A stretch of 36,202 nt of DNA. Origin: Pseudonocardiales bacterium. GTDB lineage: Bacteria > Actinomycetota > Actinomycetes > Mycobacteriales > Jatrophihabitantaceae. The DNA lies in assembly GCA_003243915.1 (NCBI GenBank), contig QHCC01000135.1:1-36202 (forward strand). Reading direction: 5' to 3'. The position numbers and the translations under genes were made by a program. Shown piece after piece: positions 1 through 36,202 of this stretch. How positions within the stretch are numbered: the stretch's first letter is position 1; the number at the start of each line of letters is the position of its first letter. The notes below the pieces were generated by a model that had not been told where the DNA came from, did not search any database, and saw only the letters and a program-made list of their open reading frames with translations.

Positions 1-512
1 TGCGGCGCCTCGAAGAACACCATTGTCCTCGGCTCGCGGGCCAGCGCACTCAGCACGCGGCGCCGCTCACCCGCCTTGCGCGGCAGAAAGCCTTCGAAGC
101 AGAACCGGTCGACCGGTAACCCCGACACGACCAGCGCAGTGGTGACCGCGGACGGACCGGGCAACGCGGTCACCGGCAACCCAGCCGCCACGGCAGCCGC
201 AACGAGCCGGTAGCCGGGGTCAGACACCGACGGCATGCCCGCGTCGGTGACCACCAGCACGTCCTGGCCCGCCCGCAGCGCGTCGAGCAGAACCGGCAGC
301 CGCGCCGCCTCGTTCGCGTCGAAGAAGGACACCACGCGCCCGGTCGGGGTGACGTCGAGATCCGCGCAGAGTCTGTGCAGGCGACGGGTGTCCTCGGCCG
401 CAATGACCGGAGCGGCAGCCAGCGCCGCCCGCAGTCGCGCGGACGCGTCGCCGGCCTGGCCAAGGGGGACGCCAGCGAGGACCACCCGGCCGATTGCCGC
501 GGAATCCGCCAT
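1..512 (-). CDS. rsmI: 16S rRNA 2'-O-cytidine methyltransferase RsmI (C-terminus cut by window edge)
   Basis: Reading the minus strand from the ATG at 512 gives about 170 residues, open to the window edge, so the C-terminal part is missing. The protein begins [20 protein letters not shown] and carries [42 protein letters not shown] and [17 protein letters not shown]. These are the SAM-binding tetrapyrrole-methylase-type motifs of RsmI. The family 2'-O-methylates C1402 of 16S rRNA in the ribosomal decoding centre. It is divergent from pmt, an arrangement also known from mycobacteria. TAGGGT lies 6 nt upstream of the ATG and no Shine-Dalgarno is visible, so the transcript may be leaderless. Confidence 0.93.
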
Positions 513-553
513 GCGAAGACCCTATTCGCCGTGACGTCTCTAAGATCGGCGGT
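513..553. promoter_or_regulatory. Divergent rsmI/pmt promoter region with two leaderless-type -10 boxes
   Basis: The gap is only 41 bp. On the plus strand TAAGAT (541-546) is followed by 7 nt and the GTG of pmt at 554. On the minus strand TAGGGT (524-519) is followed by 6 nt and the ATG of rsmI at 512. In both cases the predicted transcription start falls on the start codon. Neither gene has a purine-rich ribosome site. The -35 elements are not obvious. Spacing is seen in sequence; leaderless transcription is inferred. Confidence 0.55.
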
Positions 554-2161
554 GTGACGGCGACGCTCGAGGTCCCAGCGATCGCCGACGCGACCGACGG
601 TGGCGACGCCATCGAGCCGCCAATGCCCGTGCGACCGGTGCCGGCCGCGCTCGCACCGTGGCGCGACCCGCATCCGTGGGTGGGCTGGCTGGTCACCGCT
701 CTAGTCACCGTGCTGGCCGCCGCCACCCGGTTGTGGTCGATCGGGTTCCCGTCCGGCAAGAGCTTCGACGAGGTCTACTACGCCAACGAGGCGCAGGAAC
801 TGCTGCGTTACGGCTACGAGGACAACCGCGGCTACATGTTCATCGTGCATCCACCGCTCGGGAAATGGCTGATCGGATTCTCCTCCCAGGTCTGGGGCAA
901 CAACTCGATCGGCTGGCGCATCGCCCCGGCCCTGGCCGGCGTCCTGTCCGTCATCATGATCACCCGCATCGTGCGCCGGATGCTTCGCTCGAACCTGTTC
1001 GGTGCCATCGCCGGTGTGCTGCTCGCGCTCGACGGGCTGTCGCTGGTCCTCTCGCGCACCGCCCTGCTCGACATCTTCCTGCAGACGTTCGTCCTGGCCG
1101 GCTTCGGAGCGCTCGTCGTCGACCGGGACCGGCTGCGCGCCCGGCTGGCGGCGCTGATCGCCGACGGGGCCGACCTCGCACGGGGGGCGCCCACCCTCGG
1201 CCCGCGACCGTGGCGAATAGCCGCCGGCGCCATGTTCGGTGCCGCCTGCGCCGTGAAGTGGTCGGCGCTGTCGTTCTTCGTGCTCTTCGCGCTGCTCAGC
1301 CTGGTGTGGGATCGCGCCGCGCTGAAGTCCGCTGGCGTCCTGCGGCCCACCGGTAACGCGCTGCGTCGCTCGGTGCTGCCGGCGTCCGGGTCGCTGTTCG
1401 CCACCCCAGTGGCCGCCTACCTGCTTAGCTATATCGGCTGGTTCACCGGGGAGAACAGCTGGGGACGGCACTACGCCGATACCCACAGCCCGTCGACCCG
1501 CCTCAACCTCCCGCTCGGCGTGCACCTGCCGTTCAACTGGGCCTGGGTGCCCGGGCCGATTCGCTCGCTCGGGTCCTACACATTGCAGGCCTACCGCTTC
1601 CACGAGGGGCTGGACAGCGGGCACCCGTACGAGTCGAGCCAGTGGAGTTGGCTCGTGCTCGGGCGGCCGGTGGACTTCGCCTACGACGGTTCGTCCACGT
1701 CGTGCGGGGCCTCGACGTGCTCGCGTGAGATCCTGCTGATCGGCACGCCGTTGATGTGGTGGGCGTTCGTGCCCGCCCTGCTCTGGCTGGCGTGGCATTG
1801 GGTCACGACCCGCGACTGGCGCGCCGGCGCGGTGTGGGTGGCCTTCATCGCCGGCTGGGCCGTGTGGTTCCCCGACGCCAAGCGGACGAAGTTTCTCTTC
1901 TACATGGCTCCGCTCGTGCCGTTCCTGATCATCGCGGTGACGCTCGGACTCGGCGTGATGCTCGGTCCGGCCATGCGGCGCACCGGCGACGTCGTCCGCG
2001 ATCGCCGCAGCTACCGGCGCAGACATTGGGGCCTGGCCGGGGTGTGCGCCTACCTCGGGTTGGTCGTCGTCGACTTCGCCTGGATGTGGCCGATCTTCAC
2101 CTACCGCCTGCTCACCTACGATTCCTGGCACGCGCATATGTGGCTACCGTCGTGGGTATGA
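554..2161 (+). CDS. pmt: Polyprenyl-phosphate-mannose--protein O-mannosyltransferase (PMT family)
   Basis: This 535-residue polytopic membrane protein transfers mannose from polyprenyl-phosphate-mannose to Ser/Thr of secreted proteins as they leave the Sec translocon. After a short cytosolic N-terminus and the first membrane helix comes SFDEVYYANEA, whose Asp-Glu pair matches the catalytic dyad in the first extracytoplasmic loop of GT39 enzymes. The family motif HPPLGKWLIGF follows. Many hydrophobic segments run to the C-terminus, which ends in HMWLPSWV. The GTG at 554 is preferred because it lies 7 nt after a TAAGAT -10 box; the in-frame ATG at 494 would lie inside rsmI. It corresponds to mycobacterial Pmt by family and by its position beside rsmI. 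The Ser/Thr-rich stalk of the protein at 33880-34674 is the kind of substrate it modifies. Confidence 0.93.
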   Translation: MTATLEVPAIADATDGGDAIEPPMPVRPVPAALAPWRDPHPWVGWLVTALVTVLAAATRLWSIGFPSGKSFDEVYYANEAQELLRYGYEDNRGYMFIVHPPLGKWLIGFSSQVWGNNSIGWRIAPALAGVLSVIMITRIVRRMLRSNLFGAIAGVLLALDGLSLVLSRTALLDIFLQTFVLAGFGALVVDRDRLRARLAALIADGADLARGAPTLGPRPWRIAAGAMFGAACAVKWSALSFFVLFALLSLVWDRAALKSAGVLRPTGNALRRSVLPASGSLFATPVAAYLLSYIGWFTGENSWGRHYADTHSPSTRLNLPLGVHLPFNWAWVPGPIRSLGSYTLQAYRFHEGLDSGHPYESSQWSWLVLGRPVDFAYDGSSTSCGASTCSREILLIGTPLMWWAFVPALLWLAWHWVTTRDWRAGAVWVAFIAGWAVWFPDAKRTKFLFYMAPLVPFLIIAVTLGLGVMLGPAMRRTGDVVRDRRSYRRRHWGLAGVCAYLGLVVVDFAWMWPIFTYRLLTYDSWHAHMWLPSWV

Positions 2162-2220
2162 GCCCATTAGCGGGTCCCTGCTGCAGGGCCGCCCGTTCGC
2201 CACGTTGATGAGGAGAGCAG

Positions 2221-2889
2221 ATGAGCCTGTCAGCCAAGTTCCGCCGGGCACCGACCCGGATCGTCACCGGCGCATTCATCCTCAACTCTGGCCTGGGCAA
2301 GCTCGGCGCAGGTGACGAGACCGCCAAACAGATTCACGGGATGGCAGCGGGGGCCTACCCGGCCCTGGCGAAGGTCCCGCCGAAGCCCTTCCTCAAGGCG
2401 CTGGCCGCCAGTGAGATCACCCTCGGGGGCGCGCTGCTGCTGCCGGTGGTGCCGGCCGGGCTGGCCGGGTTGGCGCTGGCCGGCTTCTCCGGCAGCCTGC
2501 TCGGCATGTGGTGGCGCACGCCCGGCATGCACGAGCCGGGCAGCGTCCGTCCTACCCAGCAGGGCACCGCGATTGCCAAGGACTCGTGGATGCTGGGCAT
2601 CGGCGCGGCCCTGGTGGCCGACGCGGTGCTCGATCCGGCGCGCACCAAGCGCATGGAGATGACGCACGACGTGCGGGTAGCGGGCACGCGCAGCGCGACC
2701 AAGGCGAGATCTGCGGCGAAGCTGGGCAGGGCGAGGACCGAGGCACGCGCCGCGAAGGCGGCGCACTCGGCGCAGCTGACCCGGGCCAAGGCCGAGGCGA
2801 AGGCAGTACGGGCGGCGGCCAAGGCAGGCGCCAGAGCGCGGGGCGCCAAGCGGGCCTCGCGCCGGGCGTTGGACAAGGTGGCGCGCTGA
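2221..2889 (+). CDS. DoxX-like membrane protein with basic Ala/Lys/Arg-rich C-terminal tail
   Basis: A protein of 222 residues with a good ribosome site (AGGAG at 2211-2215) before the ATG. Residues 1-140 look like a DoxX-type membrane protein: ILNSGLGKLG, hydrophobic helices at about 58-100, the short GMWWRTPGMHEPGSVRPT loop, and a last helix around 118-138. From about residue 145 the sequence becomes a low-complexity, strongly basic tail of Ala, Lys, Arg and Glu (for example KAEAKAVRAAAKAGARAR), resembling histone H1/HupB-like C-termini. The tail is predicted cytosolic if the N-terminus is also inside. DoxX relatives are linked to redox balance in mycobacteria, but no enzymatic role can be read here. 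It follows pmt by 59 bp and may be independently translated. Confidence 0.75.
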   Translation: MSLSAKFRRAPTRIVTGAFILNSGLGKLGAGDETAKQIHGMAAGAYPALAKVPPKPFLKALAASEITLGGALLLPVVPAGLAGLALAGFSGSLLGMWWRTPGMHEPGSVRPTQQGTAIAKDSWMLGIGAALVADAVLDPARTKRMEMTHDVRVAGTRSATKARSAAKLGRARTEARAAKAAHSAQLTRAKAEAKAVRAAAKAGARARGAKRASRRALDKVAR

Positions 2890-2899
2890 GCGTTCCCGC

Positions 2900-2916
2900 C
2901 GGCCGCGGGCTGGCCG
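2900..2916. terminator. Weak GC hairpin after the DoxX-like gene
   Basis: CGGCC (2900-2904) and GGCCG (2912-2916) can pair around a 7-nt loop just after the stop codon at 2889. There is no T tract. A candidate -10 (TCTAAT, 2934-2939) for the next gene lies downstream, so a transcript boundary here is plausible but not shown. Confidence 0.25.
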
Positions 2917-2974
2917 CCGGTGCGCCGGTCCGGTCTAATCGAGGCGTAGTGCTAGCCCGACCCGGAGGTGCGCC

Positions 2975-4513
2975 GTGTTCTACCCGCTGACCGTCCGTGA
3001 CTTCCTCGACCGGGCCGAGCAGGTGTACCCGGATCGGGTCGCCGTCGTCGACGAACCCGACCAGCCCGCCCCGAGCCTCGGTCAGCTGACCTACCGCCAG
3101 ATGGCGACCCACGCGCGCGCCCAGGCGGCCCGCCTCGACCAGCTCGGCGTGCCTGTCGGCGGCCGCGTCGCGGTGATCTCGCAGAACTCCGCCCGGCTGC
3201 TCACCTCGTTCTTCGGCGTCTCGGGCTGGGGTCGCATTCTCGTGCCCATCAACTTCCGGCTGGCGCCCGCGGAGATCGAGTACATCGTCGGCCATTGCGG
3301 CGCCGACGTGGTGTTCGCCGACCCTGCCCTCAAGGACGTCCTCGACTCCCTTGACGGCCGGGTCGTGAGGCACAAGTTCGTGCTCGGCGACGACGACGCG
3401 CTCTACCTGCACGACACCGAGCCGCGTCCGTGGGACGACCCCGACGAAAGCGCCACGGCAACGATCAATTACACGTCGGGCACGACCGCGCGCCCGAAAG
3501 GGGTGCAGCTCACCCACCGCAACCTGTGGCTGAACGCGACCGTGTTCGGGCTGCACGAGACGATCAGCGACCGCGACGTGCTGCTGCACACCCTGCCGAT
3601 GTTCCACGCCAACGGGTGGGGCATGCCGTACGCCGTCACCGGCATCGGTGGCAAGCACATCGTGCTGCGCCAGGTCGACGGCACCGAGATCCTGCGCCGC
3701 ATCCAGTCGCACGGCGTCACCCTGATGTGCGCGGCACCGGCGGTCGTCAACGCGGCACTGGACGCCGCGGCCGACTGGGACGGCCCGATCCCCGGGGCCG
3801 GCACCGTGCGCATCGTGGTGGCCGGGGCTCCGCCGCCGACGCGCACCATCGAGCGGGTGATCACCGAGCTGGGCTGGGAGTTCTGCCAGATCTACGGCCT
3901 GACCGAGACCTCTCCGATCGTCACCGTCAACCGGATGCGTGCCGAGTGGGACGACCTGCCGACCCACGAGCAGGCCCGTCGGCTGGGCCGGGCCGGCGCC
4001 CCGGCGCTCGGGGTGCGGGTCGAGGTAGACGTCGACAACGAGGTGATCACCGCGTCCAACCACAACCTCGACGGCTACTGGGAGCAGCCCGACGCCACGG
4101 CCGAGGCGCAGCGGGGCAATTGGTTCCACACCGGTGACGGCGGCTACCTCGACGAGGACGGCTACCTCGTGATCTCCGACCGCAAGAAGGACGTCATCAT
4201 CTCCGGCGGGGAGAACGTCTCCTCGATCGAGGTCGAGGACGTGCTGACGTCGCACCCGGCCGTGCGCGAGGTGGCGGTCATCGGCATCCCCGACGAGAAG
4301 TGGGGCGAGCTGGTCACCGGCTTGGTGGTGACCGACGGTTCCGACGTCACCGCCGAGGAGCTCATCAAACACTGCCGGGGGTCACTGGCCGGTTACAAGT
4401 GCCCCAAGCGCATCGAGTTCGTCGAGACGCTGGCCCGCACGGCCACGGGGAAACTGCAGAAGTACAAGCTGCGCGAGCCGTTCTGGGAAGGTCAGGACCG
4501 CCAGGTCAACTGA
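2975..4513 (+). CDS. Fatty-acyl-CoA synthetase / AMP-binding acid:CoA ligase
   Basis: A protein of 512 residues of the ANL superfamily, which activates a carboxylic acid with ATP to an acyl-adenylate and then a CoA thioester. Motifs in order: phosphate-binding loop INYTSGTTARPKGVQ (about 165-179), YGLTETSPIV (about 308-317), HTGDGGYLDEDGYL and SDRKKDVIISGGENVSSIEV (hinge and C-terminal domain), and the catalytic lysine in TATGKLQKYKLRE near the C-terminus. Length is normal for medium/long-chain ligases. The start is GTG, with GGAGG at 2963-2967. The acid substrate cannot be deduced. No neighbouring beta-oxidation genes are present, so it appears to be a single-gene unit. Confidence 0.9.
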   Translation: MFYPLTVRDFLDRAEQVYPDRVAVVDEPDQPAPSLGQLTYRQMATHARAQAARLDQLGVPVGGRVAVISQNSARLLTSFFGVSGWGRILVPINFRLAPAEIEYIVGHCGADVVFADPALKDVLDSLDGRVVRHKFVLGDDDALYLHDTEPRPWDDPDESATATINYTSGTTARPKGVQLTHRNLWLNATVFGLHETISDRDVLLHTLPMFHANGWGMPYAVTGIGGKHIVLRQVDGTEILRRIQSHGVTLMCAAPAVVNAALDAAADWDGPIPGAGTVRIVVAGAPPPTRTIERVITELGWEFCQIYGLTETSPIVTVNRMRAEWDDLPTHEQARRLGRAGAPALGVRVEVDVDNEVITASNHNLDGYWEQPDATAEAQRGNWFHTGDGGYLDEDGYLVISDRKKDVIISGGENVSSIEVEDVLTSHPAVREVAVIGIPDEKWGELVTGLVVTDGSDVTAEELIKHCRGSLAGYKCPKRIEFVETLARTATGKLQKYKLREPFWEGQDRQVN

Positions 4514-4560
4514 TCGCGCGAAGGCCCCGTCCCTGACCCGCCAGCGCGGTGATCGCGGGT

Positions 4561-4617
4561 CGGCGTGAATCCCGGCGAGACGCGATCGGGGGGCGGCGTG
4601 AATCCCGGCGAGACGCG
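4561..4617. repeat. Two-copy direct repeat (24 bp, period 33) in the fadD-like/recQ gap
   Basis: A 24-bp unit beginning CGGCGTGAATCCCGGCGAGA occurs identically at 4561-4584 and 4594-4617. Partly related CGCGGTGATC sequences lie on both sides (around 4545 and 4614). Immediately after, GTGATCAAC (4618-4626) and GTTGATCAC (4663-4671) form a 9-bp inverted repeat separated by 36 bp. The 235-bp gap 4514-4748 holds no convincing gene. The repeat could be a mobile-element scar, a regulatory site or simple tandem slippage; the sequence does not decide. Confidence 0.7.
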
Positions 4618-4748
4618 GTGATCAACAGCCCGCGAACATGCCTGCAGCCACGCCTACAGCGTGTTGATCACGGCAACCGGCCCGGTGGCGACGCTGGGTA
4701 CGGTGATCGGCCCCGGCTCCTGTCGGGCGCGGCTGCTAGACAGGGGCA

Positions 4749-6884
4749 ATGACAGCCGGGCCGTCGGCGGCCGACCGCACGTCATTGCGGGCCCATGCCG
4801 AGGCTCATCTGCGGGCACTCGCCGGTCCCGACGCCGAGCTGCGCGACGATCAGTGGACGGCCATCGAGGCCCTTGTCACCGATCAGCGCCGGGCCCTGGT
4901 CGTGCAACGCACCGGCTGGGGCAAGTCGGCGGTGTACTTCATCGCCACGGCGCTGCTGCGGGCGGCCGGCGCAGGCCCGACCGTCATCGTCTCGCCGCTG
5001 CTCGCGCTGATGCGCAACCAGATCGCCGCGGCCGAGCGCGCCGGCATCCACGCCGCGACGATCAACTCCACCAACGTCGAGGAGTGGACGCGCACCTACG
5101 CAGCAGTGAACCACGGCGACGTCGACGTCCTGCTGCTCTCGCCCGAGCGGCTCAACAACCCCGACTTCCGCGACAACGTCATGCCCCACCTCGCCGCATC
5201 CTGCGGCCTGCTCGTGGTCGACGAGGCGCACTGCATCAGCGACTGGGGCCACGATTTCCGCCCCGACTTCCGCCGCCTGCGCACGCTGCTTCCCGAACTG
5301 CCCGCCGGCATCCCAGTGCTGGCCACCACGGCCACAGCGAACAGCCGGGTCGTCGACGACGTCGCCGACGTGCTCGGTCTGGGGCGCGGCGGCAGCAGTC
5401 CCGGTGACGTGCTCGTGCTTCGTGGCAGCCTCGACCGCGAATCGCTGCACCTCGGCGTGCTGGCGCTGCCCTCGACGCCGCATCGCCTCGCCTGGCTGGC
5501 CGAGCACCTCGCCGAGCTACCCGGCTCGGGCATCATCTACACGCTCACCGTCGCCGGGTCCCAGGAGGTCGCCGACTACCTGCGCGAGCGGGGACTGGCC
5601 GTCGCCGCGTACTCCGGTCAGACCGAACAGGCCGAGCGGCTCGCGGCCGAGGACGACCTCATCCACAACCGGGTCAAGGCGCTGGTCGCCACCTCGGCGC
5701 TGGGCATGGGCTTCGACAAGCCCGACCTCGGCTTCGTGATCCACTTCGGGGCGCCGCAGTCGCCCATCGCGTACTACCAGCAGGTGGGCCGGGCGGGCCG
5801 CGGCGTCGACCGGGCGCAGGTGATCCTGCTGCCCGGCAGCGAGGACCACGCCATCTGGGACTACTTCGCCTCGGTCGGCTTCCCCCGCGAGGATCAGGTG
5901 CGCGCAGCCCTGACTGCGCTGGGCGCCGACGGCGAGCCGATGAGCACGGCCCTGCTCGAGACCCAGGTCGAGCTGTCCCGCTCCCGGCTCGAGGCGATGC
6001 TCAAGGTTCTCGACGTCGACGGCGCGGTGCAGCGGGTGCGCGGCGGCTGGGTCGCGACCGGGCAGCCGTGGCGCTACGACGCCGAGCGTTACGCCAGGGT
6101 CGCGCAGGTGCGCCGCGACGAGCAGCAGGCGATGCGCGACTACATCGCGACAGGTGCCTGCCGGATGCGTTACCTGCGCGAGCAGCTCGACGACCCGCAT
6201 GCCGCCGACTGCGGCCGTTGCGACAACTGCGGCGGGCTGACCCTCGCCGCGGGCACCAGTGAGCAGAGCGTCACCGCGGCGGCCGCCACCCTGCATCGAC
6301 CGGGGGTGCCGTTCGAACCCCGGCGCCAGTGGCCGACCGCGATGCCGGGGCTGGGCATCGACGTCCGCGGCAAGATCGGCGCCGGCGAAACCGCCCAGCC
6401 GGGCCGGGCGATCGCTCGCTTCACCGACCTCGGCTTCGGACAGCGGGTGCGCGGCGTCCTGGCCGCCGAGGCGCCCGACGGCCCCGTTCCGGACGACCTG
6501 GCCGCAGCCGCCGTCGAGGTGCTGGCGTCGTGGGACTGGGAACAGCGCCCCGAGGCGGTGGTGCACGTCGGGTCGGCGCGGCGCCCGCTGCTGGTGGCCG
6601 ATATCGCCGCCCGGCTGGGGACCCTCGGCCGATTGCCGCACCTCGGCCAGGTGCCGCACGTGGGCCCGTCATCGCGGGGGCGCTCGAACAGCGCGATGCG
6701 GCTGCGCGAGGTGTGGCCCGCCTACGCTGTTCCCGACGACGTCGCCGCCGCCCTGGCCGGCCGGGCGATCCTGCTCGTCGACGACTGCACCGACACCGGG
6801 TGGACGCTCACCGTCGTCGCCCGCCTGCTGCGTCAAGCCGGGTCCGGGCAGGTGTACCCCTTCGTCCTGGGCATCGCCGGGTGA
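4749..6884 (+). CDS. RecQ-family ATP-dependent DNA helicase fused to a C-terminal phosphoribosyltransferase-like domain
   Basis: A protein of 711 residues. Residues 1-500 form a RecQ-type SF2 helicase that unwinds DNA 3'-5' using ATP. Walker A is QRTGWGKSAVYF, motif II is VVDEAHCISDWGHDFRPDFR (typical RecQ aromatic loop), motif III is LATTATAN and motif VI is QQVGRAGRG. A zinc site follows at about 470-492: a first Cys in GACRMRYL, then CGRCDNCGG. There is no HRDC domain. Residues 510-711 are different: a linker and a segment containing ILLVDDCTDTGWTL (about 672-685), which looks like the PRPP-binding loop of type I phosphoribosyltransferases. The ATG lies 6 nt after TAGACA. The helicase assignment is strong; activity of the C-terminal domain is inference. 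Confidence 0.9.
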   Translation: MTAGPSAADRTSLRAHAEAHLRALAGPDAELRDDQWTAIEALVTDQRRALVVQRTGWGKSAVYFIATALLRAAGAGPTVIVSPLLALMRNQIAAAERAGIHAATINSTNVEEWTRTYAAVNHGDVDVLLLSPERLNNPDFRDNVMPHLAASCGLLVVDEAHCISDWGHDFRPDFRRLRTLLPELPAGIPVLATTATANSRVVDDVADVLGLGRGGSSPGDVLVLRGSLDRESLHLGVLALPSTPHRLAWLAEHLAELPGSGIIYTLTVAGSQEVADYLRERGLAVAAYSGQTEQAERLAAEDDLIHNRVKALVATSALGMGFDKPDLGFVIHFGAPQSPIAYYQQVGRAGRGVDRAQVILLPGSEDHAIWDYFASVGFPREDQVRAALTALGADGEPMSTALLETQVELSRSRLEAMLKVLDVDGAVQRVRGGWVATGQPWRYDAERYARVAQVRRDEQQAMRDYIATGACRMRYLREQLDDPHAADCGRCDNCGGLTLAAGTSEQSVTAAAATLHRPGVPFEPRRQWPTAMPGLGIDVRGKIGAGETAQPGRAIARFTDLGFGQRVRGVLAAEAPDGPVPDDLAAAAVEVLASWDWEQRPEAVVHVGSARRPLLVADIAARLGTLGRLPHLGQVPHVGPSSRGRSNSAMRLREVWPAYAVPDDVAAALAGRAILLVDDCTDTGWTLTVVARLLRQAGSGQVYPFVLGIAG

Positions 6885-6939
6885 ACCGCGTGCTCCTGCA
6901 CAAGAGTGGAGCTGAATGGGGCTGAGGGTGTCCAAGGTC

Positions 6940-7100
6940 GGGACCTCGTTCACAGCTGTCTCGGGACATCGTTCACACCTGGGCGTGGGATGGCAGGCCG
7001 ACATGCCCCGTGGGCCCTGGCCGAGGACACCGACGTCGAGATCCTGCACATCCTTGACGACCACTCTCGCCGCTGCGTGGCCAGCTCCGCCGCACGCCGG
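6940..7100 (+). mobile_element. Degenerate IS481-type insertion sequence remnant
   Basis: Two imperfect copies of GGGACMTCGTTCACA (6940-6954 and 6963-6977, period 23) resemble the iterated ends of actinobacterial IS481-type elements. About 30 bp later a short open stretch (7011-7100) encodes WALAEDTDVEILHILDDHSR, which looks like the start of the DDE integrase core (the first catalytic Asp in LDDHSR) of an IS481 transposase. The rest of the transposase is absent or out of frame. The end-like repeats face as a right end yet precede the transposase fragment, so the remnant appears rearranged. Nothing functional is expected. The whole stretch 6885-7225 contains no intact gene. Confidence 0.6.
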
Positions 7101-7225
7101 CCCCGGCGGCGTTCAAGGCCGGCGACGCCGAGAACTGCTATCACCACCCGGCCGGTCGAACGGCGCGAGCTGAATATCCGCGTCATCACCGAAGCTGGTT
7201 GAGCGAACTTCACAGCCGTGGCCCG

Positions 7226-7432
7226 TCAGCGTGTCTTCCCGCCGTAGAGGTAGGCGATTCCGCCGAGCGGGATCGCCACCACGATGAGCACGATCCACCC
7301 TTGCCGAGTCAGGTACTGCAGGCCGGCGTCGCTGGTCTGGGCAAGATCGCGAAGACAGAACATCTCGAACCGCACCACCATGATGAGCGCGGCGAGCACG
7401 AGCGCAGCGATCACGGCCAGCTGCGCAGTCAC
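7226..7432 (-). CDS. Small PLDc_N-type membrane protein
   Basis: A 68-residue protein with two predicted membrane helices (about 5-22 and 44-63), a conserved-looking RFEMFCLRDLAQT linker and a C-terminal PLGGIAYLYGGKTR. This is the pattern of the phospholipase-D-nuclease N-terminal (PLDc_N) domain, found in many stand-alone small actinobacterial proteins of unknown role. The start is GTG, with AAAGGAGGTT at 7441-7450 as a strong ribosome site. It is divergent from the HTH/ABC exporter operon and shares its 73-bp promoter region. Together with the 59-residue relative at 8075-8254 it suggests PLDc_N proteins belong to this exporter locus. Confidence 0.8.
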   Translation of the reverse strand: MTAQLAVIAALVLAALIMVVRFEMFCLRDLAQTSDAGLQYLTRQGWIVLIVVAIPLGGIAYLYGGKTR

Positions 7433-7451
7433 CGCGGTCGAACCTCCTTTG

Positions 7452-7505
7452 TTCTCATCATCGGGAATGTTATCGCCTATGAGAATACCGGGCTAGGGTG
7501 GCTGG
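7452..7505 (+). promoter_or_regulatory. Exporter operon promoter: 7-bp inverted repeat operator and leaderless -10
   Basis: TTCTCAT (7452-7458) and ATGAGAA (7479-7485) form an inverted repeat with 20 bp between the arms. This is a candidate operator for the HTH protein encoded just downstream. TAGGGT (7494-7499) is followed by 6 nt and then the GTG at 7506, the same geometry as upstream of rsmI. No Shine-Dalgarno precedes the GTG. The repeat also lies close to the ribosome site of the divergent PLDc_N gene, so one protein could control both. Confidence 0.5.
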
Positions 7506-8078
7506 GTGACCAGTGCTGAGTTACTGCTGCATCCGGTGCGGTTGCGGATCGTGCAGGCGTTTCTCGGTGACCGAGCTCTGACGACCAGCCAGCTGCGGGC
7601 CGAACTCGACGACGTGCCAACAGCGAGTCTGTACCGGCACATCGCACGGCTCGTCTCGCGCGGGGTGCTGTCAGTGGTGGCTGAGCGGCGCGTGCGCGGT
7701 GCGGTGGAACGCACCTACGTGATGCGCGTCGCCGCCGCCAGGATCGGTGCGAACGAAGTCGCCGCGATGAGCACGGACGAGCACCGGCAGGCGTTCCTGG
7801 CGTTTGTCGCCGGGTTGATCGGCGACGCCGAACGCTACCTCGCCCGCGATGACGTGAACCCGCTCCGCGATGGGGCCAGCTACAACCTCGCCGGACTCTG
7901 GCTCAGCGACGCCGAGCTCACGGACTTCGCTCGCGACCTGTACGCCGTCGTCCAACCACGCCTGGCCAACGGCCCCGAACGCGGCCGTAGCCGCCGCATC
8001 CTCGCCACGGTGCTGCTGCCCGCCGGCGACCCGCCCCCGCCTGTTCGAACCACCCGAAGGAAAGGGAAACCACAATGA
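7506..8078 (+). CDS. HTH (ArsR-like winged helix) transcriptional regulator of the ABC exporter
   Basis: A protein of 190 residues. The N-terminus (LLLHPVRLRIVQAFLGDRAL, then TTSQLRAELDDVPTASLYRH) is an ArsR/TrmB-like winged helix with recognition helix TASLYRHIARLVSRGVL. Residues about 85-175 form a helical C-terminal domain that may bind ligand or dimerise. No metal-binding cysteines are present, so it is not a classical metal sensor. It overlaps the next gene by ATGA (8075-8078) and heads an operon with a small membrane protein and an ABC-2 exporter. Local repression, with release by an exported compound, is the likely logic (inference). Confidence 0.85.
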   Translation: MTSAELLLHPVRLRIVQAFLGDRALTTSQLRAELDDVPTASLYRHIARLVSRGVLSVVAERRVRGAVERTYVMRVAAARIGANEVAAMSTDEHRQAFLAFVAGLIGDAERYLARDDVNPLRDGASYNLAGLWLSDAELTDFARDLYAVVQPRLANGPERGRSRRILATVLLPAGDPPPPVRTTRRKGKPQ

Positions 8079-8254
8079 GAAAGCAGATTCTCGCAGTGCT
8101 GGTCGCGGGTGAGATCGGGTCCGCCGTTCTCGCCTGGCGCGATCTGGCCCGCAGACCCGACAGCGCGGTCCGGGGCAGCAAGCGGGTGTGGCGCGTCGCG
8201 ATGCTCGCCAATCCCGGCAACTCGCTTGCCTACTGGCTACTCGGCAGACACTGA
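8075..8254 (+). CDS. 59-residue PLDc_N-like small membrane protein
   Basis: This short gene begins at an ATG overlapping the stop of the HTH gene (ATGA), with AAGGAAAGGG at 8058-8067 as ribosome site. The protein starts MRKQILAVLVAGEIGSAVLA, continues WRDLARRPDSAVRGSKRVWR and ends NPGNSLAYWLLGRH. This matches the PLDc_N pattern: helix, RDL-arg-rich loop containing VRG-K, second helix, and a terminal GR motif. It resembles the divergent 68-residue protein at 7226-7432 in architecture. Translational coupling to the regulator indicates co-expression. Function of such stand-alone PLDc_N proteins is unknown. Confidence 0.8.
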   Translation: MRKQILAVLVAGEIGSAVLAWRDLARRPDSAVRGSKRVWRVAMLANPGNSLAYWLLGRH

Positions 8255-8307
8255 CGCATCAGCTGATCCCTATACAAGGCGGGACACCGAGTGGAAGTGG
8301 AGACGTC

Positions 8308-9208
8308 GTGGCTCTGGACTTTGATGGGTTGAGTCGTCGCTACGGCGACGGTGGCGCTGGATGAGTTGTCGTTCACGGTGCCGGCCGGTGAGGTGGTGGG
8401 GTTCCTCGGTCCGAACGGTTCGGGGAAGACAACCACGATGCGGGCGGTGTTCGGCCTCGTCGCGCTCGACTCCGGCAGCGTCCGATGGGACGGTCAGCCC
8501 ATCGATGCCGCGGCGCGCCGCCGCTTCGGGTACATGCCCGAGGAACGGGGCCTGTATCCGGGCATGTTCATCGGCGAACAGTTGCAGTACCTGGCCCGGC
8601 TGCATGGGTTGAGCGCCGCTGATGCCCGCACCGCAACAATGTGCTGGCTGGAGCGTCTCGGCGTGGCTGACCGCGCCAGCAGCAAGGTGGAGACGCTGTC
8701 GCTGGGCAATCAACAGCGGGTGCAGTTGGCGGCGGCGCTGGTGCACGAACCGGAGTTGCTGATCCTGGATGAACCGCTGTCGGGACTGGACCCGGTTGGG
8801 ATCGACGCCGTCAGCGCGGTGTTGACCGAGCAGGCTGCCCAGGGTCGCGGCGTGCTGTTCTCCAGCCACCAGCTCGACCTGGTCGAGGACCTGTGCACTT
8901 CGGTGGCGATCATCGACCACGGCCGGCTGGTGGCCAGCGGCGCGGTGGAGGACCTAACCACGCAGGGCAGCCGCCGGCTCGTGGCCAAGGTCGATGGCGA
9001 TCATGCCGGCGCCTGGGCGCGCGATCTACCCGGTGCGCGGGTGTCGCGGGTCGACGGCGGGGCCGTGCGGCTGGTGCTCGAGGACGACACCGATGCCCAA
9101 GGCATCCTCGCGGCGGCGATGCGGGCCGGCCCGGTACTGCAGTTCGGCTTCGAACGGCGCCGCCTGTCCGAAGTGTTCCGCGAATCGTTGACGACGGTGC
9201 GGACGTGA
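8308..9208 (+). CDS. ABC-2 exporter ATPase (NatA-like), N-terminus out of frame
   Basis: The in-frame body from GTG 8351 (285 residues) has Walker A GPNGSGKTT, signature LSLGNQQR, Walker B LLILDEPLSGLDP and the switch His in SSHQL. The GNQQR signature is typical of Na+/drug NatA-like ATPases. A normal N-terminus is encoded upstream in another frame: GTG 8308 with GGAG at 8299-8302 gives VALDFDGLSRRYGD, including the A-loop Tyr. It then runs out of frame at CGACGGTGGCG (8346-8356). Dropping one G, or adding two bases (GTGGTG), restores RRYGD-V-(V)ALDELSF. Start at 8351 would lack a ribosome site and the A-loop. It partners with the permease at 9205. Confidence 0.8.
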
Positions 9209-10554
9209 GCGCGATGGTTCCCTATCTGATCCTCGCCGCCATCGTGTGCCTGGCTGCCCTGCGGGTGTGGCGCCGCCGCCGACGCGCGGCAACTCCTGAG
9301 ACCACCCTGGCGGCCGTCTCCGTGCCACTCTCGGACCGACTGCACAGTGACGTCGCCCTGGTCGCCGCGCGCGAGATTCGGGAACGCACCCGTGGGCGGG
9401 TGTTCCGGGTCGGGACGATCATCATCCTGCTCGCCGTTGCTGCGGGCATCGTCATCCCCAGCCTGCACCACAACAGCTCCTCCTCCAGCCCCGAACGTGT
9501 CGCAATACTCGGCACCGTCTCAGCGCCGCTACGCGCGTCGATCGTCACCCTCGGCCCGGCCCTGGGCGCCGCCGTGACCGTGGCGAGCGAACCCGACCTG
9601 GCCACCGCCCGACACGACCTGGCCACCGGTCACGTCGACATCGTGCTGAACGGCACGACCGGCATCCTCGTCAACACCTCCCCGAACGCGCAGGACTCCT
9701 CGACCACAACGCAGCTCGCCCAGGCCATGGCGCTGACCATCAGCCTGCAGACCAGCCTGCAAGCCAACGGCCTGACCCCCCAGAGAGCCGCCGCGCTCAC
9801 CCACCCCACGCCGCTGCCCATCACCGGGCTGCACCCCGCCCACAAGCCCCAGGCCGGGCACCCCGTCACCATCTACGGGCTGATCCTGCTGTTCGTCCTA
9901 CTCAGCCAATACGGCACCTGGATCCTGCTCGGCGTCGTCGAGGAGAAATCCAGCCGCGTCGTCGAAGTCCTGCTCGCCACCCTGCGACCCCGCCAACTGC
10001 TGGCCGGCAAAGTCCTCGGAATCGGCCTCGTCGCCCTCCTCCAAGCCTCGCTGATCATGGCCGTGGCGCTCGGCCTTGGCAGCGCAGTCGGCTCCGACCT
10101 GCTCAAGGGCGACAACCCGACCAACGTGCTCGCCACCGTGGTCTGGCTCGTGCTCGGCTACATCTTCTACTGCTGGGTCTATGCCGCGGCCGGATCCCTG
10201 GCCACCCGACAAGAACACATCCAAACCCTCTCCTTCCCCCTGCAGATACCGCTCCTGCTCGGCTACATCACCTCACTGACCGCAATCACCGCAGGCCACG
10301 CCTCCAACTTCGTCCACGTGCTCGCCTACCTCCCCCCGACCGCGCCGTTCGCGATGCCGGTCCTCGTCGCGCTCGGCCAGGTCACCTGGTGGCAATTCCT
10401 GATCGCTGTCCTGCTCAACCTGGCCGCCACTGCGGTTATCGCCCGCCTCGCCGCGACCATCTACGTCCGCGCGATCCTCCGCACTGGACAACGAGTCCGG
10501 CTGCGCGACATCGCCAGGTCCGGCGCCACCATCACGAGCTCTCCCGCAATCTGA
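9205..10554 (+). CDS. ABC-2 type permease (NatB-like) of the exporter
   Basis: A protein of 449 residues from the GTG at 9205, which overlaps the ATPase stop as GTGA. There are two N-terminal membrane helices (about 5-22 and 72-92), then an extracytoplasmic stretch of about 130 residues, then a membrane domain beginning GLILLFVLLSQYGTWILLGV. It contains EEKSSRVVEVLLATLRPRQ, the cytosolic coupling segment characteristic of NatB/ABC-2 permeases. At least five further hydrophobic helices follow. It forms an efflux system with the ATPase at 8308-9208; the substrate is unknown. The reading frame stays open far upstream inside the ATPase gene, but that extension has no membrane-protein character and is rejected. 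Confidence 0.88.
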   Translation: MSAMVPYLILAAIVCLAALRVWRRRRRAATPETTLAAVSVPLSDRLHSDVALVAAREIRERTRGRVFRVGTIIILLAVAAGIVIPSLHHNSSSSSPERVAILGTVSAPLRASIVTLGPALGAAVTVASEPDLATARHDLATGHVDIVLNGTTGILVNTSPNAQDSSTTTQLAQAMALTISLQTSLQANGLTPQRAAALTHPTPLPITGLHPAHKPQAGHPVTIYGLILLFVLLSQYGTWILLGVVEEKSSRVVEVLLATLRPRQLLAGKVLGIGLVALLQASLIMAVALGLGSAVGSDLLKGDNPTNVLATVVWLVLGYIFYCWVYAAAGSLATRQEHIQTLSFPLQIPLLLGYITSLTAITAGHASNFVHVLAYLPPTAPFAMPVLVALGQVTWWQFLIAVLLNLAATAVIARLAATIYVRAILRTGQRVRLRDIARSGATITSSPAI

Positions 10555-10837
10555 TCACCACCCCACGGCGTCGAAACGACGTCTCCGGGCTGCTGTTGCT
10601 TATCGCCCAGGGGCGGCTGGTGCATCCGACGGTGGCGCCGTTCGCCGAGCACTTCCGGCATCCCGACCTCGTGGCGGGGATCGGCGCGTGCGCGAACGCG
10701 GCCAGCCACCCGATTCCGTCGATACCGAGAGGCTGCCCACGAACGAGTAGCGCGCAGATCGATCAGGTAGGCGACGGTTTACTGCTTACCAGTCACGGCG
10801 CGCCGGAGCTCACGGCACGCATCGCAGCGCGCCGAAA
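10555..10837 (+). other. Gap with a possible LysR-type regulator C-terminal remnant
   Basis: No intact gene is seen. One plus-strand frame at about 10579-10695 reads SGLLLLIAQGRLVHPTVAPF and then AEHFRHPDLV. This loosely resembles the C-terminal part of LysR effector domains, without any start or DNA-binding region. A short hairpin CGTCG-AAA-CGACG sits at about 10567-10579 just after the permease stop and could end that operon; it lacks a T tract. The remnant call is tentative. Confidence 0.3.
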
Positions 10838-10869
10838 TATGATGAGCGCGACTATCCACAAGCGAGGAG
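10838..10869 (+). promoter_or_regulatory. Candidate promoter and ribosome site of the CBS-BON gene
   Basis: TATGAT (10838-10843) matches the -10 consensus at five of six positions. Transcription would begin near 10850, leaving a leader of about 27 nt. AGGAG at 10865-10869 precedes the ATG at 10877. No clear -35 is visible, which could mean activator dependence. I did not find a DosR-like palindrome at the matching upstream position. Confidence 0.45.
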
Positions 10870-10876
10870 AACCGCG

Positions 10877-11485
10877 ATGCGGGCACGCGAGATCATGACC
10901 CGGTCGGTCGTTACAGTGCGGAGCGACACCACGGTCCAGCACGCCGCAGCGCTGTTGAGCGAACACGGCATCACATCGGTGCCGGTCCTGGACGAGGACG
11001 ATCGCGTCATTGGAATCCTGAGCGAGGTCGACGTCATCCGCAACCGGATGCCGCACGACCCACGCAGCCACCTGCGGCCCGAAACGCACCAACGGCCTGA
11101 CCCAGGCCACCTAGTGCGCGACGTGATGAACAATATCGTCATCTGCCTGGGCGAGAACGCCGACATCGCCGATCTGGCCGCGTTGATGCTCGACAACAAC
11201 CTCCGCGCGATTCCTATCGTGGACGGCGCGCACCTCGTAGGCATCGTCAGCCGCCGCGATCTGCTTCGCACCCTCATTCGCGATGACGATCTGGTTCGCG
11301 CCGAGGTTGTTCAGCGTCTCGACGATTTCGCTGGCGAGGGCGCCCGGTGGAAGGTTGCCGTCGATGAAGGCGTCGTTCGCATCGCTGGACACTTCGACGA
11401 CGCCTCCCAACGCGAAAGCGTGATGGCGTTAGCTCGGACGGTTCCGGGTGTTCTGCGGGTGCAGACCGATCGGCATCGGTTGTGA
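10877..11485 (+). CDS. CBS-domain pair with C-terminal BON domain
   Basis: A protein of 202 residues. CBS1 (about 8-60) begins IMTRSVVTVRSDTTVQHAA and contains GITSVPVLDEDDRVIGILSE. CBS2 (about 78-135) begins VRDVMNN and contains NNLRAIPIVDGAHLVGIVSR. Residues about 140-202 fold as a BON domain (WKVAVDEGVVRIAGHFDDAS). CBS pairs bind adenosyl ligands such as AMP or ATP. Mycobacterial CBS proteins include the hypoxia-induced Hrp1, though Hrp1 itself lacks BON. It converges on the P-type ATPase gene with only 8 bp between stops and no visible terminator. Its neighbours suggest a stress or energy-state sensor; the target is unknown. Confidence 0.9.
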   Translation: MRAREIMTRSVVTVRSDTTVQHAAALLSEHGITSVPVLDEDDRVIGILSEVDVIRNRMPHDPRSHLRPETHQRPDPGHLVRDVMNNIVICLGENADIADLAALMLDNNLRAIPIVDGAHLVGIVSRRDLLRTLIRDDDLVRAEVVQRLDDFAGEGARWKVAVDEGVVRIAGHFDDASQRESVMALARTVPGVLRVQTDRHRL

Positions 11486-11493
11486 TGTGACGA

Positions 11494-14117
11494 TCAGCGT
11501 TTCGCGGTGCTGAACCGCGCCGCGCGGCGCCGAATCTGCCGGTGCGGGCGCGGTACCTGTTTTCTGACCGGCGCGGGGACGGCGCCGTAGAACAGTCGCT
11601 TGCCGACCTCGATGAGAGCGAGGTAGCCGACGACCATGCCAGCGAGCGCTGCGAAGAACCCGATCGGTAACGGATGGAATCCGAGTGTGTCGGCCAGCGG
11701 CGTCGCGGGCAGCAGCGTACCGGTCGCGACGACTCCCAGCGCGGCTAGCGTCAGTGGCAGGCTCGGGTGGCTGCGGAAGAAGGGGATGCGACGGGTGCGG
11801 ATCGCGAAGATCACCAGCGTCTGGGTGGCGAGCGACTCGACGAACCAACCGGAGCGGAACTGGGCGGGGCCGGAGTGGAACACCCACAGCATGACGCCGA
11901 AGGTGGTGAAGTCGAACACCGAGCTGATCGGGCCGAAGAACATCATGAAACGGCGGATGAACCGGATGTCCCAGTGAGACGGTCGGCGCAACTGTTCCTC
12001 GTCGACGTTGTCGGTGGGTATGGCCAGTTGGCTGGCGTCATACAGCAGATTGTTGAGCAGGATCTGGGAGGGCAGCATCGGCAGGAACTTCAGGAACAAT
12101 GATGCACCGGCGGCGCTGAACATGTTCCCGAAGTTGCTCGACGTGCCCATCAACACGTACTTGATGGTGTTGGCGAAGATCCGGCGCCCCTCGGCCACCC
12201 CGTCGGCGAGCACGTCAAGATCCTTCTCGAGCAGAATGACATCCGCTGCGTCCTTCGCGACATCGGTTCCCGAATCCACCGAGATGCCTACGTCGGCGGC
12301 ATGCAGGGCCAGCGCGTCGTTGACCCCGTCACCGAGGAAGGCGACGTCACCGCCAGTGCGCCGCTGGACGCGCACGATGCGGGCCTTCTGTTCCGGGCCG
12401 ATGCGCGCGAACACCGTGGTCTTCGCGATCGCCGCGGCAAGCTGGTCGTCATCGAGCGCGCCGAGGTCGGCACCGGTCATCGTGCCGCCATCAGTCAAGC
12501 CGAGATCGCGGCACACCTTGACGGCGACGGCCGCGCTGTCGCCGGTCACCACCTTGACGGTGACGCCCAGATCAGCCAGGCGGCGCAGCGCCTGGACCGC
12601 GCCCCGCTTGGGTGCGTCCAGGAAGACGAGCAGCCCGACCAGTATGAGGTCGTGCTCGTCCGCCGCGGTCGGCACCATGAGGTTGGGCGCGGGTCGGGTG
12701 GCTACCGCGACGACCCGGTTGCCCGCAGCGAACTCTGCGTCCAGGGCAGCGCGGGCAGCAGCGGGAACGTCGACGCACCGCTGCAGGACGGTCTCGGGCG
12801 CGCCCTTGGTGACCATCGTCTGAGTGCCCGCCGGGTCGCAGACGACGACAGAGATCATCCGGCGTTCGTGATCGAACGGCAGAAGGCCGGCCTTGCGCCA
12901 AGCTGGCGCCGCCCGCTCGGTGTCCCCGCCGGGGAGTTCCACAACGCCTGATCAAGCGGATTGCCGCCGACCGCACGTCCCTCCTCGACCGCGATCTCAC
13001 ACGCCCGCAGGCCCCATCTCACGACGTCGTCCGCGGTCTGACCTTCCGCAGGAACGGCACGCATAAAGCTGATTCGTCCCTCGGTGAGGGTCCCGGTCTT
13101 GTCGGTGAACAGCACGTCGACGTCTCCGAGGTCTTCGATGCACACCAGCCGCTTGACGAGCACCTTGCGGTGGCTCATCCGCCGAGAACCCGCCGCCAGA
13201 CTTGTGGACACCACCGCCGGCAGCAGTTGGGGAGTGATCCCGACGGCGATGGCCAGCGAGAACAGCAGCGCATCGAGGATCGGTTTGTGCAGCACGACGT
13301 TGGCGATGAAGATGGCCGTCGTCAGTACGGCCGCGACGTAAACCAGAAGCATGGAGAACTGTCGCAAGCCGACCTGGAACTCGGTGTCCAACTGGTGGGT
13401 GCTCAACCCACTCGCGATCTTGCCGAACTCCGTATGCGAACCGGTGGAAACGACGACACCACGCCCACTACCCGCGTGCACGACCGTTCCCATGAGTGCG
13501 CAACAGGTGAGCTCGGCGAGCACGGTGCCCTCAGCTACCGCCGTCGTGTCCTTATCGACCGGTAACGACTCGCCGGTCAGCACCGATTCATCGCATTCGA
13601 GTCCGACGGTCGTGAGCAGACGGATATCAGCGGGCACGATGTCACCGAGGCGCAGCTCGACCACATCACCGGGGACCAGTTCAGTGACGTCGACATCAGT
13701 CGGTCGCCCCCCGCGCACCGCGACCGAACGGTGGTGGATCTGCGAGTGCAACGCCTCGGCCGCCTTCTCGGCCCGGTACTCATTGACGAAACCGAGCCCG
13801 ACCGACACTGCGACAATGATCGCGATGATGACCGCGTCGCTGCGCTCCCCCACGAAATAGGACGCGATCGCAGCGACCACCAGCAGCCCCAGCAGCGGGG
13901 ACCGCAGTTGATGCCAGAGCACCGGCAGGAACCTCGCCCGGTGCGTCGATACCGTGTTCGGCCCCAACTGGACCAGGCGCCGGCGCGCCTCATCCACCGA
14001 CAGCCCGTCGGCGCTAACACCGAGACCACGCAGCACCCGGTGATCCGGCCGCGCCCCAGCGACCGCGACGCCGCCGGCGGCGTCGGCGGTGGCTTGCTTC
14101 ACGGTCGCAACCGTCAC
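11494..14117 (-). pseudogene. MgtA-type Mg2+/cation P-type ATPase interrupted by a -1 frameshift
   Basis: Two overlapping minus-strand frames together encode a complete P3B-like ATPase of about 873 residues. The N-terminal part from GTG 14117 has the actuator motif SVLTGESLPV and the phosphorylation motif LFTDKTGTLTEG (Asp about 339). It continues to GNPLDQALWNSPAG and then leaves frame, ending at 12855. The C-terminal part resumes as GDTERAAPAW with LPFDHERRM, TKGAPETVLQRC, VKVVTGDSAAVAVKVC and AFLGDGVNDALAL, then the last membrane helices. Adding one G to the G4 run (C4 at 12924-12927 on the plus strand) restores one continuous protein through the nucleotide-binding domain. If real, no active pump is made; a sequencing error is equally possible. 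The start codon is the least certain part. Confidence 0.85.
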
Positions 14118-14387
14118 TGCCGGCCCTCTACTCGTCGATACACGCCCTTCATGACAGCACACGCCGGATTGTCCACAGAGTCCAAGGAGCCGATTGGCAC
14201 CCGTACCTTCGCGGAACGCTCGTGCCGCGTTCCTGCGAGCTGGTCGAGCAGGCCTTGCCGATAGGCCTTCGTCAAGGGTAGAGAGGTAGATGGCAGGGCG
14301 ACTCGCGTCCGGCGGATCGCGCGGAACTGGGGCGATGCCACCGCTAGGTTCCACCATCGCGCGCAGAAGTGCTCGCCGCGACGCACC

Positions 14388-14393
14388 TAGAAT
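14388..14393 (+). promoter_or_regulatory. Candidate -10 box for the Acg-like gene
   Basis: TAGAAT lies 17 nt before the ATG at 14411, giving a short leader of about 10 nt. GAGG occurs both at 14395-14398 and directly against the ATG at 14407-14410; the first is better spaced. No -35 is obvious. The 293-bp gap 14118-14410 shows no convincing gene on either strand. Confidence 0.4.
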
Positions 14394-14410
14394 GAGGACG
14401 GCTATCGAGG

Positions 14411-15463
14411 ATGACGCAGCAACTGCCCGACCAGGCCACGCCAGCGGCGGTCCGGGCAGCCGCTCGCTTTGATCTCGCCTCGGTCGAGGCGGCGTTAGCG
14501 GTGGCGGCCCGCGCACCGTCGATCTACAACTCCCAACCCTGGCGCTGGGAGCTAGGGCCAGAGGGGCTGACCCTGCGCGCGGACCGATCACGGCTGCTCG
14601 CCGTCGCTGACCCTGACGGGCACTCCCTGGTGCTCAGCTGCGGTGCGGCTCTGGCTCTGGCTGAGCTGGGTCTGCGCGCAGCTGGCTGGTCCGTCACGGT
14701 CGACCGTCTACCCGAGGCGGTTGATCCTGACTTGCTGGCTCGGTTGCGTCCATTCGAGCGGGTCGAGCCATCCCGCCTCGACGCCGACCGGGTGGCTGCT
14801 GCCTGGCACCGTCACAGCGACCGGCGACCGTTCGCCAAAGGCCCGGTTCCCCCGCACGTTGTCGACCAACTACGGGCCGCGGCCAGCCAGCCGGGCGTGT
14901 ACGCCGACTTCACGGCCGGGCAAGACGACGACTACATCAAGCTGGCAGTCGCAATCTCACAAGCCGACCGTATCGAGCGACACAACGCCGCGTATGTCGA
15001 GGAGTTGACCAGCTGGGTACGTCCTGACACCAGCCATCCCGACGGGGTCGCGGTCACGTCGGTGCCGCATCTCAGCATCGTGCATCCCCGCCACAGCGAC
15101 GTCGCGCTGCGCAACTTCGAGCAGGCAGTCCCGGGAGTACAGCTCATCGATCTCGATGTCGACGAACATCCCCTGCTGGCGATCGTGCTCACCACGTCGT
15201 TTGGCCCGCTCGCCCATCTGCAGGCAGGCGAAGCGATGATGAATCTGATGATCGAGGCTGATTTGCAGGGGCTGGCGACCTGCGCGCTGAGCCAGGCCGT
15301 TGATCTACTGGCCTTCCGCTCGCGGCTGCAAACCGTGATGGGCTGGATGGACCACCCGCAAATGATGCTCCGAATCGGATACCCTGCCGTCGGCGAGCCA
15401 CCGCCTTCCACCGCACGCAGATCCGTCTCCGACGTATTACTCGTCCAAGACCTCGATCACTAG
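14411..15463 (+). CDS. Acg-like FMN-binding nitroreductase-family protein
   Basis: A protein of 350 residues, the usual length for the duplicated nitroreductase fold of the mycobacterial Acg family (Rv2032, Rv3127, Rv3131). Family marks are AARAPSIYNSQPWRWEL near residue 32, the central HSDRRPFAKGPVP, a mid-protein region with HNAAYVEELTSWV, and C-terminal LQAGEAMMNLMIEADLQGLA followed by LRIGYP. Acg proteins bind FMN but are reported to lack normal nitroreductase activity and may store flavin. In mycobacteria they are controlled by DosR under hypoxia. Here the neighbours (CBS-BON, P-type ATPase, USP, GNAT/acyl-CoA synthetase) match that gene set, supporting a dormancy role by analogy. Confidence 0.88.
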   Translation: MTQQLPDQATPAAVRAAARFDLASVEAALAVAARAPSIYNSQPWRWELGPEGLTLRADRSRLLAVADPDGHSLVLSCGAALALAELGLRAAGWSVTVDRLPEAVDPDLLARLRPFERVEPSRLDADRVAAAWHRHSDRRPFAKGPVPPHVVDQLRAAASQPGVYADFTAGQDDDYIKLAVAISQADRIERHNAAYVEELTSWVRPDTSHPDGVAVTSVPHLSIVHPRHSDVALRNFEQAVPGVQLIDLDVDEHPLLAIVLTTSFGPLAHLQAGEAMMNLMIEADLQGLATCALSQAVDLLAFRSRLQTVMGWMDHPQMMLRIGYPAVGEPPPSTARRSVSDVLLVQDLDH

Positions 15464-15489
15464 CGGGCCAAATGCCACGAACTGGCCCG
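15464..15489. terminator. Hairpin after the Acg-like gene
   Basis: CGGGCCA (15464-15470) and TGGCCCG (15483-15489) form a perfect 7-bp stem with a 12-nt loop, starting right after the stop codon. There is no T run. It is a plausible high-GC terminator. Confidence 0.4.
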
Positions 15490-15790
15490 AGAATTGTGGT
15501 CGAAAATTCGCACTCAGGTTCCCTGCTCGTCCTGCCACTCGGCACACCCTGCCGCGTCGTTCCTCGTCGGGGAACCGGAGCCACGGTATGTGCGCAGTGG
15601 CTAGGGCCTCACGCACATGTGAATGCGGGTTGGGGACGAGTGGCCCGGCGACATCAGATGTCGGCGGCGACCACGGCGTCGCCATCGCGTCGAGGGTGCG
15701 CTCGGCCCGCAAACCGCCAGCAGTTGGTCAAAGTGCGAGCGTGGGCTGGAAGGCAGCGAATGGCATTCGGGGTCAAGGCAGGTCAAAGAT
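15490..15790. other. Gene-poor gap with a 15-bp palindrome
   Basis: No gene is convincing on either strand. The stretch contains the perfect palindrome CGACATC-A-GATGTCG at 15649-15663. It is isolated from recognisable promoter elements. Several AGTTGGTCAAAG/GCAGGTCAAAGA-like words occur near 15722 and 15778, upstream of the candidate cytochrome operon promoter. Confidence 0.4.
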
Positions 15791-15808
15791 CCCGCGCGGG
15801 AGTATTCT
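15791..15808 (+). promoter_or_regulatory. Candidate cytochrome-operon promoter with 10-bp GC palindrome
   Basis: CCCGCGCGGG (15791-15800) is a perfect palindrome directly followed by TATTCT (15803-15808), a fair -10 box. Transcription would start near 15815, about 90 nt before the first small reading frame at 15905. Placement of the palindrome in the -35/-10 spacer suggests an operator; no regulator can be assigned. Confidence 0.4.
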
Positions 15809-15904
15809 GACTTCACCGAGGGTATCTCGCACGCTGGCGCCGGTGCCGGCTCGCCCCTGGCGATCGGCGGCCCAACCCTCAGCGGGCCTGGATTGGCGCG
15901 TGAC

Positions 15905-16042
15905 ATGGCGAGCACCGACACTTTCACTTTCTCTGCCGGAACACATCCCCCCGCGGCGACAACCTCGGCAGAATGCGAACTCGGTGCGCACGGGGCACCG
16001 GTCGACGCCGGGACGGAGATCCGACGGGGGCGACCGGCGTGA
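15905..16042 (+). CDS. 45-residue small ORF leading the cytochrome b operon
   Basis: The frame begins MASTDTFTFSAGTHPPAATT, continues SAECELGAHGAPVDAGTEIR and ends RGRPA. The stop codon overlaps the GTG of the next gene (GTGA at 16039-16042), the same overlap style as the larger genes in this window, which is the main reason to believe it. There is no membrane helix and one cysteine. No strong ribosome site precedes the ATG. I do not recognise the family. It could be a leader peptide coupling translation to the cytochrome genes, or a small subunit. Confidence 0.42.
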   Translation: MASTDTFTFSAGTHPPAATTSAECELGAHGAPVDAGTEIRRGRPA

Positions 16043-16224
16043 TCACTGCTGGAGGGCTGTTGTCGGGTCACGCGCATTTTCTGCATTGGGGGGTGGTGCA
16101 GATTTCGCTGGCGAATCTCCTCGTGATCGTGATGATGGCTGTGCTGTTCCTGCTCGCCGTGATAATCCCCTTCCCGCACGCTCAGCACTCTGCGGTAGAG
16201 CAGGAGCAGGCCGATGACCACTAA
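16039..16224 (+). CDS. 61-residue single-helix membrane protein of the cytochrome b operon
   Basis: From GTG 16039 the protein has a short N-terminus with several histidines (SGHAHFLHWGVVQISLA), one long hydrophobic helix (about residues 20-44, containing NLLVIVMMAVLFLLAVII) and a charged tail. A G-rich stretch at 16025-16031 may serve as ribosome site. Its 3' end overlaps the cytochrome b gene by 11 bp, so the two are probably co-translated. Small single-helix subunits are common in cytochrome bc/b6f and oxidase complexes. I do not recognise the family; a small subunit of the complex encoded next door is the natural inference. Confidence 0.72.
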   Translation: MITAGGLLSGHAHFLHWGVVQISLANLLVIVMMAVLFLLAVIIPFPHAQHSAVEQEQADDH

Positions 16225-16915
16225 CCAGCCCGACCCGCGGAGCTGGACGGTACGACTGCGTACCAGGCTGGCCCGGACGGTGCCCGCGGGCCAGCTGTTG
16301 CCCGACCGTCAACCCGCCTACGTGCGTTCGTGGATCTACGTCTTCGGGGTCGCCAGCCTGGCGGCATTCGTCTACGTCATCGCGTCGGGTCTGGTCCTCT
16401 CGCTCAAGGGTTCGGCCTGGTGGCACACGTCATCGGCCGGTCATTTCGTCAACTCCACGCACCTGTGGAGTGTCGAGTTGTTTTTCATGTTCATGGTCAT
16501 TCACCTGTGGGGCAAGTTCTTCATGGCCGCGTGGCGGGGCCGCCGTGCGCTGACCTGGATCACCGGGGCGGTTGCGTTCATCGGCTCGGTCGGTACCGCG
16601 TTCACCGGCTATCTTTCGCAGTCGAACTTCGACTCCCAATGGACCGCCGGGCAGGCAAAAGACGGCCTCAACGCGGTGGGCATCGGCTCGGTGTTCAATG
16701 TCCTGAATACCGGGCAGATGCTGCTGTGGCATGTGATGCTGCTGCCGCTGGTGCTCGGTGTCCTGATCGTGCTGCACATCGTTTTGGTTCGCAGGCATGG
16801 TGTTGTGCCGCCCTTTGACGCAATCCCGCCAGATCGCGACCACGCTGAGGTAACCGGGCCGCCCGGGGCGGATGACGCGCTGAGCCCGGAACCTGTCGCA
16901 CCTGTGCTGCGATGA
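16214..16915 (+). CDS. Di-haem cytochrome b, b6-like N-terminal domain protein
   Basis: A protein of 233 residues with four predicted membrane helices, corresponding to the haem-bearing N-terminal half of cytochrome b. Candidate haem ligands are His83 and His97 (STHLWSVELF, VIHLWGKFF; spacing 14) and His173 and His188 (LLWHVMLL, VLHIVLVRRHG; spacing 15). The 14/15 pattern is that of cytochrome b6 rather than mitochondrial cytochrome b (14/14). GYLSQSNFDSQWTAGQAKDG lies between helices C and D near the quinol-site region. It overlaps both neighbours. Such proteins pass electrons between menaquinol and a partner. No Rieske protein or CxxCH cytochrome c is encoded in this window, so the electron partner is unknown. 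Confidence 0.88.
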   Translation: MTTNQPDPRSWTVRLRTRLARTVPAGQLLPDRQPAYVRSWIYVFGVASLAAFVYVIASGLVLSLKGSAWWHTSSAGHFVNSTHLWSVELFFMFMVIHLWGKFFMAAWRGRRALTWITGAVAFIGSVGTAFTGYLSQSNFDSQWTAGQAKDGLNAVGIGSVFNVLNTGQMLLWHVMLLPLVLGVLIVLHIVLVRRHGVVPPFDAIPPDRDHAEVTGPPGADDALSPEPVAPVLR

Positions 16916-17850
16916 GCGCCACAGCCCGGTCTCGCCGCAGCAAGGCCACCCGAGACGCGCACCTGTTCCCCACCCGGCCCTATGACCTGGTCAAAGAGTT
17001 CGTCGTCGCGATGCTCGTCGTCGGAATATTGACAGTCCTGCTGGCCGTGGTGTTCTCCTCACCCGACCGTAAGGCAGTCACCCTCGCCGCATGGGCCAAG
17101 GCTGCACCCAACGATGTGGTGGCCACCGCGACCGCTGAGCTCGCCGGCACCAGCACCAGCGCTGGCTACGGGCCCCCCTATAACCACGCCGCGCCGGGAC
17201 AGAACCTCGGCCCGCTGCGGCTGCAGCGCCTCGGCGGGGTCCGGATCCCGATCGACAGCGCCAATGACCTCGTCATCTCCCCACTGAGCGCCGTCACCGG
17301 GGACGCGGCCCTGTCCGTTGCTCTGCGTACGTGGCGGTCGGCCTCCGACGTTCAGCGCACCACGTGGGCCGGGCACTACGCAGACGCCCTTGCCGCCGTC
17401 GCGGACGGCGACCCCGCCAAGGTCGCCGCCGGGACATACGGCCCGGTCCCGATACTGGCGAACCGGTTGATGAGCCTGGCTCGCAGCGGATCCCTGGAAG
17501 GGCTGCTGACTAGCGGCGGCACCTTCTACAGCAGCGACGAAACCAAGCCGCTGTTGCTGCTCACCGACGGCACCTACCTCGAGGAACAAGCTCGCGCTGA
17601 TCACCTGGGCGGTGATCAGTGGGGAATGATGAACGAAACCGGCAACTACCCCGGCCAGCCCTGGATGTGGCTTTACACGTTCTGGTATCAGGTCAAACCG
17701 TTCTCCACCTCCACCAACGCCGACGCCCTGGTGTGGGGCCTGATGGCCGCGCTCACCCTCATCTTCACCTTCGTCCCGTTCGTCCCCGGACTGCGCTCAC
17801 TACCCCGCCACCTGGGCGTCCACCGCCTCATATGGCGACAACGCCCCTGA
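16912..17850 (+). CDS. Membrane partner of the cytochrome b with large extracytoplasmic domain (subunit IV-like)
   Basis: A protein of 312 residues overlapping cytochrome b as ATGA. A basic N-terminus is followed by FPTRPYDLVKEFVVAMLVVG and a membrane helix (about 28-50). Then comes an extracytoplasmic domain of about 200 residues (50-255), including GYGPPYNH, GPLRLQRLGGVRIPIDSAND and QWGMMNETGNYPG. A C-terminal part with PWMWLYTFWYQVKPF and one or two helices ends in FVPFVPGLRSLPRH. The last part recalls subunit IV / C-terminal cytochrome b, with PWMWLYTFWY at the place of the PEWY quinol motif, although PEWY itself is absent. There are no cysteines, so no c-type haem or Fe-S cluster. It probably completes the cytochrome b; the role of the large domain is unknown. 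Confidence 0.75.
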   Translation: MSATARSRRSKATRDAHLFPTRPYDLVKEFVVAMLVVGILTVLLAVVFSSPDRKAVTLAAWAKAAPNDVVATATAELAGTSTSAGYGPPYNHAAPGQNLGPLRLQRLGGVRIPIDSANDLVISPLSAVTGDAALSVALRTWRSASDVQRTTWAGHYADALAAVADGDPAKVAAGTYGPVPILANRLMSLARSGSLEGLLTSGGTFYSSDETKPLLLLTDGTYLEEQARADHLGGDQWGMMNETGNYPGQPWMWLYTFWYQVKPFSTSTNADALVWGLMAALTLIFTFVPFVPGLRSLPRHLGVHRLIWRQRP

Positions 17851-18282
17851 CAGGGTTGGCCTGTCGCCTGGGTCTGGACGGCATCGACACCGGTCCTGAC
17901 CCGAACCGCGTCGCCTTACCGTCGAGGCGACGAGAACAGGTTCCCGCTCGGCTTGCAGTGCTCATTCGGCAGCCTTTCGCTCCGCCTCGGCCGCAGGAGC
18001 ACCCAACCCGGCAAGCCTGGCTTCAGCCAGGCGTGTCGCCATCTCGGGGCAAGACGTCTGCGCTGATCGAGCGGCGCAGGTCATAGGTGGCGGGGATGAG
18101 GAACGACCTCATTGGCATCCACAGGACTCACAGCGGCGAAACGCCGACGAAGTTCCCGGATCGCGCCGCGTCGTACGTGGGCGCTGGGCTCCTCGCGACT
18201 TCATCCTGGCCTGGTCGCGACATACAGGTTCTGGTGCTCGATGTCATCGCTGCCTCCGGGACCCGTAGAGAAGATCTGCAGC
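17851..18282. other. Gene-poor gap with a weak hairpin
   Basis: No gene is supported on either strand. CGTCGCC (17909-17915) and GGCGACG (17926-17932) form a perfect 7-bp stem with a 10-nt loop, about 60 bp after the cytochrome operon; it lacks a T tract. A minus-strand open stretch near 17968-18080 is Ala/Glu-rich and could be a gene remnant, but I cannot place it in a family. Confidence 0.4.
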
Positions 18283-19164
18283 TCAGCCGGCAGAGGATGG
18301 AACGACGGCCACCGGACAGGTCGCGTGGTGTAGCACGCCCTGGCTCACCGATCCGAGCAGCGTGCCGGCCAGGGCGTGCCGTCCGCGAGTACCGACGACC
18401 AGCAGGTGCTGCGCGTTCGAGGCGGCGATGAGCCCGGCGACCGGGTGTTCGCGGACGACAGCGCTGTGCACCTCGACGTCCGGATACTTCTCCCGCCAAC
18501 CGGCCAGCGCCTCCAAGAGCCACGTCTCGACCCGTGCGGGAGCGGGCGGCTCGGAGCGCCACATCATCTCGGCGAGCAGGTCGAGGTGCCAGCAGAGCAC
18601 GGCGTGCAGCGGCAGTGACCGTCGCCTCGCGAAGTCAAAGCCGTAGGCCAGAGTGGCCTCGGAGTCCTCGCGCGCGGCGACGCCGACAACGACCGCGGCG
18701 CTCTCGGCGGGGAGGGCCGCCGGACCGCGTACGACGACGACCGGGCAAGCGGCCCTAGCCGACACGGCCGCGCCCACCGAGCCAAGTACCGCCGAGCCGA
18801 TGGCACCGAGATGGCGCGAGCCGAGAGCGACTGTGGACGCATGCTCGGACTCCTCGAGAAGAGCGGCAACCGCATCGTCGGCGTAGTCGTGGGTGGTGAC
18901 GACGACGTCCGGTGCGAGTGTCTGGGCCTGGGTGGCCGCGGCTGCTAGCTGGCGTCGTGCGATGGCCTTGACATGCGGGAGTTCGGGCACCGCCAGGTTG
19001 CCGTAGATCGCCATCGAGCCGTAGGTCAGGTCCCGGCCGAACCCGTAGACCAGCCGGGCCGACGCTTGTCGCGAGCGCGCTTCGTCAAGTGCCCAGGCCA
19101 GTGCCGCGTCGGCACCGGGGGATCCGTCGACACCGACAACAACCGGTGAGTCGTTGGTTGTCAT
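18283..19164 (-). CDS. Universal stress protein with two Usp domains
   Basis: A protein of 293 residues, the length of tandem-domain mycobacterial USPs such as Rv2623. Domain 1 (about 6-146) begins PVVVGVDGSPGADAALAWAL and ends with the ATP-loop signature GSRHLGAIGSAVLGSVGAAV. Domain 2 (about 157-290) begins AAVVVGVAAREDSEATLAYG and ends GTRGRHALAGTLLGSVSQGV. Both keep the G-2x-G-9x-G(S/T) nucleotide-binding pattern, so ATP binding is likely. Its ATG overlaps the stop of the upstream acyl-CoA synthetase gene (ATGA, 19161-19164), so the two form an operon. In mycobacteria such proteins are DosR-controlled and promote slow growth. Confidence 0.92.
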   Translation of the reverse strand: MTTNDSPVVVGVDGSPGADAALAWALDEARSRQASARLVYGFGRDLTYGSMAIYGNLAVPELPHVKAIARRQLAAAATQAQTLAPDVVVTTHDYADDAVAALLEESEHASTVALGSRHLGAIGSAVLGSVGAAVSARAACPVVVVRGPAALPAESAAVVVGVAAREDSEATLAYGFDFARRRSLPLHAVLCWHLDLLAEMMWRSEPPAPARVETWLLEALAGWREKYPDVEVHSAVVREHPVAGLIAASNAQHLLVVGTRGRHALAGTLLGSVSQGVLHHATCPVAVVPSSAG

Positions 19165-21875
19165 GATTTCTTCCTCTTCTCGGGAGTGGTACGGCGAAGC
19201 TGACGAACAAGCGGATCGTCGAGGTGAGCCGGCGGGCTGACGCGGATTCGTGCGTCCACGACGAGTACTCCGTCGACGTTGCAGATCAGCGGATTCAGGT
19301 CCAACTCCGCGATCTCGGGTAGGTCGTCGGCGAGCGCAGCCACCCGCACCAGCACGTCGCGCAGCGCCGCGCGCGGCACGACGGGGCGCCCGCGATACCC
19401 GTCGAGCAGCCGTCCGAGCCGAAGGCCGGCGATCATCGCGTCGGCATGGTCCGCGGCCAGAGGTGCCAGCCGGAACGCCCGGTCATCGACGATGTCGGCA
19501 AGAACCCCGCCGGCGCCGAGCATGACGAGTGGTCCGAATTGCGCATCCTGCACGGCGCCGATGATGACTTCCGTTGCGCCGGTCACCATCGGTTGGACGA
19601 TGAGTTCGGACGCATTGGGGACTGCCGCGGTGAGGTCGGCAACGGCCTGGCGCAGTTCCGCTACGTCACATATACCCAGGCGGACCCCGCCGACGTCCGT
19701 CTTGTGAACCACACCCGGGCCGGAGACCTTCAGTGCGACCGGGTAACCGAGTTCCGTGGCAGCCTGCGCTGCGTCGTCGGCGCCGCGGACCACGCGCTGG
19801 GGGCAGACGGGTATGCCGTAGTGAATGAGCAGCCGGGCGACATCCCGCGGCTCCAGCCACTCGGTTCCGGACGCCAGCGCCTGCTCGACCAACTCCTTGG
19901 CAGGGATCACGTCAACCTCGGCCGGCCGCACCACCGGCATGGGCCGCTCGGCACGGATCCGGGCGTAGCGGTGGGCGACACCGAGAGCTGCCGCGGCCGG
20001 CTCAGGAAAGCTGAATACCGGTACCGACCGCGTCGTCCCGGCGATGGGGAGCGAGCGCTCAATGCCTCCGACCTGGGTGGCGATGAGCGGTTTCTCAGAT
20101 GTGCCCGCAGCCGAAACGGTGGCGGCCAGGATGGCGTCGGGGTCGGCGACCGCGATCTCGGTGAAGACTGTGAGCACGGCATCGACTTCGTCGGCCTCGA
20201 GCAGCACCCCCAGGGCGGCGGCCACCTCGTCAGCCTGAGCACCGGCTCCGAGATCGATCGGGTTCTGGGTCGACGCCGCAGACGGTACGGCGTGCCGCAC
20301 CCGTTCCTGGGTGGTAGCGCCGAGGTCGACGACCTGCAGGTCGGCCACCGCGACCGCATCGGCGGCGAGAATGCCTGGGCCCCCAGAGTTGCCGATGATC
20401 GCCACCCGCGGGCCCGCGGGCAGCGGCTGGTCGGTGAGCACGCGCGCCGCGTCGAGCATTTCCTGCATCGTGGCTACGCGCAGCACGCCGGCTTCGGTGA
20501 ACATGGCCTCGACGGCGACTTCGGAGGAAGCGGCAGCGGCCGTGTGGGACTGTCCCGCGCGTCGTCCGGCGGAGCTACGTCCGGATTTGATCGCGAGAAT
20601 CGGTTTGTGTTGCGCGACACGGCGGGCTATGCGCACGAACGCGCGCGCGTCGCCGATCGATTCCAGATACAGGGCGATGACACGGGTGCGAGGGTCACAT
20701 TCCCATGACAGCAGCAGATCGTTCCCACTGACATCGGCCTTGTTGCCGACGGAGACGAACTGCGACACACCAAGTCCGCGGCGCGCCGCCGCAGTGAGAA
20801 ACGCGATGCCGAAGGCACCTGACTGTGACAGCAGCCCGAGACTGCCGCCCTGCTTCGGCAACACCGCGAAGGTGGCGTCCAGGCGAACGGCCGGGTCGGT
20901 GTTGACGACACCAACACAGTTCGGACCTACCAGGCGCATGCTGTACTCGCGCGCAATCGCGAGCACCTCGTCCTGCATTGCCCTGCCCCGGCCGCCTGCC
21001 TCGCCGAAGCCCGCGCTGAGCAGCAACACCGCGCGTGCACCGCGCTGGCCGCAGGCGCGCACTACTGCCGCGACGCTGACAGCGGGCACTGCGATGATCG
21101 CCAGGTCCGGAGCAACTGGCAACTCGGCGGGCGAGCGAACCGACGGCACACCGAGAATCGACGTGTGGTGTGGATTCACCGCATTCAGAGCGCCCGTGAA
21201 GCCGCCGCGCACAATGTTGCCGAGAACCTGGTGCCCAACTGATCCCACGCGGTTGCTCGCACCGATTACGGCGATCGATCGCGGCGCGAGCAGCGGGATC
21301 AGGCTCGCGACATCGGCGGCGCGTTCCCGATAGCCGAGTGCGGCAACGATCTCGTCCGCCGGGCCCAAGTCGAAGACCACCCGGAAGGTTCCGTGGTCAA
21401 GGGTCATGTGGGTCTCGAAACCGATGTCGCCCAGAACCTGAATCATCGCGGCATTTTCGGCCAGCACGTCGGCGACGAACCGCCGGATGCCGACAAGCCG
21501 GGCGACGCTGGCCAGATGCTCGAGCAGCAACGTGCCGATCCCCTCGTGCTGCCTGTCGTCGGCGATGAGCAATGCCATCTCGGCCGAGCTGTCGGTGATT
21601 CCCTCGAACGCCGCCACGCCGACGATCTCCTCACGCACGCAAGCCACCAGCGCTTGGTGTGTTCGGCTACCCACCTGCACCAACCTGTCGAGATAGTGAT
21701 CCGCGGCCTCGCGGCTCAGGCTGAAGAACCGCAGGTAGATGGACCTGTCCGACGCGCGTGCCTGTAGGGCCCGCAAACCGCCCAGATCACTCGTGGCAAC
21801 CGTTCGGATGTGAACGAGGCCGCCATCGGAGCGGATTGCATCAACTCCCTGACAGTCCAGCTCTAGCGTCGACAT
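19161..21875 (-). CDS. GNAT-fused NDP-forming acyl-CoA synthetase / protein lysine acetyltransferase (Pat-like)
   Basis: A protein of about 904 residues with a fused layout. The N-terminal GNAT domain (about 20-165) contains SIYLRFFSLS and the acetyl-CoA loop RQHEGIGTLLLEHL. A CoA-binding Rossmann domain follows (IAVIGASNRVGSVGHQVL). The succinyl-CoA-ligase-like region has GLLSQSGAFGIAFLTAAARR and the phospho-His motif GQSHTAAAAS. The C-terminal ATP-grasp domain includes GYPVALKVSGPGVVHKTDVG. The family includes PatZ-type lysine acetyltransferases and ADP-forming acyl-CoA synthetases. The retained His suggests the synthetase part may still be active. The ATG at 21875 lies 6 nt after CAGGCT and is preferred over the TTG at 21908. 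It forms an operon with the downstream usp gene. Confidence 0.9.
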   Translation of the reverse strand: MSTLELDCQGVDAIRSDGGLVHIRTVATSDLGGLRALQARASDRSIYLRFFSLSREAADHYLDRLVQVGSRTHQALVACVREEIVGVAAFEGITDSSAEMALLIADDRQHEGIGTLLLEHLASVARLVGIRRFVADVLAENAAMIQVLGDIGFETHMTLDHGTFRVVFDLGPADEIVAALGYRERAADVASLIPLLAPRSIAVIGASNRVGSVGHQVLGNIVRGGFTGALNAVNPHHTSILGVPSVRSPAELPVAPDLAIIAVPAVSVAAVVRACGQRGARAVLLLSAGFGEAGGRGRAMQDEVLAIAREYSMRLVGPNCVGVVNTDPAVRLDATFAVLPKQGGSLGLLSQSGAFGIAFLTAAARRGLGVSQFVSVGNKADVSGNDLLLSWECDPRTRVIALYLESIGDARAFVRIARRVAQHKPILAIKSGRSSAGRRAGQSHTAAAASSEVAVEAMFTEAGVLRVATMQEMLDAARVLTDQPLPAGPRVAIIGNSGGPGILAADAVAVADLQVVDLGATTQERVRHAVPSAASTQNPIDLGAGAQADEVAAALGVLLEADEVDAVLTVFTEIAVADPDAILAATVSAAGTSEKPLIATQVGGIERSLPIAGTTRSVPVFSFPEPAAAALGVAHRYARIRAERPMPVVRPAEVDVIPAKELVEQALASGTEWLEPRDVARLLIHYGIPVCPQRVVRGADDAAQAATELGYPVALKVSGPGVVHKTDVGGVRLGICDVAELRQAVADLTAAVPNASELIVQPMVTGATEVIIGAVQDAQFGPLVMLGAGGVLADIVDDRAFRLAPLAADHADAMIAGLRLGRLLDGYRGRPVVPRAALRDVLVRVAALADDLPEIAELDLNPLICNVDGVLVVDARIRVSPPAHLDDPLVRQLRRTTPEKRKKS

Positions 21876-21910
21876 CTTCACAGCCTGTCTGCCAGGCAGG
21901 CCGGCCAACA

Positions 21911-21924
21911 GGGCCTAACGGCCC
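21911..21924. promoter_or_regulatory. DosR-like palindrome upstream of the acs-usp operon
   Basis: GGGCCTAACGGCCC matches the 14-bp core of the mycobacterial DosR box (GGGACTWWAGTCCC) at 11 positions. If transcription starts at the ATG of the acyl-CoA synthetase (21875; CAGGCT -10 six bases upstream), the centre lies at -42.5, the usual place for an activator overlapping -35. The downstream genes are typical DosR targets. The identity of the binding protein is inferred. Confidence 0.45.
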
Positions 21925-21950
21925 GAGCGGAGCCGGCCACCGTCGGCTCT

Positions 21951-22440
21951 TCACCTGCGGACACCCATGGACTCCGGCCGGACCAACGGTTCGAGACCGA
22001 CCTCTTCGGCGGCCGGTCCGGAGCGGGCCAACTCCATAGCTCGTTCCAGGTCACGCGGAGCGGGCTCGGGAAGGCAGCTCGAATCGAGTCGAGCACGTCG
22101 ATGTAGGGCGAGGCGGCTTCGCCTGATGTTGCTGCGCGAGAACCGCGCAGTGGGTCGAGCTGCGCATCGCCCTTGACGAAGCCGCCTCGCAACCTCACAG
22201 ACCAGGCCGAGGTGACCGGGCAGTTCGCCACCGTCCAGGGTGATCCCGGCCTCCCGGTAGGCGTGCGTGAAGCCGAGCAAGGCCATGCCACGTTTGCGGT
22301 GTCGCCGTGGCGTAGTAGCTCAGGTAGAGGCAGCAGCGTCGTCGCAAATCGAAGGTTTCGACGTAGGCGCGGGTGAGCTGGCCGGCCGGGTCGACCCGAG
22401 GTAGTGAACGAAGCGGCCCATCGTCGTCGCGGCCGGCCTG
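21951..22440 (-). pseudogene. narJ remnant (nitrate reductase assembly chaperone), multiply frameshifted
   Basis: Three minus-strand frames carry successive pieces of NarJ, the chaperone that inserts molybdenum cofactor into NarGH. In order they are LTRAYVETFDLRRRCCLYLS, MALLGFTHAYREAGITLDGG with ELPGHLGLVCEVA, SPYIDVLDSIRAAF, and PEPAPRDLERAMELARSGPA with EEVGLEPLV, ending at the stop at 21951. Restoring single bases in short G/C runs rejoins them: near 22303-22308 (ACGGGC and ACCCGC) and near 22073 (GCCCTT). The N-terminal part is missing or unrecognisable. narG, narH and narI are not adjacent, so the rest of the operon has been lost or rearranged. Confidence 0.75.
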
Positions 22441-22780
22441 GGGTTCATCGTGAGGCGGAGGAAGTCCTCGCGGGCGCAGCCGTCCGAGCAGTACCAGCAG
22501 CCAGCGCGCGCCCGCGCTGGAACGGTGAACCCGTCGAAGCGCACCTCACCGTGGAGCACCGCAGTGCGGCGGTGTCCGTGGAACGGCTTGCCATCCGGGT
22601 TGCCCCACCGCGCCCGTCAACCCGTTCCCGGGCACTGGATGCCGTTACCGTGAGCGTGACCCGGTGCGTCCTGCGGTTGGCCTCGAGACAGGCAATCACG
22701 CGATGGTCGTCGATCGCCGACATGGTGTGCCTACACGCCAACGGCACCATGATCACCGAATGGCTAGCGGGCACGCCGTA
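22441..22780 (-). other. Degraded unknown coding region with a Cys-rich segment
   Basis: A minus-strand frame reads NPDGKPFHGHRRTAVLHGEV, then RFDGFTVPARARAGCWYCSD and GCAREDFLRL (about 22455-22605). The CxxC-like WYCSDGC could be part of a zinc site. Upstream, a different frame reads MSAIDDHRVIACLEANRRTH. An in-frame TGA near 22620 separates the pieces. No family is recognised and no intact gene is supported. It may be a broken gene like the adjacent narJ. Confidence 0.3.
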
Positions 22781-22858
22781 GACCGATATTGACCCGGAGG
22801 ACAATCGTGAGCTTGCTTGCCCGACGGACAGGGCCGCCCACCGCCCAGACCCGCCGGG

Positions 22859-22878
22859 TAGGGTCGTCCACGAAGGAG
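22859..22878 (+). promoter_or_regulatory. -10 box and ribosome site of the ABM gene
   Basis: TAGGGT (22859-22864) would start transcription near 22871, and AAGGAG (22873-22878) then sits 6 nt before the ATG at 22885. This favours the short start over an upstream in-frame GTG at 22807, which has its own GGAGG at 22796-22800. Confidence 0.45.
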
Positions 22879-22884
22879 ACACTG

Positions 22885-23196
22885 ATGACGTCCCGGTTCG
22901 CTCAGCACACCCGTCTAGTTGCTGTGCCCGGCAAACGCGACGAGGTTGTCGCGAAATTCCTTGAGGCTGCCGACGTGCAGCGTGAGAACGCTGACTGCGA
23001 AGTGATGGTAGTCAGCACCGCGCCGGACTCAGCCGACATCGTGTACCTGACTGAAGTCTGGTCGAGCAAAGACGCATGGGAAAGCGCTCGCAGCAGCGCG
23101 CAGATCCAAGCTTGGGCGGCGTCAATGGCTGCGCTCGTCGCCGACTCGCCTGAGAGCACTCCGCTCGACGTCGCGGGCGGCAACGGACTTCGCTAG
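22885..23196 (+). CDS. ABM-family (antibiotic biosynthesis monooxygenase-like) protein
   Basis: A protein of 103 residues with the ferredoxin-like dimeric alpha/beta fold pattern. A first strand and helix (HTRLVAVPGKRDEVVAKFLE) are followed by NADCEVMVVSTAPDSADIVY and LTEVWSSKDAWESARSS, with the typical E-VW-S/DxxAxxxH-like end (here the final helix is QIQAWAASMAALV). ABM proteins include quinone-forming monooxygenases, haem-degrading enzymes and many small-molecule binders. No catalytic residue can be assigned. It is transcribed alone, away from the narJ remnant. Confidence 0.82.
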   Translation: MTSRFAQHTRLVAVPGKRDEVVAKFLEAADVQRENADCEVMVVSTAPDSADIVYLTEVWSSKDAWESARSSAQIQAWAASMAALVADSPESTPLDVAGGNGLR

Positions 23197-23757
23197 ACGA
23201 GCGACCGCTCGGCAGGCATCAGGCGCGAACCATCCATCGCCCCGCGACATGGCGTCGCTGCCAGGCGCCCTGACCGTCGCGCTCAAACGAAGACTTATCA
23301 GGCCGTCCCGTAGGGCGATCCGCCGCTGCCACGGTCACGCCTCGGAACGACGGGCTGTCCGGACTGATGAGCCGTGGTGCAACGTCGTTGGCGTTAGCGT
23401 CGGCGATGAGCCGGATTGCAGGCTTGGAATGGGTTTCGGGCCATGCGCATCAACACGACGATGGCCGGTGCGGTGATCCCGGGGCTCATCGCCGGAGTGA
23501 TTCTCGATGCACGTCGAAGCCTTGACCAGTCGGCACAGATGCGGGAGAGGTTCGTCATCTGACGCGTCCCCGGCCGTTCGGAAGGTGGCGCCCCGAACCT
23601 GAGTTCACGATGGAAGAGCGCCACATCGATCGCCAGCCTTGGCAGATGAAGGCAGAAGGCACGCCCTGCGTCCGGCGTCACCTTAGGCGTCGACATGATC
23701 CTCGATAGGCGATCTTGGCGAGGACCTAAAGCTGGTGCGTCCGTCGGCGTTTTGGGT
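23197..23757. other. Gene-poor gap with one possible 39-residue ORF
   Basis: No established gene is visible. A small plus-strand frame at 23443-23562 encodes MRINTTMAGAVIPGLIAGVI, then LDARRSLDQSAQMRERFVI: one hydrophobic helix plus a charged tail. It has no clear ribosome site, so it is only a candidate. A GC hairpin (CGAGCG/CGCTCG, about 23199-23212) follows the ABM gene. Confidence 0.35.
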
Positions 23758-25956
23758 TCATTCGCTGCGGGCGTGTTCGGGTGAGCTGATTCGTTGTAGG
23801 AGCGGCATGGTGGATAGGACCAGGGTGAGGGCGATCGCGGTCCCGACGAGGACGGTGAGGTAGTAGGGCAGGCCGGGCATGCGGATGGTGGCGCCGCGCA
23901 GCGCCCTGATGAGTAGTTCGGCGGTGAGGAGTCCGCCGGCGGCGGAGACGATGGTGAGGCCGATCAGCGGGACTGCGGCTTCGAGCAGGACGACGAGGCG
24001 CAGTGAGCGGATCGGCATTCCGGTCAGTCGTAGTAGCGCGAAGGGGCGTCTGCGTTCGACGAGGCTCCCGGCGACGGCGACGGCGAGGCTGCAGCCGGCG
24101 AGGATGACGCTGATGAGGATGGCTAGGTCGCCGAGGTGCTGGAGTTGTGTGGCGTCGCGGATGGAGGCTGCTGAAAGTTGCCCGAAGGTCTGGGCGACGG
24201 TGAGTTGGCGCGGAGCGATGGTGTCGACTGCGGTACGGATCCGTTCGAGGGTCGCGGGTGTGCCGTCGGTGGCGATGACGACCGCCTGCACTGTCAGTTG
24301 GGTGAGGTTGCTGGGGGTGTTGTGCGCATTGGGCCAGTGTTGTTGGGGCTGGGTGTGCCCGGCGTCGAGGGCGTAGAGCGGCATGATCGCGACCTGGGTC
24401 CCGGGATCGCAGCGCCCGATTTCTGGTGTGCCGGCAAGTTCGCCGCAGGCCAGTAGCCCCTGCGGGGAGCCGTTGACGTCCCCGGTGTAGGTGCGGACTA
24501 GGGTCAGCGCGCGCATGCCGGACTGGGATCGCAGGTTCGCGGACAGAGTTGCGGCGGTGGCGGCGGCCAGGGGTGCACCGGTCGGATGGGTTATGGCGGT
24601 CGTGGCTGCTGCGGGGTCATCCCCGAGCGCGGTGCCGCTGGTCGCGGTCGCGGTACCGGCGACGAACACGGTTCCGATGAAGACGGCAAGGATCAGTCCG
24701 CTGACGGCGCGGAACGCCGCGGCGGGGTTGTCGGCCAGGCGCCGGGTGGCGATGAGGGTGGCGGCCCGACCGGACCTGAGGGCGAGCACCCGAGTGCAGA
24801 CCATCGTCAGCCAGGGGCCGGCGGCGATGATGCCGATCATGATCAGAACGAAGCCGGCCACGATAGTGGGTGCGTAGGAGGCGCTGGCGCCGCGGGAGTA
24901 GGTGCGCCCGGCTAGAGCGAAGATCGCCAGCATGAAGACTCCGAGCCCGAGCGGTATCAACCGCTTGATGCTCGGCGCGGCCGGCGTCGCGCGTCGCACC
25001 ACACCGAGCGGTGAGAGCTGAACACTGCGAACAGTCACCATGGCGGCGGCGGCCGCCGCCAGAGGTATAGCGAGGCAGATGGCGCCGATCGTGATCGCGC
25101 CGGGGTTGAGATCGGCGGGATACCACCGGACGCCGGTGATCCTGAGCCTTGCCAACTGCGGGCGCAGAAGAAAGAGCAGCCCGTTGCCGGCGATCGCGCC
25201 GGCCAACGCGGCGAGGGCGGCTTCGACTGCGGCGAGCAACGCGACCTGGCCGATGGTGGCGCCGACCAGACGCATGGCGGCCAGGCGTTGTTCGCGACGA
25301 GCGGCGGCGATGCGGGTCGCCATCGCGACCAACGTCAGAATCGGAAACAACAATCCGGCAGCGCCGAGAGCGAGACCGACCTCTTGAAAGGTTGACAGGT
25401 TGTGTGGGGTGGGTGCGGTTTCGATGCTGCCCACCGCGACGGCACCGGGTTGACCGGCGAGCTGTCGGGCCTGATCGCCGACGATGATGATCAAGTCATC
25501 GGGTGAGGCCAACGCGGCGTGGCCGATGACGCCGACCTGATGTGCGGGATACCGGTTGGCGAGTTGGTCGGCCGGGGTCCGGGCTAGCAGTGCAGCCAGG
25601 GCGGGTGAGGCGTAGAACTGCCCTGGTCCCGGGAGCGCGGCGATGCCCGGCGGTATCGGAGCGTGGGGTCCGGTCGCCGCGACGTCGATACGCTGGATCG
25701 ACTGCCCACCGAACTCGTCGTGCGTCGTGAGCCACCACAGGTGGTCCGACGCCCCTTCGCTGATGCTGGGTTGGTGGTTGTGGGTGGAGGTCTGTAGCCA
25801 CCCGGTACGGGCGTCTTGCCGGTGCAGCGCGGAGTAGCTCGCCAATGCTGTCAGCAGCAGCACGACACCGAGCGCGACTGCTGCCGCGATCACGACCAGC
25901 CGGGTGAGCGCCTCGCGTCCGCTGCGCACCGTGAGGCGAAGGGCGAGCCAGATCAT
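23758..25956 (-). CDS. FtsX-like ABC transporter permease
   Basis: A protein of 732 residues with duplicated FtsX-type architecture. An N-terminal helix (LVVIAAAVALGVVLLLTALA) is followed by an extracytoplasmic domain of about 150 residues. A three-helix FtsX block contains ARREQRLAAMRLVGAT, the cytosolic coupling helix, then central helices. A second extracytoplasmic domain contains two well-separated cysteines (LLACGELAG, IGRCDPG). A second FtsX block contains ERRRPFALLRLTGMPIRSLR. It overlaps the ATPase gene by ATGA (25953-25956) and is the last gene of the padR operon. These systems export or shed peptides and lipids, or confer antibiotic resistance. The substrate is unknown. Confidence 0.9.
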   Translation of the reverse strand: MIWLALRLTVRSGREALTRLVVIAAAVALGVVLLLTALASYSALHRQDARTGWLQTSTHNHQPSISEGASDHLWWLTTHDEFGGQSIQRIDVAATGPHAPIPPGIAALPGPGQFYASPALAALLARTPADQLANRYPAHQVGVIGHAALASPDDLIIIVGDQARQLAGQPGAVAVGSIETAPTPHNLSTFQEVGLALGAAGLLFPILTLVAMATRIAAARREQRLAAMRLVGATIGQVALLAAVEAALAALAGAIAGNGLLFLLRPQLARLRITGVRWYPADLNPGAITIGAICLAIPLAAAAAAMVTVRSVQLSPLGVVRRATPAAPSIKRLIPLGLGVFMLAIFALAGRTYSRGASASYAPTIVAGFVLIMIGIIAAGPWLTMVCTRVLALRSGRAATLIATRRLADNPAAAFRAVSGLILAVFIGTVFVAGTATATSGTALGDDPAAATTAITHPTGAPLAAATAATLSANLRSQSGMRALTLVRTYTGDVNGSPQGLLACGELAGTPEIGRCDPGTQVAIMPLYALDAGHTQPQQHWPNAHNTPSNLTQLTVQAVVIATDGTPATLERIRTAVDTIAPRQLTVAQTFGQLSAASIRDATQLQHLGDLAILISVILAGCSLAVAVAGSLVERRRPFALLRLTGMPIRSLRLVVLLEAAVPLIGLTIVSAAGGLLTAELLIRALRGATIRMPGLPYYLTVLVGTAIALTLVLSTMPLLQRISSPEHARSE

Positions 25957-26675
25957 GGGGTGGCCAGCTCGAGGTCTGTGGAGCTGACGCGTCCGTCGCG
26001 CACCATCACCTCTCGGTCGGCGTAGCCCGCCACGCGCGGCTCGTGGGTCACCAGCACGACCGCGGTGCCCTCGGCGCGGGCGGAATCAGTGAGTAGCTGC
26101 ATCACGTGCTCGCCGGTAAGGGAATCCAACGATCCGGTGGGTTCGTCAGCGAACAGCACCCGCGGTTTGGTGATCAGTCCACGGCCCAAGGCGACCCGTT
26201 GAGCCTGACCCCCGGACAGTTCACCGGATCGGCGCTGACCCATGCCCTCCAAGCCAAGTCGTTGCAGCCACTCACGCGCGGCCTGCAACGCGGCGGCCGG
26301 CTTTGAGCCGTTCAGCAGCAGTGGAAGTGCGACGTTCTCCTCGGCGCTCAGCTCAGGCACGAGCTGGCCGAACTGGAACACGAACCCGAACGCGCGGCGA
26401 CGTAACTCGGTGCGGGCGCCGTCTCGGAGTTCGTCTGTGCGTTGCCCGGCAAACCACGTCTGGCCACGGTCGGGGCGAAGGATCCCAGCCAGACAATGCA
26501 ACAGGGTCGACTTGCCCGATCCACTCGGACCCATGATCGCCACGACCTCCCCAGCATCGATCGCGAATGATGCCCCGCATAGGGCCGTCGTCGGTCCGAA
26601 GGACTTGTAGACGTCGTGGGCGACGAGCAGGTGCGCGGCCGGACCAGCCGGTGGGGTCGGCGAGTGATCAGTCAT
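25953..26675 (-). CDS. MacB/LolD-type ABC transporter ATPase
   Basis: A protein of 240 residues. It has the A-loop region VYKSFGPTTALCG, Walker A MGPSGSGKSTLLH, Q-loop FVFQFGQLVPELSAEENVAL, signature ELSGGQAQRVALGRGL, Walker B VLFADEPTGSLDS and switch His VTHEPRVA. The LFADEPTGSLDS and early EENVALPLLL motifs mark the MacB/FtsE/LolD class that works with FtsX-like permeases, here the next gene. It starts four bases inside the end of padR (ATGA at 26672-26675). All three genes should be translated from one transcript under PadR control. Confidence 0.94.
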   Translation of the reverse strand: MTDHSPTPPAGPAAHLLVAHDVYKSFGPTTALCGASFAIDAGEVVAIMGPSGSGKSTLLHCLAGILRPDRGQTWFAGQRTDELRDGARTELRRRAFGFVFQFGQLVPELSAEENVALPLLLNGSKPAAALQAAREWLQRLGLEGMGQRRSGELSGGQAQRVALGRGLITKPRVLFADEPTGSLDSLTGEHVMQLLTDSARAEGTAVVLVTHEPRVAGYADREVMVRDGRVSSTDLELATP

Positions 26676-27196
26676 CGGTGTAACTCCTGTGCCAAGGTGT
26701 CCAGGCGCGCTTCGGTCAGGTCGATCCAGCGCAGATCAGCCTCCACACGAAACAGCGCATGGTCAGCGAGCAGCCTGTCGATCAAGCTCGCGGACCGCTT
26801 ACCCGCGGTCAGCTCCCGTATCCGCTTCAAATGCGCCGAGCGCTGCAGGTCGAGATACTTCTGAGCCGAGCGACCGACCAAGATCGCCAGAACGACCTTC
26901 ATGAACAGCTCGGTCTGCAGGTGAGGTTCCGGCGCGACCGGCGTCGCCAGCCACCGCTCGAACTCCCCGACCCCCAGACTGGTGATGCTGTACCGCTTGC
27001 GATTGGGCCCGGCACCTGGCTCAGCGACGCCCACGCTCACCTTGCCGTCGCGCGCCAACCGCCCCAGGGTCTGATACACCTGCCCAAACTGGACCGGGCG
27101 CCCGCGCCCCAGATGACTGTCGTACTCCTGCTTGAGCTCATAGCCATAGCTCGGCTCACGCTCCAACAGTCCCAACAATGCGAAGGGAACACTCAT
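26672..27196 (-). CDS. PadR-family transcriptional regulator
   Basis: A protein of 174 residues. The N-terminal winged helix has the classic PadR motif FALLGLLEREPSYGYELKQE, followed by VQFGQVYQTLGRLARDGKVS and KRYSITSLGVGEFERWL (the wing). The helical C-terminus (about 95-174) mediates dimerisation in this family. It leads the padR-ATPase-FtsX operon, the usual layout for drug- or peptide-responsive PadR repressors. The ATG is 7 nt after a TATAGT -10 box and has no Shine-Dalgarno, so translation is probably leaderless. A large dyad covers its promoter, consistent with autorepression. Confidence 0.93.
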   Translation of the reverse strand: MSVPFALLGLLEREPSYGYELKQEYDSHLGRGRPVQFGQVYQTLGRLARDGKVSVGVAEPGAGPNRKRYSITSLGVGEFERWLATPVAPEPHLQTELFMKVVLAILVGRSAQKYLDLQRSAHLKRIRELTAGKRSASLIDRLLADHALFRVEADLRWIDLTEARLDTLAQELHR

Positions 27197-27202
27197 GAGT
27201 CG

Positions 27203-27238
27203 TACTATAAACCCGGTATATATACTGAGTCAATAGTA
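27203..27238 (-). promoter_or_regulatory. padR promoter embedded in a 36-bp dyad operator
   Basis: On the minus strand TTGACT (27233-27228) and TATAGT (27209-27204) are separated by 18 bp, a good sigma-70-type promoter. A perfect palindrome GTATATATAC (27216-27225) lies in the spacer. Outer arms TACTAT (27203-27208) and ATAGTA (27233-27238) are also inverted repeats sharing the same centre (27220.5). In total 14 of 18 half-site positions are symmetric. A dimeric PadR bound here would cover the polymerase site. Confidence 0.7.
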
Positions 27239-27539
27239 GACGCTTCTCTCCACACCACTGAGGGACTCGAACGGCCACCACCCGGGGTGAGGCGCGCGCT
27301 TCCGGTACGCCGACCTGCCTGTTGCCGAAGCGTCATGGGCGCCGAAAAGGCCGTATGCGTGCCGAACCTCGGTCGGCGGCGACCACACGATTACGGGTCC
27401 ACGCCGATCGTCGGAAGGGAACCTTGGGTGCCATCGCTGATGTCGCATGAATGCGCGAACCATCGCTAGCCAACCGCCCGTCGACCTGTCAAGGTGGCCG
27501 GATGATGAGAGGTCATAGTCGGCGTTCCTGGGCTTCTCC
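27239..27539. other. Gap between padR and the 2TM gene
   Basis: No gene is supported. The only candidate element is CATAGT (about 27514-27519) upstream of the GTG at 27540, too far for a leaderless start and without a good -35. Otherwise I see nothing in this stretch. Confidence 0.3.
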
Positions 27540-28028
27540 GTGACGGCAACCCCGTCTACGCCTGCCACATCTACGCCGTCATCGGGCATCGCAGCCGCGC
27601 TGCAGAAGCTTCTCGACGACGCGACCAAGCGGGGTGCCGACGAGGGCTACCGTGCAGCGAAGTGGGGCTCGGTACATCTTGCGGTGGGCTCATCGGCCGC
27701 TGTGCTGTCCGCAGTCGCCGCCGCCGTGGGCCTCGGTGACGCCGCCGGCCGGGTGCCAGCCGCTGTTATCGCACTCGTCGCCAGCGGCCTAGTCGCGGTC
27801 GCGGGCTTTCTTGATAGTCGTGGACGACAGAAAGAGCATCAGGCGCTGTCCGGGGGATGGATGGGCCTGGCCGCGGTGGCCGAGGCGCACCTGACGGTCG
27901 ACGTTCTTGATCCTGCTTGGGTGCAGGGACGCGGGCGAGAAGTATTGGAGGCGCTCATCCAGAAGAAATGTCGCCTCCTTCGCGGCGAGTTCAGCCCGAC
28001 TGAGTCGCCGTCAGAGGCGCCGGCCTAA
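27540..28028 (+). CDS. Two-helix membrane protein, SLATT-like pattern
   Basis: A protein of 162 residues from a GTG. A Thr/Ser/Pro-rich N-terminus (1-16) and a charged helix (ALQKLLDDATKRGADEGYRA) precede two hydrophobic segments close together: GSVHLAVGSSAAVLSAVAAA (about 43-62) and VPAAVIALVASGLVAVAGFL (about 72-91). A soluble helical tail follows: DSRGRQKEHQALSGGWMGLA and EAHLTVDVL. Helix, 2TM hairpin and helical tail is the layout of SLATT-type predicted pore-forming effectors, but similarity is by pattern only. No nucleotidyltransferase or SLOG partner is adjacent. The ribosome site is weak. Confidence 0.6.
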   Translation: MTATPSTPATSTPSSGIAAALQKLLDDATKRGADEGYRAAKWGSVHLAVGSSAAVLSAVAAAVGLGDAAGRVPAAVIALVASGLVAVAGFLDSRGRQKEHQALSGGWMGLAAVAEAHLTVDVLDPAWVQGRGREVLEALIQKKCRLLRGEFSPTESPSEAPA

Positions 28029-28225
28029 GAAACTGCCACCGTTCCGTCAGCACTCGAGCAAGGATTCACAGTCGTCGGCGGACACCCGCAACCACTCGGC
28101 GTCGCGCGCGCGCTCCGATCGCAAGAACGATGCGGACAAGTAGCTGATGAGCGCGCATCGCGCGACCATGCCGATGAGGGAGCGCGCCCCGCGACTATCT
28201 GTCGACGGAGGGGCAAGGAGCACAA

Positions 28226-29071
28226 TTATGGTGCAACGGAGAGATCCTGCAAGCCAATGACGCGTAGCAGATCCAGCTTTTCGCGCGTGCCGGTGCCGGG
28301 TCGCGGATAGAGCACCACGACCGTCTGGCCGCCGACAGCGCTGACCAGCGTCTCGCACAACAGGTCGAGCAACCCGACCTCGGGATGATCGACGCGTTTG
28401 GCGTCGGCGCGCCGCACGGCCACGACGTGCTCGTCCCAGAGGCCGGCGAACTCGGCCGAACCGGCGTTCAGGTCGGTCACAAGTTGCGCCACGTCCGGAT
28501 CGGCCCCTCGCCGACCGTGAGTCGCACGCAGCTCTGCCACCTGGGTGCGCGAGTGCTCGTCCCAGTCCTCCTGCGGGATTCGAGCGCGGGAACCGGGGAC
28601 GCAAAACCAGCGCCACGCGGAATAGCGGTCCCGTCCGCGCCACGTCGACATGTCGCCAGTGACCGCGAGCGACATCGCGTTCTGGCGCAGGACGACCCCT
28701 AGGTCGTCTACCACCATCGCCGGGCAGTCGGTCAGCCGATCGAGTAGGTGCAGCAGCCCAGGGCTCAAATGCGCGCTCGCGACCTGCCGCGACGGCGGCG
28801 CCTGCCCGGCGAGGTGGAACAAGTGGTCACGCTCGTCGTCGGTGAATCGCAGCGCGCGGGCAAGCGAGGCCAGCACCGCGGCCGAGGGATGCGGGCCGCG
28901 CTGCTGCTCGAGACGCGTGTAGTAGTCGGTCGAGATAGCGGCCAGGCCAGCGACCTCGTCGCGGCGCAGGCCGGGCGTGCGGCGGCGGATGCCGGGAGGC
29001 AGCCCGATGTCGGCAGGTGTCAGCCGCTCGCGGCGGCTGCGCAGCAGGTCGGCGAGCGCGGCTCGGTCCAT
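28226..29071 (-). CDS. XRE-family regulator with MmyB-like ligand-binding domain
   Basis: A protein of 281 residues from the ATG at 29071. The N-terminal helix-turn-helix (about 5-75) reads LADLLRSRRERLTPADIGLP and then RRDEVAGLAAISTDYYTRLE, a hallmark of this actinobacterial family, followed by QQRGPHPSAAVLASLARAL. The C-terminal MmyB-like PAS-type domain contains VVDDLGVVLRQNAMSLAVTG and a DLNAGSAEFAGLWDEHVVAV region typical of the fold. Such proteins often control a divergent oxidoreductase gene, as here, where the aldo/keto reductase begins 100 bp away. The longer open frame upstream of 29071 has no domain content, so the later ATG is chosen. Confidence 0.9.
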   Translation of the reverse strand: MDRAALADLLRSRRERLTPADIGLPPGIRRRTPGLRRDEVAGLAAISTDYYTRLEQQRGPHPSAAVLASLARALRFTDDERDHLFHLAGQAPPSRQVASAHLSPGLLHLLDRLTDCPAMVVDDLGVVLRQNAMSLAVTGDMSTWRGRDRYSAWRWFCVPGSRARIPQEDWDEHSRTQVAELRATHGRRGADPDVAQLVTDLNAGSAEFAGLWDEHVVAVRRADAKRVDHPEVGLLDLLCETLVSAVGGQTVVVLYPRPGTGTREKLDLLRVIGLQDLSVAP

Positions 29072-29171
29072 CGCCCCAGCGTGCCTCAGCGGCGCCGGCC
29101 GAGCCAGGGGTAGCACGTCCCCCGATAACCGCTCTCTGGCGCGCATGCCACCGACCGCGCAGGCTCATGGC

Positions 29172-30173
29172 ATGACGACATCACACCTGCAGACACGACA
29201 ACTCGGCGCCACCGGCCCCATCGTGGGTGCGCTCGGCCTCGGATGCATGGGCATGTCCGGGGTCTACGGTCCCGCCGACGAAGACGAAAGCGTGGCTACG
29301 ATCCGCGCCGCGGTCGACGCCGGAGTGACCCTCGTCGACACCGGCGACTTCTACGCGATGGGGCACAACGAACTGCTGGTCGGACGCGCAATGCGCGACC
29401 TCGATCGCGACGACGTCGTGCTCAGCGTGAAGTTCGGGGCGATGCGCCCGCCGGGCGGAGGCATGGGCGGCTTCGACGGGCGTCCGGAGGCGGTCGGCAA
29501 CTTCCTGTCCTACTCGCTTGTTCGGCTCGGGGTCGAGTACGTCGACATCTACCGCCCGGCCCGGCTCGACCCGAATGTCCCCATCGAGGACACCGTCGGC
29601 GCGATCGCCGACCTGGTCGAGAAGGGGTACGTGCGCCACATTGGGCTGTCCGAGGTTGGGGCCGCCACCATCCGGCGGGCCGCAGCAGTGCACCCCATTT
29701 CCGACCTACAGATCGAGTACTCGCTGCTCACCCGCGGCATCGAGGACGACATCCTGCCGACCTGCCGGGAGTTGGGCATCGGCGTCACCGCATACGGCGT
29801 CCTGTCACGTGGGCTCATCGGTGGCGGCACCGCCTCGTTCGGGCCGGGCGACTTCCGCGCGATGAGCCCTCGCTTTCAAGGCGAGAACTTCGACCACAAT
29901 CGGGATCTTGTGACCAGGCTCGAACCGATCGCCCGAGCCGCCGGCGTCAACCTCGGACAACTCGCCATCGCCTGGGTCGCTGCGCAGGGCGCCGACATCG
30001 TCCCAGTCGTCGGCATCAAGAACAGGAAGCGTCTCGAGGAGGCCGTGCAAGCGACGGCAGCCACCCTGAGCTCGGACGAGCTTGCGTTAATCGGGCAGGC
30101 CGTCCCACGCGACGCGGTCCAGGGTGATCGGTACCCCGCAGCTGCGATGGCGCAGCTCGACAGCGAACGATAG
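29172..30173 (+). CDS. Aldo/keto reductase
   Basis: A protein of 333 residues with the NADPH-dependent TIM-barrel fold. It starts TRQLGATGPIVGALGLGCMG and keeps Asp56 and Tyr61 (VDTGDFYAMGHNELLVG) and Lys87 (LSVKFGA) of the catalytic tetrad. The fourth residue, normally His, aligns with Ala130 in DIYRPARLDP, a variant I associate with one AKR subgroup. Cofactor-binding elements include TAYGVLSRGLIGGG and VVGIKNRKRLEEAV near the C-terminus. The ATG at 29172 has no ribosome site and lies 6 nt after CAGGCT, the same hexamer as upstream of the acyl-CoA synthetase. The divergent XRE gene is its likely regulator. Substrate unknown. Confidence 0.92.
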   Translation: MTTSHLQTRQLGATGPIVGALGLGCMGMSGVYGPADEDESVATIRAAVDAGVTLVDTGDFYAMGHNELLVGRAMRDLDRDDVVLSVKFGAMRPPGGGMGGFDGRPEAVGNFLSYSLVRLGVEYVDIYRPARLDPNVPIEDTVGAIADLVEKGYVRHIGLSEVGAATIRRAAAVHPISDLQIEYSLLTRGIEDDILPTCRELGIGVTAYGVLSRGLIGGGTASFGPGDFRAMSPRFQGENFDHNRDLVTRLEPIARAAGVNLGQLAIAWVAAQGADIVPVVGIKNRKRLEEAVQATAATLSSDELALIGQAVPRDAVQGDRYPAAAMAQLDSER

Positions 30174-30707
30174 GCCAACTTACAGCAGCCGCGCTGGTCC
30201 CGTCCGCACGCTCATGCCGCTGATATTGCGCGCGGTCGCGCGCCCCGCCGTCGCTCGGCGCGGCCCGAGAAGGCTGGTGCCAAGGAGCCGATGGAACGAT
30301 ATGGCGGTTGACTCGGCGGCCACGGCCGGCGATTCTTCGGACAACGATCAGCTGTGCCACGCGATGGCCGAGATGACTCATTGACACAGCCTCGCAGCGG
30401 ACCCCGAGGTCCCTCGAGGTGCGTCGAGGAACTAAGTGCCTGCTGCTTCGCGACGTCTGCGATCTCGGACCAGGTGATCCACGCGACGTGATTCCGAATC
30501 AGCCGATCCAAGTCCGGGAAGTCATCAACCCTTCGCAAGAAACCGTTGGCGAACCACGGCGACCGCTGCTAGCTTTCCGGAGGCCGTGCGAGAGAACGAG
30601 GAGGTGGTACCCGTGAACGTATCGACATGGGTGCTCCCCTCCGGGGTCACGGTCGGGCGATAGGTCGTCCGGGAGCGCCGTCAAGAACACTCCCGAAGGG
30701 CACGACC
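30174..30707. other. Gene-poor gap of 534 bp
   Basis: Only short, compositionally unconvincing frames are present on both strands. No domain, promoter or repeat could be supported. The sequence GAAGGG (30694-30699) near its end is the ribosome site of the hydrolase gene. Confidence 0.4.
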
Positions 30708-31430
30708 ATGCGATTCACTTCTGAACAGCGCCTCGACGACGGCGTCCTCGAACGCGATTTCACCCTCGGCGAGATCCCCGGCGTCCTGTGGACGTCTGGA
30801 TCCGCGCCGGCTCCGCTGATCCTGATCGGCCACAACGGCGGCTTGCACAAGCGGGAGTCGCGGCTGGTGGCCCGGGCCCGGCACTCTGCGGCGGAGTACG
30901 GCTACGCGATGGCCGCCATTGACCACCCCGGGCACGGCGACCGGCCCCGTTCCGCTGTCGACGAGCAGGGCCGCGCCGACCTCCGCCGGGCGATGGCGGC
31001 CGGCGCACCGGTCGACGAGATCTTCGAGTCCTTCATCGTCCCGCTGGTCGAAAGGGCGGTCCCGGAATGGCGGAGCACCCTGGACGCCCTCCTTTCGCTG
31101 CCCGAGATCGGCGGCCCAGTCGGGTACTCGGGGATGACCGCCATCGGCATTCGGCTGGTGGTGGTCGAACCGCGCATCTCGGCCGCCGGTTTCTTCGCCG
31201 GGGGTTTCGTGCCCCGCGCCCAGCGCGAGGAGGCCCGGCAAGTCACCATTCCGCTGCAGTTCCTGCTGCAGTGGGACGACGAAGGGAACGACCGGCAGTT
31301 GGCCCTGGACCTGTTCGACGCCTTCGGCACCAAGGAGAAGACGCTGCATGCCAATCTTGGCGGGCACGCCGGCACCCCGTGGTTCGAGGTGGACGACGGG
31401 AACCGGTTCTTCGCCCGGCACCTGAGGTGA
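30708..31430 (+). CDS. Alpha/beta hydrolase (dienelactone hydrolase-like)
   Basis: A protein of 240 residues with a GAAGGG ribosome site. Fold marks are PLILIGHNGGLHKRES (oxyanion region), AAIDHPGHGDRPRS, the nucleophile elbow VGYSGMTAIGIRL (Ser in GYSGM), and the C-terminal GGHAGTPWFEVD with the likely catalytic His. The acid residue is probably the Asp in LQWDDEGNDRQ. The overall pattern resembles short alpha/beta hydrolases of the esterase/dienelactone hydrolase type. No neighbour suggests a pathway. Some relatives are annotated as enzymes of unknown substrate, and that is as far as the sequence goes. Confidence 0.85.
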   Translation: MRFTSEQRLDDGVLERDFTLGEIPGVLWTSGSAPAPLILIGHNGGLHKRESRLVARARHSAAEYGYAMAAIDHPGHGDRPRSAVDEQGRADLRRAMAAGAPVDEIFESFIVPLVERAVPEWRSTLDALLSLPEIGGPVGYSGMTAIGIRLVVVEPRISAAGFFAGGFVPRAQREEARQVTIPLQFLLQWDDEGNDRQLALDLFDAFGTKEKTLHANLGGHAGTPWFEVDDGNRFFARHLR

Positions 31431-31649
31431 GGCCGGACGTGGAGCTCCGGAACGATCGACGGTGACTACAGCATCCACCCCGTCCCCTCTGACACGCGGG
31501 TGGAACGCCAGGCCGAGCCAATGCCGCTCTCAGCGGTAGGCCCCTCGTAGTCCTGGCAGTCCTCGGGGAACGCGCTCATCTGCCGCGATGCGGAAGGAGC
31601 TGAGGAAAGTCGGACTCCGCGGAGCGCGTTGTTCCGTCAAACTCTCAGG

Positions 31650-32034
31650 ATGCAGACCGAAACACGTCCCCTCTCCGAGGGCGAGCGCAACGTCCTTGAC
31701 TTGCTCCTGTCGGTTGAGGTCGAGGGCGTCGACGAGCTGCGCGAGCAGGCGCGCGAGGTCAGCGTCACCCCGACGGTGCGACTGCGGATGCCCATCGGTC
31801 GAGTTGACGGTTGCCAACGACGCCCCGCGTGCCGAGGTGCGCGGACGGCTTTGGTCCGTCGAAGGCGTCGAGGAAGCTGCCGGTGATTCGCCGGGCGGCG
31901 AGGTCACCCTGTTCATCGATGACGGCAGGCTGTCGTATTGGAGTACGTCCACTACAGCAGCCCGCCGCCCGCCGTTCTCTCCGCACCACCTGGGCAACTC
32001 GCTCGCCCATCTCGCCGAACTGGTTACCTCATGA
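31650..32034 (+). pseudogene. Frameshifted gene of an uncharacterised actinobacterial CGCP-motif family
   Basis: The start MQTETRPLSEGERNVLDLLL with EVEGVDELREQAREVSVT is in one frame. The continuation RRCDCGCPSVELTVANDAPR and GGEVTLFIDDGRLSY is in the next, and EYVHYSSPPPAVL is in a third. Removing one C from the C4 run at 31768-31771 joins the first two. Adding one base at about 31938 (TA-TTGGAG to TAC TTG GAG) joins the third. The rejoined protein (about 110-120 residues) resembles a family of small hypothetical actinobacterial proteins with a conserved CxCGCP motif. Its function is not known to me. Confidence 0.6.
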
Positions 32035-32295
32035 CCTGCCTCTACGCCGGGTCGCGGGCGTACCTACGGGGATTGGTAGGGCTCGGCAAGGCGCGCGAAA
32101 TCGGCAATGCGTCGGGCGCGGTAGCCCTCGATAGCGAGCAACCTGGTTCGGCTCGGTCTGCCTCCAGATCGATCTGCGCGGAGCGCTAGCGCACTCCCAC
32201 ATGCGACCGAGATAATTGAGCCGCCGTGTCGAAATCGTTCCGTCCCAATCGATGGGTGAGTGACAGACCGAGCACAGGACAGAAGGGATGAGGAG

Positions 32296-32820
32296 ATGGA
32301 GATCATCAATCTGGGTGACGACGATGGGCTGCCAGCGGTCGACTGGGCCGTCATCGTCGCGAAGCTCGATGCGGGCTCGGCGCCGGCCCCCGACGCGCTG
32401 AACGCGCGCACGACATGGCTGTCGACCGTCAACGAGGACGGCAGTCCGCATGTGACCGCTGTTGGCGCATTGTGGATGGACGGCGCGTTCTGGTTCCAGA
32501 CGGGCATGCGTACGCGCAAGGGACGCAATGTCGTGCGCGACCCGCGGTGTGCGCTGTCAGTGTCCATCCGCGACGCGGACGTCGTGATCGAGGGACAAGC
32601 GGTGAGGGTGACTGAGTCGGGCGCGCTGGCGCGCATCGCCAAGGCATGGGCGGACAACGGATGGCCGGCCGAACCAGATCAGAGCGGGACCGGCATCTCT
32701 GCACCGTTTAACGCGCCCGCGCAAGGACCGCCACCGTGGAACGTCTATCGAATCGAGCCACGATCGGCGACTGCGGTGTCATCGGCCGAGCCCGGCGGCC
32801 TGACCCGCTTCCGCTTCTGA
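32296..32820 (+). CDS. PNPOx-like (split-barrel flavin/F420-binding) protein
   Basis: A protein of 174 residues. The split-barrel core is ARTTWLSTVNEDGSPHVTAV, GALWMDGAFWFQTGMRTRKG, RNVVRDPRCALSVSI and DVVIEGQAVRVTE, typical of pyridoxamine-phosphate-oxidase-like proteins. In actinomycetes these often bind F420 or FMN and reduce or detoxify small molecules. The C-terminus (APAQGPPPWNVYRIEPRSAT) matches the last strand. The ATG at 32296 is preferred because AGAAGGG (32281-32287) is well spaced; a GTG at 32260 in frame would add 12 residues. The cofactor cannot be decided by eye. Confidence 0.87.
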   Translation: MEIINLGDDDGLPAVDWAVIVAKLDAGSAPAPDALNARTTWLSTVNEDGSPHVTAVGALWMDGAFWFQTGMRTRKGRNVVRDPRCALSVSIRDADVVIEGQAVRVTESGALARIAKAWADNGWPAEPDQSGTGISAPFNAPAQGPPPWNVYRIEPRSATAVSSAEPGGLTRFRF

Positions 32821-32879
32821 CACTCAGCACGCGGGCGATGTGAGTCATGATCGTCTCGTGCTCGACGGGGGTTTCAATG

Positions 32880-33314
32880 CTAGTCGAGGCAGAATTCATT
32901 GCCCTCGACGTCCTGCATCACGAGGCAGGCTTCGTTTTCCTCATCGGCAGGTAACAGGCGCAGGCGCCGAGCGCCGAGCGTTTCCAGTCGAGCCGCTTCG
33001 GCCTCCAGCGCAGAGACTCGCTCATCGCCAGTCAGCCCCACCCCGACTCGCACGTCGAGGTGTAGCCGGTTCTTCACCGTCTTGGCCTCGGGCACCCGCT
33101 GGAAGAACAACCGTGGGCCGACCCCGTCCGGATCCTGGCAAGCCCAGGTCGAGCCCTGGCTCTCAACGCGAAGCGAGGCATCAAACGCATCCCACGAATC
33201 AAACCCCGGCGGGACAGGAGGGTCGACGTACCCGAGCACGGCCTTCCAAAACTCCGCAACGGCTCGTGGATTCGCGCAATCGAAAGTGACCTGCACCTGC
33301 TTCACGCTCGCCAT
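32880..33314 (-). CDS. VOC/glyoxalase-family protein
   Basis: A protein of 144 residues from the ATG at 33314. It opens VKQVQVTFDCANPRAVAEFW, a first beta-alpha unit of the vicinal oxygen chelate fold, with the family pattern FWKAVLGY. Then come PRLFFQRVPEAKTVKNRLHL, DVRVGVGLTGDERVSALEAE and the terminal CLVMQDVEGNEFCLD. The His in RLHLDV and the Glu in EGNEFCL sit where metal ligands or substrate residues lie in this fold. Many such actinobacterial proteins are uncharacterised resistance or isomerase-like proteins. TACTCT (33326-33321) lies 6 nt before the ATG, so the transcript is probably leaderless. Confidence 0.88.
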   Translation of the reverse strand: MASVKQVQVTFDCANPRAVAEFWKAVLGYVDPPVPPGFDSWDAFDASLRVESQGSTWACQDPDGVGPRLFFQRVPEAKTVKNRLHLDVRVGVGLTGDERVSALEAEAARLETLGARRLRLLPADEENEACLVMQDVEGNEFCLD

Positions 33315-33471
33315 CGACCCAGAGTAGGACCGAGCACCTCCGGCCGTCTCGACCCGGCACAACGTCGCGATGAACGCACTCGACGCGCAGGGTCATCCCG
33401 GCGCTCTTGCAGTCAACTTTGGCTCGGCTCGGCCTGAGAACCTTCGGCCGCCGGCCACGATGCATGTCCGC

Positions 33472-33648
33472 TCAGGCCGCAAGGTGTGCTCGAAGAAAAT
33501 CTGCGTCGCTCGCGCCCCGCGAGCGCTGCGAGCCGTCCCAGCGAGGCTGTTGAGTTGGGTCGGCGATGAGCTCAAAGATCGTCCGGGCGGGTGCGGCAAT
33601 CTCGCGGCTGGCGCTGGCGACGCGCACGACATCATCGTGACTGGTCAT
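33472..33648 (-). pseudogene. Truncated SRPBCC (polyketide cyclase/START-like) fragment
   Basis: From the ATG at 33648 the frame reads MTSHDDVVRVASASREIAAP and then ARTIFELIADPTQQPRWDG. This is the conserved N-terminal strand and helices of SRPBCC-fold proteins, which normally have about 140-160 residues. After PRWDG the similarity ends and the frame stops at 58 residues. The rest of the domain was not recognised in other frames between 33315 and 33471. It is probably a remnant. Confidence 0.6.
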
Positions 33649-33879
33649 GGCTCCATCGAAGCACCCGACGGATAGCGGAAACAGCCATCGCACCGTTCCC
33701 ACCGCACGCTCATGCCGCGGACAGAGTGCGTATTGACGCGCACGTAGCCGTCGATTTCGAGCACGTCGTGCGCGGACGAACTCCGCTCCGATCAATCTGA
33801 CTGATCGGCGGAAGCCGCGTTGTTTCGATCACCAGTTCCTCGGACAGTTCGCCAGGATCACTGCGGCAGTGGTTGGCGC

Positions 33880-34674
33880 TTAGGCCGATCGCACCGGTCC
33901 GACACGTAGTTCGCAAGCGGTGAAGTAGCCGCGCAGCGTCAGCGCGGCAGTGTTGTTCGGCGGATAGACCCGAAGTTGTCTCCCGTCGTCGGGCGAACTC
34001 GAACTCGAACCCGAGCAAGCGACGGCGTTGCTCGTCACCTGAAAGGCCGCGGACCCTCCCTGCGGCAACGTGATCTGCCGCGGTGAACCGGCGATCCGAG
34101 TGGCCGGGATACCGATCATGCGCCCGCGCGAATCGAGGACCGAGACGCCTGGGTAGCCGAACAGCGTGCACGGTGCATCGCCGGCGTTGCGCAACAGATA
34201 CGTCGCATACCCGGTGCCCGCGGCGCCCTGCACATCCCGGAGGCTGAGGTGCAGTTGGCCGGTGCGGCACGAAACGACGGGCAATCCGGTCGAGCTCGAC
34301 CCGGGGCCGGGGTGGGGTCGCGACTCCGAACCTGAGGCAGACGTCGTCGCGCTGTGCGTCGGACTCGAAGACGTGGCGCTGGATGGCGACGCGGACGACC
34401 GGGTCGACGACGTCGCCGCGCTTGCTGCGGGCGACACCAGCCCCTCATTCCCCGAACCACGGACCACCAGAAAGACCAGACCACCCGCCGCGAGCACGAC
34501 CAGCGCCGCGGCGAGGGGTGCCAGCCAGCGCGTCCGTGGACGTCCGGGTACGAAGCTCACTGGGGGGTGCCACGCCGTTACCGACGTCACCTCGCGGGCG
34601 TGCGCCCGTAGGCTGTCGCGTAGCTCGTCCTCCCAATCTTGGACGGTATCGCCTTGTCGATCCGATCCGCTCAT
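33880..34674 (-). CDS. Membrane-anchored sigma-factor partner with Ser/Thr-rich stalk and DUF4232 domain
   Basis: A protein of 264 residues overlapping the sigma factor gene by ATGA. Residues 1-48 are cytosolic (DWEDELRDSLRAHAREVTSV, a plausible sigma-binding helix). A membrane helix follows at about 51-72 (APLAAALVVLAAGGLVFLVV), then a Ser/Thr/Ala/Pro-rich stalk (about 80-128). The extracytoplasmic DUF4232-like domain (about 133-264) contains LHLSLRDVQGAAGTGYATYL, CTLFGYPGVSVLD and PQGGSAAFQV. There are four extracytoplasmic cysteines, possibly two disulfides. The layout suggests an anti-sigma factor sensing the cell surface. No zinc HxxxCxxC motif is present. The stalk is a likely target for Pmt-type O-mannosylation. 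Confidence 0.8.
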   Translation of the reverse strand: MSGSDRQGDTVQDWEDELRDSLRAHAREVTSVTAWHPPVSFVPGRPRTRWLAPLAAALVVLAAGGLVFLVVRGSGNEGLVSPAASAATSSTRSSASPSSATSSSPTHSATTSASGSESRPHPGPGSSSTGLPVVSCRTGQLHLSLRDVQGAAGTGYATYLLRNAGDAPCTLFGYPGVSVLDSRGRMIGIPATRIAGSPRQITLPQGGSAAFQVTSNAVACSGSSSSSPDDGRQLRVYPPNNTAALTLRGYFTACELRVGPVRSA

Positions 34675-35183
34675 CTGTCCTCCTCGGCCAGGGTGGCGTC
34701 ACGACGCAGCCGCGCCGTTGCGCGGGAGATTGCACTGCTGACCGAGCCGACCCTGCACTCGAGCGCGGCCGCGATATCAGCGTCGCTGAGGTCGGCGTAG
34801 TACCTGAGCACGAGCGCCGCGCGTTGCCGCTCAGGCAACGCTCCCAGTGCCGTCCACATGCGATCCTTGAGCGGCGACTCGGTCTCAACCACCCCGCGAC
34901 CCTCGATCATGGCAAGCCCGGCGGGCCGCTCCCTCGTCCACCGGCGCCGCCCTCGGCTTACGTGGGCATGGACGATCGCAGTCCTGGCGTAGGCGAACGG
35001 GTGCTCGAGCGTCAGCCAATCACCGAAGCGCGCGAACATCGCCGTGAAGACCTCCTGCACGAGGTCCTCGGCCACGTACCGGTCACCGCACAGCACGTAG
35101 GCAAATCGCGTGAGCGCCTGCTGGTTCTCCGCAACGAAGCTCGTCAGCGCTCGGCTACCAGCACTCACCTCAATTGACCTCAC
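34671..35183 (-). CDS. SigE-family ECF-type RNA polymerase sigma factor
   Basis: A protein of 170 residues. Sigma region 2 (about 15-80) includes LTRFAYVLCGDRYVAEDLVQ, EVFTAMFARFGDW and FAYARTAIVHAHVSRGRRR. Region 4 (about 108-160) includes ALGALPERQRAALVLRYYAD and LSDADIAAALECRVGSVSSA. The FAYARTAIVHAHVSRGRR segment is the signature of the actinobacterial SigE-like subfamily. It is followed with a 4-bp overlap by its presumed membrane partner. The GTG at 35183 is one option; a second GTG at 35168 is possible. Autoregulation is usual in such pairs, but I cannot identify its promoter. Confidence 0.92.
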   Translation of the reverse strand: MRSIEVSAGSRALTSFVAENQQALTRFAYVLCGDRYVAEDLVQEVFTAMFARFGDWLTLEHPFAYARTAIVHAHVSRGRRRWTRERPAGLAMIEGRGVVETESPLKDRMWTALGALPERQRAALVLRYYADLSDADIAAALECRVGSVSSAISRATARLRRDATLAEEDR

Positions 35184-35380
35184 GACATAGAGAACGCATC
35201 AGCACCCAGCAAACCCTGCATGATCACAACAAGCGCCGTGGAACCTGGGCTCCCGGTCAGGTACTGCTGTCGAGCCCACGTGTCGCGGGACAGATTCAGT
35301 TTCAAGGGCGCGTATCGACGTGCGCCAGCCTTCGGCCCGGACAACCGGCTGCACCAGATTCGGCGTTCTCTGCGGCTCGT

Positions 35381-35407
35381 GACCACCACATCAACAATGT
35401 GGTGGTC
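35381..35407. terminator. Perfect 11-bp hairpin downstream of vapC
   Basis: GACCACCACAT (35381-35391) and ATGTGGTGGTC (35397-35407) pair perfectly around the 5-nt loop CAACA. It begins 10 bp beyond the vapC stop (35418). There is no T tract, as often in high-GC actinobacteria. The rest of the 35184-35380 gap shows no gene. Confidence 0.6.
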
Positions 35408-35417
35408 GATGCGGTCG

Positions 35418-35849
35418 TCAGCTCGCGATTTCGCGCCGCGGCAGCTCGATCTCGACGACGGCGATCAGTTCGTCGAGGCCCGCGAAGTCGGCCGCGTTGC
35501 GGGTCACCACTGGGAGCGCGTTAGCCAGCGCCACTGCGGCGATGAGCAGATCAGCAAACCGACGTCGCGGGTTGTGGCCGTGTGCTCGAGCGGCGGCATA
35601 GACGCGGCCATAAGCCCGAGCAGCTTCAGTGTCTACAGGCAGTGGTTCGAAGGTCGCCTCGGCGCGCTGTAGTCGATCCTGCCTTCGCGCACGTTCGGTC
35701 TCATCCTTCGTGGCAGCCGGGCCGGCCGCCAACTCAGCCATCGTCACAGCAGACACCGCGACCTGGATCGGCAGCGCGTCCGCGGGAATGCGGTCGAGGT
35801 CAATAACGACTGAGGTGTCCAGCAAGGCTCGCGAGAGTCGATCAGGCAC
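35418..35849 (-). CDS. VapC-like PIN-domain toxin
   Basis: A protein of 143 residues from GTG 35849, overlapping the antitoxin end by 8 bp. PIN-domain ribonuclease marks are ALLDTSVVIDLDRI (first acidic residue, Asp in LDTS), VSAVTMAELAAGPAATKDE (Glu in MAEL), RRRFADLLIAAVALANALPV (Asp in FADLL) and VVTRNAADFAGLDEL (terminal Asp in NAADF). These four acidic positions form the usual Mg2+-dependent active site that cleaves RNA, often tRNA or rRNA. A longer open frame exists upstream but lies inside the antitoxin gene. All catalytic residues are intact, so an active toxin is expected. Confidence 0.92.
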   Translation of the reverse strand: MPDRLSRALLDTSVVIDLDRIPADALPIQVAVSAVTMAELAAGPAATKDETERARRQDRLQRAEATFEPLPVDTEAARAYGRVYAAARAHGHNPRRRFADLLIAAVALANALPVVTRNAADFAGLDELIAVVEIELPRREIAS

Positions 35850-36096
35850 GAGGCTCGACCTCTTGGTCGACGCGCTGATCGATATCCTCGCGGAAGCGCT
35901 CCCAGTCCAACCGCGGAGCATGCCGGAATAGCTCGGCCACCGTCCCAGCGTCCACGAAGCGATCGCGACGGAACGGGCGCAACTCCCCCACTGGCCGTCC
36001 GTTGCGGGTCACCACGAACGTCTGGCCATCGTCGAGCGCACGCATGATGCGACCACTGTCGTTCCGCAGTTCTCGCTGGCTGATCTGCTTAGTCAC
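35842..36096 (-). CDS. VapB-like antitoxin (Phd/YefM-type N-terminus)
   Basis: A protein of about 84 residues. The DNA-binding N-terminus (TKQISQRELRNDSGRIMRAL, then DDGQTFVVTRNGRPVGELRP) is typical of Phd/YefM-fold antitoxins. The C-terminal half (about 45-84; ELFRHAPRLDWERFREDIDQ) is the toxin-binding tail. Tandem GTG codons at 36099 and 36096 could both start it. The second is favoured because TACGCT (36108-36103) lies 6 nt upstream. The antitoxin precedes and overlaps the PIN toxin gene, as usual, and should repress its own promoter through the palindrome at 36106-36122. Confidence 0.88.
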   Translation of the reverse strand: MTKQISQRELRNDSGRIMRALDDGQTFVVTRNGRPVGELRPFRRDRFVDAGTVAELFRHAPRLDWERFREDIDQRVDQEVEPRA

Positions 36097-36102
36097 CACA
36101 TC

Positions 36103-36122
36103 AGCGTAGCATCAGGTGCTAC
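36103..36122 (-). promoter_or_regulatory. vapBC promoter and operator palindrome
   Basis: GTAGCA (36106-36111) and TGCTAC (36117-36122) form an inverted repeat with a 5-bp spacer, covering the candidate -10 TACGCT (36108-36103). A VapB dimer bound here would block transcription. The remaining 80 bases to the window end show no further gene. Confidence 0.55.
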
Positions 36123-36202
36123 AGGGTCGGAGGCCCAGCGAGCGCTGGTCATCAAGACCAACGGCTGGCGTCCGCGCAGATGGATCTGATTGAGGATCGA
36201 GG

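Follow-up and report, generated by a model that had tools for sequence, protein, structure and literature searches.

Cytochrome b of the bc and b6f kind is tied in textbooks to a Rieske protein and to electron bifurcation. A complex that keeps the di-haem core but swaps its partner would reveal what the core does alone. The closest described relatives of the cytochrome studied here are cytochrome b6 (PetB) and the N-terminal half of actinobacterial QcrB, which share with it four helices, haem-ligand histidines spaced 14 and 15 residues apart and a conserved R..TW.TG loop. ExtP (NF040969), encoded in a selenite/tellurite reduction operon, is likewise a b6-type cytochrome outside the bc complex. 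On the side of regulation, the DevR/DosR regulon of M. tuberculosis and the OsdR regulon of S. coelicolor have in common with our loci a DNA box, for which CGGGACCTTCGGCCCT is a tested OsdR site, and a set of neighbours comprising Usp, nitroreductase, PPDK, Zn-dependent alcohol dehydrogenase and a DevS/DevR-type pair. The site CGGGACCTTCGGCCCT, at SCO5979, is among the predicted sites bound in vitro by OsdR (PMC5069765). The word cytochrome does not occur in that paper, so the genes described below are not presented there as regulon members (PMC5069765). A search of open-licence papers found no description of them. Within the literature open to search the cassette is undescribed, with its core kept, its partner replaced and its regulation assigned.

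The window, the whole stretch of 36,202 nucleotides that was analysed, carries a cassette of three genes, s61, b6 and IV, at 16039-17850. The features discussed here are as follows.

15633..15646, plus strand: weak candidate DevR/OsdR half-site pair GGGACGAGTGGCCC, an exact GGGACNNNNGNCCC match 406 bp upstream of s61
15905..16042, plus strand: 45-aa reading frame of the original prediction, probably not a cassette gene
16039..16224, plus strand: s61, 61-aa single-helix subunit with a GTG start, transmembrane helix at about 27-45, hydropathy peak 3.19
16214..16915, plus strand: b6-like di-haem cytochrome b, 233 aa, four transmembrane helices
16912..17850, plus strand: 312-aa partner, labelled IV by position only, two transmembrane helices and an extracytoplasmic domain
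21907..21926, minus strand: good DevR/OsdR-type box TCGGGCCGTTAGGCCCTGTT, the highest-scoring PWM hit of the window (14.3)

The coordinates, the lengths (45, 61, 233 and 312 aa) and the overlaps of the four frames in the original prediction were all correct: the 45-aa frame and s61 overlap in GTGA, s61 and b6 by 11 bp, and b6 and IV in ATGA (4 bases). The proposal of a four-gene operon did not stand, as the first frame is not conserved. Its best tblastn E value was 0.54, the hits were scattered and there was no convincing relative in other loci, and it was rejected as a cassette member. Judged from sequence, the cassette is real, because its conservation at 48-77% identity across 80 loci rules out chance.

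By sequence, the 233-aa protein is the N-terminal half of a di-haem cytochrome b. It matches PF13631 (Cytochrom_B_N_2) at 2.6e-13, scoring 50.7 bits where the cut-off is 27, and falls just under the cut-off of PF00033 (25.6 against 27.2). The b6 chains in the PDB match it at 1.7e-8 (1q90_B), and a profile comparison of its family with the QcrB N-half gave 7.9e-14. His83, His97, His173 and His188, the two ligand pairs with the spacing of 14 and 15, are 100% invariant (n = 77 sequences). The assignment as a b6-type di-haem cytochrome b is thus borne out by the Pfam and PDB matches and the four invariant histidines. By analogy, His83 and His173 would ligate the p-side haem and His97 and His188 the n-side haem. 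The nearest NCBIfam models are ExtP and cytochrome b6, both far under their cut-offs; ExtP is the best of them with 45.9 bits against a 290-bit cut-off, and differs from the cassette in that no c-type gene is linked here. Compared with b6 and QcrB, the protein has a shorter cd loop and carries LSQ.NFDSQW in place of the LPW-type Qo motif. Conservation is found on its cytoplasmic face (AWRGRR..TW.TG and R193) and also on its extracytoplasmic face, where the conserved p-side loops read TGYLSQ.NFDSQW...KDG.N. No conserved cysteine was found in the b6-like family, and therefore a covalent third haem of the b6f type would not be expected. The triad differs from b6f in lacking a conserved Cys that could hold a c-type third haem, in a partner without homology to subunit IV and in having no Rieske gene in the cassette.

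The topology of the 312-aa partner, taken from hydropathy and AlphaFold, comprises a transmembrane helix at about 26-48, a helical domain at about 50-235 and a second transmembrane helix at about 270-290; there is no third transmembrane helix. The model has a pLDDT of 83.1, and the extracytoplasmic domain alone, of about 190 residues and predicted to be all-helical, reached a pLDDT of 84.2 and a pTM of 0.81. That this large domain is free of cysteine, as had been noticed at the outset, holds beyond the window: no Cys is present in the window's protein or in 77 of 84 aligned relatives, and neither Cys nor His is conserved in the family. The near-invariant segment GDQWGMMNETG.YPGQ.W.WLYtFWYQ precedes the second transmembrane helix, a position before a helix that recalls, by analogy only, the PEWY/PDWY of cytochrome b. 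Searches of Pfam, NCBIfam and PDB sequences with the 312-aa protein returned no match to a characterised family or to any other entry, and the protein represents an unnamed family. The description of it as subunit IV-like proved to be a matter of topology alone. It has no match to PF00032 at E up to 1, and it was rejected as a subunit IV homologue after profile-profile comparison with 9-10 bc cytochrome b sequences gave no alignment to the QcrB C-half; the best profile score of the family against QcrB (E 0.15) was to an unrelated helix. At the sequence level, homology to subunit IV or the QcrB C-half is not detectable, and a remote kinship below detection is possible. No PEWY-type Qo motif was recognisable in the profile comparison with QcrB. 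Foldseek gave a best E of 3.9 for the isolated domain and 3.2 for the whole 312-aa chain, with no convincing PDB fold. VIA-align gave nothing at Z >= 2 for the isolated domain and no convincing match for the whole model. As modelled, the helical domain has a fold unmatched in the PDB, and such absence of a match is no proof of a new fold.

A scan of contigs yielded 230 relatives of IV, of which the best 80 were retrieved and 79 loci analysed. Among these loci, drawn from the best 80 of the 230 relatives, b6 lies directly upstream of IV in 75 of 79 and s61 is called directly before b6 in 61 of 79. Clustering of the neighbours across the 79 loci identified no constant neighbour besides the triad, and a Pfam scan of 135 near neighbours found no family in more than 7. 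The neighbourhood survey that had been suggested for the 233/312 pair therefore leaves the triad as the sole constant unit. The overlap is exactly 4 nt at 52 of 82 b6-IV junctions. Among 101 related genomes the two large genes occur in the same 9-10, and G018 has a remnant only. In an even sample of Actinomycetota IV is present in 10 of 246 genomes; in a second phylum, to which G339 (record label Chloroflexi) belongs, it is present in 23 of 151, again as the triad. The triad is carried by many soil actinobacteria and by this second group. Natural fusions are of two kinds, s61-b6-IV and b6-IV (loci L011 and L105): in G002 (L011), from the window's family, s61, fused to the N-terminus of b6, forms a single frame of 644 aa with b6 and IV, and in G174 (L110, G174:C1) b6 and IV make one fused protein of ~536 aa. 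Because the cassette is complete in most of ~80 loci, recurs in a second phylum and is fused in two ways, s61, b6 and IV very probably form one complex. From the order of the fusions and the helix count, the termini at each junction, including the C-terminus of s61, should be cytoplasmic.

Some loci deserve separate mention. The decayed cassette of G018 (L012) has a short frame in which the beginning of helix B of b6 is linked to the C-terminal end of IV, its s61 is still readable and it adjoins an Acg-type nitroreductase gene. G188 (97% complete) is a small genome with two cassettes (L111 and L112), each on its own contig. Two loci labelled Acidobacteria have neighbourhoods like those of Acidimicrobiaceae records and may be mislabelled.

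No Rieske or c-type gene lies inside the cassette at any of 122 loci, and neither kind lies in the retrieved flank at about 118 of them, the Rieske motif being searched with a regular expression that recovered 10 of 10 control Rieske genes. The triad has no motif that would bind an iron-sulphur cluster or haem c: CXXCH does not occur in it and, among near neighbours, was seen only in a thioredoxin-like protein. A true Rieske motif near the cassette was found at four of the 122 loci, while five further matches to the pattern were chance-type or off-pattern frames. The four belong to DoxX/DoxD-Rieske membrane proteins about 2-3 kb from the triad (Pfam was scanned for three), which are absent near the other 118.

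L043:11642-12871, minus strand: DoxX/DoxD-Rieske gene, Actinomycetota locus
L073:12952-14208, plus strand: DoxX/DoxD-Rieske gene, Actinomycetota locus
L149:12959-14083, minus strand: DoxX/DoxD-Rieske gene, second phylum
L154 near 1314, minus strand: DoxX/DoxD-Rieske gene, second phylum

Of the original prediction that a Rieske or c-type partner is missing, the part concerning the cassette and about 118 of the 122 flanks stands, and the part that fails concerns the four loci with a DoxX/DoxD-Rieske gene nearby. A Rieske gene is not always linked in homologous loci, the linkage being confined to these 4 of 122 in two phyla. The gene directly after the DoxX/DoxD-Rieske gene of L073 encodes a membrane protein of 238 aa that has no Pfam match, and L154 encodes a similar protein of 192 aa.

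These genes bear on the alternative that the triad runs a bc-like Q-cycle with a Rieske protein encoded outside the cassette, be it the DoxX/DoxD-Rieske protein, QcrA of the bcc complex or an exported Rieske protein. The proximity at L043 and L073 in Actinomycetota and at L149 and L154 in the second phylum argues for it, as does a DoxX/DoxD-Rieske gene in the window's own genome (G000:C33:8641-9627). In both samples, genomes with the cassette carry the fused DoxX-Rieske more often, with 4 of 10 versus 3 of 236 others in Actinomycetota (Fisher 4.6e-5) and 7 of 23 versus 12 of 128 in the second phylum (Fisher 0.011; 10 of 23 when contig-broken copies are included), but both samples are confounded by kinship and 3 of the 4 hits share one family. 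Canonical Rieske proteins are present in every genome tested, with Rieske genes somewhere in 13 of 13 further cassette genomes. Linkage in just 4 of 122 loci speaks against this alternative, and the co-occurrence is broken in both directions: in the set of relatives, several family members (G001, G003, G005, G009 and G014) carry DoxX-Rieske and lack the cassette, and in G025 and G040, cassette genomes of one contig each, the DoxX part found no match. G188 and G298 offer no candidate beyond QcrA. The single Rieske gene of G188 is within the canonical bc operon, as compared with its two cassettes, and in G298 the Rieske gene is that of the canonical bc operon only, together with a 118-codon frame. 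The lack of a recognisable PEWY-type Qo motif points the same way. Taken with this evidence, a Rieske protein acting in trans is rather unlikely. The DoxX/DoxD-Rieske protein as an obligate partner was rejected owing to its incomplete co-occurrence with the cassette; since many of the window's relatives carry it but not the cassette and G025 and G040 show no DoxX match, it is a serious candidate for a partner of the non-obligate kind.

A separate bc cytochrome b was detected in 14 of 14 cassette genomes tested, 12 of them above the QcrB cut-off, and in the window's genome a Rieske gene adjoins QcrB on contig C98. On the best explanation, the cassette acts as an accessory of the usual bcc complex.

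The DevR/OsdR box was assessed with a pattern, GGGACNNNNGNCCC, that was fixed before the enrichment test but after a first scan with the DosR consensus upstream of s61. Exact GGGACNNNNGNCCC matches precede 13 of 78 cassettes versus 11 of 505 non-cassette genes at those loci (Fisher 1.3e-6), a p-value that, like others for the box, is optimistic because related loci count as separate cases. A leave-one-out matrix score above 12 was reached by 52.6% of cassettes versus 4.8%. The box, usually 70-110 bp upstream of the cassette, has the consensus nnGGGaCcttcGGCcCTacn, which equals the OsdR site CGGGACCTTCGGCCCT at SCO5979 (PMC5069765). At L043 and L073 the same boxes also stand ahead of the neighbouring genes for DevR-like, DevS-like and nitroreductase proteins, and at L116 and L117 the triad stands among Usp, PPDK, alcohol dehydrogenase, nitroreductase and CBS genes. 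Cassettes often adjoin DevS/DevR-type, Acg-type nitroreductase and Usp genes. In the second phylum the enrichment of the box before the cassette was not significant; DevS-type GAF-GAF-HisKA_3 kinases are encoded within the retrieved flank of several cassettes there. Within 260 bp of the cassette in the window the best score is 0.4, short of a good box, and the match at 15633 is perhaps due to chance because there are three such matches in the whole window. The box at 21907..21926 heads a divergent GNAT-acyl-CoA synthetase / Usp pair. The hypoxia-type neighbours first noticed in the window are present, namely a nitroreductase (PF00881), Usp, the GNAT-acyl-CoA synthetase and a P-type ATPase, and the setting is strengthened by the DevR/OsdR boxes across the family. 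On the evidence of these motifs, membership of the DevR/OsdR dormancy regulon in many hosts is the best explanation. The triad is also a candidate for a missing respiratory component of the actinobacterial hypoxic dormancy programme. It touches the open question of how dormant actinobacteria balance the quinone pool without oxygen, and for work in hosts that can be cultured, Kitasatospora, Streptomyces, Amycolatopsis and Cryobacterium among them, the boxes offer a direct handle.

How would such a complex work? Our tentative preference, which we put at a little short of an even chance, is a Rieske-free, menaquinol-linked transmembrane electron conduit of the dormancy regulon, accessory to bcc. 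In its specific form, which is possible but doubtful, it would be a non-bifurcating, hypoxia-induced redox valve on a b6 core that delivers both electrons of menaquinol to an extracytoplasmic acceptor at the helical domain of unmatched fold. The three subunits, with seven helices and two b haems, would constitute one membrane complex. Both electrons would cross the membrane via the two haems, with no bifurcation, since no Rieske protein or other high-potential one-electron acceptor takes the first electron. The most likely direction would be from menaquinol at the cytoplasmic (Qi-like) side to the extracytoplasmic acceptor, because the membrane potential favours outward flow and such flow suits an electron sink under hypoxia. 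The acceptor could bind where the p-side loops of b6 come together with two parts of the 312-aa protein, its GDQWGMMNETG segment and its helical domain, and candidates are a quinone, a flavin, another small redox compound or a soluble protein. The membrane potential would help to draw electrons off a quinone pool that has become over-reduced under hypoxia.

Flow in the opposite direction, in which the complex would take electrons from superoxide, ferrous iron or a reduced small molecule outside the cytoplasm and pass them to menaquinone, in the manner of a superoxide:quinone or hydroquinone:quinone oxidoreductase, is a distinctly less probable reading. A di-haem membrane cytochrome without a p-side cofactor could act so, by analogy with the CybB-type superoxide oxidase. 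Yet most hosts are heterotrophs, induction by hypoxia points to a sink and not a source, and no donor-binding signature was found. That the triad is a non-catalytic accessory or regulatory set which, for example, senses redox state or helps bcc-aa3 to assemble or hibernate under hypoxia, would suit its helical extracytoplasmic domain without a cofactor site, the Acidimicrobiaceae-type loci that place the cassette between CtaA, CtaB, TlpA-like and CtaG genes and the canonical bcc present throughout the 14 cassette genomes tested, but is very unlikely given that neither the haem ligands, all four of them, nor the quinone-side motifs vary over two phyla, which is more than a purely structural role would need.

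Other genes at these loci are recorded here as observations. In the window, the P-type ATPase at 11494-14591 (minus strand) is split over two overlapping frames (482 and 578 aa), a sign of a frameshift or of an error in the assembly. In the second phylum, L138, L151 and L152 have acetate kinase and phosphoketolase genes beside or near the triad, and these fit a fermentative, low-oxygen setting. Ferric-reductase-like and ApbE genes lie within 10 kb of the cassette at L019, L036, L056, L061 and L115, accompanied, except at L036, by a gene for an exported FMN-binding protein. Near the cassette in these five loci only, the ferric-reductase/FMN-bind/ApbE group was not adopted as the partner and is kept as a lead, in which extracytoplasmic electron transfer by flavin is possible.
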